DNA of 64,000 nt from Armatimonadota bacterium (GCA_018268395.1 JAFDWQ010000001.1:834644-898643); one strand, 5' to 3'; counted from the stretch's first letter, positions 1-64,000 are shown. The notes: generated by a model not told the origin, from the sequence alone. Made by a program: numbers and translations.

Positions 1-2
1 TC

Positions 3-134
3 GAGGCGATGCCCGACCGTGAAGACTTCGTCTCGGAACTCAAGGCCCGGCTTGATGCCGGCGAATACGCGGTGACCGCCGAGGACATCGTGGACGCCAT
101 GGCCCGCCGGGCCCAGGCCGACAGGATCAGTTAA
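3..134 (+). CDS. flgM: FlgM-like anti-sigma-28 factor, C-terminal part (partial)
   Basis: The reading frame enters from the left edge and ends at TAA; 43 residues are visible. They contain REDFVSELKARL followed by AGEYAVTAEDIVDAMARRA. This matches the C-terminal helical region of FlgM, which binds and inhibits the flagellar sigma factor FliA until the hook is complete. The start and N-terminal half lie outside the window, so the call rests on this short tail. No other flagellar gene is in view. A hairpin follows directly. Confidence 0.6.
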   Translation, partial: EAMPDREDFVSELKARLDAGEYAVTAEDIVDAMARRAQADRIS

Positions 135-151
135 GTCCTTCAGACATGAAC

Positions 152-193
152 ACCGACGGGGACGGGCACAAGCCCTTCCCCGTCCTTGTCGGT
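152..193 (+). terminator. Terminator-like hairpin after flgM
   Basis: ACCGAC and GGACGGG pair with CCCGTCC and GTCGGT across a 2x2 internal mismatch (about 13 bp). There is no T-tract. It lies between the plus-strand flgM end and the minus-strand lipoprotein end, so it may serve both. Confidence 0.5.
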
Positions 194-203
194 CGGTAAG
201 GTT

Positions 204-617
204 TCAGTCCCGTAGCGTCGCGCCGCCCTTGACGCGGCCGCCTTCGACGATCATCCAGTCGCAGACTTCGGATTCATCGATCTTGACGATGCGGCACGTC
301 TGTCCGCCGCCCGGCACGAGGCGCCCCTCGATCGTGTTCCCCACGACCTTCAGCCCATCGACCCAGACTTCGGACCGCGGCGATCCGAACTTGGCGCCGT
401 CGACCGCGACCGAAAAGTACTGCTGGCCGCTACGGGGAGCACGCAGGTCACGAAGGAACGAGGTCAGCCCGGCCCGCCTGTCCTTGGACCGCACGCCTTC
501 TTGAAGGTCGGGGCCGGTGCGGGCCGTGCGGGTCAAGGTCAGGTCGGGGAGGCACCCGGTCGCCACGAACGCGACGACGCCCGCCGTCAGCGCACCGACC
601 GTCCTCGTCAAGAGCAT
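204..617 (-). CDS. DUF2314-like secreted lipoprotein
   Basis: A protein of about 137 residues with a short hydrophobic signal ending in a lipobox-like ATGC, so probably an exported lipoprotein. The C-terminal half (EVWVDGLKVVGN, then CDWMIVEGGRVKGGATLR) resembles DUF2314, a small domain of unknown function. The frame is open upstream, but the start is placed at 617 because a perfect TATAAT lies 7 nt before it; the ATG at 626 overlaps that box. The function is unknown. Confidence 0.65.
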   Translation of the reverse strand: MLLTRTVGALTAGVVAFVATGCLPDLTLTRTARTGPDLQEGVRSKDRRAGLTSFLRDLRAPRSGQQYFSVAVDGAKFGSPRSEVWVDGLKVVGNTIEGRLVPGGGQTCRIVKIDESEVCDWMIVEGGRVKGGATLRD

Positions 618-624
618 GAGCGGC

Positions 625-630
625 ATTATA
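625..630 (-). promoter_or_regulatory. -10 box TATAAT for the DUF2314 lipoprotein
   Basis: Perfect TATAAT on the minus strand, 7 nt before the ATG at 617. The expected transcription start coincides with the start codon, so the mRNA would be leaderless. Confidence 0.6.
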
Positions 631-682
631 GGGAAGCTCCGAAGGGTCGCCAAAGGAGGGCCCAGGCTAAGGTCCTGGAACT

Positions 683-1432
683 CTAGAGCTTGGTCTTCTT
701 GAAAACGCTTTCCGGGACAGAGCGTAAGACGAACATGACCGCCCGCCACGGGCCCGGCAGATAGGCGACGTCCTTCCCGTTCTCAAGGGCACGCACGATC
801 GCCCGACCGATCACCTTCGGCTGCGCCAAGAGAGGGAGCTTGTCCATCCCGAACGTCATGGCCGTATCGACAGGTCCAGGTTTGACCGTCAGGACATGGA
901 CTCCGGACTTCTGTAGCCTGGCCCTCAGGCCCTGCAGGAAGACGGTGAGGCCGCCTTTGGCGGATCCGTACACGTAGTTGCTCATGCGCCCTCGGTCGCC
1001 GGCCACCGACGAGATCGCGACGATCCAACCGGACTCGGCCTTTTCGAACGCCGCTGCGACGACGTGCAAGACCGAGACGGCCGCGACATAGTTACGGTGC
1101 AGGACGGCGTGGGCCTCCTGCCAATCGGTTTGGGACCGGATTTGGTCGCCGAGAGCGCCGACGGCGTAGACGACTCCCGAGAACCCACCCATGACTGACG
1201 AGGAGTCCTGGAAGAACGCCAGGTGTGTCGAGCAATCGTCGGCATCGAATCGGCCCGTCTCGACCCGGACGTTCGTCCGGATCTTGATGTCGCAAGCGAC
1301 GCGCTCCAGTTCGTCGAGGTCTCTGCCTGCGAGGAACAGCGAGGCACCCTTTTCGGCCAGGGCGAGGGCGGTCTCGCGTGCGATCCCGGACGTTGCGCCG
1401 AGGACCAACACGGGCCCCTCGATCACCGGCAC
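683..1432 (-). CDS. dprE2: SDR-family reductase, DprE2-like
   Basis: A 249-residue short-chain dehydrogenase. It has an N-terminal Rossmann motif (GATSGIA, about residues 13-19), a central AVGA, a catalytic Ser in ISSVAG, and YVYGSAKGG carrying the YxxxK pair. It follows an FAD oxidoreductase that aligns with DprE1 and overlaps its end by 10 nt. In mycobacteria DprE2 reduces the 2-keto intermediate made by DprE1 while converting decaprenyl-phosphoryl-ribose to the arabinose form. By context this protein should do the second half of a similar polyprenyl-phosphate-sugar epimerisation. The SDR call is firm; the exact substrate is inference. Confidence 0.75.
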   Translation of the reverse strand: MPVIEGPVLVLGATSGIARETALALAEKGASLFLAGRDLDELERVACDIKIRTNVRVETGRFDADDCSTHLAFFQDSSSVMGGFSGVVYAVGALGDQIRSQTDWQEAHAVLHRNYVAAVSVLHVVAAAFEKAESGWIVAISSVAGDRGRMSNYVYGSAKGGLTVFLQGLRARLQKSGVHVLTVKPGPVDTAMTFGMDKLPLLAQPKVIGRAIVRALENGKDVAYLPGPWRAVMFVLRSVPESVFKKTKL

Positions 1433-2778
1433 AGTCCGATCCTCCGAGCCAGGTCGGAATCGAACCGTCCGCCCGGATCGACGGCCGAACGCACGGCACA
1501 GAACTCATCGATCCTCGGATAGCCCGCACGGAAGACGTCCGGTTTCATCCTGGAATCCTTGGCCAGGTAGAGCCGGCCTCCGTGCTTCGACACGGTCTGG
1601 TCCATCCGCTCCAAGAAGTTCATCAGGCCGTCGGCCATCGGAATGTCGAGGGCCAGGGTCAAGCCTTCGGTCGGGAACGACAACATGCCCGGCCCCTGGG
1701 GCCCGAATCTCTTGAGAACGGCAAGGAACGACGCCCTTCCCGCGGCCGAGAGTTCTTCCAGGATCGTCCTTGTTCCTTCGAACGCGCCGGCCGTCGGCAA
1801 TACGTATTGGTATTGGACGAACCCGCGCTTGCCGTACATTCTGTTCCAGCCCTCGATCCCGTCGAGCGGATAGAAGTACTTGTCGTAGTCGCAGACGAAC
1901 TCGCCCTTTCGGCCTTGGAAGGCGTCGTAGACCCGATTGAACGTTTTGACCGTCAACGGGTTCAGCGCCCACCCCGGAAGGTCGAACGGGAACGGCTTGA
2001 CCCTCTTTTCCGGCAGGACCAAGGGATCGTTCCGGAGCGAGACCTCGGACTTCTTCGCGTGCTCGCCCGCCATGAAGACGCCTCGTCCGAGCCTTGGTCC
2101 CTTCGCCAGGCAATCGATCCAGGCGACCGTGTACCGGGCGTCGTACTTCGGGTCGGTCAGGAGTTCGAAGGTCCGGTCCAGGTCGGGCGACCGGGTGTGC
2201 CTGACCATCATGTAGGCCGATTCGACGGGCGTCAACTGGAGCGTGAGTTCGGAAACGATCCCCGTGAGGCCCATGCCACCCGCCGTCGCCCAGAACAGGT
2301 CGGGGCGGTCGTCCGGCCCGCACCGGACGCGCTCTCCGTTGGCCAGCACGAGTTCGATTCCGTAGACATGGCGGCTGAACGTGCCGTCACGATGATGGTT
2401 CTTGCCGTGGACGTCCGCGGCGAAACACCCGCCCAACGTGCAGTTCTTCGTGCCGGGAGTGACCGGGAGGAACCAACCTTGCGGGACCAGGTAGCGGAGG
2501 ACGTCGCGCAGCGAGACGCCCGCTTCAGCGCGCAACACGCCCGTCTGAGGGTCGAACTCGAGGAACCGGTTCAGCCGCTCGGTCATGACGACCGTGCCGC
2601 CTGTCAGTACGGCGGCGTCTCCATAGGCCCGCCCAAGACCGCGAGGGATGCACTGTCCGCCTACAGGGGACAGGTCCCGCGCCTTTTCGGGCCTGACCGC
2701 CTCGACGTCCGTGACCGGAAACCGGCCCCAACCTCCGAGGCCCGACAGGCTCTTCACCGCTGTCTTCTCCGGCAACAT
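1423..2778 (-). CDS. dprE1: FAD-linked oxidase, DprE1-like decaprenylphosphoryl-ribose 2'-oxidase homologue
   Basis: A 451-residue FAD-binding oxidoreductase with a BBE/ALO-type C-terminus. Hallmarks of DprE1 are visible: the FAD-loop PRGLGRAYGD, VHGKNHH with the FAD-linked His, LKRFGP, and RLYLAKDSR with the catalytic Lys. The tail YPRIDEF..VR..VDP..RF.SDLARR follows the mycobacterial enzyme closely. In the segment matching the benzothiazinone-targeted Cys387 region, this protein reads LTLALDIP, with Ala at the Cys position. The start at 2778 is preferred over 2820 because TACAAT lies 8 nt before it. It forms a pair with the downstream SDR gene. Confidence 0.78.
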   Translation of the reverse strand: MLPEKTAVKSLSGLGGWGRFPVTDVEAVRPEKARDLSPVGGQCIPRGLGRAYGDAAVLTGGTVVMTERLNRFLEFDPQTGVLRAEAGVSLRDVLRYLVPQGWFLPVTPGTKNCTLGGCFAADVHGKNHHRDGTFSRHVYGIELVLANGERVRCGPDDRPDLFWATAGGMGLTGIVSELTLQLTPVESAYMMVRHTRSPDLDRTFELLTDPKYDARYTVAWIDCLAKGPRLGRGVFMAGEHAKKSEVSLRNDPLVLPEKRVKPFPFDLPGWALNPLTVKTFNRVYDAFQGRKGEFVCDYDKYFYPLDGIEGWNRMYGKRGFVQYQYVLPTAGAFEGTRTILEELSAAGRASFLAVLKRFGPQGPGMLSFPTEGLTLALDIPMADGLMNFLERMDQTVSKHGGRLYLAKDSRMKPDVFRAGYPRIDEFCAVRSAVDPGGRFDSDLARRIGLCR

Positions 2779-2786
2779 CCGGGCCG

Positions 2787-2792
2787 ATTGTA
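2787..2792 (-). promoter_or_regulatory. -10 box TACAAT for the DprE1-like gene
   Basis: GATACAAT on the minus strand with 8 nt to the ATG at 2778. It supports the shorter start and a leaderless two-gene transcript. Confidence 0.5.
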
Positions 2793-2907
2793 TCTGCTCC
2801 GGGCTAAGCCGCCCGGACAAAACTGGGGAAGTTCCGGGAACCTGGGCCTAGGGGTAGTGGCGTATCATGTGGGCGTATCCGATCGGATCGGTTCGAGGTC
2901 TGGAGAC

Positions 2908-3936
2908 ATGTCGCACTATTTGAAGCTCGCTTTGGGGGCGGTCGCCATCGCTTCCCTTTCGCTCACCGGGTGTACGCCCACGGACGGCCCTGCGGTCAAA
3001 GTCGGGGTTCCAGGCTCTTCGCGTCCGGCCTCCGGCGACGCCGGTCAAGCCGCGCCGCAGACACCGGGCGGCGGCGCCTCGATGGACCGGGCCGGTGAAC
3101 AACCGCGGGGCGGCGGCCAGACGTCGCCTCCGGGAGGCCCGGCCGGAGCAGGCAACGACAAAGCGCCGAACAGCGCCCAACCCAGCCCACGGCCGCAGAA
3201 CGGCCAGCCCGGCGCCCAGACCGGGGGCCGAGGTCAGTTCACGGGCCGCAGGGGCGGAGGCGGATCGTTGATGCTCCTGAGAATGGAGGCCGTCCAAAGC
3301 GAGATCAAACTGTCCGACGACCAGAAAAAGAAACTTGAGGCCGTCATGGCATCGGCACGGCCCGGCGGCGACGGCGGCGAGCGTCCGGATCCAGAGAAGA
3401 TGCTCGAAGCCATGCGCAAAGCCCAGGACGAAGCCGAAAAGATCCTGAACGCCTCACAAAAGACCCGTCTGGAAGAGCTTCAGATGCAGAGGATGGGCGC
3501 GGACGCGCTCTCGATGCCCGAAGTCGCGGGCAAACTCGGTCTCAACGACGCTCAGAAGAAACAGATCGAAGACCTTCAAAAGGCGATGGGCGAGAAGATG
3601 CAGGCCATGTTCCCGCGGCCTAGCGGCGACGGGCAAGCCGGCGGTCAGCCCCGCGGAGGTCAAGGGGCGCCTGGCAGCCCTGGTGCGGGCAACGGCGGCA
3701 ACGGCGGCCGGAACCCTGGCGGGAACGGGAACGGGCGCGCTCGTTTCGAAGAGATGCAAAAGCTGCGGGAAGAGACGCAGGCCAAGCTGATGAACGTGTT
3801 GACCGCGGACCAGAAGACGAAATTCAAGTCGTTGCAGGGCAAGCCGTTCGAATTCCCGCAGCGGGGGTTCGGCGGTAACCGGGGCGGTGGCGGCGGCGGA
3901 CCGCGCGGCGGTGGTGCCGCGAACTCCGGAGCCTGA
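2908..3936 (+). CDS. LTxxQ-repeat lipoprotein with long Gly/Pro-rich linkers
   Basis: 342 residues. A signal sequence ends in the lipobox LTGC (Cys22), so it is a predicted lipoprotein. A disordered Gly/Pro/Gln-rich stretch (about residues 25-115) leads to a helical region. That region holds four LTxxQ-like motifs: LSDDQKKKLEAV, LNASQKTRLEEL, LNDAQKKQIEDL and LTADQKTKFKSL. The tail is again Gly/Arg-rich. The motifs recall the Spy/CpxP periplasmic chaperone family and similar Planctomycetes-type lipoproteins; the role is not known. The plus-strand frame is open far upstream, but only this ATG gives a signal peptide. A possible -10 (TATCAT, 2863-2868) lies 39 nt before it. Confidence 0.7.
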   Translation: MSHYLKLALGAVAIASLSLTGCTPTDGPAVKVGVPGSSRPASGDAGQAAPQTPGGGASMDRAGEQPRGGGQTSPPGGPAGAGNDKAPNSAQPSPRPQNGQPGAQTGGRGQFTGRRGGGGSLMLLRMEAVQSEIKLSDDQKKKLEAVMASARPGGDGGERPDPEKMLEAMRKAQDEAEKILNASQKTRLEELQMQRMGADALSMPEVAGKLGLNDAQKKQIEDLQKAMGEKMQAMFPRPSGDGQAGGQPRGGQGAPGSPGAGNGGNGGRNPGGNGNGRARFEEMQKLREETQAKLMNVLTADQKTKFKSLQGKPFEFPQRGFGGNRGGGGGGPRGGGAANSGA

Positions 3937-3952
3937 ACTCACGAAGGGCCGT

Positions 3953-3989
3953 GACGTCGCGCCCGCTCGGACTCCGAGCGGGCGACGTC
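3953..3989. terminator. Bidirectional terminator hairpin
   Basis: GACGTC plus GCCCGCTCGG pair with CCGAGCGGGC plus GACGTC around a 3-nt loop and a 2-nt bulge. It lies between the convergent lipoprotein gene and serS, so it can end both. Confidence 0.75.
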
Positions 3990-3994
3990 GATTG

Positions 3995-5275
3995 TCAGGG
4001 CCGGCCGATTACGTCGACGCCCATGTAGGGGCGCAGCGCCTCCGGGACGGTGACAGAGCCTGTCTCCGGATCCCGGTACGACTCGACGAGCGCGACGAAC
4101 AACCGCGGGACGGCGAGCCCGCTCCCGTTCAGGATGTGCACGAACTCGGGCTTTTCACCTTGCGCCCGGCGGAACCTGATGTTGGCGCGGCGGGCCTGAT
4201 AGGCCTCGAAGTTGGTACAGCTCGACACTTCCAGGTAACGGCCCTCGCCCGGTGACCACACCTCCAGGTCATAGCACTTGCACCCTTTCTCGCCCATGTC
4301 GCCGGCGCAAAGCAGCAGCACGCGATAGTGCAGGCCAAGGGCCTGCAGGACGGACTCGGCGTCGGTGACCAAGGCCTCCAACTCGTCGTAAGACGTTTCT
4401 GGCAGCACGAACTTGACGAGTTCGACCTTTTCGAACTGGTGGGTGCGAAGGATGCCCCTCGTGTCCCGCCCGGCCGCGCCCGCCTCGCGACGGAAGCACG
4501 GCGTGAACGCGCAGTGCCGGATCGGTAAATCGGTGCCCTCCAAAATCTCGTCCCGGTAGAGGTTCGTCACCGGGACCTCGGCGGTCGGGATGCAATAAAG
4601 TTCGTCCCGCGTGGCGTAGAGGTCCTCCTCGAACTTCGGCAGGTTGCCCGTCCCGACGAGCGAAGCGCGGGTCACGAGGGCAGGCGGGTAGACCTCGTCG
4701 TAACGGTTTTGGGAGATCTGGAAGTCGAGCATGAACTGGACGAGCGCCCGGTGGAGCTTGGCGCCGAGTCCGGTATAGACGGCGAACCCGCTCCCGCTGA
4801 CCTTCGTCGCGCGTTCAAAGTCGATCAGACCAAGCTCGGACGCCACGTCCCAGTGCGGTACGGCGGGGTCGCCGACGTCCGGCTTTTCTCCCCATTCCCG
4901 CACGACCACGTTCTCCTCGACGGTCGACCCGTCGGGGACGGTCGCGTGGGGGAGGTTCGGAAAGCGCAGTTCGATCTCCCGAAGCTTCGCCTCCAGATCT
5001 CGCGCCGCTTCTTCAAGTTCGCCGACCCTGCCTTTCAGCGCCGCGGCTTCGGACTTGGCGGCTTCGGCCTGATCCTTTTGGCCTTGAGCCATCAATGCGC
5101 CGATGCTCTTGCTGACTTTGTTCATGTCGGCCTGGACGCGCTCCCACTCTGTCGTCGCAGCGCGCCATGCCGCGTCGGTCTTCAGGAATTCGTCGACCGG
5201 CGCCTCGACCCCTTTCCGGAGCGAACCGGCCTTGACGAGATCCGGGTTTTGTCGGATGTACTGGCGGTCGAGCAT
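3995..5275 (-). CDS. serS: Seryl-tRNA synthetase
   Basis: A 426-residue class II aminoacyl-tRNA synthetase of normal length that charges tRNA-Ser. The N-terminus MLDRQYIRQNPDLV leads into the two-helix coiled-coil arm that grips the tRNA (about residues 30-105). Motif 2 is CFRREAGAAGRDTRG followed by RTHQFEKVE. Motif 3 lies near the end, with the family's LNGSGLAVPR. The start at 5275 fits the family N-terminus and has TACATT 6 nt before it; the open frame to 5368 is not used. Confidence 0.96.
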   Translation of the reverse strand: MLDRQYIRQNPDLVKAGSLRKGVEAPVDEFLKTDAAWRAATTEWERVQADMNKVSKSIGALMAQGQKDQAEAAKSEAAALKGRVGELEEAARDLEAKLREIELRFPNLPHATVPDGSTVEENVVVREWGEKPDVGDPAVPHWDVASELGLIDFERATKVSGSGFAVYTGLGAKLHRALVQFMLDFQISQNRYDEVYPPALVTRASLVGTGNLPKFEEDLYATRDELYCIPTAEVPVTNLYRDEILEGTDLPIRHCAFTPCFRREAGAAGRDTRGILRTHQFEKVELVKFVLPETSYDELEALVTDAESVLQALGLHYRVLLLCAGDMGEKGCKCYDLEVWSPGEGRYLEVSSCTNFEAYQARRANIRFRRAQGEKPEFVHILNGSGLAVPRLFVALVESYRDPETGSVTVPEALRPYMGVDVIGRP

Positions 5276-5281
5276 GGGTTC

Positions 5282-5287
5282 AATGTA
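5282..5287 (-). promoter_or_regulatory. -10 box TACATT for serS
   Basis: TACATT on the minus strand with 6 nt to the ATG at 5275, predicting a leaderless mRNA. Confidence 0.45.
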
Positions 5288-5387
5288 CCTTGGCACCGAA
5301 GCGGTGTCCGGCCGCTTTGGTGCGGGTCGGGACCGACGTGTATCCTGTCCGGTTCGATCCAGTAACATCCTTTTCGGTGAGCACCCT

Positions 5388-6284
5388 TTGACCGTCTTGT
5401 CGTCCCTGTCCCGGGTCGTTCCGGTCCTGTCCCTCTCCCTGCTGGCCGCTGCGACCGTGTCATGGGGCGTCCCGTCCTATGCCCCTGCCCGGCCGGACCG
5501 GGTGACCGACAGAAAGGCTAATCCGAACGGCCGTGTGATGATCGTGATGTACCACTCGATCGGACCGGTCGACAAGTACATGTTCCGCTCGAAGGAGGGT
5601 TTCCGGAACGACCTTAAGAGGCTCTACGACATGGGGTACCGCCCGGTGACGTTTTCGGACTATCTGGACGGCAAGTTCGACATTCCGTCCGGCGCCTCTC
5701 CCGTCGTCATCACGTTCGACGATTCGCGCGAATCCCAGTTCAGCTATCGCAAGGACGGTTCCGTCGATCCCGACTGCGCGGTCGGTGTCTGGCAGGAGTT
5801 TGCCAAGAGCCACCCGGACTTTCCGGTCAAAGGGACGTTCTTCATCCTCCCGAACGGGCCGTTCGGATCGAACAAGACGGGTAAGCAGAAAGTCAAGGCG
5901 CTCCTGTCCTGGGGATGCGAACTGGCCTCGCACACGATGTCGCACACGTTCCTCGACAGGTTGGACGACGCCGAAGTCAAGTCGGAACTGGCCCGTTCCA
6001 TGGACTGGCTCAAGGGCCTCGGGGCCAAACCACGGGTGCTCGCCCTTCCCTATGGGGTCGCCCCGAAGAACCCGGCTCTCCTACGCGGGTTCAAATGGAA
6101 GGGCAAGACGTACCGGTATCAAGCCGTCGCGTTAGCAGGAAGCTCTCCAGCGAGGGCTTCTACCGATCCCAAAGCCAATCCCTATGCGGTCCCCCGTGTC
6201 GAGGGGTCACAGGCGGAAGGCGGCCTGCGCGGATGGTTGGACAAGGTCGCCAAAGGCAAAAGCGCGCCACTGGTCGTACCCTAG
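5388..6284 (+). CDS. Secreted polysaccharide deacetylase (NodB / CE4 family)
   Basis: About 298 residues. An N-terminal hydrophobic signal segment is followed by a NodB-homology domain. It has MYHSIG, the metal- and base-carrying VVITFDDS (Asp111-Asp112), and the metal-binding SHTMSH (His182, His186). CE4 enzymes remove N- or O-acetyl groups from wall or exported polysaccharides. There is no ATG before the signal segment. TTG at 5388 is chosen because GGTGAG lies 6 nt before it and TAACAT (5363-5368) is a possible -10; TTG at 5397 is the alternative. The gene is divergent from serS. Confidence 0.8.
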   Translation: MTVLSSLSRVVPVLSLSLLAAATVSWGVPSYAPARPDRVTDRKANPNGRVMIVMYHSIGPVDKYMFRSKEGFRNDLKRLYDMGYRPVTFSDYLDGKFDIPSGASPVVITFDDSRESQFSYRKDGSVDPDCAVGVWQEFAKSHPDFPVKGTFFILPNGPFGSNKTGKQKVKALLSWGCELASHTMSHTFLDRLDDAEVKSELARSMDWLKGLGAKPRVLALPYGVAPKNPALLRGFKWKGKTYRYQAVALAGSSPARASTDPKANPYAVPRVEGSQAEGGLRGWLDKVAKGKSAPLVVP

Positions 6285-6297
6285 CGGCAGGCTGGGA

Positions 6298-6303
6298 TAA
6301 CCT
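6298..6303 (+). promoter_or_regulatory. -10-like box TAACCT for the HD hydrolase
   Basis: GATAACCT with 9 nt to the ATG at 6313. It fits the short-leader pattern of this window, although the gene could also be read through from the deacetylase 28 nt upstream. Confidence 0.35.
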
Positions 6304-6312
6304 AGCAGCGGA

Positions 6313-7002
6313 ATGGCCATCGAGAACCGCACGACGGGAAGGCCCGTGACCCTCAAGGACGTCAAGTCCAATCCCAAGGTCAGGCATTTGATCGACGGGG
6401 CGAACGAGCTCATGAAGGCCATGGGGTACACGGAGCACGGCCATCGCCACGTCGAGGTCGTGGGCGGCATCACAAGGAGCATCCTTGAGAAGCTCGAGGC
6501 CGAACCGCGCTATGTCGAACTGGCGAAGATCGCAGCCCACCTTCACGACATCGGGAACGTGATCAACCGGATCGGACACCCGGTCTCCGGAGCCGGCATC
6601 GCGTACCGCCTCCTGGACGAAATGGGCATGGGGGCGGCCGAAATCGCGCCGGTCCTCGGGGCCATCGGTAACCATGAAGAGCTTGCCGGTTCACCGATCA
6701 GCCTCATGGGCGCCGCTTTGATCATCGCCGATAAGAGCGACGTCCACCGGTCAAGGGTCCAAAACCCCATCTTGGAATCGTTCGACATCCATGACCGCGT
6801 GAACTACGCCGTGACCCGAAGCCGGGTGGACATGGTGGCCGAAGACAAGACCGTCTCGCTCAAGTTGGAGATCGATACGTCCTTCGCGACGGTCATGGAG
6901 TACTTTGAAATCTTCCTGCAACGCATGGTCATGTGCCGGAACGCGGCCCAGTACTTCGGGTACCGGTTCACTCTGGAAGCGAACGGCGCCCATCTCGAAT
7001 GA
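6313..7002 (+). CDS. HD-domain phosphohydrolase
   Basis: 229 residues with a complete HD metal site: His46, the HLHDIGN doublet (His78-Asp79), extra His at 89 and 121, and Asp140 in IADKSD. HD proteins hydrolyse phosphate esters such as (d)NTPs or cyclic nucleotides; the substrate cannot be told here. It stands alone with no sensor or synthetase domain, and the last 80 residues are not a recognised domain. The preceding gene ends 28 nt upstream. Confidence 0.75.
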   Translation: MAIENRTTGRPVTLKDVKSNPKVRHLIDGANELMKAMGYTEHGHRHVEVVGGITRSILEKLEAEPRYVELAKIAAHLHDIGNVINRIGHPVSGAGIAYRLLDEMGMGAAEIAPVLGAIGNHEELAGSPISLMGAALIIADKSDVHRSRVQNPILESFDIHDRVNYAVTRSRVDMVAEDKTVSLKLEIDTSFATVMEYFEIFLQRMVMCRNAAQYFGYRFTLEANGAHLE

Positions 7003-7035
7003 CCGGCCTTTGCGCCTAAAATAGGAAGGGGAACG

Positions 7036-7953
7036 ATGCAACCGTTCGGTTCGTGGCCAAAGGCCGGTCGTCCGGCAGGATTTTTCCGGTCGCCTCTCGC
7101 GCCCGAAGCGGGGGCCTTCTATCGCGAAAACGGCTACCTCGCCGTCGAAGACGCCTTCACGAAGGACGAACTCGACGCATTGAAACGCGAGACCGTCCGG
7201 ATCTGCCGAGGTGAATTGGGCGACGTCGCGGGCCTGGTCCCCAGCCGCGAGGACGAACCCGACGACGACGTCCTCAAGAAGACGCTCTGCATCCACTTCC
7301 CGAACAAGATCAGCCCGCTGATGAAGGACCAGATGGCGCACCCGAGCCTCGTCGAGATCCTTCGGACGGTGATCGGCCCGGACGTCAAATGTATGCAGTC
7401 GATGCTGTTCGTCAAGGCGTCGGGAAAGCCCGGCCAGGCTTGGCACCAGGACGAAGACTACATTCCCACCCGTGACCGTTCCCTGACCGGCTGCTGGCTC
7501 GCGATGGACGACGCCACGGTCGAGAACGGGTGTCTCTGGGTCGTACCGGGTTCCCACGCTCCGGGGGTCTTGTGGCCGATGCGTTTCCACCACGACCGCA
7601 GGTTCGACTGCTCATGGGAGAGTTTCGACACCCCGTACGGCGACGATCCTGGGGTCCCTGTCGAGGTGAAGGCGGGAACGGTGGTGGTCTTCAACGGCTA
7701 CCTGTTGCACAGGTCGTTGCCGAACACCGCCCTTGCGGGTTACCGCCGCGCCCTCGTGACGCACTACATGAGCGCGCAGTCGCTCCTGCCATGGCTCTGG
7801 CCGGAAAAGCCGACCGGGATGGCGCTCCACGACCATCGGGACATCGAACTCGTGTGCGGTACCGACCCTTATGCCTGGAAGGGTGTCGAGACCGTGATGC
7901 GGCCCCACGTCCGTCCGGACGGCGACGGCGGGTGCTTTACCGGCGACGACTGA
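7036..7953 (+). CDS. Phytanoyl-CoA dioxygenase (PhyH) family oxygenase
   Basis: A 305-residue Fe(II)/2-oxoglutarate-dependent oxygenase. The iron triad is visible as His137-x-Asp139 in WHQDEDY and His225 in LLHRSLPN. GCLWVVPGSH is typical of the PhyH family. Such enzymes hydroxylate lipids, amino acids or small metabolites; the substrate is unknown. A GGAAGGGG ribosome site lies just before the start and TAAAAT (7017-7022) is a plausible -10, so the leader is short but present. Confidence 0.85.
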   Translation: MQPFGSWPKAGRPAGFFRSPLAPEAGAFYRENGYLAVEDAFTKDELDALKRETVRICRGELGDVAGLVPSREDEPDDDVLKKTLCIHFPNKISPLMKDQMAHPSLVEILRTVIGPDVKCMQSMLFVKASGKPGQAWHQDEDYIPTRDRSLTGCWLAMDDATVENGCLWVVPGSHAPGVLWPMRFHHDRRFDCSWESFDTPYGDDPGVPVEVKAGTVVVFNGYLLHRSLPNTALAGYRRALVTHYMSAQSLLPWLWPEKPTGMALHDHRDIELVCGTDPYAWKGVETVMRPHVRPDGDGGCFTGDD

Positions 7954-7999
7954 CCCCAGGTCCGGGCCCTCTTACCGGGATACCTGGTGACGGGACCGG

Positions 8000-8005
8000 T
8001 ATCCT
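8000..8005 (+). promoter_or_regulatory. -10 box TATCCT for icd
   Basis: GGTATCCT with 8 nt to the ATG at 8014. No Shine-Dalgarno lies between, so a leaderless mRNA is likely. Confidence 0.5.
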
Positions 8006-8013
8006 GCCCACCC

Positions 8014-9237
8014 ATGGGCTCCCCGATCACGATGTCCGCCGAAGGGCTCCACGTCCCGAACGATCCGATTTTGCCGTTCATCGAAGGCGACGGTATCGGC
8101 CGGGACATCTGGAAGGCCGCCGTCCGTGTCCTGGACGCCGCGGTCGAAAAGGCGTACGGCGGATCGAAGAAGGTCGAGTGGCTCGAGGTCTTAGCGGGTG
8201 AGAAGGCGTTCGAGAAGACCGGCTCGTGGCTGCCTCAAGAGACGCTCGACGCGTTCAACACGTACCTGGTCGGGATCAAAGGCCCCTTGACGACGCCCGT
8301 CGGAGGAGGCATCCGTTCCTTGAACGTGGCCCTTCGTCAGCAGCTCGACCTGTACGTCTGCTTGCGACCCGTCCGGTGGTTCCCGGGCGTCCCGAGTCCG
8401 GTCAAGGCCCCCGAAAAAGTGGACATGGTCATTTTCCGGGAGAACACCGAAGACATCTATGCGGGCATCGAGTTCGAGCAAGGCACGCCCGAGTGCGACA
8501 CGTTCCTCAGGCTCTTGAAGGAGAACTTCCCGGACCGCTTCGCCAAGGTCCGCTTCCCCGAGACGTCCGGGATCGGCATCAAACCCATTTCGCGCGAAGG
8601 GACGGAACGCTTGGTGCGGGCCGCGTTGAAATATGCGGCCCAGTACAAGCGGAAGTCGCTGACGTTAGTCCACAAAGGGAACATCATGAAGTTCACTTCT
8701 GGAGCGTTCTGCAAGTGGGGCTACGACCTCTGCAAGCGTGAGTTCGGAGGCGTCGAAATCGACGGCGGGCCGTGGCTGAACGTCGAGGTCGACGGCCACA
8801 AGATGCTGGTCAAAGACGTCATCGCCGACAACTTTCTTCAGCAGATCCTGCTCCGTCCGACCGAATACGACGTGATCGCCACTCCGAACCTGAACGGCGA
8901 CTATATCAGCGACGCGTTGGCCGCCCAGGTCGGAGGCATCGGCATCGCTCCTGGCGGCAACATCAACTATCTGAAGGGCCACGCCGTGTTCGAAGCGACC
9001 CACGGGACGGCGCCGAAGTACGCCGACCTGGACAAAGTGAACCCGTCGAGCGTGGTCTTGAGCGGCGAGATGATGTTCCGCTACCTCGGTTGGCACGAAG
9101 CCGCGGACCTGGTCGTGAAAGGCGTCGAAGGCGCGATCGCTTCCAAAAACGTGACCTATGACTTTGCGCGCGCGATGGACGGTGCGACCGAGGTCTCGTG
9201 CAGCGGTTTCGGCGACGCCGTCATCGCGAGAATGTGA
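8014..9237 (+). CDS. icd: NADP-dependent isocitrate dehydrogenase
   Basis: 407 residues from this start. Isocitrate is oxidised to 2-oxoglutarate in the TCA cycle. Visible hallmarks are [13 protein letters not shown] near the N-terminus, [12 protein letters not shown]-like [27 protein letters not shown], the metal-site NLNGDYISD, and [13 protein letters not shown]. The Lys-Tyr after HGTAP is the pair that selects NADP in the E. coli enzyme. ATG 8014 is preferred for the TATCCT box 8 nt before it; ATG 8032 also fits the family N-terminus. Length is normal. Confidence 0.95.
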
Positions 9238-9317
9238 CCGTTCAGAATGTGACGGATTTCGGCCGGTATTTACGCTGGAAATCAGTCTTCGGTCCCCGGC
9301 TGTGCCTGCAGATGCTG

Positions 9318-9323
9318 TATCAT
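9318..9323 (+). promoter_or_regulatory. Possible -10 box TATCAT upstream of the PEP-CTERM gene
   Basis: GTATCAT about 84 nt before the ATG at 9408, followed by an imperfect palindrome (TGATTCC-TATT-GGGATCA, 9330-9347) in the presumed leader. No clear -35 is seen. Unlike most genes here, this one would have a real 5' leader and has a ribosome site (GAAGAGG). Confidence 0.3.
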
Positions 9324-9407
9324 CGGTAGTGATTCCTATTGGGATCAGTGTGCGCGTCGGAAGCCGGTGGGCCCCGCGCCGCGCTTGCAAGTGAAGAGGT
9401 AATTAAA

Positions 9408-10013
9408 ATGCGTAAGTTTTTGCTCACGGCCCTTTTCGTTTCGGCCGCTGCTGCTAGCCAAGCCAGTGTGACGATCGCGGCGTTTTCCGACCCGGCCCAG
9501 TTCGCCGACAGCCCGCTCTTCACGTGGGACAAGGTCAACAACACGCTTTCCGGTTCTTGGACGGCCTCCGGCCTCACGCTTCAGACCCCGGGCTTCACCG
9601 GCGGCGGAGCGACGGCGAACACGCACTTCGACATGAAGCCCGTGTTGCTGACCCCGGTCATCAACGGCACCCTCTACACGATGGGCCGCGGCGTCATCGA
9701 TTTCTACACCACCGACCCGAACAACCCGTTCTTCTCGATCACGTTCTCGGGCGGCTCCTTCCTCACTCCGGTCAACGCCGGGTCGAGCAGCCTGGCCAAC
9801 GCCGTCGTCGACTTCTCCGGTTCGGACGTTCCGGTGGCGCTCGCGAACGAGCAGTACAGCTTCAGCTTCGCCAACTACTCCGACTTCGGTACGTTCGCGA
9901 CCTTCACGGCGGCCTTTACGAGCTCGGCCGACGTCGTTCCGGAACCGGCGACCATGCTGGTCCTTGGTACGGGCGTCGCGGCGCTGATCGCCCGCCGACG
10001 AAAGTCCTCGTAA
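9408..10013 (+). CDS. PEP-CTERM sorted secreted protein
   Basis: 201 residues. An N-terminal signal peptide (MRKFLLTALFVSAAAASQAS) leads to a beta-rich, Gly/Thr/Ser-rich body without a known domain. The C-terminus is a canonical PEP-CTERM tag: VPEPATM, a hydrophobic helix, then RRRKSS. Such proteins are recognised by an exosortase, cut at PEP and placed on the cell surface or in the matrix. No exosortase lies in this window. It is a single gene with its own terminator. Confidence 0.85.
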   Translation: MRKFLLTALFVSAAAASQASVTIAAFSDPAQFADSPLFTWDKVNNTLSGSWTASGLTLQTPGFTGGGATANTHFDMKPVLLTPVINGTLYTMGRGVIDFYTTDPNNPFFSITFSGGSFLTPVNAGSSSLANAVVDFSGSDVPVALANEQYSFSFANYSDFGTFATFTAAFTSSADVVPEPATMLVLGTGVAALIARRRKSS

Positions 10014-10050
10014 TCGACCCAACGGCCACGTTTGAACGAACGTGAGCGTT

Positions 10051-10086
10051 GCCCCGGACGGAAAATCGCCCGTCCGGGGCTTTTTA
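10051..10086 (+). terminator. Rho-independent terminator
   Basis: GCCCCGGACGG pairs perfectly with CCGTCCGGGGC across an 8-nt loop and is followed by TTTTTAA. It ends the PEP-CTERM gene. The convergent DUF423 gene ends inside the T-tract. Confidence 0.9.
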
Positions 10087-10449
10087 ATCTGTCCTGCGGG
10101 CGAGGACCGTAGCCGCCCACGCCGTTCCCACGAGCAGGAACACGCCGCCTAGAGGCGTCACCGCACCCCAGACGCGCACCCCGCTCAAGGCCAGAACATA
10201 GAGGCTTCCCGAAAACACCAGGCCCCCGGCACAGACGAGCCGGACCGGCCATCGCAGGTTTCCGCCCGTACGGTCCGCGGCCAAGCCGATGCCGACCAAC
10301 GCCAAACTGACATAGACCTGGTAGACCTGGCCTGTCCGGAAGACCTCCAACAGGTCGGGCGTCAATCTGTCCTTGAGACTGTGCGTTCCGAAAGCGCCTA
10401 ATGCGAACGCAACGGCCAAGCTCCACAGCCCGACCGCAACCGTCTTCAT
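10084..10449 (-). CDS. DUF423 family membrane protein
   Basis: 121 residues with about four membrane helices. The N-terminus (ALGAFGTHSLKDRL) and the mid-region (LVFSGSLYVLAL) are typical of DUF423, a small conserved inner-membrane family of unknown function. Its start overlaps the stop of the Rieske oxygenase gene by 4 nt (ATGA), so the two are translationally coupled. Confidence 0.85.
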   Translation of the reverse strand: MKTVAVGLWSLAVAFALGAFGTHSLKDRLTPDLLEVFRTGQVYQVYVSLALVGIGLAADRTGGNLRWPVRLVCAGGLVFSGSLYVLALSGVRVWGAVTPLGGVFLLVGTAWAATVLARRTD

Positions 10450-11531
10450 GAGAGCCTCTCGGCCAAGAACCGGTGGAACTGATGGACGCCGTTCTCTCGT
10501 GCAGGTGAGAACCGGCCCCGGTCGTAGAACCGGGACCGGACGCCCTTTTGGACCAGTTCGACGATCGCTTCATCCTCGCGCTCGACCCTGTCCAAAGCGC
10601 CTCCGGCGCCCGAACCCAACTTTGATTCGTCCCAGACGAACGGTATGAAGCTCACCTTGGTCCGGTTCGGGGCCAGCGGCTTGACGACGTTGACGGAAAG
10701 GCCCCACGGATAGAAATTGAGCATGAGGTTCGGGAACAGCCAGAAATAGAACGCGCCGATGCGACCGCCCGAGTCCGGATGGCCTTCCGGAAGGACGAAC
10801 GCTTCCTCGCCGTCGGCCGCTGCTCCCAGTTGCAGGTTCCCATGCTTCAAGAGGACCGTCCGATATTGACCGTAGTCCAATGTCTGGTTCAGGGCCGCAT
10901 GGATGTACGGAATGTGGAAGCCTTCGAGATAGTTGTCGACGTACAACGCCCAGTGGGCGTTGACAAGGTAGTCGCGGCCCCTCTCCGGCGCGGACCGAAA
11001 GGTTTCGACAGGTATCCAACCGACCCTTTCCTCGACCTCGGCAAGATAGTCGTCCAGGGACGTTTCGGGCTCGACCGAAGCGAACGCGTGCCTCCTCCAT
11101 TGCCCGAACGAGACCGGGGGAAGATCGTCGGCAGCACAAGGAAAACCCTCGACACCTTCGAACTCCGGCATGAACTGGCATTTGCCGTCGAGGCCGAACC
11201 TGCGACCGTGGTACCGGCACCTCAGGCTGTTCAGGTTCGCGTCGCCTTCGACGACCAGGTTGCCCCGGTGCGTGCACACGTTGCTCAGACAATGCAGACC
11301 GTCGTCACGGTCGCGGGTCAGGACCAGCGGCTCGTCGAGACACCCCTCCAACAGGGTGAACGGATGGACTTGCCCTGGAACCTTGACGGTATCCAGGTCT
11401 CCGACCCATTGCCAGCTTCTGGCGAACACCTGGTCTTTCGACCGTTCGAAGACGTCGGGGTCACAGTAGAAACGGGAAGGGATCGTACTGGCCCGACCGA
11501 CCTCCGTCTGCATGTCGAACATCCGGCCCAT
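10446..11531 (-). CDS. Rieske non-heme iron oxygenase, alpha-subunit type
   Basis: 361 residues. The N-terminal Rieske [2Fe-2S] site is Cys86-x-His88 and Cys105-x2-His108 (CTHRGN and CRYHGR). The catalytic domain has DNYLEGFHIPYIH with the iron ligands His206 and His211. This matches aromatic-ring-hydroxylating and choline-monooxygenase-like alpha subunits. No reductase, ferredoxin or beta subunit lies nearby, so the substrate and electron donor are open. The start at 11531 is supported by TAGCCT 6 nt upstream (11538-11543). Confidence 0.85.
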   Translation of the reverse strand: MGRMFDMQTEVGRASTIPSRFYCDPDVFERSKDQVFARSWQWVGDLDTVKVPGQVHPFTLLEGCLDEPLVLTRDRDDGLHCLSNVCTHRGNLVVEGDANLNSLRCRYHGRRFGLDGKCQFMPEFEGVEGFPCAADDLPPVSFGQWRRHAFASVEPETSLDDYLAEVEERVGWIPVETFRSAPERGRDYLVNAHWALYVDNYLEGFHIPYIHAALNQTLDYGQYRTVLLKHGNLQLGAAADGEEAFVLPEGHPDSGGRIGAFYFWLFPNLMLNFYPWGLSVNVVKPLAPNRTKVSFIPFVWDESKLGSGAGGALDRVEREDEAIVELVQKGVRSRFYDRGRFSPARENGVHQFHRFLAERLS

Positions 11532-11613
11532 GGATCCAGGCTACCTTGGGGCGGGGGGCATTCGGGGCGCCCGTCCTGAAGGAACAGGGCGCCCCGTCCC
11601 GGGTGGTCAAAGT

Positions 11614-11856
11614 CTAATCCGTCGACCCGGTCTCTTGAGGGGCGAACTGCCCGAGAAGGTCGCCGACTCCTGGAATGTTGCCGAGCATGCCTTGGAGGTC
11701 GCCTCCGAACAGGCCCTGGACCTTCTCGGCCAAGTCCCCGTTCTGAAGCATCGCAGGCACATCGTGGCCACCGGACTGAAGCTTGGCCAGGACGTCAGAA
11801 GCCTGGGCCGGGTCGATCCCGAGCTTCGCGGCCACTTGTGCGACGAGGTCTTCCAT
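11614..11856 (-). CDS. Small helical protein of unknown function
   Basis: 80 residues, starting MEDLVAQVAAKLG, with amphipathic helices separated by Gly-rich turns (LFGGDLQGMLGNIPGVGDLLGQF). I recognise no family with confidence; the style recalls small DUF937/YidB-type proteins. Its ATG shares a base with the stop of the DUF4332 gene (TGATG), indicating translational coupling. The open frame upstream of this ATG is only the shadow of that gene. Confidence 0.6.
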   Translation of the reverse strand: MEDLVAQVAAKLGIDPAQASDVLAKLQSGGHDVPAMLQNGDLAEKVQGLFGGDLQGMLGNIPGVGDLLGQFAPQETGSTD

Positions 11857-12272
11857 CAGTGTGTGACGATCTTCGGCAGCGCCTTGGCCTGCTCGACCCA
11901 ATCCGAGACGACGGACTCGCTCGGCATCGACCGGACAAGGTTCTTCGCCGCGTTGATCTCGGCCATTTTGGCGTGAAGGTTGGCACCGTTCCGCTGGGCG
12001 AGCTCCGGCACGCTGTCGACGCCCGAGGCTTCGAGCAAATCGGCGTACTCCGAACCGACGCCCTTGATGCGGGCCAAATCGGCTCGGTTGACCCACTCGA
12101 GGATCTTCGACTCGGGAATGCCCGACTTTCCGGACAGTTCTTCACGGCCCTTTTGAGTGGCGCCTGCCTGCAAGAGTTGGTCCTCGGTCTTCACGCCGGC
12201 AGCTTCGAGCTTTTCGGCGAACGCACCGCCGATTCCTTCAATATCCTTCACGTTTCCCATTTGAATCTCCAT
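11856..12272 (-). CDS. DUF4332 helix-hairpin-helix protein
   Basis: 138 residues. Two tandem helix-hairpin-helix-like units are visible: IEGIGGAFAEKLEAAGV at the N-terminus and IKGVGSEYADLLEASGV at about residues 70-86. This is the arrangement of DUF4332, a family related to the (HhH)2 folds of DNA-binding proteins. The actual role is unknown. ATG 12260 (MGNVKDI) is an alternative start. It is coupled to the 80-residue gene downstream. Confidence 0.75.
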   Translation of the reverse strand: MEIQMGNVKDIEGIGGAFAEKLEAAGVKTEDQLLQAGATQKGREELSGKSGIPESKILEWVNRADLARIKGVGSEYADLLEASGVDSVPELAQRNGANLHAKMAEINAAKNLVRSMPSESVVSDWVEQAKALPKIVTH

Positions 12273-12362
12273 CAGGCAAAGCCTGATCTGGGTTCATTTT
12301 ACTCCCGTTCCTCAGTTTCGAGGTTCTAAGGTTCGAAGGATAGGCTTAAAGAATTGAGAGGC

Positions 12363-13190
12363 TTACGGATCGAAGGACAGTGACGGTTTGACCACCTTGA
12401 ACACGAAGAAATCGTTACGACGGACGGCTTCCCAAGTCTTGATCCCCGCATGTCCGTCGCTAAAGACGTAGTTGCCCTTCGACCTGTGGCCCGGGGTCGT
12501 CTTCTGGTTGTACGCCGACCCGCAGCCAGGAGGCGGCAAATCGATCGGGCCCCTGGCAGGCTTGACCCGGCCGGCAAGTTTCGACGTGTCGCAGTCGATG
12601 AAGCCGGAGCCCCAGACCGATCCGACGTACTGGTCGTCGACCGAAGGCGAGTACTGCTCCACGTAGGCGATCGTGGCTGAAGGTTCGCTCAATTCGGACG
12701 TCGACCGCCCGGTCGTGTCCCAACTGCTCTTCTTCAGGAACCTGTACACGCCGGTGTTGTCGTCCGATCCGTTCGCTTGCTTGGTATAGATCGGACCCAC
12801 ATAGGAATAGGAGCGTTTGAGCCGGAGCGTCTTGTAACGGCCGTCCCACCACGGCATACCGTTCGGATCCCGGCGCGGGTTGGTGTCGCTCGGGCACGAC
12901 CAGACGGCGTCGCTCTTGATGTACGGCATCAATTGCAGATCGGGCGGAAAGTAGTCGCTGTTGCCGCCGTTCACGGACGGCACCCTGGTCGCCCAGGCAG
13001 GCATCCGGTCGTCCTCGTCGGCCGCGTAAAGGTGCGAGCCCATGCCGATCTGCTTCGCGTTACTGAGGCACACCGTTTGTTTGGCCGTCGCTTTCGCTTC
13101 GACAAAGACGGGGAACAGGATCGCGGCCAAGATCGCGATGATCGCGATGACGACCAAGAGCTCGATCAGCGTGAACGCCCTGGCTCGCAT
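12363..13190 (-). CDS. Type II pseudopilin-like protein (prepilin N-terminal motif, DUF1559-like)
   Basis: About 275 residues. MRARAFTLIELLVVIAIIAILAAILFPVF-type N-terminus: a class III signal cut by prepilin peptidase before the Phe, then the hydrophobic stalk helix. The body has the SNAKQIGMG..LYA.DEDDRMP motif and a late H-X9-DG segment (NYVFSDGHAG). These are typical of the H-X9-DG proteins abundant in Planctomycetes and Armatimonadota. It probably assembles into a pseudopilus or surface filament. The start at 13190 is preferred because TACACT lies 8 nt before it. Confidence 0.85.
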   Translation of the reverse strand: MRARAFTLIELLVVIAIIAILAAILFPVFVEAKATAKQTVCLSNAKQIGMGSHLYAADEDDRMPAWATRVPSVNGGNSDYFPPDLQLMPYIKSDAVWSCPSDTNPRRDPNGMPWWDGRYKTLRLKRSYSYVGPIYTKQANGSDDNTGVYRFLKKSSWDTTGRSTSELSEPSATIAYVEQYSPSVDDQYVGSVWGSGFIDCDTSKLAGRVKPARGPIDLPPPGCGSAYNQKTTPGHRSKGNYVFSDGHAGIKTWEAVRRNDFFVFKVVKPSLSFDP

Positions 13191-13198
13191 GGATGCGC

Positions 13199-13204
13199 AG
13201 TGTA
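13199..13204 (-). promoter_or_regulatory. -10 box TACACT for the pseudopilin gene
   Basis: GGATACACT on the minus strand with 8 nt to the ATG at 13190. A divergent TATCCT for the VOC gene lies 28 nt away. Confidence 0.45.
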
Positions 13205-13231
13205 TCCGGGTCGGACCCGTCACCGCGCCGG

Positions 13232-13237
13232 TATCCT
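13232..13237 (+). promoter_or_regulatory. -10 box TATCCT for the VOC protein
   Basis: GGTATCCT with 6 nt to the ATG at 13244, predicting a leaderless mRNA. Confidence 0.5.
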
Positions 13238-13243
13238 CCCTTC

Positions 13244-13576
13244 ATGTTCCGCCGGAGCAACCATATTTCGGTCCAAGTGCGCGCCGACGAACTGGAACAG
13301 GCGGTCCGGCACTATAAGGGCCTCTTCAAGCTCGAGGAGACCGCACGGGAAGAAGGCTCGGTCGAACTCAAGGGTTCGAACTTCACGATCTGGGTCGACG
13401 TCGCCGAGAAGCCCGTCGTGCTTCAAGAGTTCGTGACAGGCGAGGCGGCCGAGGCCCGGAGCGCCGTAGAACGCTCCGGAGGGACAGTGACGGGCGAATC
13501 GCCGTTCGGGTTCTACGTCACCGACCCCTACGGAATGAGCTACCACGTCTACATCGAAGACGAAGCCGAAACCTGA
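13244..13576 (+). CDS. VOC (glyoxalase/bleomycin-resistance fold) protein
   Basis: 110 residues forming one VOC module: ISVQVRADELEQAVRHYKGL at the start, then FTIWVD, and the closing FYVTDPYGMSYHVYIED. The fold binds metals or small molecules and serves in lyases, dioxygenases and resistance proteins; the activity here is unknown. Its last 28 nt overlap the end of the convergent DUF4434 gene. Confidence 0.75.
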   Translation: MFRRSNHISVQVRADELEQAVRHYKGLFKLEETAREEGSVELKGSNFTIWVDVAEKPVVLQEFVTGEAAEARSAVERSGGTVTGESPFGFYVTDPYGMSYHVYIEDEAET

Positions 13577-14484
13577 GCCTGATCCGCGTCGATTCCGTGC
13601 GCCTCGCAATACCTGCGGAACAGGTTATGAGCGGACGGGTAGCAAGAGTGCGGTGACAGGAAGTGGGCGAACTCGAACGTCACGATCTTCTCCGCCACCT
13701 GGGACGCCTGCTCCATTTTGAGCCTGAGATAACGCCAGTCGGCGGGAGGGAACTTGATCGGCATGTCGCGGTCGAACGACTCGACGTTCGACCAACACGT
13801 GATCCCGTACCTGTCGCACAGGCCCTTCACCCCTTGATGGAAGGCGGGCAGTTCCGCGTACTGGATCTGGCCGTCCTGGAACGCGCAGACGTCCACGGCG
13901 CCCTGGGTCGCGTCGAAGACCCGGTCCCAGTGCTCGAACGTCTCGTCCAAGGTGAACGTATCTCCGGGACCGAACTGCTTCGATCCCATCGGATACGGTG
14001 AGATCAAAACCGGCCGGTCGAGGGTTTGTTTACAGTATCGGCCTAGAGAGTTAAAGATATCGATGATATGGAGGTCGTTGCGGGCTGCCTCGTGGCACAT
14101 GTACCAGCCCGCGAAAGCCTGAGACGAGCCGTAGCGCTCGACGACCTCGTCCACAAAGGCCCGGTTCCACTCGACTTCCCGCCACCAAGTCCGTCTCGTC
14201 CAGAAACGGCCCGTATCGAAGAGGCCCCAATACAGCGAGAGACCGAATTCCTCGGCCAGGTCAAGAAAGAGCCTGCCGAGGTCTTCGCGGACAGGGAGAA
14301 GGCCGGGCACCGACCGTGCGGGAAACACACACTTGTCCTGGTAGCCGGATCGGATCAAAACGACCGTATCGATCCCGATCGCGCGGTACAGGGCGAACTC
14401 GCGCCTCCATTCGCGCGGGCCCCAGTTCTGGCTCGGGATGTCGTGCGTGATTTCGTCGAGGAACGTCCCCGTCAGCCGCAACAT
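13549..14484 (-). CDS. DUF4434 family protein (glycosidase-like TIM barrel)
   Basis: 311 residues without a signal peptide. The N-terminus (GTFLDEITHDIPSQNWGPREW) and the central segment with LYWGLFDTGRFW and FAGWYMCHEA match DUF4434, a family with a glycoside-hydrolase-type TIM barrel. Glu residues suited to acid catalysis are in CHEAARND and FTLDETFEHW, but catalysis is not shown. TACAAT lies 6 nt before the start. Confidence 0.75.
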   Translation of the reverse strand: MLRLTGTFLDEITHDIPSQNWGPREWRREFALYRAIGIDTVVLIRSGYQDKCVFPARSVPGLLPVREDLGRLFLDLAEEFGLSLYWGLFDTGRFWTRRTWWREVEWNRAFVDEVVERYGSSQAFAGWYMCHEAARNDLHIIDIFNSLGRYCKQTLDRPVLISPYPMGSKQFGPGDTFTLDETFEHWDRVFDATQGAVDVCAFQDGQIQYAELPAFHQGVKGLCDRYGITCWSNVESFDRDMPIKFPPADWRYLRLKMEQASQVAEKIVTFEFAHFLSPHSCYPSAHNLFRRYCEAHGIDADQAQVSASSSM

Positions 14485-14490
14485 CGGCCG

Positions 14491-14496
14491 ATTGTA
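14491..14496 (-). promoter_or_regulatory. -10 box TACAAT for the DUF4434 gene
   Basis: GATACAAT on the minus strand, 6 nt before the ATG at 14484. The sequence around it nearly repeats the DprE1-like promoter (GATACAATCGGCC in both). Confidence 0.5.
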
Positions 14497-14497
14497 T

Positions 14498-16009
14498 CTA
14501 GTCCTTGTCCGAGAGCTTCTTGAGGAACCACGGCACGGTGTCCAAGTACGAGCGGACGAACTCTTGAACCGCCGTTGGCGCGACCCCGCCTGCCAAGTCC
14601 AGGTCCGCGACCAGGAACGGGTCGCCTTCCGAGTCCGTGAAGACCTTGAAGAAGCGGGCCGAAGCGTTCAGGCCGTTGATCTTGGTCAACGGGACCGAGC
14701 GGTCCATGGCGACGCCGACCGTCAAAGCCAAGCTTGTTGCGGGGCCCGTCTGACCACGGTCCGAAAACTGGTGCAGACGGACTTTGACGCCCGAGTGCAG
14801 AAACTCGTAGCTCGAAGCTCCGGAGCCGTCTTCGACCTTGGTCCATTTCACCTTGACACTGTCCAGCACCTTCTCCAACTCGCCGTCGCCGATCTGGACG
14901 CAGAGGGCGTCGTGGCCGGTGCCCGGCTGAGGTGCCGTCTGCGTCGTCCTTACGGTCTTGCCGCCGAAGACCGACCGCTCGAACTCGGAGACGGTCTGGC
15001 CGAACGTCTCGATGAAGCGGACCAGGCGTGCCGTTCCGATCCCTGGTTCCAGGTCGACGTCGTCTTCGACGAAGACCGTCCCGGCCTCGTCGCGATAGCA
15101 GCGGGCAAAACGGTGTTCACGGTTGAAAGCGTTGAGTTTCTCAAGGTCGAGATCCGCCGCGCCCGAGTAGCCCGCTCCAAGACTAAGGTTGACGGTCGGC
15201 CCCGAGGGAGCGTCTTTCGCGTATTGGAAAAGCGTGATCTTCGTGCCTTCGGCGTCGTAGACGAACGCCGTCTTGCCCGTCCCGTCGTCCTTGGTCTTGA
15301 CTCCTAGTTCGAGCGTATGGAACAGGTCGGTCAGCGCCTTGTCGTCCACGGATTTCAGCAAGGGCCCGGAAGGAACGGCCACCGTCGCCGAGAACGGGAC
15401 GGAAGCGTGCGCGTTGTCGAGTCCCCCCAACTCCTTGGTCGGAACGGCGAAATTCAGGTTCTGGGCGTCCCGCCATTGCCACGAGACGATGCCGAGCACT
15501 TGGCCGGCCGTGTTGAACAGTGGCCCTCCACTGTTCCCCGGTGAGACCGGACACGTGAACTGGTAGAGGCGGTTCGTCCCCACGATGGGCGTCTGGCTGA
15601 TGAGGCCGTCGCTGATCGAGAACTCCATGCCCTTTGGCGACCCGATGACGAACGCCCTCGAGCCCACCTTCGGGTCGAGACCGGCCAATGGGAGCGGTTT
15701 ACGCGAACCGGTCTCAAGGGAAATGAGGGCGATGTCTTTAGCGGGGTCCTTGTCGATCAGGCCCTGGACGGTGACGCTCGTCCCGTCGGAGAACTTGGCC
15801 GTGACCCTGCGCGCACCCTTGACCACGTGCCAAGCCGTGACGGCGACGTTGGGCCGGAACGCAAGGAACGCCGTGCCGATCGAGACGGTGCCTCCCGGCC
15901 TGTCCACCGTGAGGGTCAGCACCGACGGCGAGGCGTTCTCGTACAGTTCTTCGGGCGAAACCTGTTGGGAAGCTCCGGCGACGCCAATGAGGGCGATGAG
16001 CGCATGCAT
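14498..16009 (-). CDS. Secreted trypsin-like serine protease with two YbjN-like domains
   Basis: 503 residues. A short signal peptide precedes an S1C/HtrA-type protease domain. The triad is visible as His61 (AWHVV), Asp92 (KDIALI) and Ser160 (PGNSGGP). No PDZ domain follows. The remaining half is instead a tandem pair of related domains (about residues 195-345 and 355-500). Each ends in a matching block: LEKLNAFN...FARCYRDEAG.. and LTKINGLN...FFKVFTDSEG... These blocks resemble the YbjN fold, which is known for protein binding. The family assignment of the repeats is inference; the duplication is plain. Confidence 0.8.
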   Translation of the reverse strand: MHALIALIGVAGASQQVSPEELYENASPSVLTLTVDRPGGTVSIGTAFLAFRPNVAVTAWHVVKGARRVTAKFSDGTSVTVQGLIDKDPAKDIALISLETGSRKPLPLAGLDPKVGSRAFVIGSPKGMEFSISDGLISQTPIVGTNRLYQFTCPVSPGNSGGPLFNTAGQVLGIVSWQWRDAQNLNFAVPTKELGGLDNAHASVPFSATVAVPSGPLLKSVDDKALTDLFHTLELGVKTKDDGTGKTAFVYDAEGTKITLFQYAKDAPSGPTVNLSLGAGYSGAADLDLEKLNAFNREHRFARCYRDEAGTVFVEDDVDLEPGIGTARLVRFIETFGQTVSEFERSVFGGKTVRTTQTAPQPGTGHDALCVQIGDGELEKVLDSVKVKWTKVEDGSGASSYEFLHSGVKVRLHQFSDRGQTGPATSLALTVGVAMDRSVPLTKINGLNASARFFKVFTDSEGDPFLVADLDLAGGVAPTAVQEFVRSYLDTVPWFLKKLSDKD

Positions 16010-16083
16010 ACCGCTGACCTAACCGGGTTATCGGTTCGAATCTGGCCCTGGCACAGGCGCACGGGACGCCCCAGCCTTCACAT

Positions 16084-16117
16084 TCCCTCAAATTCGAGCA
16101 AGGAATCCCTCACATTC
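16084..16117 (+). repeat. Pair of 12-bp direct repeats upstream of a two-component operon
   Basis: TCCCTCAAATTC (16084-16095) and TCCCTCACATTC (16106-16117) differ at one base and are spaced exactly 22 bp apart, two helical turns. They end about 45 bp before a possible -10 (TAACAT, 16162-16167). The layout fits binding of an OmpR-family dimer and suggests autoregulation. Confidence 0.45.
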
Positions 16118-16191
16118 AGATTTTCCAACCTGATTCTAATGTACGGTCAAGAGTCCCCGTCTAACATAGGTCGTGAAGAAGGCGGAAACGG

Positions 16192-16920
16192 ATGACTTTA
16201 GAGAGCAGTAAACTCATGGCGGTCGACGACACTGCGGGAATGAAGATTCTGGTCGTAGAGGACGAGCCCCGGGTCGCTGAGTTCGTCACAGCGGCCCTCA
16301 AGGAATTCGGATATTCGGTCACGTGGTCGAAGACGGGCCGAGAAGGCGCCGCCCGGCTTAAGTCTTCGGAGTTCGATGTCGCCATTCTGGACCTGCTCTT
16401 GCCCGACATGGACGGGTTCGCCGTCCTTGAGGAAGCGAGGAGGGCCGGGATCGCGACGCCGGTGCTCGTCTTGACCGCGCGCGCCGCGGTCGAGGACCGC
16501 GTCAAAGGCCTTGACCTGGGAGCGGACGATTACCTCCCCAAACCGTTCGAGCTCAACGAGTTGTTAGCCCGCGTCCGGGCCCTGTTGAGGCGTCGGCCGT
16601 CCGACTACAGTTGGCTCACCCTCGGCGACCTGACCCTTGAACCCGTCAGCCGGAAGGTCGTCCGTGGAAACCGTAGGATCGACCTCACAGCTCGCGAGTT
16701 TTCTTTGCTCGAACACCTGCTCAGGAACCGAGGGCGGGTCATCAGCCGGACGCAGATCATGGACGCGGTCTGGGGAGACCCTAACGGGGATTCGACGGTC
16801 GTGCCTGTCTACATCAACTACCTGCGCTCGAAGATCGAGAGCGCGGGCGAACCGAAGCTGATCCATACCGTCCGTGGAGTAGGATACGTGATGGAACTGC
16901 GCGACATTGCGTCCCCGTAG
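16192..16920 (+). CDS. OmpR/PhoB-family response regulator
   Basis: 242 residues. The receiver domain begins at MKILVVEDE (Met17 here) and has the acidic pair, the phospho-acceptor Asp in AILDLLLPDMDG, and Lys in LPKPFE. The C-terminal winged-helix domain has LTAREFSLLEHLLRNRG and ends in SKIE..GEPKLIHTVRGVGY. A GAAGAAGGCGG site lies before ATG 16192; 16216 and 16240 are alternatives. It overlaps its kinase by 14 nt. The 22-bp-spaced repeats upstream could be its own operator. Confidence 0.93.
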   Translation: MTLESSKLMAVDDTAGMKILVVEDEPRVAEFVTAALKEFGYSVTWSKTGREGAARLKSSEFDVAILDLLLPDMDGFAVLEEARRAGIATPVLVLTARAAVEDRVKGLDLGADDYLPKPFELNELLARVRALLRRRPSDYSWLTLGDLTLEPVSRKVVRGNRRIDLTAREFSLLEHLLRNRGRVISRTQIMDAVWGDPNGDSTVVPVYINYLRSKIESAGEPKLIHTVRGVGYVMELRDIASP

Positions 16921-18226
16921 CCTTAGGCTCAGACTGACACTCACCGTCGCCGCGTTTTTCGGCGCCTTCCTGGCGTGCCTTTTCTGGGTCGCCGCCCGTA
17001 CGTACGCGCTCGAACAGTCCCATGCCGCCGACGACGAACTTCTGACCGTCCTCAATGCGTTCACCGTCGAGTATCGGGCGTCGGCCAACGTCAAGTCATT
17101 GACCGACATCGTCCGGAGCCCCAGGTCGCCCAGTGCGGCCGTCTTCGACGCGGCCGGGTCCGCTCTCTTCTCGCACGGATCGGTGACGCTCGACAACGTA
17201 GAAGGCAAAGGCATCAGCAACATGGGCGGCTACCCGGTCCGCTTCGTGTCGAGGACGATCGACGGCCGGACGTTCGTCGTCGGCGACAACTGGCAAGACG
17301 TCTTGGACGCCCAACAGAAGCTCAACGTCATGCTGGCCCTGATCTGGATCCCGCTCGTGGCCCTCGCTGCCTTGATCACATGGTTCAGCGTGACGCGCAC
17401 CTTCCGACCCTTGCTCGCCATGGCGGACGAGGCGGACAGGCTCGCTTTGGCGGGACGCTCGAGCCGGCTCGCCGTACCGTCCAGCACCGAGTTCGGCCCA
17501 CTCGCCGTCCGTTTGAACGCGTTCTTGGACCGGCTCGAAAGCGGGATCAGGAGGCAGGAACGCTTCGTCGAAGACGCGGCCCATGAACTGCGCACTCCGC
17601 TGACGATCCTCAGGGGGCAGGCGGAAACGGCGCTGCTCCGCTCCAGAACGCCGGAAGAGTACGAACGCGTCCTCGGAGTCATCGTGGAAGAAGCGGCACG
17701 GTTGTCCCAATTGACCGACACCCTTCTCGTCAGCTCGGGCGGAGACGACCGTCCCGTCGAACCGCAACAACTGGCGATCACGGTCCAAGAGACCGTGGAC
17801 CGATGGCGCCCCCGTTTCGAGGAACTTGGCGTCGGGCTGAGGTCGCGGATCTCTTCCGCCATGGCCGCCATCGAACTCCGCGAGATCGAGACCGTGCTCA
17901 ACAACCTGTTGGCCAACGCGCTCCGCCATTCACCGCAAGGATCGGAGTGCTGGATCACGCTGGCGGGAGACGTTTCGGGGGCCGTCCTGACCGTGTCCGA
18001 TCAAGGCCCGGGGATCGAAGACGAAGCCAAAACCCAAGTGTTCGAACGGTTCTTCCGGACCGACGCCTCGCGGAACCGGAGCGAAGGAGGGTTCGGAATC
18101 GGACTCGCGATCTGCCGCCGTATGGTCGAAGACCGGGCGGGAGAGCTAACGGTCGAAGACAATCAGCCCCATGGGGCGAAGTTCATCGTCAGTTTCGGCC
18201 GCTATTCGAAGAGCCCGCGGTCCTGA
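16907..18226 (+). CDS. Membrane sensor histidine kinase
   Basis: 439 residues. Two membrane helices (about 10-30 and 140-162) enclose a periplasmic sensor of about 110 residues. A HAMP-like region follows, then the H-box [11 protein letters not shown] with His226, the N-box [11 protein letters not shown], and the G-boxes DQGPGIED and GGFGIGLAI. This is a QseC/CusS-type kinase and the partner of the overlapping regulator. Start is TTG at 16907. The stimulus is unknown. Its last 25 nt overlap the convergent ruvB. Confidence 0.92.
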
Positions 18227-19227
18227 GCTGCCGGCGGCGCGATCCCCAAGTGCCGGTAAGCGGCTTCGGCCGCCCCTCGACCCCTCGGCGTGCGCTGGAT
18301 GAATCCCTGTTGGAGCAAGAACGGCTCGTAGACGTCTTCGATCGTTCCCGCGTCTTCGCCTGTCGCGGCGGCGAGCGTGTCGAGACCGACCGGTCCGCCT
18401 GCGAACTTTGTGACGATCGTGCTTAAGATCGCCCGGTCCACGCGGTCAAGCCCGAGGGGATCGATACCGAGCGCAGCCAACGCTTTGTCGGCGATCGCGC
18501 GGTCGATCACGTCCCGTCCGTCCACCTGGGCAAAGTCGCGCACCCGACGCAGGATCCGGTTCGCGATACGGGGCGTCCCACGTGACCGGCCGGCGATCTC
18601 GCGGCCGCCCGATTCGTCGATCGGGAATCCCAAGACGTCAGCCGACCGCCGCACGATCTGATAGAGCGCCTCGGAGTCGTAGAATGCGAAGTGCATGACG
18701 ATGCCGAACCGGTCACGGAGCGGCCCGGTCAGGAGTCCTTGTCGCGTCGTCGCACCGATCACGGTGAACGGCGGGACCTCGAGCCGGACCGAGCGTGCGG
18801 CGGGCCCTTTCCCGATCATGAGGTCGACCTTGCGGTCCTCCATGGCCGGGTAGAGCATTTCTTCGACCGTCCGCGGAAGGCGGTGGATCTCGTCGATGAA
18901 CAGCACGGCACCAGGCTCGAGGTTGGTCAAGATGCCGACGAGGTCGCCTGGGATCTGCAACGCCGGGCCGCTCGTGACTTGAATCGGGCAATCCATTTCG
19001 TTCGCCACGATGTGGGCCAGCGTGGTCTTGCCGAGTCCCGGAGGCCCGTAGAGAAGCAAGTGGTCGAGCGGTTCGTCTCGAAGCTTGGCCGCAGATAGGA
19101 ACACGGTCAGATTGGAGCACAGTCCGTCCTGACCGATGAATTCGGCCAGGCGCCGCGGCCGAAGGGCCAGTTCGAAACCCTGGTCTTCGACCAAGGCGGT
19201 CGGTTCCAACTCGCCGGGACGGCTCAT
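18202..19227 (-). CDS. ruvB: Holliday junction branch-migration ATPase RuvB
   Basis: 341 residues, normal length. Walker [13 protein letters not shown], Walker [10 protein letters not shown], sensor GATTRQG and the arginine finger in PLRDRFGIV are all present. The C-terminal winged helix ends in [11 protein letters not shown]. With RuvA it drives branch migration during recombination repair. It overlaps the ruvA stop by 4 nt. No ruvC is adjacent. Confidence 0.97.
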
Positions 19228-19814
19228 CGCACAAGGCCTCTGAGAGCGATCTTGATCTGGTCAGACACGTCGTCGGCCTGGTCCCGGGCTTCGGCCGCAG
19301 CCGCCTCGGCCTCTTGCCGGCGGTATCCGAGAGCCAGCAGGGCCTCGAGAAGTTCGTCCTGCTTCGCCGTCCTGGGGCGGGCGACCACCGCTGCGAGTTT
19401 CTGCTCGAACTCGACTTGGGGCACCTTGTCCTTCAGCTCGACGATGATCCGTTCGGCCAGTCGGGGCCCGACTCCCGGCACCCGCGTGAGCGCTTTGACG
19501 TCTTGGGCGAGGATCGCTTGCATCGCTCCACTTTCGCCGATCGACCCGAGGATCGCGAGCGCCGTCTTTGGGCCGCACCCCTTCACGTCCCGGAACAGGT
19601 CGAACGCCCGCCGCTGGTCGGCGGCGACGAAACCGTAGAGAGACTGGTCGTCTTCGCGAAAGACGTGCCGCACGTAGAGGTCGGCGGTGCCACCGACGAC
19701 GAGTTCGAACGCGACGGTCGCGGGAACGAGGACGTGGTATCCGACACCGTGACAGTCCACGACGACCGAGGCGCCGTCGTTCTCGAGGACCTCACCGCGG
19801 AGCCGGGCGATCAT
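19224..19814 (-). CDS. ruvA: Holliday junction DNA helicase subunit RuvA
   Basis: 196 residues. The N-terminal OB fold ([20 protein letters not shown]) is followed by the HhH region ([16 protein letters not shown] and [22 protein letters not shown]). The C-terminal domain III (about residues 150-196) contacts RuvB. The start at 19814 fits the family and has TAACCT 7 nt before it. Confidence 0.96.
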
Positions 19815-19821
19815 TCCCTAC

Positions 19822-19827
19822 AGGTTA
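19822..19827 (-). promoter_or_regulatory. -10 box TAACCT for ruvA-ruvB
   Basis: GGTAACCT on the minus strand with 7 nt to the ATG at 19814. Confidence 0.45.
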
Positions 19828-19835
19828 CCCTGTGT

Positions 19836-21512
19836 CTAGTACTTTTCGCCGCCCGGGCCGAGGGGCAGGATCGGGAACTGACTGAAATCGACGTTCTGAG
19901 CGGCGGCGGACAAGGGCTCGACCTCGATGGAAAAATCGAGCTTGACTTCGTAAGCGCGCGGCCAAGGCAGCCTGATCTCGACGTCACGGATGCTCGTCAC
20001 CTCGTATTGCTTCGCACCTGCGAAAAACCTCGTCCCTTGGAGCTGCTCTTTGAAGCGGTTCTGCAACCTGTTGCCGAGATCGGTCTTGACGAGGGCGTCG
20101 ACCTTGGCGAGGGCGGGGCCGTACGTCTCCTCCCGCGAGGCGTTCGGAAGCTTATCGATCATTGCGTACGCTTCGGGCCGGACGAACTTGTGGTATTCAA
20201 AGTCGTTGACCAGCCGATGGAGGATGAAGGCGCGCAACGCGACTTCCCGCTGGAGAGGATCGGCACCGGCGCGTCGGGCCAACATGTACACGTTCGCCGC
20301 CGGGATCGTCGTGCCCATCGTGTTCCCAGCCGTGTTCCATCCGGCATAGGCGAGGACGCGCGACGATCGGCCCTCCGCGGTCAAGGCGTCGTAAAGCCTT
20401 GGGTCCGCCGTACCGGAAGACCCCAGGTTGACGTCGGCGATCGCGACGGGCATCCCCTGATCGACTTCCGTCTTCATCGACCGCAGGAACGCGTCCAAGG
20501 CGAACGCCTTAGGGTCCGGAGTGTTGACGTAAAGAGAGTAGTCGAAGCTCTCACCAGGCTTGGCAAAGTCCGCACCAGACCCGATGATCTGGTCGCGCAA
20601 GCTGTTGTCGAGCGTCTCCGACTCGTAAAAGGCGATCTTTTGTCGACCGGCCTCGTCCGCATAGACGACCCGGATCTTCGGCGTCCATGTCTCCGACCGC
20701 ATCAGCGCACGGCTCAACAAGACATTGGACAACTGGTCGATACCCGCCGCATGGATGATCCGGTCCGCGATCTCCAGGCTCTTCGAAAGTTCGATGAGCT
20801 TTTTCGACTCCGGCACGTGGGGGCCGACCGGCTTGGCATCGTCTTGACCTAGGGCGAAAAAGTCGAACGCTCCCAGTCTCGTCATCCGCATCAGCTCTTG
20901 CTGGACGCGATGGTCGCGGTCACGGACGGCGTAGTACCGATCGATCTCGCCGACGGGGATCTGCTTTTTGAGGTTCGCGGCCGTCGAGCGAAGCGGGGCC
21001 GTGTCCGTGGACTTGAGACGCTCTTTGACGTCCACAAAGCGCGCCAGTTGGTTCCGCCACGCCGCGTTCTGGCGGGTCGCGGTCGGGGCGAGCCGCATCA
21101 TCGCCGAAAACCCGTAGACCTTGATCCCCGGATTCTGCTTGCGCACTTGCCAAAAATCGCGGAGGCGCTTGATCGCCAGCGTGTACGACGTCCTGTCGGT
21201 CCGTGATGCGATCAGTCCGCCGTACGCGATCATGTCGGTATTGACGACCAAGGCGTCGCAGGACGGCAACGTTTCCGCAAGCCACTTCGTGATGGCTTCA
21301 GGCTTACCGGGTTGGACAAAGTGGCCGAGAAGCTCGTCCGGCGGCGTCACGACTTCGACCCCGGCCAGGTGCCCGATCATTTGGGCGAACTGGGTCGTGG
21401 CCGGCCTGTCGTCGACCGGGATCAGCAGCACGCGCTTGATCGACAGCCCCGCGTGGGCGGAACAGACCGCCGCGCACAAGGACAGGACCGCCGAACGGCG
21501 CACCCACCACAT
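19836..21512 (-). CDS. DUF4127 family secreted protein
   Basis: 558 residues. An N-terminal signal peptide (RRSAVLSLCAAVCSAHA) precedes a large domain starting RVLLIPVDDRPATTQF. It contains VVNTDMIAYGGLIASR, AYAGWNTAGNTMGT and late helical segments, all typical of DUF4127, whose function is unknown. The domain opening and the Asp/His-rich loops recall metallo-hydrolase-like folds, but no activity is assigned. ATG 21512 is chosen over 21575 for the signal peptide and for TATCCT 7 nt upstream. Confidence 0.85.
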   Translation of the reverse strand: MWWVRRSAVLSLCAAVCSAHAGLSIKRVLLIPVDDRPATTQFAQMIGHLAGVEVVTPPDELLGHFVQPGKPEAITKWLAETLPSCDALVVNTDMIAYGGLIASRTDRTSYTLAIKRLRDFWQVRKQNPGIKVYGFSAMMRLAPTATRQNAAWRNQLARFVDVKERLKSTDTAPLRSTAANLKKQIPVGEIDRYYAVRDRDHRVQQELMRMTRLGAFDFFALGQDDAKPVGPHVPESKKLIELSKSLEIADRIIHAAGIDQLSNVLLSRALMRSETWTPKIRVVYADEAGRQKIAFYESETLDNSLRDQIIGSGADFAKPGESFDYSLYVNTPDPKAFALDAFLRSMKTEVDQGMPVAIADVNLGSSGTADPRLYDALTAEGRSSRVLAYAGWNTAGNTMGTTIPAANVYMLARRAGADPLQREVALRAFILHRLVNDFEYHKFVRPEAYAMIDKLPNASREETYGPALAKVDALVKTDLGNRLQNRFKEQLQGTRFFAGAKQYEVTSIRDVEIRLPWPRAYEVKLDFSIEVEPLSAAAQNVDFSQFPILPLGPGGEKY

Positions 21513-21519
21513 GGACCCG

Positions 21520-21525
21520 AGGATA
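21520..21525 (-). promoter_or_regulatory. -10 box TATCCT for the DUF4127 gene
   Basis: GGTATCCT on the minus strand with 7 nt to the ATG at 21512. It sits between this gene and the end of rfbA. Confidence 0.5.
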
Positions 21526-21534
21526 CCAGCCTGG

Positions 21535-22407
21535 TCACTCGGCTTCATCGGCGATCCGTCGAAGGTAGCGGCCATAAGCCGTAGACGGCATCGAATCGGA
21601 CGTCTCTTTCAGGGAATCGGCACCGATCCAACCGTTCCGGAAGGCGATCTCCTCCAGGCACGCGATCATCAGGCCCTGTCGCTGTTCCACGGCCTCCACG
21701 AAGTTCGAAGCCTGCAAGAGCGAGCCGTACGTGCCCGTGTCCAACCAGGCATAGCCCCGGTTCAAACGCGTCACTTGTAGCGACCCTTCGTCCAAGTACA
21801 GCCTGTTCAAGTCGGTGATCTCCAATTCACCTCGCGCCGATGGCCGTAGCCGATGAGCCTTGTCGCACACGGAACGGTCATAAAAGTACAGGCCGGTGAC
21901 CGCGAAATTGGACTTTGGCGCTTGTGGCTTCTCTTCAAGGTCGACCGCCTTTCCTGTCGCGTCGAACGCGACGACGCCGTAGTCGCTTGGATTCTCGACC
22001 TGATAGGCGAACACCGTGGCCCCCGCCTCCCGCGAGGCCGCCTCTCTGACGAGGTGCGTGAGGTCGCCGCCGTAGAACACGTTGTCGCCCAAGACCAGCG
22101 CGGCCCCCTCTCCCGCCAAGAAGCTTTCGCCGATCAGGAACGCCTGGGCGAGACCCCCCGGGTCGGGCTGGGCGGCGTACGACAGCCTGACTCCGAAGCG
22201 CGACCCGTCACCCAGGAGCTTTCGGAACGCCTCCTGGTCGCCAGGTGTCGTGATCACCAGAATGTCCCTCAAGCCGGCCAGCATCAGGACGCTGAGCGGA
22301 TAGTAGACCATCGGCTTGCTGTAAACCGGAAGGAGTTGCTTGCTCGTCGCGGTCGTCAGGGGGAACAGCCGGCTTCCGGTCCCGCCCGCTAGGACGATCC
22401 CCTTCAC
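21535..22407 (-). CDS. rfbA: Glucose-1-phosphate thymidylyltransferase
   Basis: 290 residues, normal for RmlA. It makes dTDP-glucose from dTTP and glucose-1-phosphate. The N-terminal nucleotide loop is [17 protein letters not shown], followed by [17 protein letters not shown] and later [11 protein letters not shown]. Its start overlaps the rfbB stop by 4 nt. It supplies the substrate of rfbB for dTDP-deoxysugars of surface glycans. Confidence 0.96.
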
Positions 22408-23426
22408 AGGTCCTCACCGAGGCTCGGCCCGTAGAACGCCTTCACGAACGCGCGGTAACCGTCGTCGGCCACGATCGGCTCCCACCAAGCCCGGTTGTCG
22501 CGGAACCAGTCGATCGTGTCGTTCAGGCCTTGGTCGAACGGCACCTCTGGTCTCCAACCGAGCGCCTGGACCTTGCGCGTCGTCATCGAGTACCGGGCGT
22601 CATGGGCGCCCTTGCGCGGGTCCGGTATGTTCTTGACGAGACGGCCGTCTAACTGCAGCCGGTCCAGGATCTTCTCGACGACGATCCGGTTCGGGCGCTC
22701 GTTCACATCGCCGATGTTATAAACCTCGCCTGGCTCGCCCTTGGTCAAAACCGTCCAAATGCCCGCCGCATGGTCGCGGACGTGGATCCACTCGCGCACT
22801 TGGTTCCCTTCGCCGTAGAGCGGCACCTTCTTGCCCTGCAACAGGCGCGTCAAGAAGAACGGGACGAGCTTCTCGGGAAAGTGGTTCGGCCCGTACGTGT
22901 TGCCGCCCCGTGTCAGGACCACCGGCGTGCGGTACGACGTCCAATGGGCCCGGCACAGCAAGTCGCCGCCCGCCTTGCTCGCGCTATAGGGCGTGTTCGG
23001 CTGTAACGGGCTTTGCTCGGTGAACTCGCCCTCCGCGATCGAACCGTAGACCTCGTCGGTGCTGACGTGGAGCATTCGCTCCAGGCCGTGCTTCCGGGTC
23101 TGTTCTAACAGGACCTGCACGCCGAAAGTGTTCGTTTGGACGAAGTCGCTATTGTCCAAGAGCGAACGATCGTTATGGCTTTCAGCCGCAAAGTTGACCA
23201 AATGGGTGATCTGATGTTCGTCAAGGAGCCGACCGACCGTTTCCGCGTCCTGCACTTCCCCGCATTCGAAGACGACCTCGTCAGCGACCGGGTCGAGGTT
23301 GGCCAGGATGCCGGAATAGCGGAGAGCGTCATAGGCGACGATCGGCACGTCGGGGGCCAAGCCGCGCACGAGGCGCACGAAGTTGGATCCGATGAACCCG
23401 GCCGCACCGGTGACGAAAAGCCTCAT
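22404..23426 (-). CDS. rfbB: dTDP-glucose 4,6-dehydratase
   Basis: 340 residues, an extended SDR. It has the NAD motif [23 protein letters not shown], the active-site STDEVYGS, and YSASKAGGD with the YxxxK pair. It converts dTDP-glucose to dTDP-4-keto-6-deoxyglucose. It is coupled to rfbA, and an RfbC-like cupin gene lies 45 nt upstream on the same strand. No rfbD is in the cluster. Confidence 0.95.
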
Positions 23427-23471
23427 CCCGGCGGTATTGTGCCCCAGCCGGGCGTATCGCCGGGTGACTCG

Positions 23472-23930
23472 TCAGTCCGGCAGCCGGAAGCGGGAGTCCG
23501 GATCGCTTTCGTGCCGGATCTCGTCCACAGGCCCGGCCTTGTCCCGTCCTGCATAAAGCCTATCGGGAAAGTTGATCACGAAGGCGTCTCGGTCGCCGAC
23601 GTTGCGATAGGCGTGCACGACTCCTGGCGGGACGTAGACCGCGAGGGGGTTTTCGGACCCCGCTTCGAAACGCTCGAACGCTTCCTCCTGCCCAGGCCGG
23701 TTCTCCCACAGATAGACCTCGTAACGTCCGTCCACGAACGCGAACCCGTCCGTTTGGCCGGCGTGCTCGTGCGGGCCGCGCGCCACACCCGGCCCCGTCA
23801 TGCTGATATAGGCCATTGCGGGCTCGAAGCCGTCCGGCAGCTCGTCGTCACGGAACAGCTCGAGGAGCCAACCCCTGGAGTCGGTGTGGCGGGCGAGCGG
23901 GCGGACGATGACGCCCGGAATGCGGTCCAT
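23472..23930 (-). CDS. dTDP-4-dehydrorhamnose 3,5-epimerase-related cupin
   Basis: 152 residues, shorter than classical RfbC (about 180). The cupin barrel shows HTDSRGWLLELFR, RGPHEHAGQTD with the His matching the catalytic RGLH, and VPPGVVHAYRNV. The classical KLV..G...DV.VD.R stretch is altered. It is probably an RfbC relative acting on a dTDP-keto-sugar made by the neighbouring genes; 3,5-epimerisation itself is not assured. CAAAAT lies 6 nt before the ATG at 23930. Confidence 0.7.
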   Translation of the reverse strand: MDRIPGVIVRPLARHTDSRGWLLELFRDDELPDGFEPAMAYISMTGPGVARGPHEHAGQTDGFAFVDGRYEVYLWENRPGQEEAFERFEAGSENPLAVYVPPGVVHAYRNVGDRDAFVINFPDRLYAGRDKAGPVDEIRHESDPDSRFRLPD

Positions 23931-24041
23931 CCCGACATTTTGGCCCGTCCAGGCTACGGACGCTCCGTGGCACCCAAGTCCCAAGATCGGAAATTCTTTC
24001 AACCGTTCGTGCGGTAACGCTCTCAGTTGGGTCGGAGAACG

Positions 24042-24584
24042 ATGATTCTCGAAAAGCACCTTCCCCTGGCAAGGCCGGCGACGTACGACAGCGAGGCGCT
24101 CCGTGAGTGGGTCCACGCCCACCACGACGACATCTTCAGGTTTTTGAACCATCTGACTCGGCACCGGGAGGCCGCCGAGGATCTCGCCCAGCAGACGTTC
24201 GTCAACGCTTACCAGGCCCTGGACTCCTTCAGGGGCGAGTCAGGCATGAGGACCTGGCTTCACCGGATCGCTTTCCGCGAATACGTCGCATGGCGCAGAA
24301 AGCGCAGGCTGACCCTCCCCCTCGACGTGCTCGGCGGCCGCCACGACCGCCGTATCGCCGACGTGGAGAACGAAGTCGCGCTGCTCGGCGCCCTCCACAA
24401 GATCCCCGCAGCCCACCGCGAGGCGTTCCTGTTGTTCGAAGTGCAACAGCTCAGCGTGGACGAAGTGGCCGACGTCATGGCGCTCAAGCCCGGCACGGTC
24501 AAGTCCCACCTGCACTTTGCCCGGAAGAACCTGAGGACGCTGATCGGTGACGAGGCTCAGGAGGCGAACCATGAAGCTGAATGA
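24042..24584 (+). CDS. ECF-family RNA polymerase sigma factor
   Basis: 180 residues. Region 2 (DIFRFLNHLTRHREAAEDLAQQ, then FVNAYQAL and MRTWLHRIA) and region 4 (IPAAHREAFLLFEVQQLSVDEVADVMALKPGTVKSHLHFARK) are complete. The -10-binding and helix-turn-helix segments are clear. GGAG lies 5 nt before ATG 24042. It overlaps the next gene by 14 nt; that gene has a membrane anchor and is likely its partner. The regulon is unknown. Confidence 0.93.
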   Translation: MILEKHLPLARPATYDSEALREWVHAHHDDIFRFLNHLTRHREAAEDLAQQTFVNAYQALDSFRGESGMRTWLHRIAFREYVAWRRKRRLTLPLDVLGGRHDRRIADVENEVALLGALHKIPAAHREAFLLFEVQQLSVDEVADVMALKPGTVKSHLHFARKNLRTLIGDEAQEANHEAE

Positions 24585-25623
24585 AGACATCCTACGACTG
24601 AGGGCCGAAGGCTCCAGCCCGGAGGCGAAAGGGCGGGTGGTCGAAAGACTCCAGGAGAAACGCAGAAGAACGACCATGACCATTATCGGAAAACTCAGCA
24701 TCCCCGCCGCGCTCGTCGCGGCCGTCGCCATCGGCGGCATGCTCAGCGTCCCCCGCACCGCCCTCGCGTCACCTGCGACCGTGGCGAAGGCCATCCGCGA
24801 CGTGAAGAACTACGTGATCGACTCGTTCACAATGGTCGGCGGCAAACGTACGCTGACCTCCAAGACGACGGTCACCAACGGCAAGCTCTCGCGACAGTTC
24901 TATGACGCGCTAGGCGCCCCGATCGCCGAAGGCAAGGTCAACGCCCTCGACGGCAAGCTGTTCGAACTGACCATCGGCCACGACGCGAACGGCACCCAAC
25001 GGATTCGGAAGTCCGAAGGCGGCCCCGGTGCGGACGTCCATATCGTCACGGGCGAAAGGCTCGACGGGCCGGTAAAGGAGATCGAAGTCCAAGGCAGCCC
25101 GATCGGCGACGCCCAAGGGCGGTCGGTCGAGATCAAAGCCGAGAAGGGACCCGACGGCAAGGTGACGAAGAAGGTCATCGTGGACGGAAAGGAGGTCAAA
25201 GACCTTCCGGCCGATCTCAAGGACAAAGTCGGCGTCAAAGTCGGAAAAGGCCACGACGTCCAGGGCCTGCACCTCGAGATCGGCTCCGCGATCAAGTCCG
25301 GCGAAGTCGTCCGTGGCGGCATGCTCGTGATCGAAGGAAACCACAACGGCGACGTGACGTCGTTCGCCTCCGGCCAGACGTCGGTCGATTACCTCCTCAA
25401 GCTGCTCGACGACCAAACCCGCTGGAACATCGACCGCGGCGTGACCGTGAACGGCCAGAAGCTCGACAAGTTCACCTTGAAAGGCCCGGCCAGCCCGATC
25501 GAGCTTTTCGTCGACCCGATGACGAGCCTACCGAGGCTGCTCCGGTTCGTCGGCCCGGGCGTCGGCGACCATCCTCAGGTCGAAGACGAGTACGTCTACG
25601 GCGCCGTCCCGCCCGTAAAGTAA
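24571..25623 (+). CDS. Membrane-anchored LolA/RseB-like partner of the ECF sigma factor
   Basis: 350 residues. A short Arg/Glu-rich cytosolic N-terminus (about 35 residues) is followed by one membrane helix (IIGKLSIPAALVAAVAIGGML) and a large extracytoplasmic domain. The end (LFVDPMTSLPRLLRFV) resembles outer-membrane-lipoprotein carrier (LolA/RseB-like) folds. The topology and the 14-nt overlap with the sigma gene suggest an anti-sigma factor or envelope sensor. The N-terminus is too short for a classical zinc anti-sigma domain, so this role is inference. AGGAGG precedes the start. Confidence 0.65.
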   Translation: MKLNEDILRLRAEGSSPEAKGRVVERLQEKRRRTTMTIIGKLSIPAALVAAVAIGGMLSVPRTALASPATVAKAIRDVKNYVIDSFTMVGGKRTLTSKTTVTNGKLSRQFYDALGAPIAEGKVNALDGKLFELTIGHDANGTQRIRKSEGGPGADVHIVTGERLDGPVKEIEVQGSPIGDAQGRSVEIKAEKGPDGKVTKKVIVDGKEVKDLPADLKDKVGVKVGKGHDVQGLHLEIGSAIKSGEVVRGGMLVIEGNHNGDVTSFASGQTSVDYLLKLLDDQTRWNIDRGVTVNGQKLDKFTLKGPASPIELFVDPMTSLPRLLRFVGPGVGDHPQVEDEYVYGAVPPVK

Positions 25624-25627
25624 ACGC

Positions 25628-25679
25628 ACCGTGGCCCTCTCTTTTCCGACCGTGCGAACGGAGAGGAGAGGGCCACGGT
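25628..25679 (+). terminator. Terminator-like long hairpin after the sigma operon
   Basis: ACCGTGGCCCTCTC and GAGAGGGCCACGGT form a perfect 14-bp stem with a 24-nt loop. There is no strong T-tract. Confidence 0.65.
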
Positions 25680-25723
25680 TCGCTCGGTTGCCATAGAGCC
25701 AGTGCCCCGTCGATGCCGACGCA

Positions 25724-26026
25724 CTAATCAGGATTGTTTGGCACGTCGGGCTTCGGACCTACGGGACAATTCGCTCCCAAAGCGGAACCGGCCTTTGGCT
25801 GTCCAAAGAAAAGCCAAATCTGGACGGCGCAGATCAACCCTCCGAACACGCCGCCCCAGCCTTTGAAGGCCTGCATGGTCACTGCCAGCCAGAGCGCCCA
25901 CTGCCATAAGACCAGCACCGCGAACTCAAAGCCTAACAAGCCTCCGAGCATCGCGATCAAGGCACGTTGGGGCTTCGACGGGCCGGCTAAGAGGACCTCC
26001 AAACGTTGACGGGTTTCAGCGTCCAA
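25724..26026 (-). CDS. Small membrane protein, unknown
   Basis: 100 residues if started at TTG 26026. There are two hydrophobic helices (about residues 22-45 and 55-75), a charged N-terminus (DAETRQRLEVLL) and a Pro-rich tail. No family is recognised. It is in the same frame as the small membrane gene upstream, separated only by one TGA (26099-26101) and 24 sense codons without ATG or GTG. The start is therefore uncertain. Confidence 0.45.
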   Translation of the reverse strand: MDAETRQRLEVLLAGPSKPQRALIAMLGGLLGFEFAVLVLWQWALWLAVTMQAFKGWGGVFGGLICAVQIWLFFGQPKAGSALGANCPVGPKPDVPNNPD

Positions 26027-26098
26027 ATCTTGTTGCCAATCGTGAAGCCCACCCGATTCGACTTCGGCCTGCGGACCGCGGGCCCTTGGGGACGGAGT

Positions 26099-26335
26099 TC
26101 AACCCCCTTCAAGCCTGTCCCGTGTGAGAAGGAAGGCCATGATGACGGCCGTGGAGGGTACGAGCCACGGCAAGGACCAGTTCAGACCCCAGGCCCACGC
26201 CATGGCTAACGGTGCGGCCATCCAGACGAAGAGCGTCAATGCTCCGAAAAAGAGCATGGCCACCTCGCCCCAGAAGAACCATTTGCCCTTACCGATCAGC
26301 ATCGGCGCGGCCATCAGCGCGAACAGCCACCGCAT
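26099..26335 (-). CDS. Small membrane protein, unknown
   Basis: 78 residues with two hydrophobic helices (MRWLFALMAAPML, then VAMLFFGALTLFVWMAAPLA) and a further hydrophobic stretch near the end. The tail is RDRLEGG. No family is recognised. Its TGA stop is in frame with the next small membrane gene, so the two may once have been a single protein. Confidence 0.45.
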   Translation of the reverse strand: MRWLFALMAAPMLIGKGKWFFWGEVAMLFFGALTLFVWMAAPLAMAWAWGLNWSLPWLVPSTAVIMAFLLTRDRLEGG

Positions 26336-26466
26336 GGCTGTATTCTGACATCGGGGCGGAAGCGCTCGTGATCGACGTGCTTTTCGTGAAGTCACTCTGC
26401 CGGAATTCCGAGACCAGGGATTTCAACGGCGCCGACCACGAACCCTTCCACATGCCCGCTTCGTGA

Positions 26467-27573
26467 TCAATGAAGCCTTTTTTGCGCCCGGTTCTTTCGT
26501 TTCGCGCCAAGACCGAGCAGCAACGGCAGCGCCGCCAAGAACCCCGAAGGCTCCGGTACGGGCGTCGCAAGGAACGTCCGTTGTACGCCTTGGTAAACCG
26601 CCGTTCCCGTGAACTGACCCGCGTTGTTGAAGGCGTGCACCTGCCGAAGGCTCCAGCCCGACCAGGAATCGTCCATCAGGTCGGTCAGTAGCATCGGGTT
26701 CTGTCCCTCCCGCCATAAATATTGCGACCGAGCCAAACCCTGGACGGCCTCTCCGAAGAAGAGCCCGTCGTTCGTCACGAACCGCAGGCCGCCTTCCGTG
26801 AACCCGGTCGGTAAGGCACCAAGCTCAGGGCCGCTTCCGCGCCTCCAGAGTGTCGGTCGCGCGTGCACACCGACGCTGGAATGGCCGACGATGACGCCCT
26901 CATCGTTGATCGAATTGACGCCCGCCTCCTCTCCCAGACTCAATGCAGAAAGCGTGGAGAGGCCGTCCGTGGGAGACCAGCGCCAAGAACCGTGAAGCCC
27001 GTTGTTGTCCGAGCTCGTACCGATCACCTCGTTCGAATTGTTCAAAGTCACGGCCTCGGAGTACTGGTCGTAGATCGTCCCGAGGTCTCGGGGCGCTTTG
27101 CCGGGCTCCCAGAGGGTCGCCCGTCCCGTGCCGTTCGTAAGGCTCAGAGAAACTCCGCACACGCTACCGCTGTCGGCGACGCTCCCCGCCCACGTGATGC
27201 CACGTCCTGGCAGCCCGTTCAGCGACTTGTAGCCTCCGGAACTGCTCCACGTCAGCGCCTTGTAAAGGCCCGCTGAAAGGCCGGTCACGCCGACGCACGT
27301 GCCCGCGCTGTTCACGTCGTTGAAGACTGTCCCGTGGTTGTTCGGATACTGGCCGGGGAGGATCGTGCCCTCGGACCGGCTCCAATAGAACGGCGCGTCT
27401 TCCGATGTCGAAACGTAGCCCGCGACACGGCCGTCGTCCGAAAGGCCCCGTGGCGTTCCCGGAGGGTTCGCGACAGGCAAGGCTTCGATCTTGTACTTGG
27501 CGTAAGGCTGGGCCAGCGCCATTGCCGACACGACCGCCATCACAAACGTCGCGGATCCCTTCATCCCGTTCAT
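26467..27573 (-). CDS. PEP-CTERM protein with HAF-type repeats
   Basis: 368 residues. The signal peptide ends around ALAQ. The body repeats short units such as GLSDDGRVAGYV, FNDVNSAGTCVGV, LNNSNEVIGTS and INDEGVIVGHS. These are the pattern of HAF-repeat extracellular proteins, a beta-propeller-like surface family. The tag VPEPSGFLAALPLLLGLG plus KRKNR is a PEP-CTERM sorting signal. CAAAAT (27582-27587) lies 8 nt before ATG 27573; ATG 27564 is an alternative. Confidence 0.8.
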   Translation of the reverse strand: MNGMKGSATFVMAVVSAMALAQPYAKYKIEALPVANPPGTPRGLSDDGRVAGYVSTSEDAPFYWSRSEGTILPGQYPNNHGTVFNDVNSAGTCVGVTGLSAGLYKALTWSSSGGYKSLNGLPGRGITWAGSVADSGSVCGVSLSLTNGTGRATLWEPGKAPRDLGTIYDQYSEAVTLNNSNEVIGTSSDNNGLHGSWRWSPTDGLSTLSALSLGEEAGVNSINDEGVIVGHSSVGVHARPTLWRRGSGPELGALPTGFTEGGLRFVTNDGLFFGEAVQGLARSQYLWREGQNPMLLTDLMDDSWSGWSLRQVHAFNNAGQFTGTAVYQGVQRTFLATPVPEPSGFLAALPLLLGLGAKRKNRAQKRLH

Positions 27574-27659
27574 CGTGAAGCATTTTGCCGACCGCGAGTC
27601 ACCGCAGTCTTACTTGAGTTCAGTCCGTTGTCGATAGCCCGTGACCTGCCTGCACGAGT

Positions 27660-28844
27660 TCAAGGCCCCTTGGACGTGCCCCGGAGAGCGCGGTCTTCGG
27701 CCATCATCTGCAGCCTGGTCGCATACGCCTTGGCGCGGTCGTCGGAAGGGGACATCCGCTCGTCCCACTTGCGATAGACCTGATAGTCGGCGAAACCCTT
27801 CCTGACCGCCTTGACCTCCCAGTCGAACTCGAACGACCCGCGGCCGTGGCCCAGTTCGCCGACGTCGAATCCGCTCGCGCTCTTGTTCTTCACGCCCAAG
27901 CCTTGCGAGTCGAAGGTACATGGGGTCAAGGTCACCGTGATCCCCCGTGCCTCCGCCAAAGCGGAAAAGTGGTGGGGCAACGAGACGTGGGCGCGACCAT
28001 CGACCAACCTCCCCGTGCCGCGCAGGTACATCGCCGCCTCCGGCCCTTCGATACACGCGTAGACGATGTCGCGCTGCGGGTCGTCGGGATCCGGTTCGAC
28101 GAAGTTCTTCACGGTCGCGCTCAAGGTCGTCTTGCGCTGGGAATCGATGACCCACGACCCGCCGATAAAGCTGTCCCGCTCCAAGACCATACGGTCCTCC
28201 CGCATGCCCGTGAAGTGGCCCAAATTCGGCCGTCCCATCCTGAGGAGGAAATAGAAGAGATCAGAGGAAGGCGACCCGTTCGAATCGTAGAACTGGATCT
28301 TGTTCCCGCCCTTCATCTGAACGTTTCCGAAGAACCACGCGGCGTCTCCGCCCGGAACCGTGTTCTCCGCGATGACGCCCGGAGTCCCGAACACGGTGCT
28401 CCGCCCCTGCACCCCGACTCCCGACGAGGAATTGGACTGGCCGAACACTCCCGTGTTGCCTAAACCGCGGACTCCGAAGCCACCGGCGGCCCGAGACTCG
28501 CCGTAGACGCCGCTGCCGCCGCCGCTCATGGCCGTGGCCGTTCCGCGGACCCCGAGCCCGTCCGGCCCCGCCGAACTGAAACTGCCTCCCAAATTGCCCG
28601 GAGAAGCCGTCGTGCTGTTACCGACCACCGGGATCGTGCCGTTCGAGGCCTGTTGGACGAAGACCTGCCCCGCACGGAAGGTGCCCTTGATGTTCGCGTG
28701 TCCCGCCTGCGCCGCTCCAGGTGTGACGTCTTGCAAGAACACGTTGCCGACGACCGCTGGGGCCCCGCCGGCAAGAGCGATGCCCGCTAACGCCAAAGCG
28801 GCGGTCGAGACGAAGACAATGGGGACGCCAGGTTTTCTGCTCAT
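27660..28844 (-). CDS. Secreted surface protein with GVxG repeats and a conserved C-terminal domain
   Basis: 394 residues. A signal peptide (about 25 residues) is followed by a Gly-rich zone with repeated GVRG / GVYG / GVFG / GVQG units (residues 95-155), resembling tail-fibre or trimeric-adhesin collars. The C-terminal domain (IVYACIEGPEAAMYLRGTG, then VSLPHHFSALAEARGITV and FDWEVKAVRKGF) resembles domains I associate with uncharacterised secreted proteins of related phyla. The function is unknown; an adhesin or stalk is one reading. AGGAAG lies 5 nt before the start, so it has a leader. Confidence 0.65.
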   Translation of the reverse strand: MSRKPGVPIVFVSTAALALAGIALAGGAPAVVGNVFLQDVTPGAAQAGHANIKGTFRAGQVFVQQASNGTIPVVGNSTTASPGNLGGSFSSAGPDGLGVRGTATAMSGGGSGVYGESRAAGGFGVRGLGNTGVFGQSNSSSGVGVQGRSTVFGTPGVIAENTVPGGDAAWFFGNVQMKGGNKIQFYDSNGSPSSDLFYFLLRMGRPNLGHFTGMREDRMVLERDSFIGGSWVIDSQRKTTLSATVKNFVEPDPDDPQRDIVYACIEGPEAAMYLRGTGRLVDGRAHVSLPHHFSALAEARGITVTLTPCTFDSQGLGVKNKSASGFDVGELGHGRGSFEFDWEVKAVRKGFADYQVYRKWDERMSPSDDRAKAYATRLQMMAEDRALRGTSKGP

Positions 28845-28900
28845 GTGCGCTTCCTGCTTTCAGGATGACGCCCGTCGTGGCGGTTTGCGACCGACCTTCG

Positions 28901-29170
28901 TCAGATATCGCGCTCCAAAGTCCTGAGCTTCCCTGGGCGCAGGGTGAACCACACGACCAGGAACGCACCGACGAGCACGCCCGCCCCAAGGCCTTGCGTC
29001 ACGCCCAGGCCGATCCCGGTCGGGACAGGATCGACCGGGCCGTCGAAGACGGCGACGTAGTAACCCGGAACGGCAAGGCCGAGCAACAGGCCGACGAGGC
29101 CGCCGCCGGTTCCGAAAGCGACGGTCGCCACCGCGATCAGCGCCAACCCCTCCCACGGTCCTCTGATCAT
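28901..29170 (-). CDS. Small two-helix membrane protein, unknown
   Basis: 89 residues. Two long hydrophobic helices with Gly-rich faces (about residues 8-35 and 50-75) end in a basic tail, RPGKLRTLERDI. No family is recognised. A GGGGAG-like site lies before the ATG. It is 56 nt upstream of the surface-protein gene on the same strand and may be co-transcribed with it. Confidence 0.5.
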   Translation of the reverse strand: MIRGPWEGLALIAVATVAFGTGGGLVGLLLGLAVPGYYVAVFDGPVDPVPTGIGLGVTQGLGAGVLVGAFLVVWFTLRPGKLRTLERDI

Positions 29171-29296
29171 GCTCCCCGTCCTTCGCTTGTCATGACCTGC
29201 TCAACTTTGACAGGACGTCGACCGTTCCCCCGGCCACCTGACCGGACTCGGTGCGCAGACGGTCCCGCCCCATGTATCAGACCGGTCCTTTCCCGC

Positions 29297-29345
29297 TACT
29301 CTTGTGGTGTCCCGTCTGCTGAGACGGGCTTCTCCGCAAGGAGAA
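29297..29345 (+). promoter_or_regulatory. -10 box and two tandem 5'-leader hairpins, the second over the ribosome site
   Basis: TACTCT (29297-29302) is a plausible -10. Then CCCGTCT-GCTG-AGACGGG (29311-29328, 7 bp) is followed directly by TTCTCC-GCAA-GGAGAA (29330-29345, 6 bp with a GNRA tetraloop). The right arm holds GGAG, part of the Shine-Dalgarno region before the TTG at 29357, so folding could limit translation. Confidence 0.45.
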
Positions 29346-29356
29346 AGGGGAATCTT

Positions 29357-31453
29357 TTGAACGGAAAAGTCTTGTCGTCTCTGACCCTTTCGGCCCTCTT
29401 GACCGCGAACGTCTTCGCCGCAGGACAACCGAAGACCTCGTGGCGTTACTACCGCCCGGGCAACACAGGCATCCAGGGCGACACCAACGAAGCGCTCTGG
29501 ATCGGCCCCGACGGCGACCCTTGGATCGGCGGGTACGACCCGTTGGCCGAGGAAGGCGGCGTCGCCAAGTTCGTCCAAGCCCAAGACCGCTGGTTCAACG
29601 TCTCGAACATCGACTACCAGGCCCTCGGCAGCGCCAACGACACTGGTCACTGCCGGGCGACCGACATCGAAGGCGACGGCCTCGGGAACATCTGGATCGG
29701 CACCTATCGCGGACTTCTCAGAATGAACCTGGCCCAAGGCCCACGCAGCCTCGTCCGCTACGGCAACGACAACTCCCCCCTTCCCGGCGGCGTCACGCAG
29801 GACGTCTCCCTCGCCCCCGACGGCACGGTGTGGGTCTCGGCGTCCAGCTCGGTCTGGGGCGGAGGGGGCCTGACGAGGTTCGACCCTGTCGCCAAGACCT
29901 GGAGGAACTTCCCCGGGCACGGCGGCGACAAGATCGCCGTCCAACCGAAACCGGGCGGCGGCTACTTCGTCTGGTGCTCGCCGGTCGGATACGAGGTCGG
30001 CAACGTCGACCGGTGGGACAGCACGTCCCAAACCTGGACGGTCTTCGCCCCGGTCGCGGGCAACCCGTCCCATATCCCCGCCAAGGACTCCGTCGATGCG
30101 GTCGGCAACCTGTGGATCAAGCGGTGGGTGAACAACCAGCTCGAAGAGCGGCTCCAGATCCTCAAGCCCGACGGCACCTGGACGACCCCGCCCCTGCCCC
30201 CGCCCAACGGCCCTGTGTCGGAAGCCGCCGTCAAGCCGTTCGGCACCCTGCAGTGCCTTATCGTCGACGGCTTCATGCACTTGCAAAGTTTCAATGGCAG
30301 CACTTGGACAGATCTCGGCCCGGTTCCCCACAGCGCGTTCATCGACGCCATCGACCGTGACGCCCAGGGCAACGTCTGGCTCTGCGGCACGGGCATGGGC
30401 GGCGCCCTGAAGCGCACGGCCTCCAACGGCGTCTGGCAACGGTATCGGATCACCAACACGAGCCAGTTCGACCTGTTCAACAAAGACCTGTCACTCGACC
30501 CCTTCAGCCAGAACGTCTACGTCTGCGCCAACGCGTCCTCCGGGGTCGGCGGAATGGCCCGGTTCGACGGGATCAGGTGGAAGACCTACGTCAACGACCT
30601 GGGTTACGGTCTCAGCGGCCCCTGGCCGTTCGGTTCGCCCCAGAGCGAAGCCCTCCTGGTACGCCCCTCGAACGGGAAGGTCGTCGTCAACCCCCTCAAC
30701 GACTATTCGCACGAGTTCGACGGCACGGCTTGGACGGCGTTCTCCGGTGGGCCCGACCAGGTCCAGAACTACACCGAAGACTCGACCGGACGGGTCTGGG
30801 TCGCCAACCACTATGGCGGCATCGGCTACTTCGTTAATGGTGCTTACACCTTCGTCGAGGCCGGCGCTTGGTTCAACAAAGTCGTCAAGGACACTGTGCA
30901 ACCTGGCGCCGTCTGGGGCGTGCTCGGCCCCGAACTCGTCCGGACGGACGGAGTCCACCGATTCTCCGCCCCGATCGATTCCGTCCCCGGCCTGACAGGA
31001 CTTGGTGCGGAGTTCAACAGCCTGGTCGTCGACGCGGACGGCAAAGCCTGGGCCGGCACGTACAGCAGTGCGACGACCTCCGGCAACGCCCTTGTCAAAG
31101 TCGATCCGGCCACGGGCCAGAAGCAGGCCGTCTTCCGTTATGGCGTGAACTGGCCCTTCCCCGGCCAATACGTGCAGCCCCTCGCGCGGACCTCGGACGG
31201 GCGGCTCTGGATGGCCTACGGGCGCGAGTTCCCGTTCGACGACATGGGCCTGCTCTGGTGGGACGGCGCGAAGATCGGCACCTTCCCCGCGCCCCCGAAC
31301 GGCGAATGGCGGTTCGGCGGCCTCCCGCACTACATCATCACCGACCTCGAAGTGCGGCCGGTCGCTGGCGGCTACGAGCTTTGGATGGCGTGCTTCAGCC
31401 GCGGCATCGCGGTGCTCAAAGTACAATATCCGACTCCCGGGAGCCCGAAGTAA
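29357..31453 (+). CDS. Secreted beta-propeller protein with two-component-propeller-like repeats
   Basis: 698 residues from TTG 29357. The signal peptide is about residues 1-22. The rest is a run of propeller blades with Trp-rich strands such as ALWIGPDGDPWIGGY, NIWIGTYRGLLRM, TVWVSASSS, NVWLCGTGMGG and RVWVANHYGG. These resemble the Reg_prop / YvrL-type sensor repeats, but no kinase domain follows, so it is an extracellular protein. There is no PEP-CTERM tag. The start is set by the signal peptide and AAAGGGG 6 nt upstream. A strong hairpin ends the gene. Confidence 0.75.
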   Translation: MNGKVLSSLTLSALLTANVFAAGQPKTSWRYYRPGNTGIQGDTNEALWIGPDGDPWIGGYDPLAEEGGVAKFVQAQDRWFNVSNIDYQALGSANDTGHCRATDIEGDGLGNIWIGTYRGLLRMNLAQGPRSLVRYGNDNSPLPGGVTQDVSLAPDGTVWVSASSSVWGGGGLTRFDPVAKTWRNFPGHGGDKIAVQPKPGGGYFVWCSPVGYEVGNVDRWDSTSQTWTVFAPVAGNPSHIPAKDSVDAVGNLWIKRWVNNQLEERLQILKPDGTWTTPPLPPPNGPVSEAAVKPFGTLQCLIVDGFMHLQSFNGSTWTDLGPVPHSAFIDAIDRDAQGNVWLCGTGMGGALKRTASNGVWQRYRITNTSQFDLFNKDLSLDPFSQNVYVCANASSGVGGMARFDGIRWKTYVNDLGYGLSGPWPFGSPQSEALLVRPSNGKVVVNPLNDYSHEFDGTAWTAFSGGPDQVQNYTEDSTGRVWVANHYGGIGYFVNGAYTFVEAGAWFNKVVKDTVQPGAVWGVLGPELVRTDGVHRFSAPIDSVPGLTGLGAEFNSLVVDADGKAWAGTYSSATTSGNALVKVDPATGQKQAVFRYGVNWPFPGQYVQPLARTSDGRLWMAYGREFPFDDMGLLWWDGAKIGTFPAPPNGEWRFGGLPHYIITDLEVRPVAGGYELWMACFSRGIAVLKVQYPTPGSPK

Positions 31454-31460
31454 GGCGGAA

Positions 31461-31497
31461 GCCGAGCCGGGGCGGCGCAAGCCGTGCCCGGCTCGGC
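31461..31497 (+). terminator. Terminator hairpin after the propeller gene
   Basis: GCCGAGCCGGG and CCCGGCTCGGC pair perfectly (11 bp) around a 15-nt loop. A short T-run (CTTT) follows 5 nt later. Confidence 0.7.
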
Positions 31498-31547
31498 GAT
31501 CGCTTTGCGTCGCTTCACGATGGCGAGGGGAGGAGGTCTACGATCCC

Positions 31548-32423
31548 CTAGACCCCGACTACGCCTAACTCCGCCACGGGCGTGTCCTGTCCCGTGGTGA
31601 CGTTGACGAACCGCACTCCGCAGGCGTACCAGCCCGGCTGTGCGGGGACGGTGGCCTCGAGCCCGCCCTGCGTGAACGCGACGAACTTCTGATGGCGGTA
31701 CTTGTCGCGATAGGAGCGACAGTTCCGCCCCGGCAGGCGTTGGAGGAGGAGCTCGGTCACGACGCCCGAGGAGTTGGGGCGGTCGGCGGAGAAAAGGATT
31801 CCCAGCCCTGGAGAAGCTTGGCGTGGCTCGGCAGTGGCACTGCACGGCTTAGCGATGGCATTGCCTGGCTCTGCCGAGGCTTTGCGTGGCTTAGCGACGG
31901 CTTTGATTTGGCATGGAGTCTTGGATTCGTCAGCAGCCACTGCAGGGCCCGGCATCGCTGCTGTAGAGCCATGCATCGGTTCCCCAGAGCCATGCAAAGC
32001 CATTGCAGTGCTATGCAAAGCGCTATCTGCAGCCTGTACCGCCACCACCACGCTGTCCCCGAAGAACGGGTTGCCCGGCGGGAGGGGAGGGGCGGCGGAA
32101 GGGTCGAGCTGGAGGAGCTTGGCGTAGAGGCCGGTAAAGACGTTCATGGCCTTCGGCACTCGGGGCAGGCCGCTCTCGGGGTCGGTGACGGCGAGGCCGG
32201 CCGCATAGCGGCGCCAGGCTTCGGCGAGGACCGGGTCGAGCCCGCTCCAGACGGCGACGGCCTTCGTCATGCGGATGCGGTTCTGCTGTTGGACCCCGGT
32301 CTGCGGGTTGTTGCGGCGCGGACGGTTGCGCACGACGACCCCGCCCGAGGTACGGACGTAGACCACGTTCCCGTTCTTGCCGCTGAGGCTGCTCCCCAAC
32401 CCGCCGAGGACGAACTTCGCCAT
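31548..32423 (-). CDS. DUF6266-like / phage-structural-like protein with a heptapeptide repeat insert
   Basis: 291 residues without a signal peptide. The N-terminus (GSSLSGKNGNVVYVRTSGG, then RRNNPQTGVQQQNRIRM and WSGLDPVLAEAWRRYAAG) follows the GK.GN..vR....NP.T..Q...R..F pattern. I associate that pattern with DUF6266-like and phage virion or tail-associated proteins. Residues about 130-200 are a degenerate heptapeptide repeat (units like AKPRKAS, AEPGNAI, AKPCSAT) encoded by a 21-bp minisatellite. The end (GVVTELLLQRL, VPAQPGWYACGVRFVNVTTGQDTPV) matches the gene at 36079, so the two are paralogues. The family link is from memory of motifs. Confidence 0.6.
   Translation of the reverse strand: MAKFVLGGLGSSLSGKNGNVVYVRTSGGVVVRNRPRRNNPQTGVQQQNRIRMTKAVAVWSGLDPVLAEAWRRYAAGLAVTDPESGLPRVPKAMNVFTGLYAKLLQLDPSAAPPLPPGNPFFGDSVVVAVQAADSALHSTAMALHGSGEPMHGSTAAMPGPAVAADESKTPCQIKAVAKPRKASAEPGNAIAKPCSATAEPRQASPGLGILFSADRPNSSGVVTELLLQRLPGRNCRSYRDKYRHQKFVAFTQGGLEATVPAQPGWYACGVRFVNVTTGQDTPVAELGVVGV
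31825..32034. repeat. Degenerate 21-bp tandem repeat (10 units)
   Basis: Ten consecutive 21-nt units read on the plus strand, e.g. GGCTCGGCAGTGGCACTGC.., GGCTTAGCGATGGCATTGC.., GGCTCTGCCGAGGCTTTGC.., and later TGCATCGGTTCCCCAGAGC.. and TGCAAAGCCATTGCAGTGC... The period is a multiple of three, and on the minus strand it encodes heptapeptides inside the gene 31548-32423. Units are diverged and differ most in the middle (31909-31950). Confidence 0.7.
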
Positions 32424-32491
32424 TGCTGTTTTGATTCTCGGCTTCTGGACGCCCACCCTCCACCTCTCGATCTTCGGCTCTCCTCCTGCCT

Positions 32492-32513
32492 TCCTCCTGT
32501 CGCGACAGGAGGA
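32492..32513. repeat. Perfect 22-bp palindrome
   Basis: TCCTCCTGTC-GC-GACAGGAGGA reads identically on both strands, with no central spacer (centre TCGCGA). It lies between the divergent paralogue gene (minus) and the nuclease-like gene (plus), next to the 11-bp repeats. Confidence 0.85.
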
Positions 32514-32515
32514 GA

Positions 32516-32548
32516 ACAGGAGGATCACAGGAGGATCACAGGAGGATG
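32516..32548 (+). repeat. Three tandem 11-bp repeats (iteron-like)
   Basis: ACAGGAGGATC, ACAGGAGGATC and ACAGGAGGATG follow one another without spacing at 32516, 32527 and 32538. The right arm of the adjacent palindrome (ACAGGAGGA) is a fourth partial copy. An 11-bp period places each copy on the same helix face, as for protein-binding iterons. Confidence 0.7.
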
Positions 32549-32668
32549 CAAGGTGTTGGCAGGCCCTTTAACCGATGTCAATGAAGAGCTGTCACGACCA
32601 GGAATGCACCGACGAGCACAGGACCAAAGGCAATTCTGGCGAACCGCTGAGTCAAAGGGCCGAACGTC

Positions 32669-32674
32669 TATACT
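32669..32674 (+). promoter_or_regulatory. -10 box TATACT for the PD-(D/E)xK gene
   Basis: TATACT with 6 nt (CTCGCG) to the ATG at 32681, predicting a leaderless mRNA. Confidence 0.55.
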
Positions 32675-32680
32675 CTCGCG

Positions 32681-33424
32681 ATGGCCAAGTATGTGGACAC
32701 AGCCAAGCAACGCATTAGCGACGGGCTGAAGAAGTACACGAAGATCATTGAGCAGGCCAAAAACCGGGGCGTCAATGAAGCGGATACACGGGACATCGTC
32801 AAGGCCGTCCTGGGCGACGTCCTAGGTTATGATCCATTCTTCGAAGTGACGGGCGAGTACAGCGTCAAAGGGCAGTACGCCGACTTTGGAGTAAAGCTCG
32901 GCGATGAGATCCGCTTCTTTGTCGAAGTCAAGTCTGTCGGAACAAAGCTTGAGGAAAAGCAGATGTTCCAGATCATTGGCTACGCCGCCAACCAAGGCCA
33001 CGACTGGGGGCTACTGACCAATGGAGACGAGTGGCAAGTCTACCGGCTCTTCACGGGAGCAGACCGAGGCACAGAACGGGTCTTCAGCGTTCGGTTAACG
33101 GACGCCGAAACGCCGTTGAAGGACAAAGTCGAAACCTTGTTCCTGGTATCGAAGGAAGGCTTTCGCGCCAATGCGCTCCAAGACCATTGGTCGCGCGCGC
33201 AAGTGCTCAATCCGTTAAAGGTCGCTGAAAAGCTCTGTGAAGAAAAGGTGCTCTTGGCCATTCGCACTGAGCTACAACGCGGAATCGGCTTCACTCTTTC
33301 GGTCGACGCAGTGTGCGCCGTACTGTTGAATCAAGTCATCCGAGGTGATATTGCGGACAAGATCAAGTCAGGCGCGAACGCGACAACGAAAAAGCCTCCT
33401 GCGAAACAGGAGCCAGTCAAGTGA
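32681..33424 (+). CDS. Stand-alone HsdR-N-like PD-(D/E)xK nuclease domain protein
   Basis: 247 residues. The core shows the restriction-endonuclease fold site: Asp68 in QYADFGV, then Glu82-x-Lys84 in FFVEVKS, and a following Q-rich helix, QMFQIIGYAANQG. This matches the N-terminal nuclease domain of type I restriction HsdR subunits, where it cuts DNA. Here no helicase follows and no HsdM or HsdS gene is near. The C-terminal part is a helical region ending in a Lys-rich tail (TTKKPPAKQEPVK). It may be a defence or mobile-element nuclease working alone or with a distant partner. It is the first gene of the lower-GC island. Confidence 0.7.
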   Translation: MAKYVDTAKQRISDGLKKYTKIIEQAKNRGVNEADTRDIVKAVLGDVLGYDPFFEVTGEYSVKGQYADFGVKLGDEIRFFVEVKSVGTKLEEKQMFQIIGYAANQGHDWGLLTNGDEWQVYRLFTGADRGTERVFSVRLTDAETPLKDKVETLFLVSKEGFRANALQDHWSRAQVLNPLKVAEKLCEEKVLLAIRTELQRGIGFTLSVDAVCAVLLNQVIRGDIADKIKSGANATTKKPPAKQEPVK

Positions 33425-33523
33425 AGCCGGATGTTTGGTTTGTGCGCTGCCCCGAGACTGCGAAAGCCTCCTCAATCCGAACGCGACAGTGACGAGCCTG
33501 GAGGCATCGTCCTTCTGAAAGGA

Positions 33524-34525
33524 TCAACTCGGGACACGGAACAGCTTGTAGACATCGGATTCCTTGAAGACGAGATACTGTCCGGACGCACTGGCTGCAA
33601 ACATCTTTCCCTTTCGGATGTCGGTGAGGGTTCCACCTTTGGCGAGGCAAGTCCTGTCGGCGGGATGGGCCGAAACGGGATTCGGGCCTGTGAGGAGAAG
33701 GCCAAGTGGCGTGAATGCGGCCCGCACGAAAGCACCGCGATAAGACACCAACGCCCTTCCGCTTTGGGTGTACTCCGTCGCGCCTCCCGAACTGTGGGCG
33801 ACGAAGTGCCCGGTATACGGGCTCCATCCGATGACGTTCAGGTCGCCGCCACTGAACGTGCCCAGAGGGCTCATGACCGCACCCTGGCCTTCCTTCACCG
33901 AAAATCGGACGAGGCTCCACCGCTCGGAGGCGTCCGAAGGCTTGCGAGCAAGAAAGAAGTCGGCGGAACCGTTTGAACGTCGCTTGGCGCCGAAGCAGAC
34001 GACCCTTTCACCTTGGCGAGTCCAAAAGCCCGAGTCGACGTTCGGCGGAAACGTCCGTCGCGCGAGATGAACGATCGAACAGGCGTAGAACGGTCTACGT
34101 GGCGTAGCTGAAGTCAGGAACGGGCCTCCTGCTGCTAAGAGCGTGTCCTTATCTGGTACCGATTGAATCCTCAGGTGTGGTGTTCGACTGTGCTTCAGCG
34201 CGTTCTCCCAGGAATAGGAGAGGCCTTTCTTAGGGCCGTATGCCGACTGGCTGACCGTCATGGAGAACGGTCGGAGCCGGCCCTGTTCGACCCGCATCCC
34301 GCTGAAAAGGCTGTCTTCGCCCACAATCCTTTGGTTCTTGACATCATAAACGGCGAAGCGGGCGAAACCGGAGTAGATTCGATCCGCCTGATCTCCTACA
34401 AGGGGTCGGAGATTGTAGTTCTCAAAGATCGGCGCAGGCTCCTTGGCCTGCATATCAGCAACATGAACGAATTCAATGGGCTGTATGGAGTAGGAGATGG
34501 ACGCGTAGAACATTACCGAGAGCAT
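33524..34525 (-). CDS. Unrecognised protein, possibly beta-propeller-like
   Basis: 333 residues, no family recognised. The N-terminus (MLSVMFYASISYSIQ) is mildly hydrophobic and could be a signal sequence. The body has alternating strands (FAVYDVKNQRIVGED, VIGWSPYTGHFVAHSS, MFAASASGQYLVFKE) that look like WD- or propeller-type blades. No catalytic motif is seen. Base composition and codon use are less GC-rich than in flanking core genes, which suggests transfer. It lies 9 nt downstream of the next minus-strand gene, so the two probably form an operon. Confidence 0.55.
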   Translation of the reverse strand: MLSVMFYASISYSIQPIEFVHVADMQAKEPAPIFENYNLRPLVGDQADRIYSGFARFAVYDVKNQRIVGEDSLFSGMRVEQGRLRPFSMTVSQSAYGPKKGLSYSWENALKHSRTPHLRIQSVPDKDTLLAAGGPFLTSATPRRPFYACSIVHLARRTFPPNVDSGFWTRQGERVVCFGAKRRSNGSADFFLARKPSDASERWSLVRFSVKEGQGAVMSPLGTFSGGDLNVIGWSPYTGHFVAHSSGGATEYTQSGRALVSYRGAFVRAAFTPLGLLLTGPNPVSAHPADRTCLAKGGTLTDIRKGKMFAASASGQYLVFKESDVYKLFRVPS

Positions 34526-34534
34526 ATTGACCTT

Positions 34535-35701
34535 CTACTGAGGATTGAAGACATCTTCGAAAGCTAATCCCGACAGTCCAATACTGAATGGGGTTGCAGA
34601 TCCACCAGCGTTTGCTACGGAAACCCTCAAAATAGTCGGAACCTCGCTAGGTTCAAACGAGAGCAAATTGGCTGTACCATCTTCATCCGAGCAGTATTCG
34701 ATCCAACTGTGCTCGGCCCCGGGATCATTCGGATCGTTGAACGTAATCGCAGGCACTCCACGAGGTTGCCATGCATTAGGCAATTCAATTCTTCCCGACC
34801 CAAAGTACGCCTCACCCGTGTTGCGGGCAATTGCGGCTACGTCCAATGGATATGATTGACCCCCCGAATTGATGATTTCGAAGTCATAGTAGAGGTTTGC
34901 TCCGTAGCATCCAACGTTTCCACCAGGAGACACCCACGTTGCGCCAGAGCTTTCCCCAAACGCATTTGATCCGTGTTCGGGCCCGGTTTTTTCGCAGACA
35001 GAAAGATACCTTGGGTTTGAGTGTAAGATTGGCTTAACATCGTATGTGCCCCCTGCAAACGATGCGCTGGAGTACTGCCAACATCCTCTGACATGATTAT
35101 CCGTTGACGCCGCCGGATCCTCCTGCCAGGATCCGCCCAGGGACGCAGAATTAGAGACGGACGACCGTACTTGTAGGTTAGCGGCCGTAGCTACCACGAC
35201 CGAAAACTCGGTAACGCAGGCAATCAGCTCGTTGTTCTGAACGGGAATGTTCCAGAGCATGTTCTCGGAAGTAGACAAGGTTTGAGATCCGATCACAAAT
35301 GGATCCAATGTTCCGTACAGCTGGGCTTTGGAAAGGCATAATCCAGTTGCAACGTAACTACCCGCCGCAACACCGAGTTGGCGTTTCTGATTGTAGATTG
35401 TGCCAAATCCCGTTGATACGCTTAACGCGAGTTGAAAGTAGAGTGTAGATCCCGACGAGTTCAGATGCCAGGTGAACACTCGGACGTTCCGAACGGTGAA
35501 CGTGGAAAGTGAACATTTGTGCAAGGTATGGGTTTGGACATTTCCCACTGTTCGGAGATTCGATAGCTCGGGCACCGTTTCGGGACTGTTGGAGACGACC
35601 AAGGCAGGCCCCCAAACAGAAGTCGGGCCCTCAGGAGACTCCGCAGGAATTGGATTTGCGGGATCGACATGACTAACATAATTGCTCTGCCCACATGACA
35701 T
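34535..35701 (-). CDS. Unrecognised Cys-containing beta-rich protein
   Basis: 388 residues. No signal peptide is evident from this start (MSCGQSNYVSHVDPAN), though the N-terminus is unsure. The sequence is rich in Ser, Thr, Asn and Gly with about nine Cys, and looks like an extracellular or virion-type beta protein (TFTVRNVRVFTWHLN, YDFEIINSGGQSYPLDV, PTILRVSVANAGGSATPFSIGLSG). No family is recognised. It is the lowest-GC gene in the window by eye, which fits recent acquisition. It is paired with the 333-residue gene. Confidence 0.5.
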   Translation of the reverse strand: MSCGQSNYVSHVDPANPIPAESPEGPTSVWGPALVVSNSPETVPELSNLRTVGNVQTHTLHKCSLSTFTVRNVRVFTWHLNSSGSTLYFQLALSVSTGFGTIYNQKRQLGVAAGSYVATGLCLSKAQLYGTLDPFVIGSQTLSTSENMLWNIPVQNNELIACVTEFSVVVATAANLQVRSSVSNSASLGGSWQEDPAASTDNHVRGCWQYSSASFAGGTYDVKPILHSNPRYLSVCEKTGPEHGSNAFGESSGATWVSPGGNVGCYGANLYYDFEIINSGGQSYPLDVAAIARNTGEAYFGSGRIELPNAWQPRGVPAITFNDPNDPGAEHSWIEYCSDEDGTANLLSFEPSEVPTILRVSVANAGGSATPFSIGLSGLAFEDVFNPQ

Positions 35702-36078
35702 TGACTTATTCTACATTGGTTCCCCGGGGTGAGCGGGCCCATTTGGGGCGGCACGTCCAATTCAGAATGACCTCCCGATGCGTGGCATCGCTCAAACGGG
35801 ATGGCCCGTACCCGTTCGCACTCCCGTCCGTGACAAGAGCCGACAAAGAGCCAGGGAAAGGTCGCCTGAATGGGCGAACGTCGCCCGGGCAGGTCGCAGC
35901 GGCCAATGCTGACCTGCCCACACAACTACCAGGATTCTCTGATCACACCTCAAATCACACTCCAAAGTACGGAAGGAACTCCTCGTGAGTCCGGGCTCAT
36001 GGCCGAAGGATCGTAGGCGAGAGCCGATCGAGACCGTCGGAACGAAGCGGGCGGGCTTGCGAGGATGCGTATAAGAAC
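35702..36078. other. Intergenic stretch with no supported gene
   Basis: 377 nt at the right edge of the lower-GC island. Short open frames on both strands have no family signature, no ribosome site, and amino-acid content typical of shadows. No hairpin with a T-tract was seen. It should hold the promoter of the 388-residue gene and the boundary back to core-like GC. Confidence 0.4.
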
Positions 36079-36759
36079 ATGCCGATCTTCCACCCGGAAG
36101 GGTACTGCCAGGGCCTCAGCGGCCGCAACGGGAACCTGACCTACGAAACGACCGACAACGGGACGATCTTCTTCAACTTCAAGATGCCCGCCGACCCGAA
36201 CACTCCCGCACAGCAGACCGTGCGGAACGACTTCCGCAAGGCGAGCCAGACCTTCGAATCTTTGCCGAAGGCGAAGGTCGACGCCTGGAACTACGAGGCG
36301 GCCAAGCGTAAAAAGCGCAACGCCAACGGCCAGATGCGCAAGCAGAGCGGGCTGGCGTACTTCGTCCAGCTCTCCACGAAGTTCCTGCTCGTCTCGCCGA
36401 GCGGCACGATCCCGCAAGACCCTCCGACCTCGGAGTTCCTTGGCGACGTCCCGGTCATCACGGTCACGGCAGGGTCAGGCAAGCTGACTTACAACGCCAA
36501 TGTCCCGAATTCCGTCGGAGTCGTGACCGAGCTTGTTTACGAGCGCTTGGCGAACGGCAACCGCAAGCCGGGCAAAAAGTACAAGACGGGCGCTTACTTC
36601 GCTTTCGTGCTCGGCACATTGAGCAAGGACGTCACGGTGCCGCCGGGCTACTACGCGGCGGGCTACCGCTTCGTGAAGGTCGCGACCGGACAGGCGACGC
36701 CCGTCCAGCCGCTACCGGTCGGTCAGGTCACGATGGCCATCGCGAAGAAGGCGGCGTAA
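36079..36759 (+). CDS. DUF6266-like / phage-structural-like protein, paralogue of 31548-32423
   Basis: 226 residues. The N-terminus has GLSGRNGNLTYETTDNG, PADPNTPAQQTVRNDFRKA and a Trp/Lys-rich helix, the same layout as the gene at 31548. The C-terminal part (GVVTELVYERLANGNRKPGKKYK, then VPPGYYAAGYRFVKVATGQATPV) aligns with its paralogue motif by motif. It lacks the heptapeptide repeat insert. Family assignment by motif memory is tentative. It faces the paralogue across the island. Confidence 0.6.
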   Translation: MPIFHPEGYCQGLSGRNGNLTYETTDNGTIFFNFKMPADPNTPAQQTVRNDFRKASQTFESLPKAKVDAWNYEAAKRKKRNANGQMRKQSGLAYFVQLSTKFLLVSPSGTIPQDPPTSEFLGDVPVITVTAGSGKLTYNANVPNSVGVVTELVYERLANGNRKPGKKYKTGAYFAFVLGTLSKDVTVPPGYYAAGYRFVKVATGQATPVQPLPVGQVTMAIAKKAA

Positions 36760-36763
36760 GAAC

Positions 36764-36853
36764 GGGGTTGGGGATCGAGGTCGATCGCATTCCTTTGCTT
36801 TGCCTCGCTCTGCGATAGTTTAGCTTAGCTTTGGATCCCGATCCCCCAAACCC
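36764..36853. repeat. Imperfect inverted repeat between convergent genes
   Basis: GGGGTTGGGGATCG (36764-36777) and CGATCCCCCAAACCC (36839-36853) are near-complementary with one or two mismatches. They enclose a T-rich segment of repeated CTTTGC / TTAGCTTAGC words. It could act as a terminator for the paralogue gene and the E1 gene, or mark the island edge. Confidence 0.4.
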
Positions 36854-36858
36854 TCTCC

Positions 36859-38820
36859 TTACTCCATCGTCGTGCGGACGGCCTTCACCACGGCGTCCAC
36901 CGACACGAGGGCGGCGAACTCGTACGCCGGGTGGAAGCCGATGTGCACGTCCGGGCGGCTGCAGAGCTGCGGCGCGGAGAGGAAGTGGGCGAACCACTCG
37001 GGCTTGCCCGTGATCTCCGCGATCAGCGCCTGGCCGAAGCCGCACGTGCGGGTGTCCTCTTGCACGACCACGAGGCGGCCCGTCTTTTCGACCGACCGGG
37101 CCACGGCCTCGTAGTCGCAGGGGACGATCGTGCGCAGGTCGATGACCTCCACACTGACCTCGCCCGCGAGCTTGTCCGCCACCTCTTCAGCGAGGTGGAC
37201 CGTATTGCCCCACCCCACGACGGTGACGTCCGACCCTTCCCGGACCGTACGCGCTTTACCGAACGGCACGGGCTCGACCGCGGTCACGTCCATGCGCACG
37301 CGGAAGATGTGTTTCGGGATCAGGACGAAGCAAGGGTCGTCCGAATGGATCGCCGACCAGAAGAGGCCGGCCGCGTCCTGCGGGGTGGAGGGGATCGCGA
37401 TCTTTAGGCCCGGCACGTGGGCGAGCCAGCCCTCGTTCGCCTGGCTGTGCCAGAGCGACCCGCCGCCGAAGTAGGCGCCGTAGGGGGCGTAGACGACCAT
37501 CGGGGTCTTCCAGTCGCCGAAGCTGCGCCACCGGGTGGTGGAGAGGTTGGTGACGATCTGGTTCCACGCCGGGCAGATGAAGTCGATGAACTGGAGCTCG
37601 AAGACGGGGCGCATGCCCATCGACGCGAGCCCGACGCCGACGCCGATGACGGTGGCCTCGGCGAGCGGAGAGTTGTGGACCTGCTTGGGGAACTTGTCGG
37701 TGAGGCCCTTGGTCATACCGAAGACGCCGCCTTTGGGGTCTTCGATGTCCTCGCCGAAGAAGACGACGTTCGGGTCGTTCTCGAGCGCCTTCTCGAACGT
37801 TTTGTTAATGGCCTCGACCATTGTGAGTTGGCCGGTTTCGATGGGAGGTTTGGTCGCAGGGACGTCGTCGCCCCAGCAGTCTTTGAAGAGGTCTTCGCTG
37901 CGCGGGTCTTCGGCCTGCTCGGCCCGGTCGTAGTCGTCACGGATCTCGACCATGACCTCCTCCTGCATCTCTTCCCACCGCTCGCGGGTGAGCTGGCCGG
38001 ATGCGATCAACTCTTCGGCCAAAAGCTTGATCGGATCGCGCTCCATCATCGCGTCGATTTCGGCTTGCGGGCGATAGACGCGGTGGTCGTCGGAGCTCGT
38101 GTGGGAGGACAGCCTGTCGAGGTCGGCCCACAGCAAGGTCGGGCCTTCGCCGCTGCGCGCTTTTTCAATGATCTGCGCGCCCGTGTCGTAAACGTTGTCG
38201 AAGTGCCGCGCGTCGACTTTGACGAGGTGCTCCTCTCCGACGACGCCGTGAAGGTTGAGCGGCATGAACTTCTCGGTGGGGGTGGAGATGCCGTACTTGT
38301 TGTCCTCGATGACGAGGATGAGCGGCAGTTTCTCCTGCACCGCGAACGCCCACGCTTCGTAGAACTCGCCTTGGCGGGCGGCGGCGTCCCCGATGGTGGC
38401 GACCACGACCCCGTCCGTGCCCTGCAGCTTCATGCCCCAGGCCGTGCCCGCGGCCGGAATGAGGCCGCCGCCCGTCGGGGTGCACACGCTCATGACGTTG
38501 AGCTTCCGGCTGCTGTAGTGGCCCGGCATCTGGCGTCCGCCGCTGCTCGACTCGCGCTTGGCGAAGTAAGCGAGGGCGAGAGAGTAGTTCGTCATCCCGC
38601 GCGCGAGCATGATCGAGCGGTCGCGGTAGTACGGATAGAGCCAGTCGTCTTCGCGAAGATGGAGGGCGAGTGCGCCGAGGGTCTCGTGCCCGGTACCGCC
38701 GACATGGAACCAGCCTTTGCTCTGGCGAAGGAGGATGGCTTCGCGCCTGTCCCCTTCGCGGCTCATCATCATGAGGCGAAGGTAATCGAGCTTGGTCATG
38801 GGGGTAGTGGTCACCGACAT
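36859..38820 (-). CDS. Fused alpha/beta E1 component of a 2-oxo-acid dehydrogenase (pyruvate or branched-chain)
   Basis: 653 residues joining both E1 chains in one protein. Residues about 1-320 are the alpha part: HVGGTGHETLGALAL, LAYFAKRESS..GRQMPGHY, and the thiamine-diphosphate/Mg motif GDAAARQGEFYEAWAFA..LP.ILVIEDNKYG. Residues about 335-653 are the beta part: NVVFFGEDIEDPKGGVFG, SPLAEATVIGVGVGLA, FELQFIDFICPAWNQIV, and a transketolase-C-type end. It decarboxylates a 2-oxo acid and hands the acyl group to an E2. No E2 or E3 is adjacent. TATAAT (38850-38855) and AAGGAG show a leadered promoter. Confidence 0.88.
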   Translation of the reverse strand: MSVTTTPMTKLDYLRLMMMSREGDRREAILLRQSKGWFHVGGTGHETLGALALHLREDDWLYPYYRDRSIMLARGMTNYSLALAYFAKRESSSGGRQMPGHYSSRKLNVMSVCTPTGGGLIPAAGTAWGMKLQGTDGVVVATIGDAAARQGEFYEAWAFAVQEKLPLILVIEDNKYGISTPTEKFMPLNLHGVVGEEHLVKVDARHFDNVYDTGAQIIEKARSGEGPTLLWADLDRLSSHTSSDDHRVYRPQAEIDAMMERDPIKLLAEELIASGQLTRERWEEMQEEVMVEIRDDYDRAEQAEDPRSEDLFKDCWGDDVPATKPPIETGQLTMVEAINKTFEKALENDPNVVFFGEDIEDPKGGVFGMTKGLTDKFPKQVHNSPLAEATVIGVGVGLASMGMRPVFELQFIDFICPAWNQIVTNLSTTRWRSFGDWKTPMVVYAPYGAYFGGGSLWHSQANEGWLAHVPGLKIAIPSTPQDAAGLFWSAIHSDDPCFVLIPKHIFRVRMDVTAVEPVPFGKARTVREGSDVTVVGWGNTVHLAEEVADKLAGEVSVEVIDLRTIVPCDYEAVARSVEKTGRLVVVQEDTRTCGFGQALIAEITGKPEWFAHFLSAPQLCSRPDVHIGFHPAYEFAALVSVDAVVKAVRTTME

Positions 38821-38916
38821 CTCGTTCCGCGCTCCTTTGCGCTGGCCGGATTATATCAAAGGGGTCTAAGGCGGCGTCCCGACCGGCTCGGCGAAGGTCT
38901 CGGGACCCCGCCACGA

Positions 38917-38922
38917 TAGAAT
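38917..38922 (+). promoter_or_regulatory. -10 box TAGAAT for the GH31 gene
   Basis: GATAGAAT with 7 nt to the ATG at 38930. It diverges from the E1 promoter (TATAAT, minus strand, 38850-38855). Confidence 0.5.
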
Positions 38923-38929
38923 CTTGACG

Positions 38930-41584
38930 ATGAAAGCCGGACTCCCCGCGCTGATCGGTGCCTTGTGCGTTTCCGCCCGGGGAGAAGGGCCGGCGCAGTA
39001 CGTGTCGGGAAACGTGCGCGTGCAGGTGCTGTCCGACCGCCTCGTGCGGATCGAGGAACGAGGGCCGAAGGGGTTCGAAGACCGCCCGACTTTTCTCGTG
39101 CAGAACCGGGACTGGCCCGGGCCGAAGTCGTACCGGATCTTCAAAGCGACCAACCATGCTCGGTTGGAAATCGGCGGGCACAACATCACTGTCGCGAGCG
39201 CCGCTCAGAAAGCCGGCGACGTGACGATCAAGACCCGAAAGGGCGACCTCGCGTTTCGGGACGGCTATGCCGTGGTCGGGCCGGTCTCGTTCGCACCGAT
39301 GACGGTCTCCTGGTTGAGCGAGGCCGTCGCCGATTCACCGCGCATCGTGCCGCCGACATGGGGCGCGACCCCCGTCCCGCCGAACGTCCGACTCGGCGAC
39401 GCCTCGCAGAGCGGGTGGGACACGTCTGGCAGCACGACGAAAGACATCTACGTCTTCCTGGCCGACCGTCCTTCTCGCGAGGCGCTGGTCAAGGACTATC
39501 TGCGGTTGACGGGTCCTATCGAACTGCCCCCGCTCAGTGCCTTCGGGCTCATCGACAGCCGTTACCATCCCTATAGACAGCAAGAAGCTCTCGACGTGAT
39601 CGACCGTTTCCGCACGTCAGGAATGCCGCTGAGCCTGTTCGTTCTGGACACGGACTGGCGAAAAGGAGGCTCGACCGGATATGAGGTCGAGACGCGCTTG
39701 TTCCCCGACATCGCGCGGTTCTTCCAGGACGCCCATGACCGGGGAGTCCGGGTCATGCTGAACGACCATCCAGCTCCGATCGGGCCGACGGCCCTGAGCG
39801 GCGAGGAGCTTCAGGCCCGCTGGAACGGACTGACCTCGCTCTTGGAGAAGGGGGCGGACGCCTGGTGGTACGACCGCAACTGGATCGTGAGGCTCCAGTC
39901 GCCCGTATCGGGACTCGCGCCCGAAGTCTGGGGCCAGCGACTGTTCCACGACGTGACCCAGCGCTTCCGTCCCACGAAAAGGCCGCTCGTCATGTCCAAC
40001 GTCGACGGGATCGACAACGGCCGCATGCAAGCGTTGCCCCATCCCGGTTTCCACCGTTATCCGATCTTTTGGACGGGCGACACGCGGGCGGAGTGGAAGG
40101 CGCTTCAAGACGCGATCGCGAACGCGGTGAATTCCGGATCGACAAGCCTCCTCCCGTTCGTCAGCGACGACTTGGGCGGGCACCGGGGGCGACCGTCGAC
40201 GGAGCTCTACGTCCGCTTCGTGCAGTTCGGGGCGCTTTCACCGATCATGCGGCTCCATTGCAGTTCCGGCGAAACCCGCCATCCGTGGGACTTTGGGAAC
40301 GACGCGGAGGACATCGTCCGACGGTACGTCCGGCTCCGTTACGCCCTGATGCCGACGATCTATTCCGCTGCCCGCCGCGCGCACGACGACGGAACGCCCG
40401 TGTTGCGCTTGTGCGACCTCTCCGGAGTGTCCGACGAGGACTCCGGATTCAGCCACCAATATCTCTTTGGCGACGATATCCTTGTCGCGCCGGTGGACAA
40501 GCCCAAGGACGGCGACCCCCGGCCAGTGCCGCGAGAGGTCTTGACCGGACGCGACGGCAAGCCCGGACTGGAAGCGGCTTTCGTGTCCGGCGTCGACACC
40601 GACGCCGCACCCCAAGCGACCCGCCGCGACCCGGCCGTCGACTTCGAATGGGGACTGAAACCGCCTGCGCCCGGAGTGCAGGCGGACGGCTTTTCTGCCC
40701 GATGGGTCGGGCGGATCGGCCCCTTGCGAGAAGGGGGCGAGTACGTGATCGGGACGGTGGCCGACGACGGCTCGCGGCTCTATGTCGACGGGCGGCTCGT
40801 CGTGGCGACGGCCTCGGGACAAGACGGCAGCGCGCTGACCAAGACGCTCGCGCTGGAGAAGGGCAAGACGTACGACATCGAGATGACGGTGGTCCACCGT
40901 AAAGGTCCGGCCAAGGCCGCGTTCGTCTGGATCCCTCCCTCGCTCCGACGGAGCGTGGCGCGCAAGCGCGTCTGGATCCCGCCGGGAACGTGGACCGACT
41001 TGTGGACCGGTGTGCGGCAGACCGGGCCTCGGTCCCTGACGCAAGACGTGCCCTTGGCAGAGACGCCGATGTTCGTCCGGGACGGGGCGATCGTGTTCCT
41101 GACGGACACGGACCGCGGTTTCGAGAACGCGTTCTACCGAAAGATCACGGCCGACGTCACCGTCCCTGCCCAAGACGGAACGACGACCCGGACGCTTTAC
41201 GAAGACGACGGGGACTCGGTCGGCTATAAGGACCGGGCGTACGCCAAGACCGTCGTGACCCTGACGCGAAAGGGCCGCACTCTTATCGTGACCGTCGCTC
41301 CGGCGAAGGGCGGGCTCGCCCGTTCGCTCCGCCCGAAGGACTGGCTCGTGAGGTTGCGTTTGCCGAGCGGCACGACCGTGCTGAAAGGGCTGGCGAACAG
41401 ACGCCCTGTGACATGGAGCGTACGCTCGTCGTATCGGCGGGCCGGTCAAGTCGACGGCGTAACGCCCTTCCTCGCCACACCTGACATCCCCGGGACGACG
41501 GCTACGGTTTCCCTTCCTGCACGTGACCCGGCAAAAGCCGTGAGAATCGAAGCGACCCTCTCGGCGTCTTCACGGACTGGATAA
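38930..41584 (+). CDS. Secreted GH31-family alpha-glycosidase with PA14-like insert
   Basis: 884 residues. A short signal peptide precedes the N-terminal beta domain. The (beta/alpha)8 barrel has PLSAFGLIDSRYHPY, LFVLDTDW, the likely nucleophile Asp315 in WWYDRNW, and the acid/base candidate Asp384 in FWTGDTRAEW. Residues about 570-665 look like a PA14 module (RWVGRIGPL..GGEYVIGTVADDGSRLYVDG) inserted before the C-terminal sandwich. PA14 often binds glycans. The WYDRNW site differs from the classical WxDMNE, so it may belong to an uncommon GH31 subgroup. It probably acts on exported or environmental alpha-glucans or xylosides. Confidence 0.85.
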   Translation: MKAGLPALIGALCVSARGEGPAQYVSGNVRVQVLSDRLVRIEERGPKGFEDRPTFLVQNRDWPGPKSYRIFKATNHARLEIGGHNITVASAAQKAGDVTIKTRKGDLAFRDGYAVVGPVSFAPMTVSWLSEAVADSPRIVPPTWGATPVPPNVRLGDASQSGWDTSGSTTKDIYVFLADRPSREALVKDYLRLTGPIELPPLSAFGLIDSRYHPYRQQEALDVIDRFRTSGMPLSLFVLDTDWRKGGSTGYEVETRLFPDIARFFQDAHDRGVRVMLNDHPAPIGPTALSGEELQARWNGLTSLLEKGADAWWYDRNWIVRLQSPVSGLAPEVWGQRLFHDVTQRFRPTKRPLVMSNVDGIDNGRMQALPHPGFHRYPIFWTGDTRAEWKALQDAIANAVNSGSTSLLPFVSDDLGGHRGRPSTELYVRFVQFGALSPIMRLHCSSGETRHPWDFGNDAEDIVRRYVRLRYALMPTIYSAARRAHDDGTPVLRLCDLSGVSDEDSGFSHQYLFGDDILVAPVDKPKDGDPRPVPREVLTGRDGKPGLEAAFVSGVDTDAAPQATRRDPAVDFEWGLKPPAPGVQADGFSARWVGRIGPLREGGEYVIGTVADDGSRLYVDGRLVVATASGQDGSALTKTLALEKGKTYDIEMTVVHRKGPAKAAFVWIPPSLRRSVARKRVWIPPGTWTDLWTGVRQTGPRSLTQDVPLAETPMFVRDGAIVFLTDTDRGFENAFYRKITADVTVPAQDGTTTRTLYEDDGDSVGYKDRAYAKTVVTLTRKGRTLIVTVAPAKGGLARSLRPKDWLVRLRLPSGTTVLKGLANRRPVTWSVRSSYRRAGQVDGVTPFLATPDIPGTTATVSLPARDPAKAVRIEATLSASSRTG

Positions 41585-41596
41585 TGGAAACCGCAC

Positions 41597-43009
41597 ATGT
41601 CTGACGAGACGGGCCACGAGCCGATCACATTGCAGGGTGCCGGACCGCTCCTGGCGCCACCGGTCGTGCCAGAGAAACCTCGCGCCACGTGGGTCTGGGG
41701 GTTCCTCTTAGCGCTTTTCACGCTGTTGATCGGCATGCGTTTCCTCGTTTCGCCCGAACCTGCCGCCCACGGATTCGACGATGCCTCCGCCGACAGCACC
41801 TTCCGGATCGCCCTCGTCTCCCGCCAAGCCGGCTCGCTGCTCTCGACCCGAGCGTCGTCCGACGCGCTCAAGGCGCCTTCGTCCCGCGAATTGAAGGAAG
41901 TCAAGGACAAGGTCTCGCCCTTCGCCAAGACCGATACGTTGGCCGCCACTTATGATCTCGCGATCGGCCGCGAACTCGGCCTTGAACCGGATCCGGCCGC
42001 GCTCGAGCTTTTGGAGAAGGGAAAGCCCGAAGAGGCCGCGATCGCACGACTCTACCGCGACGTCCCTCTCGGAGAGGACGCCCTGGCCACCCTCGAAAAG
42101 AACCCACCCGAGGGTTTCGTCGGCAAGGTCGTCCTGTCCCATGCCAAGTCCGAAGCCACGGGCCGGACGGTACGGGCGGTCGACGACGTCGATGTCATGA
42201 AGGCAGGGCTCGGCGGCCTTCTCATGATCGGAGTGGCCTTCCTCGGACTGCTCGTCCTTGCCCTGTCGCCGGTGCTCATCAAAGCTTTCAAGAAAGCTGG
42301 GATGATCGGCCCGATCGAACGGCCGGACAAGAGCACGGGCGACCGTATGGCGGGTCGGACCGTCGTCTTCATCGTTTGCTTCTTGGCGGTCATGTCATTC
42401 GTTCCGATCGCTCTTCAAGGACGGCTTGTCACGGGAGTCTCGAGCGTCATCGCATATCTCGCCCTGATCGGCCTTGTCGGGTTCTTGAGTTCCCAGCCGT
42501 TCCTCGGCAAGGGCGACACGGTCCGCGAGGTCTTCGGGCGGTCGGACCGGAAGCCGGCCCTGGCATTGATGGGGGCCATGGCGTTCGCGGCGAACATTCC
42601 GATCGTGTTCCTGACGGCACTGATCGGGACCCGCCTGTTCCCGAACATGCCCGCACCCCACCATCCGGTTTCCGAGATGGTCGGGAAAGATTTGAACCCG
42701 GTCACGGTCGCTTGCCTCTTCGTCATGGTCGGCGTCATGGCCCCCATCGTCGAGGAGACGGCGTTCCGGGGATACCTCTTTAAGGGACTCCTCGCGTACT
42801 TGAAACCCGTGCCTTCGATCGCGTTGTGCGGGTTCTTGTTCGCGGCCATCCATCCCCAGGGCGTGTTGCTCTGGGTCCCGCTCGCTTTGGTCGGCGCGAT
42901 GGCGGCGGTTTTGACAGGTTGGACGCGGTCGCTCCTGCCCGCGATGGTGATGCACGGGCTGCACAATTCGTTCCTCCTCATCGTCGGCTTTACGGTCCTC
43001 GGGTCATGA
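41597..43009 (+). CDS. CPBP-family intramembrane metalloprotease
   Basis: 470 residues. One N-terminal helix (about 32-50) is followed by a soluble domain of about 130 residues, then several membrane helices. The CPBP (Rce1/CaaX-protease-like) motifs are in the last third: EETAFRGYLF (EExxxR), FLFAAIHPQG (FxxxH) and MHGLHNSFLL. These give the Glu and His residues of the active site. The substrate is unknown. It overlaps the cysteine desulfurase start by 4 nt. Confidence 0.85.
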   Translation: MSDETGHEPITLQGAGPLLAPPVVPEKPRATWVWGFLLALFTLLIGMRFLVSPEPAAHGFDDASADSTFRIALVSRQAGSLLSTRASSDALKAPSSRELKEVKDKVSPFAKTDTLAATYDLAIGRELGLEPDPAALELLEKGKPEEAAIARLYRDVPLGEDALATLEKNPPEGFVGKVVLSHAKSEATGRTVRAVDDVDVMKAGLGGLLMIGVAFLGLLVLALSPVLIKAFKKAGMIGPIERPDKSTGDRMAGRTVVFIVCFLAVMSFVPIALQGRLVTGVSSVIAYLALIGLVGFLSSQPFLGKGDTVREVFGRSDRKPALALMGAMAFAANIPIVFLTALIGTRLFPNMPAPHHPVSEMVGKDLNPVTVACLFVMVGVMAPIVEETAFRGYLFKGLLAYLKPVPSIALCGFLFAAIHPQGVLLWVPLALVGAMAAVLTGWTRSLLPAMVMHGLHNSFLLIVGFTVLGS

Positions 43010-44145
43010 GGATCTACCTCGACCACGCGGCCACGACGCCGCTCGCTCCGGAAGCCCGAGCGGCGATGGAGCCGTGGCTGTCTCCCACAGCCAACCCGTC
43101 TTCGCTCCACGCCGAGGGACGGGCCGCGCGTCAAGCCATCGATCAAGCGCGAGAGGCGGTGGCCACAGCGTTCGGATGCCTGTTCGGCGAAGTCGTCTTC
43201 ACGTCGTGCGGGACAGAAGCCGCCAACCTGGCCGTGATCGGCACGGCGCTCGCCTCGGAAGATCCGGGCAGAAAGCGCATCCTTATCGGTGCCGCAGAAC
43301 ACCATTGCGTGCTGCACGCGAGGCCCCTTCTCGCGCGGCTCGGCTTTCGGACGGAGTTGGTCCCGGTCGACCGCATCGGTCGCGTCCGGCCCGAGGCGCT
43401 CGCCCGACTTTTGGGCGACGACGTCCTGCTCGTCAGCGTGATGCACGCTAACAACGAGTTGGGCACCCTCAACGACGTTCCGTCCCTCAGCGCTCTCGCC
43501 CGGGCCCACGGGGCGCTCTTCCATTGCGACGCGGTGCAGACCTTCCCCACTCCGGCCACCGTGGACGATCTGGGCGTCGATATGGTGTCCGTCAGCGGTC
43601 ACAAGGTCTATGGCCCGAAAGGGGCGGGCGCACTGTACGTGAAAGCAGGGACGGCGCTCAGCCCGGTCATGGTCGGCGGCGGACAGGAGAGGGACCTCCG
43701 TGCGGGCACGGAGGATGTGGCCGCGATCGTCGGTTTCGCCGCCGCGGTCGACGTGTGCCGTCGATCCTCGGATTCGGACGCCGTCAAGAGAAGGGCGAGG
43801 GACGCTTTCGCGCTCGACCTTATCGGGGCGGGGGCCGTCCCAACGGTCCGAACGTTCCAGGACGACGCCTTGCCCGGCCACTTCCACTGCCGCTTTCCCA
43901 GCGTGGGCGCCGAAACGCTTCTCATCAAACTCGACCGGGCCGGGATTTCCGCAAGCAGCGGCGCGGCGTGCAGCAGCGGAAGTCTCGAGGCGAGCCATGT
44001 TCTGCTCGCATGCGGTTACGACGAGCGGGAGGCCCGCGAAGGCCTGCGGTTCACATTCGGTCGCGGCTCGACGATCGATGAAGCGGGCTATGCCGCCCGG
44101 ACGGTGGCGGCAGCCGCCCAAAGCGTCATGGAGATCCGACTGTGA
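43006..44145 (+). CDS. Cysteine desulfurase (NifS/IscS family)
   Basis: 379 residues. A PLP enzyme that takes sulfur from cysteine for Fe-S or tRNA thiolation. YLDHAATTPL opens the protein; the PLP Lys is Lys200 in SGHKVYGPKG; the persulfide Cys is Cys322 in SSGAACSSGS. No IscU or SUF scaffold is adjacent. The short loop at the active Cys is of the group I (IscS/NifS) kind. Start ATG overlaps the protease stop (ATGA); the end overlaps the next gene. Confidence 0.93.
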   Translation: MRIYLDHAATTPLAPEARAAMEPWLSPTANPSSLHAEGRAARQAIDQAREAVATAFGCLFGEVVFTSCGTEAANLAVIGTALASEDPGRKRILIGAAEHHCVLHARPLLARLGFRTELVPVDRIGRVRPEALARLLGDDVLLVSVMHANNELGTLNDVPSLSALARAHGALFHCDAVQTFPTPATVDDLGVDMVSVSGHKVYGPKGAGALYVKAGTALSPVMVGGGQERDLRAGTEDVAAIVGFAAAVDVCRRSSDSDAVKRRARDAFALDLIGAGAVPTVRTFQDDALPGHFHCRFPSVGAETLLIKLDRAGISASSGAACSSGSLEASHVLLACGYDEREAREGLRFTFGRGSTIDEAGYAARTVAAAAQSVMEIRL

Positions 44146-44528
44146 GAGTCGTCGAAACCTGCCTTTATGCCGAGGATCTGGAGGCCGCCTACGCCTTCTA
44201 TGTCGGCCTGCTCGGCTTGAGGCCGGCTTTCGAGGAACGGGAACGAGGGCTGTTCCTCAAGTGCGACGACGGCATGCTGATCGTTTTCAAGGCCAGCGTC
44301 ACGGTCGTACCGGACGCGATCGTCCCGCCTCACGGCACCACGGGCCGGGGTCACATGGCCTTCGAGGCGACGGACGACGAGATCGATGAGTGGAAAGTCC
44401 GGTTGGCCGATGCGGGCGTCCCCGTCACGAAAGAGGTGCAGTGGGAGAACGGGGCCCGGTCGGTCTACTTCGACGATCCCGCTGGAAACGTCCTCGAGTT
44501 CGTCACTCCGCGCTTATGGGGGTTCTAA
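44142..44528 (+). CDS. VOC-family glyoxalase/dioxygenase-like protein
   Basis: 128 residues of one complete VOC unit: CLYAEDLEAAYAFYVGLLGL at the start, GRGHMAFEA with a possible metal His, and the end SVYFDDPAGNVLEFVTPRLWG. GTG start overlaps the desulfurase TGA (GTGA), so it is coupled to it. Small-molecule substrate unknown. Confidence 0.85.
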   Translation: MRVVETCLYAEDLEAAYAFYVGLLGLRPAFEERERGLFLKCDDGMLIVFKASVTVVPDAIVPPHGTTGRGHMAFEATDDEIDEWKVRLADAGVPVTKEVQWENGARSVYFDDPAGNVLEFVTPRLWGF

Positions 44529-44567
44529 GGAAACCACGAACGGACACTCTTCGCTTCAAGCACTTGG

Positions 44568-44573
44568 TATAGT
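44568..44573 (+). promoter_or_regulatory. -10 box TATAGT before the metal-uptake cluster
   Basis: TATAGT 13 nt before the GTG at 44587, with TTGGAG as ribosome site between. No Zur- or Fur-type palindrome was recognised around it. Confidence 0.4.
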
Positions 44574-44586
44574 CGGTTGGAGACCC

Positions 44587-44991
44587 GTGGTCCGTTTCCT
44601 TCAGCGGTTGGTCTTGGCCGTTTTGGCCGTCGGCTTCGGCTCGTTCAGCGTCGAGGCCGCCCACCATGTCGGACAGCACGAACATTGTCTCCAATGCGCG
44701 GCCCCTGTCGAACCGCGCAAGAAGGATCCCGCCGGTGCGCTGAAGCGTTACGAATCGGCGCGCGGCCAAAGCGAGCCTCCTCGCTGGGACAAGGGGACCG
44801 ACGCTGTTCCTCAAACGGCGGACTTCGGCCTACCGGTTCCGGACGCGTCGGCCGTCTTCACGATCGCCGACGACGGTCTTGCTCCGTTCATCGACCTCGA
44901 AAGAACGCTTGAGATCCCCGATCCTCCGAGCGTCCGCCCGAGCGACGTCGTACGGCTTCTCGGCCCGCCGCGCGGCCCACCGGCGTCATAG
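44587..44991 (+). CDS. Small secreted His/Cys-rich protein, probable metal-binding
   Basis: 134 residues from a GTG. The signal peptide (about residues 1-23) ends at VEAA and is followed at once by HHVGQHEHCLQCA, a compact His/Cys cluster suited to Zn or Cu. The rest is Pro/Asp-rich without a known domain. The cluster recalls DUF2946-like periplasmic proteins, but the match is weak. It leads an apparent operon with a barrel, a metal-binding protein and a permease, so a role in metal capture or sensing is likely by context. Confidence 0.6.
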   Translation: MVRFLQRLVLAVLAVGFGSFSVEAAHHVGQHEHCLQCAAPVEPRKKDPAGALKRYESARGQSEPPRWDKGTDAVPQTADFGLPVPDASAVFTIADDGLAPFIDLERTLEIPDPPSVRPSDVVRLLGPPRGPPAS

Positions 44992-45069
44992 GCTTCTCGT
45001 CGTCGCGCCCGAGCGCGTCGCGCCCAGGCGCAGGTACCGCCGACCCTTCGGCGACACGACAAGCCAAAG

Positions 45070-46179
45070 ATGACCATCTTTATCGGAAAGACCATCGCCG
45101 CCGCACTTGCGACGGCGCCGCTCGCCTCTGCCCCGTTATCGCAGGTCGAGCCCCTCGACACTCCGACCACGTCCGTGGCCCAAGACGCACCGCCCGCGGA
45201 AGGGACCGCAGCGGGTCAACAGAACAAGAACGCGTTCAATCCCCAAATCTCCCTTGTCACCGACTTCCGGTGGAACGCCGTCGACAACGACAAGTCCTCG
45301 CGCAAGCGGGCGTTCCTCAAGGAAGCCGAACTCGGCTTCGCGGCCGACGTCGACCCCTTCCTCAAAGCGGAGGCCTATGTCGCTTTCGCGGACGAGGACG
45401 GCGAGACCGTATCGGACGTCGAGGAGGCCTTCGGGCGTTACAACAACCTGGCACCCGGCCTCTCGGCGAAGTTCGGGAAGATCGCAGCCGCGATCGGTCG
45501 CGTTCAGCGCAACCACGCCGACCAGCTCAACTGGCTCGACTACCCCCTCATGGTCGAGGACTTTCTGGGGGAAGAGGGCCTTCGCGCCGGGGGAGGGTCG
45601 CTCAGTTACCTGCTTCCAGGCGAGAAGTTCCATGAGTTCACCCTTGAAGCCATGGACTCCCACGACAAGGGCATCTTTGCCGGCGGCAACGCGGGGGCTC
45701 CGGTCGTGGTCGGCGCCTATCGCACGTTCTTCGACTTCAGTGCGGACTCGTCGGCCCAGTTCGGGGTCAGCTACGCGAACGGCCCGTCACCGACAGTGGG
45801 GTCACGGTCCGACCTTGTCGCCGCCGAGTTCACGTACAAGTGGCAGCCGGGGACGCCCGGTCGCTCGATGGTCTTCGAGGCCGAAGGCTATTGGGGCAAG
45901 CAGGGCGGTCTGTCCGATCGTAAGTTCGGCGGCTTCGCGGCCGTCACGTACGAGGTCCGGCCGCGGCTCTTCGCCTACGCCAAATACGACTACAGCGAAA
46001 TCCCTGGAACGTCCGACCTGCACAAAGGTTGGAGCCTGGGTGCGACGCTGAAAGTCACCGAGTTCCACCATTGGCGTGCCGAGTTCCAACACCTTGACAG
46101 CAACTTCGAACCGGCCCGCAACCGCCTGAACCTCCAGTTCCAATGGATCATCGGCGCCCATCCCGCCCACAAGTATTGA
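45070..46179 (+). CDS. Outer-membrane beta-barrel (porin-like), metal-cluster associated
   Basis: 369 residues. A signal peptide ends around LASA and is followed by amphipathic strands with alternating aromatic residues (RAFLKEAELGFAADVDPFLK, GAYRTFFDFSADSSAQFGVSY, LFAYAKYDYSEIPG) and a barrel-type C-terminus LNLQFQWIIG. The tail has extra His (GAHPAHKY). No plug or TonB box is seen. It lies 2 nt upstream of the ZnuA-like gene, so it probably lets metal or metal chelates across the outer membrane. Confidence 0.7.
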   Translation: MTIFIGKTIAAALATAPLASAPLSQVEPLDTPTTSVAQDAPPAEGTAAGQQNKNAFNPQISLVTDFRWNAVDNDKSSRKRAFLKEAELGFAADVDPFLKAEAYVAFADEDGETVSDVEEAFGRYNNLAPGLSAKFGKIAAAIGRVQRNHADQLNWLDYPLMVEDFLGEEGLRAGGGSLSYLLPGEKFHEFTLEAMDSHDKGIFAGGNAGAPVVVGAYRTFFDFSADSSAQFGVSYANGPSPTVGSRSDLVAAEFTYKWQPGTPGRSMVFEAEGYWGKQGGLSDRKFGGFAAVTYEVRPRLFAYAKYDYSEIPGTSDLHKGWSLGATLKVTEFHHWRAEFQHLDSNFEPARNRLNLQFQWIIGAHPAHKY

Positions 46180-46181
46180 TC

Positions 46182-47174
46182 ATGAAACGCACACTCTTGA
46201 CCGCATTCGCCGCCTCATGCGCGGCCTCGTCGTTCGCCGTCGTGAAGATCGTCACGACGACACCGGACCTTGCGTCCATCGCTTCCGCCGTCGGCGGGGC
46301 CAACGTCTCCGTGTCCTCGATCCTGGTCGGAGCACGGGACCCTCACCGGATCGAAGCGAAACCCAGCTATATGAGCCGCGTCGGTGGCGCCGACCTCTTC
46401 CTTGCGATCGGGCTCGAGCTCGAAGTCGGGTACGAGCAGGCCATCCTGGACGGAAGTCGGAACCGAAAAGTCCAGGTCGGTTCGAGCGGACACGTCTACG
46501 CCTCGTCGTGGGTTCCGGTCCTCGAAAAACCGACGGGCGCCGTCTCGCGGGCCATGGGCGACATCCATCCTTACGGGAACCCCCACATCTGGCTCGACCC
46601 GTGGAACGGCAGGACGATCGCCTTTCGCCTCGCTGGAAAGTTGGGCGAACTCGACCCGGCCCACGCCGGACAGTACAAGACCAATGCCCAGGCGTTTGCT
46701 GAGCGGATCGATATCGCCATGTTCGGTGGCCAAGCCATGTCCAAATACGGAGCAGGCAAACTTTGGGACTGGCAGAAATCGGGCACCCTCCGGTCGAACG
46801 CGGGCTCCGTACTCGGCGGGTGGGCCGGAAAGATGGCCCCTCTCTATGGAAAGCAGATCGTCACGTACCACCGTTCGTTCAGCTACTTCGCCAACCGTTT
46901 CGGACTGAAGGTCGTCGACGAACTCGAACCGAAACCGGGCCTCGACCCGACGCCGGGCCATCTCGCCGAAGTCATCAAGGCCGTCTCGGCGAACGGGGTC
47001 AAGGTCATCTTGCAAGAGTCGTTCTATTCGGCGAAGCACGCGCAGCTCGTCGCGGCTCGGACGGGTGCGAAGGTCGTGACGGTGCCGCAGAACGTAGGTC
47101 ATGATTCCGCTGCCCGCGACTACGTCTCGCTCTTCGATGTGATCGTCGACAGACTGACGGCGGCGGTGAGATAG
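46182..47174 (+). CDS. Metal ABC transporter substrate-binding protein (ZnuA/MntC-like)
   Basis: 330 residues with a signal peptide (about 19). Cluster A-I fold motifs: VKIVTTTPDLASIASAVGG, the His ligand in ARDPHRIEAKPS, the second His in GNPHIWLDP, the third in TYHRSFSYFANRFGL, and Glu in LQESFYSAKHA. It lacks the long His-rich loop of many ZnuA proteins, so Mn or Zn cannot be told apart. It sits between the barrel and the permease and delivers metal to the latter. Confidence 0.9.
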   Translation: MKRTLLTAFAASCAASSFAVVKIVTTTPDLASIASAVGGANVSVSSILVGARDPHRIEAKPSYMSRVGGADLFLAIGLELEVGYEQAILDGSRNRKVQVGSSGHVYASSWVPVLEKPTGAVSRAMGDIHPYGNPHIWLDPWNGRTIAFRLAGKLGELDPAHAGQYKTNAQAFAERIDIAMFGGQAMSKYGAGKLWDWQKSGTLRSNAGSVLGGWAGKMAPLYGKQIVTYHRSFSYFANRFGLKVVDELEPKPGLDPTPGHLAEVIKAVSANGVKVILQESFYSAKHAQLVAARTGAKVVTVPQNVGHDSAARDYVSLFDVIVDRLTAAVR

Positions 47175-47178
47175 GGCC

Positions 47179-48045
47179 ATGGCGGACTTCTGGGCCCTGA
47201 TGCAGTGGCCGGTCTTGGCCGCGCTCGTGATGTCGCCCGTGCACTGCCTGTTCGGGCTGCACATCGTCCGGCGCGGCGTCATCTTTATCGACCTTGCCGT
47301 GGCCCAGACGGCCGCACTCGGAATGGCCTTTGCGGTGGCGGGCGGACACGACGTCCACTCGCCCACCGCCTATTGGTCGTCCCTGTCGTTCGCTTTGGGG
47401 GCGGCCTTGCTCATTTCGCTCTCACGGCACAAGCTTGGACGCGTGCCCCACGAGGCGGTCATCGGGATCATCTTCGTTCTGGCCTCCGCGATGGGGATCG
47501 TCGTGCTCGAACAATCGCCGCACGGACTCGAAGAACTCAAGGACATCTTGAGCGGGAGCATCCTTCTGGTCCAACAGCAGGACGTCTCTGCGACGGCGGT
47601 GGCCTATGGCACGATCTTGGTCGCGATGCTCGCCCTATGGCGCTGGACCACGGCTGTGACCCTCCGTTCTGAAAACGCCCCTAAAGGCCTCTGGAGGACG
47701 CTCTGCGACTTTGCGTTCTACGGGCTGTTGGCGTTCGTCGTCGCGTCGTCGGTCAAGATCGCCGGGGTGCTCGTCGTCTTTACGTGGCTCGTCATGCCGC
47801 CCGTGATCGCCTTCTTTTGGCTGTCCAAGATGACGACGGCGGCGATGGTCGCCGTCCCTCTGGCCCTCTTGGGGTCGGTCGCTGGACTCTGGATGTCGTT
47901 CCGCTACGACTGGCCTACGGGCCCCGCCGTCGTGGTCGCCTTCGGAGCGGCCGTGGTCCTTGTCTATCTGGTGCGAGTCGTCGTCCCAGAACGGGCCGGT
48001 CAAAAGGAAGCGCCGCCATCCGTGGCGGAACTCGAATCAGCGTAG
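47179..48045 (+). CDS. Metal ABC transporter permease (ZnuB/MntB family)
   Basis: 288 residues with about eight membrane helices. The start MQWPVLAALVMSPVHCLFGLHIVRRG-like region, DLAVAQTAALGMAF and the late FTWLVMPPVIAFF are typical of the ABC-3 permease family. It forms the inner-membrane channel for the upstream binding protein. No ATP-binding subunit gene follows; the next gene is convergent. The ATPase must be encoded elsewhere if the transporter works. Confidence 0.9.
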   Translation: MADFWALMQWPVLAALVMSPVHCLFGLHIVRRGVIFIDLAVAQTAALGMAFAVAGGHDVHSPTAYWSSLSFALGAALLISLSRHKLGRVPHEAVIGIIFVLASAMGIVVLEQSPHGLEELKDILSGSILLVQQQDVSATAVAYGTILVAMLALWRWTTAVTLRSENAPKGLWRTLCDFAFYGLLAFVVASSVKIAGVLVVFTWLVMPPVIAFFWLSKMTTAAMVAVPLALLGSVAGLWMSFRYDWPTGPAVVVAFGAAVVLVYLVRVVVPERAGQKEAPPSVAELESA

Positions 48046-48069
48046 CGTCGGCGTCGAAAGGCGCCGACG
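48046..48069. terminator. Bidirectional terminator hairpin
   Basis: CGTCGGCG and CGCCGACG form an 8-bp stem with an 8-nt loop, filling the 24-nt gap between the convergent permease and ANTAR-regulator genes. Confidence 0.65.
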
Positions 48070-48636
48070 TCAGACTCCTTGAGCGATGATGATCGCCTCA
48101 GCGACCTCCCTCATCGACATACGCTGGTTCATGGACTGCTGCTGGATCCGTCGGTACGCTTCGGCCTCGCTGACGCCTTCCCGCTCCATGAGGACGCCCT
48201 TCGCCTTTTCCACCAGCTTGCGAGACTCGAGGCGCTCGGTCAGATTCGACACCTCGCTCATCAATTGGCGGTTCTGCTCGAACCGGCTCCGCGCGACTTC
48301 GATCGCCGGTGAGAGGTCGCTCGGCTTGAACGGTTTCGTCAGGTAACCGAAGACGCCCGCGTCTTTGGCCCGATCGATCAGGTCCTTGTCGGAGTAGGCG
48401 GTCAAGAGCACGCACGGGGCGATGGCTTGCCCGGCCAGTTCCTCCGCGGCCTCGATGCCGTCCATGTGAGGCATCTTGACGTCCATCACGCAAACGTCGG
48501 GACGGTGCGTCCCCGCGAGTTCGACCGCACTCCGACCGTCCTCGGCTTCCGCCACGACTTCGTAGCCTAAGGTCTCCAGCATTTGCCGGAGGTCCAGGCG
48601 GATGATGGGATCGTCGTCTGCGATGAGTACACGCAT
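48070..48636 (-). CDS. Response regulator with ANTAR RNA-binding output domain
   Basis: 188 residues. The receiver starts MRVLIADDDPIIRLDL and has the phospho-acceptor Asp52 in VMDVKMPHMDG and Lys in LTKPFK. A coiled-coil linker leads to the ANTAR domain (about residues 130-185: RKLVEKAKGVLMEREGVSEAEAYRRIQQ). ANTAR proteins bind tandem hexaloop RNA hairpins to block termination. No kinase or target leader is adjacent. TATCCT lies 23 nt upstream, so the start at 48636 has a normal leader. Confidence 0.92.
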   Translation of the reverse strand: MRVLIADDDPIIRLDLRQMLETLGYEVVAEAEDGRSAVELAGTHRPDVCVMDVKMPHMDGIEAAEELAGQAIAPCVLLTAYSDKDLIDRAKDAGVFGYLTKPFKPSDLSPAIEVARSRFEQNRQLMSEVSNLTERLESRKLVEKAKGVLMEREGVSEAEAYRRIQQQSMNQRMSMREVAEAIIIAQGV

Positions 48637-48715
48637 CTTGGTCTCCGGGGGAGCGGCCAGGATACCTTTCAGGGTCCCGGAGAGCCCGGCGGGCAAGGGT
48701 CAAAGTCAACACGCG

Positions 48716-49729
48716 ATGATCCTGAGCGTGACATTGAACCCGTGCGTGGACAAGACGTTGTTCACGGCCGGAGTCCGGCTTCACGACTCGAACAAAGTCG
48801 CCCGGACCGAGACCGACGCGGGGGGCAAAGGCGTCAACCTCTCGCGCATGGCCGCCCAACTCGGGGCGCGCACCGTCGCGACCGGTTTCATCGGGTGCGG
48901 GACCGGTCGCATGGTCGTCCACTCGCTGGAGCAGGCGGGGGCCGGTCACGACTTCGTCGAGGTCGCCGAAGAAACGAGGACGAACGTCTCCGTCGAATCC
49001 GGAGACGGGCCGCCGACGGTCTTCAGCGCCCCGGGCCCCCGTGTGGACGGACTCGAGTGGGAGCAACTGCTAACGATCGTCTCGCACCACTGCGACCGTC
49101 ACGCTTGGATCGCTATGGGCGGGTCCCTTCCGCCTGGAGCCCCTCTTGACGCGTACCGGATCCTGGGTGACTTGGCGCACCAATGCGGCGCGAGGGTCTT
49201 GCTCGACGCGGACGGAGACGCGATGAAGGAGGGCCTTCATTGTGGCCCCGGCCTCATCAAACCGAACCTGGACGAAGCCGAGAGGCTTCTCGGCCGAACG
49301 CTCGGCTCTCTCCAAGAGGCCCGGGACGGTGCGGTCGAGCTTGCCGCGTTGATGAAGCAGAGAAACGCCGACGCCTCGGTCGCCCTGTCGCTCGGTGAGC
49401 ACGGTGCCGTGCTCGTGACCCCCCGAGGCCTGTGGCTCGGGGTCCCGCCCCAGATCCAAGCCAAGAGTTCGATCGGGAGCGGTGACTCTTTCCTCGGCGC
49501 GTATTTAACGGCCCTCGGTAAAGGGCTCCATGAAAGGGATGCGCTACGGTCCGCAGTGGCGGCAGGGGCAGCGACAGCTCTGAGCGACGGCACCAGGATC
49601 GGAACCGTCGACGAAGTCGACGCCATGGAAGCGAGAACCGTGGTGCTCGACGAAAGCGACCTCGATGAGATCGATTGGCCGGCGGTCGACGCCTGGCCGT
49701 ATCTCGGCTACCCCTCGGAAACGGGATAG
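48716..49729 (+). CDS. PfkB-family sugar kinase (1-phosphofructokinase-like)
   Basis: 337 residues. MILSVTLNPCVDKT is the typical N-terminus of the 1-phosphofructokinase/tagatose-6-phosphate kinase group. GGKGVNLSRMAAQLG binds sugar, and SIGSGDSFLGAYL carries the catalytic Asp. It has an added C-terminal tail of about 30 residues (DESDLDEIDWPAVDAWP). Without a PTS or aldolase nearby the exact sugar phosphate is unknown. Confidence 0.85.
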   Translation: MILSVTLNPCVDKTLFTAGVRLHDSNKVARTETDAGGKGVNLSRMAAQLGARTVATGFIGCGTGRMVVHSLEQAGAGHDFVEVAEETRTNVSVESGDGPPTVFSAPGPRVDGLEWEQLLTIVSHHCDRHAWIAMGGSLPPGAPLDAYRILGDLAHQCGARVLLDADGDAMKEGLHCGPGLIKPNLDEAERLLGRTLGSLQEARDGAVELAALMKQRNADASVALSLGEHGAVLVTPRGLWLGVPPQIQAKSSIGSGDSFLGAYLTALGKGLHERDALRSAVAAGAATALSDGTRIGTVDEVDAMEARTVVLDESDLDEIDWPAVDAWPYLGYPSETG

Positions 49730-49754
49730 GGCCTCGCGCCACGCTTCGGCCCCG

Positions 49755-49760
49755 GTATCA
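49755..49760 (+). promoter_or_regulatory. -10 box TATCAT for tRNA-Leu
   Basis: GGTATCAT 11 nt before the tRNA 5' end. No clear -35 is seen. Confidence 0.45.
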
Positions 49761-49771
49761 TCGAACTCCTT

Positions 49772-49858
49772 GCCGGGGTGGCGGAATGGTAGACGCGGCG
49801 GTCTCAAAAACCGCTGGCCCACAAGGTCGTGCGGGTTCGAGTCCCGCCCCCGGCACCA
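49772..49858 (+). tRNA. tRNA-Leu (anticodon CAA)
   Basis: 87 nt including an encoded CCA. Acceptor GCCGGGG pairs with CCCCGGC, then A-CCA. The anticodon stem GCGGT/ACCGC holds the loop CTCAAAA with anticodon CAA, which reads UUG. A long variable arm (TGGCCCACAAGGTCGTG) and the T-arm CGGGT-TCGAGTC-CCGCC fit a class II leucine tRNA. Confidence 0.96.
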
Positions 49859-49925
49859 ATCCCGTCTGTTCGCCGTCAGGACCGGTCCAGGAAAACCCGA
49901 CCAGGGAATATTCGTCCGACTTGCA

Positions 49926-50459
49926 GTGAAACCGGTATTCGCCTTACTCGCGCTGTGGTGTGCGGCCCTTTCGTCCGCGCAGAGCCTTCATTTTTCAGCG
50001 GACGGGTGCATTCCGTTCGAAACGATCGCCGGGACGACCGACGGTCGGCTCCTCGATGCGCGCGTCGACGTCCTACGGTGCAAACGCGACTGGGACGAGT
50101 ACTTCAGCGCTCAGTTCGGCGCCGGCGGGCCGGTCTTCACGTCGCTCGTCCAACCGGACATTTGTCGGGAGCAAGTGATCGCCGTCAACCTGGGCAACGC
50201 CGGTACCGCGGGAGTACGGCCCGTCGTCCGGTCCGTCCGTTCCCTTGGAGGCGGTCTTTGGGAGGTCGTCGTCGACGCCACACGCCCCGAAGGCCTCTCG
50301 CAGGACGTCGCCGGCATCTTCAGCCCGTACGTCGCGTTCCGAACGCCCTATGGACCTGACGACTACGACGTCGTGATCCTGGACGGCAAGAAGCGGGACA
50401 CCTTGAGGCTACGTTCGGAACCTGCACGGCGTCGATGGGATTGGAGGGATGGACGATGA
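49926..50459 (+). CDS. Secreted PrcB-like domain protein
   Basis: 177 residues from GTG 49926 with a signal peptide (LLALWCAALSSAQS). The core (WDEYFSAQFG, REQVIAVNLGNAGTAGVRPVVRSV, GGGLWEVVVDAT) resembles the PrcB C-terminal domain found in protease-complex and inhibitor-like proteins. It overlaps the next gene, which has a clearer version of the same domain, by 4 nt. The two look like a tandem duplication with divergence. Function unknown. Confidence 0.6.
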   Translation: MKPVFALLALWCAALSSAQSLHFSADGCIPFETIAGTTDGRLLDARVDVLRCKRDWDEYFSAQFGAGGPVFTSLVQPDICREQVIAVNLGNAGTAGVRPVVRSVRSLGGGLWEVVVDATRPEGLSQDVAGIFSPYVAFRTPYGPDDYDVVILDGKKRDTLRLRSEPARRRWDWRDGR

Positions 50460-50935
50460 CGACTTTGATCGCCGCAGCTTTGCTCGGCCCGCAACAGCAC
50501 GGTAACGTCCGTATGTTCGGACACTTCATGAAGACCACCGTCGTGACTCAAGCCGCACCAGGCGCTTCGATGGACAAAGACCTCGTGGTCGCGCGGTCGG
50601 AGGCCGAATGGAAGCGGTTGCGGGAGAAGCTCGGTCTCACGTCCGAGCAGGACCAGGAGTGGCGCAAGCTCCACGGTCCCTTGGGTGCCTTGGACTGGAA
50701 GGTGGACCAAGTGGTCTTTGCGCAAGCGGGTTCACGCCCGACAGGCGGTTACCAGGTCAAAGACCTGAAGGTTACGAAGAGCGCTTCCTCTGAATCGTGG
50801 ACAGTCGAGCTTTACGTCTCGCCCCCGCCCAAGGACAGCCTGAACATGACGATGGTCACCTACCCGTACACGGTCTTTCGAATGCGGAAACTGACAGGTG
50901 CCCCGCGCTTGATCGTGCATCAGAACAAGGGCTAG
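50456..50935 (+). CDS. PrcB-domain secreted protein
   Basis: 159 residues. The N-terminal hydrophobic part is short (MTTLIAAALLG), so export is uncertain. The C-terminal domain has QVVFAQAGSRPTGGYQVKDLKV, VELYVSPPP and MVTYPYTVFRM, the GxRxTGGY...P....TYPY pattern of PrcB. In oral spirochaetes PrcB is part of a protease complex; in other bacteria this domain is unassigned. It follows a weaker paralogue with ATGA overlap. Confidence 0.7.
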   Translation: MTTLIAAALLGPQQHGNVRMFGHFMKTTVVTQAAPGASMDKDLVVARSEAEWKRLREKLGLTSEQDQEWRKLHGPLGALDWKVDQVVFAQAGSRPTGGYQVKDLKVTKSASSESWTVELYVSPPPKDSLNMTMVTYPYTVFRMRKLTGAPRLIVHQNKG

Positions 50936-50955
50936 GACGGCCTGACCCTTCGGGC

Positions 50956-50961
50956 TACCAT
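50956..50961 (+). promoter_or_regulatory. -10 box TACCAT for cinA
   Basis: GCTACCAT with 6 nt to the GTG at 50968. It supports a leaderless GTG start. Confidence 0.45.
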
Positions 50962-50967
50962 CGGTTC

Positions 50968-52203
50968 GTGCGGGCTGAAACCGTTTCCGTCGGAACCGAA
51001 ATCCTTTTGGGTCAGATCACGGACACCAATGCCGTCGAACTCGGTCGGGTCTACGCCGAGTGCGGCATAGGACACACGCACCGTCAGACGGTCGGCGACA
51101 ACCTCGAGCGTCTGACCGAGTCCCTGCGTCTGGCGCTCTCTCGGTCGGACGTGGTCGTCACGATCGGAGGTCTGGGCCCGACCGAGGACGACCTGACCCG
51201 GGACGGCATCGCAGCGGCCCTCGACGACCCTCTCGTTCACGACCCTGAGGTCGAAGCCGCCTTACGCGCCCTGTTCGAGCGACGGCGTCTCGTCTGGCTC
51301 GACAGCCAAATCCGTCAGGCGTTCCGGCCGACGTGCTCGGAAACGGTCGGCAACCCGAACGGGACGGCTCCTGGTCTCGTATGCCGCAAAAACGGAAAGA
51401 CCGTGATCGCGATGCCTGGACCTAAACCGGAGTTCGTCCCGATGCTGGAAGGACCGGTCCGTCGGATCCTGCTCGCTTTGGGAGACGGCGGCGTCATTCG
51501 GAGCCGTACGGTCCGCATCGCAGGGATGGGCGAGAGCGTGGTCGAAGACAGACTCAGGGACTTGATGCGGCAGTCCGACCCCACGGTCGCCCCTTACGCG
51601 AAAATTGGAGAAGTCCATCTGAGGATGACGGCCAAGCGTCCGACGGAATCCGAGGCGGACAGCGTCCTGGACGGTCTCGAGCGTGAAATCGTCGAGCGGC
51701 TGGGCGACGTCGTCTACGCGATCGGTGACCGTCCGCTTGAAGCCGTCGTCCTCGATCGGCTGCGCGAGACGGGAAAGACCCTGGCGACCGCCGAAAGTTG
51801 TACGGGCGGAGGGATCTCGCACAGACTGACGGCCGTCCCCGGCTCGTCGGACGTCTTTCTCGGCGGAGTGGTCAGCTACGCCGACAGTCTGAAGCGGTCC
51901 CTACTCGGCGTGTCACCGGCGACGCTCGACACCCAAGGGGCCGTCAGCGAGGCGTGCGCCAAGGAGATGGCGGACGGGATCCGACGGGCGACGGGCGCCG
52001 ACTACGGGATCAGCGTCACCGGGATCGCGGGGCCTGGAGGCGGCACGGAAGAAAAGCCTGTCGGGCTTGTGTGGACCGGTCTGGCCACCCCGGAAGGGAC
52101 CCGAGCGTTCCGCAACGACTTTCTGGGCGACCGACAATCGGTCCGCCAGCGAAGCGTACAAGCGGCCTTGACCGCACTGTGGACGTCGATCCGCGCCTCC
52201 TAG
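50968..52203 (+). CDS. cinA: CinA: competence/damage-inducible protein, NMN deamidase
   Basis: 411 residues. The N-terminal MoaB/MogA-like COG1058 domain shows AETVSVGTEILLGQITDTNA and TIGGLGPTEDDLTRD. The C-terminal deamidase domain has TAESCTGGGISHRLT, GGVVSYADSLK and SVTGIAGPGGGTEEKPVGLVW. It salvages pyridine nucleotides and clears ADP-ribose. GTG 50968 fits the family N-terminus. Its TAG overlaps the TAG of the convergent S9 peptidase gene within a shared CTAG. Confidence 0.93.
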   Translation: MRAETVSVGTEILLGQITDTNAVELGRVYAECGIGHTHRQTVGDNLERLTESLRLALSRSDVVVTIGGLGPTEDDLTRDGIAAALDDPLVHDPEVEAALRALFERRRLVWLDSQIRQAFRPTCSETVGNPNGTAPGLVCRKNGKTVIAMPGPKPEFVPMLEGPVRRILLALGDGGVIRSRTVRIAGMGESVVEDRLRDLMRQSDPTVAPYAKIGEVHLRMTAKRPTESEADSVLDGLEREIVERLGDVVYAIGDRPLEAVVLDRLRETGKTLATAESCTGGGISHRLTAVPGSSDVFLGGVVSYADSLKRSLLGVSPATLDTQGAVSEACAKEMADGIRRATGADYGISVTGIAGPGGGTEEKPVGLVWTGLATPEGTRAFRNDFLGDRQSVRQRSVQAALTALWTSIRAS

Positions 52204-54296
52204 CCGTGCGGAACGTCCATTCGCTCGAAGAAGAACTCCATCATCCGTCGGAAGTCGACACCCGTGTGCCCCAGGTCTGTGCCGACCTGGACCTCGATCC
52301 CCTTTCCAAGCCGCCGGAAAGCTGAAACCAGTTGGAGACTGTTACAAGGATGGACGTTCTCGTCGGCCGTCCCGTAGTACAGCATCAGCCACCCTTTAAG
52401 CTTCTCGGCGTACGTCATCGCCGAGCCCGCGGTGTAGCCGTCCTTGTTCTCGTCGGCCAACCCCATATAGCGTTCGGTGTAGATCGTGTCGTAGTTGTGC
52501 CAGTCCGTCACGCCGCTGCTGCTGCATGCGGCCTTGTAGAGATCGGGGTACCGAAGGAGGCACATGATCGAGGCGTACCCGCCGTAGGACGTTCCTTGAA
52601 TACCGATCCGTGTCGGATCGACATAGCCTTTGGAGACGAGCGCCTTCACGCCTGCAGCCTGATCGTCGATCTCCGCGATCCCCATGTTCCGGTAGAGCGG
52701 ATCGCTGAACGCCTTTCCGCGACCGCCCGTTCCTCGGTTGTCGAACGAAGCGACGATAAAACCGTAGCCTGTGAGCTCGTTGTACGGTTGGAACGTTTCG
52801 GAGAACCCTGAGGAATGGGGATCGATCGGCCCCCCATAGACCGAGACGAGCAACGGATACTTCTTGGACGGGTCGAAGTTCCTCGGGAAGGAGACCGTGC
52901 CACAGATCTTCGTCTTGCCGTCGCCTCCCGTGAACTCGACGCGCTGGGAATGCGCATACCCTGCAGCCCGGAACTGAGAGAGGTCGGATTCGGCCAAAAC
53001 CTTGATCACCTTGCCGTTCAAGTCGATCAGGCGCGTCACAGGCGCGTCCTGGCAGCTTTGCGCAACGTCGACGGCGTACCGACCGTCCGGCGAGAGTTCG
53101 ACCCTGTGGTTCAAGGACGGATCCGTGACACGACGGTTGCCTTTTCCGTCGAGGCCGACCACCATCAACTGTTCCAGATAAGGGTTGTCCCCGTTCCGGG
53201 CCATATAGTAAAGCCGGTTGCCAGACACGTCGATCCGGACGACGGAGCCCATGTCGAACCCGTTCGCCGTCACAGGACGGAACGCTCCGGTCTTGGGGTC
53301 GAGAATCCCGACGTTGAGGAAGCCGTTCCGCTGGTGCTCCCAGAGCACTTTGCCCTTGAGTTCCGGCCGGGACGCGACGCCTTCCAAGCTGTCGAACGAC
53401 CAGACTCCCAGTTTGTTCTCGACGTACGAGGCCGGCCACTCTTCCCGGACGATGACGCGGGCGACACCGGTGGACGGATCCGCTGCGCAATACTCCATCA
53501 CCTTTTGCCGGCGGTCGGTGCGTCGGAACCGGAGTTCGGATCCGTCCGGAGCCCACTGGACGTCGTACACATAGTGTCCGATCCCGTCGTCGAACGGCCC
53601 TGGACGGACTTGGACCTGGACCGACTTCCCCTTCGCCGCGTCGTAGACGAACACGTCCACAACCGGGTTCTTTCCGCCCGGTTTGGGATAGGCCTGAGGC
53701 TCGAAGACGGGTTGGGCCGTCGCTTGCTTGAAGACGACCATGTTGTCGACGACAGGGGTTTCGTCGAACCGGTAGTACCAGAGGAGGTCACCTTTGGCAT
53801 TCAGCCCCATCGCTTCTGACTGGTTGAGTTCCTCCCCGTAGACCCAACTCCCTTTTCCGTACTTGACCCGTTTGGCAAGGTCGCCGTCGGTGGTCACGGC
53901 CGCTTCAGCCTCACCTTCTTTCTGGAACGAGACGTTGCCGTCCTTGTACCAAGCCTTGACCTTGCCGTCTCCGTTGAAGACTTCGGAGTACTGCCCCCCG
54001 CGTCCAGGCGAGCGCCGCGAACGGCCCGAAGGCGGTGCGGCGGCCCGCTCTGGGGCTTTGTCGATCCGTGTTTCTTTTCCCGTAGCCGGGTCGAGCAGCT
54101 TCCACCCGTCCCCAGGGTCATAGCCGAGCTTGCCGTCAGCGGTCCACCTCCTTTCGCAGACGCCGAGCTTCACGGTCCCCCGCTGCTCCCTACCGTCCTT
54201 CTGCATGCGAGCTTGCACGGGCCAACCCGCCAGTCTGTCCTGTGCTGCGGACACGGAAACGAGCAGGGCGAAGAGGCCGAAGGCGAGGGGTTTCAT
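52200..54296 (-). CDS. S9-family prolyl oligopeptidase / dipeptidyl-peptidase-IV-like
   Basis: 698 residues with a signal peptide (FGLFALLVSVSAAQ). An N-terminal beta-propeller (about 40-440) carries a DPP-IV-like repertoire of blades. The alpha/beta-hydrolase domain has the triad Ser570 (GTSYGGY), Asp645 (YGTADENV) and His677 (DLGHTG). It cleaves short peptides outside the cytoplasm, and the family favours Xaa-Pro. ATG 54296 gives the signal peptide; TAACCT lies 10 nt upstream. The open frame to 54974 is not used. Confidence 0.9.
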   Translation of the reverse strand: MKPLAFGLFALLVSVSAAQDRLAGWPVQARMQKDGREQRGTVKLGVCERRWTADGKLGYDPGDGWKLLDPATGKETRIDKAPERAAAPPSGRSRRSPGRGGQYSEVFNGDGKVKAWYKDGNVSFQKEGEAEAAVTTDGDLAKRVKYGKGSWVYGEELNQSEAMGLNAKGDLLWYYRFDETPVVDNMVVFKQATAQPVFEPQAYPKPGGKNPVVDVFVYDAAKGKSVQVQVRPGPFDDGIGHYVYDVQWAPDGSELRFRRTDRRQKVMEYCAADPSTGVARVIVREEWPASYVENKLGVWSFDSLEGVASRPELKGKVLWEHQRNGFLNVGILDPKTGAFRPVTANGFDMGSVVRIDVSGNRLYYMARNGDNPYLEQLMVVGLDGKGNRRVTDPSLNHRVELSPDGRYAVDVAQSCQDAPVTRLIDLNGKVIKVLAESDLSQFRAAGYAHSQRVEFTGGDGKTKICGTVSFPRNFDPSKKYPLLVSVYGGPIDPHSSGFSETFQPYNELTGYGFIVASFDNRGTGGRGKAFSDPLYRNMGIAEIDDQAAGVKALVSKGYVDPTRIGIQGTSYGGYASIMCLLRYPDLYKAACSSSGVTDWHNYDTIYTERYMGLADENKDGYTAGSAMTYAEKLKGWLMLYYGTADENVHPCNSLQLVSAFRRLGKGIEVQVGTDLGHTGVDFRRMMEFFFERMDVPHG

Positions 54297-54325
54297 CGTC
54301 GACGAAAGGTTAGACGATCCGGCAC

Positions 54326-55126
54326 TTAGATCGCCGGTTTCTTTCTTTCGAACAGGGCTGCGAACGCGGGCGCGAGCACGAGGGCCGGCAGATAGACCTC
54401 GCTGTGGACCTTTTCCGCCATTTGCACCTTCAGCAGCCCGAGGCCGATCGCGACCAGCATCACCCCGCCTGCGGCCGTCGCCTCCGCGACGATGTTCGGG
54501 TTCTTGACGAGCGGCTTCAGGGGCCGGGCCAGCGCGGTCAGGGAGCTTTGCACGATCAATACGAACACGGCCGATGCCAGGACGCCCTGACCGTACGAAC
54601 GGGAGGCCGCCGCGAGGAACACAGAGGACACGCCGTCGAGCAAGGACTTCAAACTCAGGAGGTCGATGCGTCGTTCGATCCCGTCCTGGATGCAACCCAT
54701 GATCGTCATCGGCCCGACGCAGAAGAGGATCACGGCTCCGACCAGGCCCTCGTTGAACGCGTGGTCGGCTCCGCCGAAACGCAGGCGGACGGCCTCGCTC
54801 ATCGCTTCGAGGCCCACGTCGATGCCGATCAGTTTTCCGATGACCCCGCCAAGGGCGATCGAAGCGGCGACGACCAGAACGTTCTTGGTCTCCAAGAACA
54901 TCTTGATGCCGATCCCGACCGTGACCAATCCGATACCGGACATGGCGACGCTCTGCAGTCCGGGCGGTAGCCACGTCCCGACGCCGAGACCAAGCAGCGA
55001 CCCGACCAAGACGGTCAAGGTGTTCAAGAGCGCGCCCCGGAACGGCAGGGGCGCCCGATCTGCGCGGTGTCCTTCTTGGCCGTCCACGTTCTCTATGACG
55101 GGACTCTCGGTCGTTGAAGTCGCCAC
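54326..55126 (-). CDS. DUF554 family membrane protein
   Basis: 266 residues from a GTG with about seven membrane helices. The motifs GALLNTLTVLVGSLLGLGVG, FCVGPMTIMGCIQDG and SVFLAAASRSYGQGVLASAV are those of DUF554, a conserved membrane family of unknown transport function. TAAACT lies 9 nt before the start. It is downstream of lgt on the same strand. Confidence 0.85.
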   Translation of the reverse strand: MATSTTESPVIENVDGQEGHRADRAPLPFRGALLNTLTVLVGSLLGLGVGTWLPPGLQSVAMSGIGLVTVGIGIKMFLETKNVLVVAASIALGGVIGKLIGIDVGLEAMSEAVRLRFGGADHAFNEGLVGAVILFCVGPMTIMGCIQDGIERRIDLLSLKSLLDGVSSVFLAAASRSYGQGVLASAVFVLIVQSSLTALARPLKPLVKNPNIVAEATAAGGVMLVAIGLGLLKVQMAEKVHSEVYLPALVLAPAFAALFERKKPAI

Positions 55127-55192
55127 GCTGTCGTCAGTTTAAAGACTTCATGCCGGGCCCCGACCTGACTTTCGTCAGGGGCCGTGTCTGGA

Positions 55193-56002
55193 TCAGGCCG
55201 TTGCCTCGACACTGGGCACGGGGCCCTGAGGGTTCCGGCGCGAGTTGGCGGCCGCTATGGCGACACCGATCGCGACCAGAAGAAGGCAAACGACCTGCGC
55301 CAAAGTCACGGGTAGCCCCTTGACGTACGTCGAACTGGCGATCTGGGCCGCCATTTCCTCCTTCGTCCCGGCGCGGAAGAACTCATAGACGAAGCGGCTC
55401 AGCCCGTACGCGACCACGAACAGCCCGAACGAAACTCCAGGTTTCCGGGGCTTCGCCTTGTCCCAAAGGGCAATGGCTGCAGCACCGACGAGCATCAGGG
55501 CGGTATCGACGAGCTGAGCGGGGACGTGTTTGTCGGGCAGGCCCTGGACGATCACGCCGTACCACTCGGTCGTGGGCCGGCCGTAACAACAACCGTTGAA
55601 CAAGCACCCGATCCGGCCGACGGCCTGGGCCACAAGGACCGGGACGCCGACCGTGTCCAAGAAGGGCCAGAACGGCACTTTCGCCCTCAATCGCCAGACG
55701 AGAAAACCGAAGAACCCGAAAAGGATGCCTCCGAAACTCGTCAACCCTTCGAACCGGAGCGACCACAGCTCAGCGGGATGGCTCTGATAGTACGGCCAGT
55801 TTTGGACGATGTAGGTGATACGAGCTCCCAAGATGCCGGGGAGGACCAGCCAGAACGCTGAATCCCAGATCTTGTCCTTGTCGATCCCGTAGTGCGGTGC
55901 CCTTTTCCGTGCGATCGAGACGGCGATGACGACGCCGATGACCAAGAGCACTCCGTACGACCGGACCGGAAAGCTGCCTAGGCGGAAGAGCTCGGGGTGC
56001 AT
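55193..56002 (-). CDS. lgt: Prolipoprotein diacylglyceryl transferase
   Basis: 269 residues with about seven membrane helices. It adds diacylglycerol to the lipobox Cys of prelipoproteins. The signature RIGCLFNGCCYGRPT is complete, as are SFGGILFGFFGFLVW and the late GLSRFVYEFFR. It serves lipoproteins like those in this window. lspA, the next step, is in the same minus-strand run. Confidence 0.95.
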   Translation of the reverse strand: MHPELFRLGSFPVRSYGVLLVIGVVIAVSIARKRAPHYGIDKDKIWDSAFWLVLPGILGARITYIVQNWPYYQSHPAELWSLRFEGLTSFGGILFGFFGFLVWRLRAKVPFWPFLDTVGVPVLVAQAVGRIGCLFNGCCYGRPTTEWYGVIVQGLPDKHVPAQLVDTALMLVGAAAIALWDKAKPRKPGVSFGLFVVAYGLSRFVYEFFRAGTKEEMAAQIASSTYVKGLPVTLAQVVCLLLVAIGVAIAAANSRRNPQGPVPSVEATA

Positions 56003-56050
56003 ACGCGGTTCAACAGTGTAGTGCCTGGAGCCCGTTGGGCCAGGACCCGC

Positions 56051-56671
56051 TTAACCTACGCCGAGCAGCTTGAGGAACACGATTTCGCCTTCAGCCTTGG
56101 ATTCGGCCCTGATCTCGATCTTTTCAGGAGACGGGACCTTGACCGTCTTCGTCCAAATCCCGTCCGAACGGACTTTGGTCTTGAACAAGGCCTTCCCGTT
56201 GAAGGAGACGAGAATGACGTCGTCGGGCCGGCCCGTCCCTCGGAACAGCGTCACCTTTGGCATGAGCGGCTCATCGTCTTCGGTCGGGTTCGTGATGGTC
56301 AGGGTCTGCGTGGCGTCACCGGACACCTGGAACGTCCTCACCGGAGACTGTTTCGCCGTTCCACCGACGACCTTGACGAAGACCTCGGCCTTCCCGCCTC
56401 CGAACAGCTTGCCGCGACCGCTCCACGACCCGTCCGGTTTGGTCCACGCGACGCAGACGATGCGCCCGTTTTCGATGACTTCCAACTTGCTCTTCTTCGG
56501 AGCTGTCCCTCGGAAGGCAGTGATCCCGGCCTCCACCGTCGAGCCTTCCGAAGGTTCCGTGATCCACGGCTGGTCCGGTGTCGAAGGCTTGTCCGGAGCG
56601 GAAACGGGCTTGAAGGCCCAGAGGACGATGGCCAGGACCCCGACGACGGCGGCTTTGACCAGCGTCCTCAC
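56051..56671 (-). CDS. Unrecognised membrane-anchored protein
   Basis: 206 residues from GTG 56671. One N-terminal membrane helix (LVKAAVVGVLAIVLWAF) is followed by a region that looks like two small Ig-like repeats. EGSTVEAGITAFRGTAPKKS-type and LMPKVTLFRGTGRPDD-type strands each end in similar blocks. Such repeats resemble bacterial Ig-like (Big) folds. It overlaps the end of the coiled-coil gene by 4 nt. Function unknown. Confidence 0.55.
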   Translation of the reverse strand: MRTLVKAAVVGVLAIVLWAFKPVSAPDKPSTPDQPWITEPSEGSTVEAGITAFRGTAPKKSKLEVIENGRIVCVAWTKPDGSWSGRGKLFGGGKAEVFVKVVGGTAKQSPVRTFQVSGDATQTLTITNPTEDDEPLMPKVTLFRGTGRPDDVILVSFNGKALFKTKVRSDGIWTKTVKVPSPEKIEIRAESKAEGEIVFLKLLGVG

Positions 56672-58356
56672 GAGGCGGCACCCGTCGCAAGCCTGGCGGC
56701 GTCTTCGATCCACCGTTCGGGTTCGATCCGCTGCCATTCGGCCGGCTGGATGATTTCGAGGATCCGGTCCGGACTCATCGCGGCCAGGTCCGAATACGTC
56801 AACACTCCGGCGTCGCGCAACTTCCGTTCGTAGAGGTGGCCGATTCCAATGATCTGGATCAGCGGGTCTTTCCCGGCCGGCCGGATCGGCTGGAACACGG
56901 GCGCACCAGTCCGGGACGCTTCTTCAGACACCCAGACGGGCGCCTCTTGGGCAGGCGGAACTTCGACTTCGGTTTCGGATGCGGCTTCGTCGACCTGAGG
57001 TTCAGGAACGTCCTCCGCAGGTCCTTGCCCTGTCTCGTACAAGTCCGGACTGTCGACGGCGGCGACTTCTTCGACCGGTTCGGGTTCGACGGTTTCGGGT
57101 CCGTCATAGACGAGTGGCGGGTCGTCGGCCGTGTCCGATGCCTCGGCCAACATCAGGACAGGGGCGTCTTCCCTTGTCTCGTCTTCGTCAGACCGAGTGC
57201 GCTCGATCTGTTCTTGAAGTTCGGCGATCGTGCTCCTTCGGGCGTCTAACTCCGCTTGGAGCCGGGCGACTTCTTCGGCCGACGGACGATAGGCGAGCTG
57301 GGCCTCGATACGTCGTAAGTTCTCGATGCTCTCGGCGACGGCCTGGTCCTTCGAGGCGGACACGAGCTTTAGCGACTCGACGTCCTTTTCCAGGGTCTCG
57401 GCCTTCGTCTTCAAGTTTTGCGCCTGCAGGACTTGTTCGCGATCGCTTTCGATCTGTCGCTTCAGTCCGTCAGCTTCTTGACGGTGCTGTTCGGCGGCCG
57501 CTTCGCTGGCCTCAAGCCGCTCCCTCAGTTCGGACAGTTCTTGCTCGAGGCCGACCGTCCGCTCGTTCGCAGCATCGGCCTGTTGGGCCAAAGCCTTCGC
57601 TTCGTCCAGTTCGGTTCGCAGTCCGCTCAAGGCCGCTTCCTTTTCGGCCAGGGTGGCCCTGGCGGTTTCGGCCTCGCTCTGGACCGCTTCCAAGCGATGT
57701 GACGCCGCCTCACCGTCCTCGATCCGGCTTTGAAGGTCATCGATGCGGCGTTGCGCGGCCGAAAGTTCTTCTTCCAACCCGGCACGGGCCGCCTCGGCCG
57801 AACGCAACGCCTCGACCTCTGACCGGTACGCGTGGAGGTCTTCGACAGTGCGCCGCGAGTCCGCCAGCGAGTGGTTCAGCGCGTCGATCTCGTTTTGAAG
57901 CCGGGCGCCTTCGTCTTGAGACAACATCAACTGGTGACGGGCGTCGTCCAAGTGGGCCGTCACCCGCTCGAGATCCGTGCGGGCCCGTTCCGCCTCGTTC
58001 TTGGCCTCGTCCCAGCCGGCTTGCGCCGCAGCGGCGGATCCGACAGTGTCGGTCTCGTGAAGGCGGGACCGCATCTCCAGCATCGATTCCGAATGTTGGG
58101 CGACGTCTCTGCGAAGTTTTTCGTTCTCGGCTTCAAGGAGGCCCGAAGTCTCTTTCGACCGTGCCGCTTCAGCCTGGAGGTCGAAACATTTCTGCTTCCA
58201 ATTGGCCGCCTCCGTCTCGGCATGGCTGAGTTTCAAGGTCATGGCCGCGTCGAACGGAGGCTCCTCCTTTTTCCGGCGGAACAAGAGGGTCACGACCTCT
58301 CCGGCCGCGACGCCGATCGCGACACCAAGTACGAGCCACCACATCACTGGATCCAT
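56668..58356 (-). CDS. Membrane-anchored coiled-coil protein with C-terminal HhH-like domain
   Basis: 562 residues. An N-terminal membrane helix (MWWLVLGVAIGVAAGEVVTLLF) leads to a very long coiled coil (about residues 35-385), then a Glu/Asp/Pro-rich acidic linker. The end (LIQIIGIGHLYERKLRDAGVLTYSDLAAM) resembles the DUF4332/helix-hairpin-helix units also seen at 11856-12272. It looks like a structural scaffold linking the membrane to DNA or protein partners. This is inference. Confidence 0.6.
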   Translation of the reverse strand: MDPVMWWLVLGVAIGVAAGEVVTLLFRRKKEEPPFDAAMTLKLSHAETEAANWKQKCFDLQAEAARSKETSGLLEAENEKLRRDVAQHSESMLEMRSRLHETDTVGSAAAAQAGWDEAKNEAERARTDLERVTAHLDDARHQLMLSQDEGARLQNEIDALNHSLADSRRTVEDLHAYRSEVEALRSAEAARAGLEEELSAAQRRIDDLQSRIEDGEAASHRLEAVQSEAETARATLAEKEAALSGLRTELDEAKALAQQADAANERTVGLEQELSELRERLEASEAAAEQHRQEADGLKRQIESDREQVLQAQNLKTKAETLEKDVESLKLVSASKDQAVAESIENLRRIEAQLAYRPSAEEVARLQAELDARRSTIAELQEQIERTRSDEDETREDAPVLMLAEASDTADDPPLVYDGPETVEPEPVEEVAAVDSPDLYETGQGPAEDVPEPQVDEAASETEVEVPPAQEAPVWVSEEASRTGAPVFQPIRPAGKDPLIQIIGIGHLYERKLRDAGVLTYSDLAAMSPDRILEIIQPAEWQRIEPERWIEDAARLATGAAS

Positions 58357-58455
58357 GAGACTGCCACTAGAAGAACGGTTGTCGGCGCACAGACGTGCCC
58401 CCTCAATTTTCGGGTAACTGTCGCCGTCTCTGGAGCCTCAGTCCTCGTTCCTGGT

Positions 58456-58953
58456 TCAACCTTCGGTCGACGGCGCGCCTTCGTCCTTCTTTTTGAAGAC
58501 GTCCGAGAGCGTCCCCCAGACGAGAAGAGTCCCGGCGACCGTGATGCAAACGTCGGCGACGTTGAAGACCGGAAAATTGATCAACCGGATCCAGAACATG
58601 TCCGTGACCTTTCCGAAGCGGAGCCGGTCGGTCAGGTTCCCCACCGACCCTGAAGCCAGCAATGCGGCCGTCACGTGCGACAGCTTCGGGTCGTCCGGAT
58701 GCTTCCAGCTGTACCACGCAGCGACGATCGCGATCCCCACCGCGACCGGTGTCAACACGACCCCGAAGCCCTGGAACATGCCGAAGGCCACGCCCTCGTT
58801 GTAGACCAGTTTGAGTTCGAACACGTTCGGCCAGAGCGTCACGATGTGCCCCTCGACCCCGCCTGTCGCCGACCGGGCCCACGCCTTGACGAGCTGGTCG
58901 ACGAGCAGCAGACCGGGAGTCAGTGCGAGGAACAGGCGGAAGTTCCCTTTCAT
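58456..58953 (-). CDS. lspA: Lipoprotein signal peptidase II
   Basis: 165 residues with four membrane helices. It cuts the signal peptide of lipidated prolipoproteins. The two catalytic Asp are in GNLTDRLRFG and FNVADVCIT; NEGVAFGMF is the third conserved block. The C-terminus is slightly extended (KKKDEGAPSTEG). It overlaps the ileS stop by 4 nt, a common ileS-lspA order. Confidence 0.95.
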   Translation of the reverse strand: MKGNFRLFLALTPGLLLVDQLVKAWARSATGGVEGHIVTLWPNVFELKLVYNEGVAFGMFQGFGVVLTPVAVGIAIVAAWYSWKHPDDPKLSHVTAALLASGSVGNLTDRLRFGKVTDMFWIRLINFPVFNVADVCITVAGTLLVWGTLSDVFKKKDEGAPSTEG

Positions 58954-61694
58954 CGTCCGAGCACCTGTCGGTCCCTGGCGCTCAACCAGACTTCCTCACC
59001 ATCGAGCTCGACCCGTTCGACGTCGGGCCTGCGCAGACGGCTCCTGGCGCATTCCGGCCAATCCGAGACGCGGAAACGGACCGAGCGCTCGCCGGGACCG
59101 ACCTGGACGGCCGCCGACTTGAACAAGACGGCGAGGTCGCCGCAGTCGGCAAGAGCCGCCGATTCCTCCGCCGACAGCGTCAACGCGAACTCGATGGCCT
59201 GAGAGTCCCGTACGTCGCTCTCCGCCTTCCACTTTTCGAATTCGGAGTACACCCAGGCCCGGATCGAGAGGAGCGTCTCGAAGTTCGCGGCCAGAGCGGC
59301 GTCTTCGACCCGTTTCGGCTTCAGGCAGTCCAGAAAGACCGACGCATGACGGCGGCCAGGGATCTTCTCATAGACCTCCTCTGCCAAATGTGGGAGAAAG
59401 GTCGCCGAAAGGAGCGTCAAGGTCCGAAGGACTTCGTGACAGGCGTGCTGGGCCGCACGGCGAGAGGGCCAATCCTTACCGTCGCAGTAGAGACGGTCCT
59501 TGATCGAGTCACCGTAGAACGCGGAAACCTCCTCGCCGCAGAAGTTGTGCAGGGCGCTGAGGGCGGCGTTGTACTTATAGACCTTCAAAGAGCCCAGGCA
59601 TCGGTCGGCGAGTTCCTCGGTCCGGTCGATGATCCATCGGTCGATCGGTTGGAGTTCGAAAGTCGCGTTTGGGTCGTAATCGTACAAGTTTCCTAGTAAA
59701 AATCTTAACGTATTACGAATACGGCGATACCCTTCGCCTGCCGCCTTGAGAAGGTTTTCCCCATACGGCGCGTCGTCTTCGAAGTCCACTGTCCCGGCCC
59801 AATACCGGAGGACGTCGGCTCCGAACGTGTCGCAGACAGCGACCGGATCGCTCACGTTTCCGGACCGCTTCGACATTTTCTGTCCCTTCTCGTCGTTGAC
59901 CCATCCGTGAGTGACGACCTGACGATAGGGGGCCCCGCCCCGGACCGCCATGCCGAGGATCATCGAAACGTTGAACCAACCTCGGTGCTGGTCCGAACCT
60001 TCGAGGACGAGGTCTGACGGCAACGGCTCCTTCCATTCCGGTTCGACGTCGCCCTCCAGGACGCACAGGTGCGTGCACCCGCTGTCGAACCAGACGTCGA
60101 ACACATCGGTCTCTTTTCGGAACTCCGTCTCGCCCGTCTCCGGATGCGTGTAACCGGCTGGGAGGATCGCTTCGGGGGGATCCGTGTACCACGCGTCGCT
60201 CCCCTTCTCTTCGACCAGTTTCGCGACCGCTTCCATCGCCACGGGGTCGAGCACGGGCGTCCCGCTTTGGGCTCCGTAGAAGACCGGGATGCCGACGCCC
60301 CAAGGCCTCTGACGACTGATGCACCAGTCCGGGCGGCCCTCGATCATGGAGCGAAAACGCGCGTGACCTGACTGAGGGAACCAGTCGACGTCATCGACCG
60401 CCCTCAACATGCGTTCGCGCAAGCCGTCATGGTCGATCTGCACGAACCACTGCTCGGTGGCGCGGAAGATCACGGGATTGTCGTCCCTCTCGGCGTGCGG
60501 ATAGCTGTGCAGAAAGTCTTCCTGAGCGAGAAGGTGGCCGACTTCCTCCAGTCGGGATACGACGAGCGCGTCGCACTTCTTGTAGTACACGCCCGCGAAC
60601 TCACCGGCCTCTTCGGTCATCGTTCCGCGAGCGTCGACGGGGCACAAGACAGGGAGGCCGTACTTTTGGCCCGTATAGAAGTCGTCCCGACCGTGGCCGG
60701 GCGCCGTGTGCACGATGCCCGTCCCGTCTTCCGTCGTGACATAGTCGGCGAGAACGCCCACGGAGTCCCGTTCGAAGACCGGATGTCGGAACGTCAAGCC
60801 CTCGAACGCCGAACCGGGAAGACTTCCGACGGTCGTGAAGTCCGTCCAACCGACTTTCTCCGCGACCTTTGCGACGAGTTCATGGAGGACGACGTAGTGC
60901 GAGCCGTCCACGTGGACGACGTCGTACGTGTATTCCGGGTGGAACGCCAAGGCCAGGTTGGCCGGGATCGTCCACGGCGTCGTCGTCCAGATCACCGCGT
61001 ACACGTCCGTGAGGCCGGAAAGGGGTCCAGGAAGCCCGCCAGGAAGCGGAAAACGCACCGTAATGGCTTTGCTCCTGACGTCTTTGTAAACGATCTCCGT
61101 GTCGGCTAGAGCCGTCTGGACCGTGGGCGACCAAAGGGTCGGCCGAAGTCCGCGGTAAACGTAACCCCGTTCCACGAGCCGTTTGAAGACCCGAACGATC
61201 CCGGCTTCGTAACGGTAGTCCATCGTTCGGTACGGCTTGTCCCAGCGACCGAAGATCCCCAAGCGGCTGAACTGCTCCGTTTGAAGGTCGATGAACCGTG
61301 CCGCGTGCTCGCGGCAGGCCCGTCGGAGTTCGACTTTGTCCGGCGTTTGGTGCTGCTCGGCGAACTTCTTCATGACCGCCTGTTCGATCGGCAAGCCATG
61401 GTTGTCGAAACCGGGCACGTAGGGAACCCGGTAGCCCATCACCATCCTGCTCTTGAGGGCGAAGTCCTTCAAGATCTTGTTGAACGCCGTACCGATGTGG
61501 ATCGGGCCGTTGGTATAAGGCGGCCCGTCGTGCATCAAGAACAACGGATCGTCCTTCCGGTGTTCTTGGACGGTCTCGTAGAGCCTCGCCTCTTTCCAAG
61601 CGGCCTGAATCGCCGGTTCGCGCACGGGAAGGTCCGCCTTCATGGGGATCGTGAAGTCGGCGTCGGGCAGGTTCAGGGTGAGCTTAAAGTCCAT
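58950..61694 (-). CDS. ileS: Isoleucyl-tRNA synthetase
   Basis: 914 residues, a class I synthetase with CP1 editing domain (about 190-390, WTTTPWTIPANLAL). The KMSKS loop is KMSKRSGNVSDP. The usual HIGH motif reads HIGT (66-69), with Thr in place of the last His. The C-terminal zinc-finger common in bacterial IleRS is reduced to one Cys (PECARSRLRR). The tail EVELDGEEVWLSARDRQ-like segment ends the protein. Both features may be lineage traits. Confidence 0.93.
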   Translation of the reverse strand: MDFKLTLNLPDADFTIPMKADLPVREPAIQAAWKEARLYETVQEHRKDDPLFLMHDGPPYTNGPIHIGTAFNKILKDFALKSRMVMGYRVPYVPGFDNHGLPIEQAVMKKFAEQHQTPDKVELRRACREHAARFIDLQTEQFSRLGIFGRWDKPYRTMDYRYEAGIVRVFKRLVERGYVYRGLRPTLWSPTVQTALADTEIVYKDVRSKAITVRFPLPGGLPGPLSGLTDVYAVIWTTTPWTIPANLALAFHPEYTYDVVHVDGSHYVVLHELVAKVAEKVGWTDFTTVGSLPGSAFEGLTFRHPVFERDSVGVLADYVTTEDGTGIVHTAPGHGRDDFYTGQKYGLPVLCPVDARGTMTEEAGEFAGVYYKKCDALVVSRLEEVGHLLAQEDFLHSYPHAERDDNPVIFRATEQWFVQIDHDGLRERMLRAVDDVDWFPQSGHARFRSMIEGRPDWCISRQRPWGVGIPVFYGAQSGTPVLDPVAMEAVAKLVEEKGSDAWYTDPPEAILPAGYTHPETGETEFRKETDVFDVWFDSGCTHLCVLEGDVEPEWKEPLPSDLVLEGSDQHRGWFNVSMILGMAVRGGAPYRQVVTHGWVNDEKGQKMSKRSGNVSDPVAVCDTFGADVLRYWAGTVDFEDDAPYGENLLKAAGEGYRRIRNTLRFLLGNLYDYDPNATFELQPIDRWIIDRTEELADRCLGSLKVYKYNAALSALHNFCGEEVSAFYGDSIKDRLYCDGKDWPSRRAAQHACHEVLRTLTLLSATFLPHLAEEVYEKIPGRRHASVFLDCLKPKRVEDAALAANFETLLSIRAWVYSEFEKWKAESDVRDSQAIEFALTLSAEESAALADCGDLAVLFKSAAVQVGPGERSVRFRVSDWPECARSRLRRPDVERVELDGEEVWLSARDRQVLGR

Positions 61695-61820
61695 GCGCGC
61701 GAAGGAGCGAGTTTACCGACGTCCGCCGGGTGCGGCCAGGGAGGGGCCGCCGTTGAAGGAGGGCGGCTTCCGGGCCTAATGCCGGCGAGGGCCTTCCCCT
61801 GTCTGGTAACTACCGCAATC

Positions 61821-62795
61821 GTGTCCGGACAGATCGATCGGATCGGAGTCATCACCAGCGGCGGCGATTCGCCAGGAATGAACGCGGCCGTCCGGGCCGT
61901 CGTCAGGGCCGCGATCGGTCGCGGCATCGCCGTCACGGGCTTCCAGCACGGTTGGCAGGGCGTGATCGAGAACGAGTCGCGCGAAATGGTTTCGCGGTCG
62001 GTCGGAGGGATCATCTCCCAAGGCGGGACGATCCTTCGTTCGGCACGCTCGAAAGAGTTCAGGACCTTCGAAGGCCGCGCGAAGGCCCTGGACGTCCTTC
62101 GGGCTAACGGCGTCAGCGGCCTCGTCGTGATCGGTGGGGACGGCTCGTTGACGGGCGCGAAGATCCTCTCCGAGGAGTTTTCGTTCCCCGTCGTCGGCGT
62201 ACCGGCCTCGATCGACAACGACATCAGCGGGACCGACTTTTCGATCGGGTTCGATACGGCCGTCAACACCGCGCTCGGTGCGATCGACAAGGTCCGCGAC
62301 ACCGCCTATTCCCATGAGCGGGTCTTCGTGATCGAGGTCATGGGCCGGGCGAACGGCTTCATCGCGCTCGAAGTCGCATTGGCCTGTGGGGCCGAAGCGG
62401 TGATCGTGCCCGAAGTCCCCTATTCTCTCCTTGAGATCTGCGACTATCTCCGGAACATGTCCGCGAAGGGCAAGCGGTCCGCGATCCTGATCGTCGCAGA
62501 GGGCGCCGCCCGAGCGAGCGACATCAAGGAATTCGTCCATTCGAACACGGGGTTCGAGGTCCGGTACCTCGTCCTCGGCCACATGCAACGGGGCGGCTCT
62601 CCGACCGCGTTCGACCGGGTTTTGGCCCTTCGCCTCGGCGCTTTGGCCGCGAACAGGCTCGTCAGCGGTTTTACGGGAGAGATGGTCGGCGTCGACGGCA
62701 CGAAACTCGTTTCCCATCCGCTGTCGTACGTCCTCAGCACCGAACGGACGATCGATCCAGACAAGCTCCTTCTGGTCGACGCCATGGCGCAGTGA
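61821..62795 (+). CDS. pfkA: ATP-dependent 6-phosphofructokinase
   Basis: 324 residues from GTG 61821. It phosphorylates fructose-6-phosphate. GVITSGGDSPGMNAAVRAVVR, VIGGDGSLTGA (Gly after GGD fits ATP use), PASIDNDISGTD with the catalytic Asp, VMGRANGFIAL and LGHMQRGGSPTAFDR are all present. The open frame upstream of the GTG opposes ileS. Confidence 0.94.
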   Translation: MSGQIDRIGVITSGGDSPGMNAAVRAVVRAAIGRGIAVTGFQHGWQGVIENESREMVSRSVGGIISQGGTILRSARSKEFRTFEGRAKALDVLRANGVSGLVVIGGDGSLTGAKILSEEFSFPVVGVPASIDNDISGTDFSIGFDTAVNTALGAIDKVRDTAYSHERVFVIEVMGRANGFIALEVALACGAEAVIVPEVPYSLLEICDYLRNMSAKGKRSAILIVAEGAARASDIKEFVHSNTGFEVRYLVLGHMQRGGSPTAFDRVLALRLGALAANRLVSGFTGEMVGVDGTKLVSHPLSYVLSTERTIDPDKLLLVDAMAQ

Positions 62796-62813
62796 CCTGC
62801 CGTCGGGTCCGCC

Positions 62814-62819
62814 CATAAT
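62814..62819 (+). promoter_or_regulatory. -10-like box CATAAT for the Doc-like gene
   Basis: CATAAT with 7 nt to the GTG at 62827. Confidence 0.4.
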
Positions 62820-62826
62820 CCAGAAA

Positions 62827-63297
62827 GTGAGCAAGTTGCACACGCTGACCGTGCCCGACGTCCTCTGGATCAACCTTCAGGTCACAGGCGCCCCAAGACC
62901 GTACTCGTACGCGACGCTGGAAGAAGGCACGTTCCTTCAGTACGGCCACGGGTCGAGCCGAGACCTTGCCGGTCAAGCGGCCCGCTTCTTGACCGGGTTC
63001 GTCCGACTTCGGCCGATTTCGGAAGGTTGCCCCGCCACGGCGTTCGTCGGTTGCGTCTCGTTCCTCGAAATGAACGGACATTCGCTGGATTTGGACGACG
63101 GATCGGCGGCGCAATGGGCTCAGGAGTGCTGGGCCGACCCCTCGAAGGCGGTTGGCGCCGTAGCGGCCCGACTCTCGGAAGACGATGCTCCTCACGGCCA
63201 TGGTGTTCCGGACGTCCGGGCCATCGTCCAGTCCGTGCTCGCGCGGTATCCGGACACGGTCGCAAAACTGGCCGGGGCGACGACCGCCGTCGCCTGA
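62827..63297 (+). CDS. Degenerate Doc/Fic-fold protein
   Basis: 156 residues from GTG. The opening (TVPDVLWINLQVTG, then YATLEEGTFLQYGHGSS) and the core helix (ATAFVGCVSFLEMNGHSLDL) follow the layout of Doc/Fic proteins, where the loop HPFxxGNxR carries catalysis. Here the loop reads RPISEGCPATA, without the catalytic His or the GN. If the fold is right it is a catalytically dead relative, perhaps an antitoxin-like or structural protein. No toxin-antitoxin partner is adjacent. It ends 1 nt before the convergent CPBP gene. Confidence 0.5.
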   Translation: MSKLHTLTVPDVLWINLQVTGAPRPYSYATLEEGTFLQYGHGSSRDLAGQAARFLTGFVRLRPISEGCPATAFVGCVSFLEMNGHSLDLDDGSAAQWAQECWADPSKAVGAVAARLSEDDAPHGHGVPDVRAIVQSVLARYPDTVAKLAGATTAVA

Positions 63298-63298
63298 A

Positions 63299-63916
63299 TC
63301 AGACCGGGCCGAAAGCGCCGCCGAGGTAGAGCCCGGCAAGCAACAGCAACGTCCAGTTGTGCAAGGCGTGGTACGCGCCAGACCTCAGAACACCGCCGAT
63401 ACGGTACTGGTAGGCGAACCATCCTCCGGCAAGGCCGAGGGACAGTCCGATCCCGAGCGGAACGCCGACGATGCAGTGCGCCAGGCCGAATTTGAGGCTT
63501 TGCCACACGATCGGCCAGAAGTGATAGTGCCCCTTGCGGAAAACGTACTCCTCATTGAGGGCCAGACGGGGCACGTTGACCGCGAGGAGGCCGAGGAACA
63601 CCCACGCGAAAACAGGGATCTGAAGGCCCGAAGCGATGAGGTTCCGAGCCGCGCCCGGCTTCTCGGCCGGAGTCGCGATCAGTTGGAGCCAGGAGAATCC
63701 CAGCACTTGGGGCCAAAGGGCGACGAGGACGAGCCCGACCGTCACGATCACGACCAGCACGGCCCAGGCACCGAGAAGGGCTGGAAGCCACTTCCAGCCC
63801 TTCAGGCACTCGAGGACCTGATAGTCCTCCTTGAGCGTCCCCCTCCGGAGCGCCAAGACCAAGTTCACCGTGACCCACGCCGTCGCTGCCCATCCGAGGA
63901 TCGTCAGCGGAGTCAC
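63299..63916 (-). CDS. CPBP-like membrane protein (intramembrane protease family)
   Basis: 205 residues from GTG with about five membrane helices. LNEEYVFRKG gives an EExxxR-like motif, FGLAHCIVG the FxxxH motif, and YHALHNWTLLL the HxxxN-like third motif. So it is a compact CPBP/Rce1-like protein. The stop of a PEP-CTERM gene lies 17 nt upstream. Substrate unknown. Confidence 0.65.
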   Translation of the reverse strand: MTPLTILGWAATAWVTVNLVLALRRGTLKEDYQVLECLKGWKWLPALLGAWAVLVVIVTVGLVLVALWPQVLGFSWLQLIATPAEKPGAARNLIASGLQIPVFAWVFLGLLAVNVPRLALNEEYVFRKGHYHFWPIVWQSLKFGLAHCIVGVPLGIGLSLGLAGGWFAYQYRIGGVLRSGAYHALHNWTLLLLAGLYLGGAFGPV

Positions 63917-63933
63917 GGGCTGAGTCTGACAGA

Positions 63934-63999
63934 TTACTTCCGGCGCCGACGGGCGAGGCCGACGATGCCAAGGCCGAGCGCGATCATCGAAGCAGGCTC
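63934..63999 (-). CDS. PEP-CTERM protein, C-terminal end (partial)
   Basis: 21 residues are visible before the TAA: EPASMIALGLGIVGLARRRRK. This is a PEP-CTERM sorting tag (Pro-Glu-Pro remnant, hydrophobic helix, Arg-rich end). The rest of the gene lies beyond the right edge. Confidence 0.8.
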   Translation of the reverse strand, partial: EPASMIALGLGIVGLARRRRK

Positions 64000-64000
64000 G

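Follow-up and report, generated by a model that had tools for sequence, protein, structure and literature searches.

Paired Paralogous Genes and an 11-bp Repeat Array Border a Recurring Class of Defence Islands in Armatimonadota

How do defence systems gather and spread when no mobility genes are visible beside them? This open question is raised in compact form by the region 31548-36759 of a 64,000-nucleotide stretch of DNA from an Armatimonadota bacterium (GCA_018268395.1, JAFDWQ010000001.1:834644-898643; the whole stretch is termed the window, and positions are counted from its first letter), where two related genes, here called A and B, face away from each other around an insert of lower GC content. 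The region had initially been annotated as a possible mobile island between two paralogous, phage-structural-like genes. We consider it probable (about 0.6) that it belongs to a class of defence islands that recurs in Armatimonadota, and in which A with its repeat array at one end, and B at the other, bound an exchangeable slot. The parts of the island in the window are:

31548-32423, minus strand: boundary gene A, 291 amino acids, in clade A of the family tree; N-terminal SGKNGN block, repeat-rich hinge insert, C-terminal FN3-like domain and short C-terminus ending LGVVGV (alignment, A-class AlphaFold model)
31800-32027 (boundaries approximate), minus strand: hinge insert of gene A, about 76 amino acids, of low complexity and with a 7-residue period (alignment, tandem repeats)
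32481-32547, no strand: array upstream of A, in the divergent intergenic region between A and the cargo (tandem-repeat analysis)
32481-32502: inverted part of the array, two 11-bp units
32493-32512: centre of the array, a perfect 20-bp palindrome, CCTCCTGTCG followed by CGACAGGAGG
32503-32546: direct part of the array, four 11-bp units, consensus about ACAGGAGGATC
32681-33424, plus strand: cargo, stand-alone HsdR-N-like nuclease, 247 amino acids, directed towards B
33524-34525, minus strand: cargo, orphan protein of 333 amino acids, no family
34535-35701, minus strand: cargo, orphan protein of 388 amino acids with eight Cys, no confident family
36079-36759, plus strand: boundary gene B, 226 amino acids, in clade B of the tree; domains as in A but without the hinge insert, and a C-terminal tail ending AIAKKAA

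The coordinates of the two outward-facing genes were confirmed, and BLASTP aligned their products over both the C-terminal block (E = 1e-17, 48% over 80 amino acids) and the N-terminal block (E = 1e-13), the two being 37% identical in an alignment of paralogs. As had been described, the GC content of the insert (0.51-0.61) lies below that of all its surroundings (0.62-0.68), and neither an integrase nor a transposase was found in it. The account of its contents, i.e., a stand-alone HsdR-N-like nuclease and two unrecognised proteins, also held. The 247-residue protein matched Pfam HSDR_N_2 just under the cut-off (E = 4e-5) and PHROG 17239 over residues 1-228 (E = 2.5e-57), its nearest annotated phage relative being a "restriction endonuclease" of a Thermus phage (33% over 88%); this one weak nuclease match (Pfam, PHROG) is the defence evidence from the window's own cargo. 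For the 388-residue orphan no relative was found in viral contigs, and its coding signal was weak under host codon usage. Just one of the three cargo genes is directed towards B. One further near-copy of the array unit lies within the cargo, at 35116-35126. A search of the window against Rfam returned one tRNA and nothing else, and a short dispersed repeat near 35768-35820 had no credible match. At the hinge position, where the window's A has its own repeats, different ones are found in several other A copies.

With the window's B protein as query, 19 matching stretches were obtained in its own genome, corresponding to about 15 genes that are mutually about 30%-40% identical as proteins. A profile built from 13 paralogs detected the family in 23 of the 85 genomes of the window's bacterial family and in 31 of 291 genomes of the phylum; sequence collections were scanned with the B-class alignment, that of the 13 paralogs being insufficiently conserved. 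The distribution is patchy, in that most genomes lack the family and others have up to 24 matches, and the named relatives belong to Fimbriimonadaceae and to other Armatimonadota metagenome-assembled genomes. The islands occur chiefly in the window's own family and order within this phylum. After merging of fragments, 148 copies of A or B were available for comparison.

The outward arrangement recurs. Among neighbouring copies lying within 16 kb of each other in the window genome and its relatives, 29 pairs were outward, one inward and six on the same strand (binomial P = 4e-12 against an expectation of 1/4), whereas beyond 16 kb there was no outward excess (1/32). Copies of class A end just after the FN3-like domain, and those of class B have a further tail of 6-24 residues, ending in K/R-K-A-A or close to that; by this distinction 27 of the 29 outward pairs were of A+B type (P = 1e-7) and none was B+B. 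One A+A pair (genome G000, C1:78534/90635) encloses ordinary genes and is regarded as a chance pair. Another, L120, is A+A as judged by the tail, yet its left gene groups with clade B on the tree.

On a tree built from core columns, A and B formed separate clades, the class label changing twice as against a mean of 23.7 changes after shuffling. Distances between A copies mirrored those between their partner B copies (Spearman 0.487; none of 5000 permutations was as good), and the nearest relatives of a given copy mostly came from other genomes rather than its own. Taken together, these three results show that A and B represent two old sister classes within a single undescribed family of proteins, and that they are inherited together.

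The end of the island at which A lies is marked by a second feature. Immediately upstream of most A genes, direct repeats recur every 11 bp; in many copies inverted units come before them, and the array as a whole then forms an imperfect palindrome of about 90-130 bp. A comparison of periods of 6-16 upstream of each gene gave 11 as the best for 47 of the 52 A genes (island copies 24/27, others 23/25); among the B genes of islands this was so in 1 of 26, and among other genes in 76 of 428. In 41 copies not previously used, period 11 was best at 20 of 26 A genes and at 3 of 15 B genes. The signal is weaker in more distant lineages. Of 77 A genes, 49 had a GCCGA motif at -15 to -20. The sequence of the unit varies between A copies; close A relatives have like units (10/11 and 7.8/11 positions, against a background of about 5.9), and across all copies the correlation between divergence of the unit and divergence of A was not significant (Mantel P about 0.11). 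Since 11 bp is approximately one helical turn, a protein bound to such an array would occupy one face of the DNA, and the sequence patterns suggest that each A may bind its own, private array.

Such binding need have nothing to do with transfer. The main rival to our reading is that A is purely a regulator, i.e., a one-component protein acting at phased operators on itself and on a divergent defence operon, much as other regulators act on defence loci, with B as a co-regulated partner and the cargo turning over by ordinary means. This would account for the position of the array in the intergenic region between A and cargo, beside the A promoter, for the divergent orientation of the gene adjoining A in 24 of 26 islands, and for the retention of arrays by cargo-free solo copies of A, as expected of an autoregulator. 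There is also a precedent, in that CarH tetramers bind operators in which an 11-bp direct repeat occurs three or four times in tandem (PMC9304148). However, it leaves unexplained the presence of a paralog at the far end, as well as the co-inheritance of A and B at different chromosomal sites and the swapping of the cargo between them, and we judge it unlikely.

What lies between A and B was examined across the islands, with B set as the right-hand end. Cargo genes were directed towards B in 152 of 175 cases (87%), while genes in the flanks outside the islands showed no bias (96 of 171 in the B direction). The mean GC content of the cargo was 0.586 compared with 0.635 for the flanks, and it was lower in 25 of 27 islands; A and B themselves were host-like (0.644 and 0.635), and there was no dip at solo copies. 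At a threshold of 1e-10, 149 cargo proteins matched 455 PADLOC models, whereas 142 control proteins from the flanks matched 56, the 25 of these control models that were listed each being represented by a single protein. The Pfam families in the cargo included ResIII, Cas1, N6_Mtase, DUF2130, Cas3, Cas7, Methylase_S, Eco57I, HepT and PIN, as against TPR, tRNA synthetase and similar families in the control flanks.

The systems represented in the cargo as a whole include CRISPR-Cas, type I, II and IIG restriction, DRT, SAVED and SNF2 helicases. Among individual islands, whose matches include Cas3 and Cas8e, L125 carries a type I-E CRISPR system, L107, L113 and L127 other Cas operons, L123 type I restriction, L117 a fused type II system, L124 a DRT-type reverse transcriptase, L104 a SAVED effector and L103 an HKD+Snf2 helicase; these are not the only examples. 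Recognisable defence genes were counted in 18 of the 27 islands, in part by reference to gene order and to similarity among the islands. Anti-phage genes are therefore clustered above background, and the A/B islands qualify as defence islands. Of the two natures first suggested for the insert in the window, that of defence cargo has stood, i.e., foreign, low-GC, defence-type genes in a paralog-bounded island absent from this site in eight relatives; that of a satellite has not.

The description of the flanking genes as phage-structural-like was likewise not borne out. The family had no significant match in Pfam or PHROGs, a sequence search of solved structures gave nothing meaningful, and a pattern-limited scan of IMG/VR found no relative of class B. 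The AlphaFold model of an A-class protein was good (pLDDT 90.6), that of a B-class protein being poorer, and showed in order a three-stranded sheet, three helices and an FN3-like domain. The C-terminal half of A matched fibronectin-III domains (Z 8-9.4, rmsd 2.3-3.5, 81-95 residues aligned), while in this fold search, run on the whole protein, the N-terminal domain had no clear match and no DNA-binding fold was returned. One might still take A and B for virion proteins, and the island for a decayed provirus or satellite, given that tail proteins often contain FN3-like domains and that phage tail structures were among the fold matches. However, packaging, portal and integrase genes were not recognised in the cargo, and the co-evolving outward pairs enclose unrelated defence operons, so that with the negative PHROG and IMG/VR searches this idea is largely refuted and retains very little credibility.

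The family DUF6266 (PF19781) is known for an N-terminal SG..G hairpin, an Ig-like C-terminal half and many copies per Bacteroidota genome. It resembles A and B in this layout and in the multicopy habit, although a relationship is unproven. Membership was rejected, the best score being 10.6 bits against a cut-off of 23.4, from a sub-threshold match (E = 0.68) of a single copy; open-access papers contain no mention of DUF6266.

A and B persist through changes of cargo. Islands L104 (genome G010) and L122 (G090), the only pair with common neighbours, share the gene to their right and have related A and B genes, but their cargo is unrelated; similarity ends about 66 bp upstream of A and restarts about 159 bp upstream of B. 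Conversely, related CRISPR-Cas cargo is found in L107, L113 and L127 despite their different A/B lineages. At the window's own site, A and B were absent in all eight relatives examined: in the congener G001 the gene for an E1-type dehydrogenase adjoins the dTDP-sugar operon, and in G003 the gap is occupied by different genes. The gene order is thus not a conserved core in relatives, nor are the two flanks unrelated, the outcomes named beforehand as counting against an island. The homology between sister islands ends at the coding ends of A and B, which at 60%-77% identity is little informative, and no common sequence was seen just beyond their stop codons. A search for empty sites with concatenated flanks gave no exact junctions, the neighbours of an island mapping unlinked or far apart in the sister genome; neither excision, a circle, a target-site duplication nor an empty site at the nucleotide level was seen among these highly diverged relatives.

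Turnover of this kind might be brought about without any dedicated machinery, if A and B were resident genes and the cargo was swapped by natural transformation, with homologous recombination in A, B or their neighbours. The host-like GC content of A and B, unlike that of the cargo, agrees with this, as does the replacement of cargo at the site common to L104 and L122, and transfer via conserved flanks has been proposed for the Pseudomonas aeruginosa core defence hotspots cDHS1 and cDHS2 (PMC10250203). Yet copies within the window's genome, at about 30%-40% protein identity, are too divergent for recombination between sites, and neither the arrays nor the pairing of two different classes is explained; we regard A and B as distinctly unlikely to be mere anchors of this sort.

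Alternatively, A and B might themselves be a new transposase-like recombination pair acting on the palindromic arrays, solo copies of A being minimal elements or remnants. Solo copies and paired copies flanking cargo do recall insertion sequences and composite transposons, and an autonomous element would suit the patchy distribution, the up to 24 matches per genome and the difference in sites between genomes. The predicted fold, which contains an FN3-like domain and nothing recognised as catalytic, speaks against it, as do the lack of an array at the B end and the failure to see terminal repeats or target duplications at the islands. Genes for Y1-type transposases lay no more than 650 bp from an A or a B gene in three of nine cases, a small sample that counts in favour of an autonomous element and also hints at a recombination enzyme acting in trans; most islands have no transposase nearby. 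On balance an autonomous element appears quite improbable.

We return to an A/B pair that probably bounds an exchangeable, and perhaps transferable, defence slot. In keeping with this reading, no tyrosine integrase (Phage_integrase) was found inside any island of six genomes. The order of such an island is fixed, i.e., A pointing leftward, the 11-bp array, cargo pointing rightward and B pointing rightward. Most likely, A on its private, helically phased array would form a nucleoprotein boundary, and this boundary would additionally control A and the divergent cargo promoter. The A-array and B would be the two ends between which anti-phage genes are gained, lost and moved, exchange being carried out by a trans-acting enzyme or by homologous recombination, and the island may be transferred as a unit. 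By association, the window's nuclease and two orphans are candidate new defence genes, which may have an anti-phage role. A more ambitious version is that this is a new two-ended transfer platform with paralogous FN3-domain ends, in which A reads its private array and entire immune systems are brought in and exchanged by recombination at the array, the platform having no tyrosine integrase of its own; we put this forward tentatively, and consider it rather doubtful. If it is true, private arrays would prevent cross-talk among the many copies in one genome.

The initial annotation is supported in part: the observation beneath it is confirmed, and so is its opinion that this was a good candidate for an undescribed system. 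It did not foresee the repeated two-class architecture or the array at the A end. An outward A+B pair with an 11-bp array at the A end is a simple signature that can be searched for in a little-studied phylum, and through guilt by association it offers a way into unknown defence genes, among them the three in the window. The binding of DNA by A, control of the cargo and its exchange become directly testable.

How do these islands compare with known systems? Identity with a phage satellite or prophage received no support from searches with PHROGs, IMG/VR (pattern-limited), PADLOC, Pfam and integrase models. In a composite transposon, near-identical insertion sequences with a transposase flank the cargo. 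The islands are similar in having two related, inverted genes around cargo and solo copies elsewhere, but their ends are different, co-inherited classes rather than one insertion sequence, and have no transposase domain; identity was rejected on the separate clades, the 37% identity in the window and the absence of any transposase family match.

The integron platform consists of IntI, attI and cassettes, with a tyrosine recombinase beside the insertion site. Again there is a likeness, i.e., a divergent gene and a repeat-bearing site at one end with cargo directed away from it, but neither family nor model makes A a tyrosine recombinase, B closes the far end, and the cargo comprises multi-gene systems rather than cassettes. 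With no Phage_integrase in the islands of six genomes and no significant Pfam match for A, identity with an integron was also rejected as far as the recombinase is concerned. The operators of CarH and CarA (PMC9304148) resemble the array in that direct repeats of 11 bp follow one another in tandem within a promoter region. They differ in that A has no recognised MerR domain (Pfam gave no significant match for A, and the N-terminal domain was covered within the whole-protein fold search), and in that the unit at A varies from copy to copy and is often arranged head-to-head as a palindrome.

Defence islands as such are already known; for a dedicated boundary pair of two co-inherited classes, with a private phased array and dispersed over many sites, no description was found in open-access PMC papers, Pfam, PHROGs, NCBIfam or PADLOC. 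A core defence hotspot, i.e., a fixed locus, was rejected because L104 and L122 are the only islands to share a neighbour and the window's site is free of A and B in eight relatives. Even so, cDHS1 and cDHS2 (PMC10250203) are similar in that their low-GC defence cargo varies between boundary genes that stay constant, with no obvious single mobile element. Whereas those are two fixed sites bordered by unrelated core genes, the islands described here are bordered by a dedicated, two-class pair of paralogs, occupy many different sites per genome and carry an array.

Several genes of boundary class A carry low-complexity inserts between their N-terminal and C-terminal domains (window 31800-32027, and loci L019, L021, L023 and L025), and the type of repeat varies from gene to gene, with PLTPxPLSP-like, TTDxRxP-like and 7-aa AxAxPxx units as examples. 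The hinge of A seems to be tolerant of repeat insertion, or attractive to it.

An A gene, or a gene of the paralogous class B, lies within 650 bp of three of the nine Y1-type (REP-associated) transposase genes, as follows (genome:contig:position):

G013:C1:1376029, Y1-type transposase gene
G010:C1:1575656, Y1-type transposase gene
G000:C1:1520, Y1-type transposase gene

Repeated palindromes flank the Y1-type transposase gene of L104, an island in G010. In G013, a solo A gene is adjoined by a block of small genes present as two repeats (locus L138, 3149-5126), the copies being apparently identical at the protein level.

Genes A and B are also a frequent site, or neighbourhood, of contig breaks, as if their junctions were variable within the population or repeated:

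G017:C2, end of contig
G090:C18, both ends
G090:C12
G085:C1
G078:C84 and C87

The public label of one relative's contig, JADZEW010000009.1 (L157), is Methanoregulaceae archaeon SJ84. This archaeal label looks wrong, the apparent match being contig G014:C9, from a genome placed in the window's bacterial family.

Within the window, a dispersed repeat of ~60 bp (35768-35820, TGACCTCCCGATGGGTGGC...CCGTTCGCAC), for which no Rfam family was found, recurs at several further sites in the genome (L005, L006, L007). A near-identical (96%) 27-bp direct repeat occurs at 28952-28978, inside a small membrane-protein reading frame, and at 32593-32619, between A and the nuclease gene. The gene at 27660-28844 encodes a secreted tail-fibre-like protein; its DNA has matches at many places, and this genome and the congener G003 each appear to hold multiple copies of the protein's family.

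Upstream of A, the motif GCCGA was found 15-20 nt 5' of the start in 49 of 77 genes; for B genes it lies mostly 60-80 nt 5' of the start, and some have CTAAAG farther upstream. Possibly A and B have a promoter type in common, with the A transcripts leaderless.
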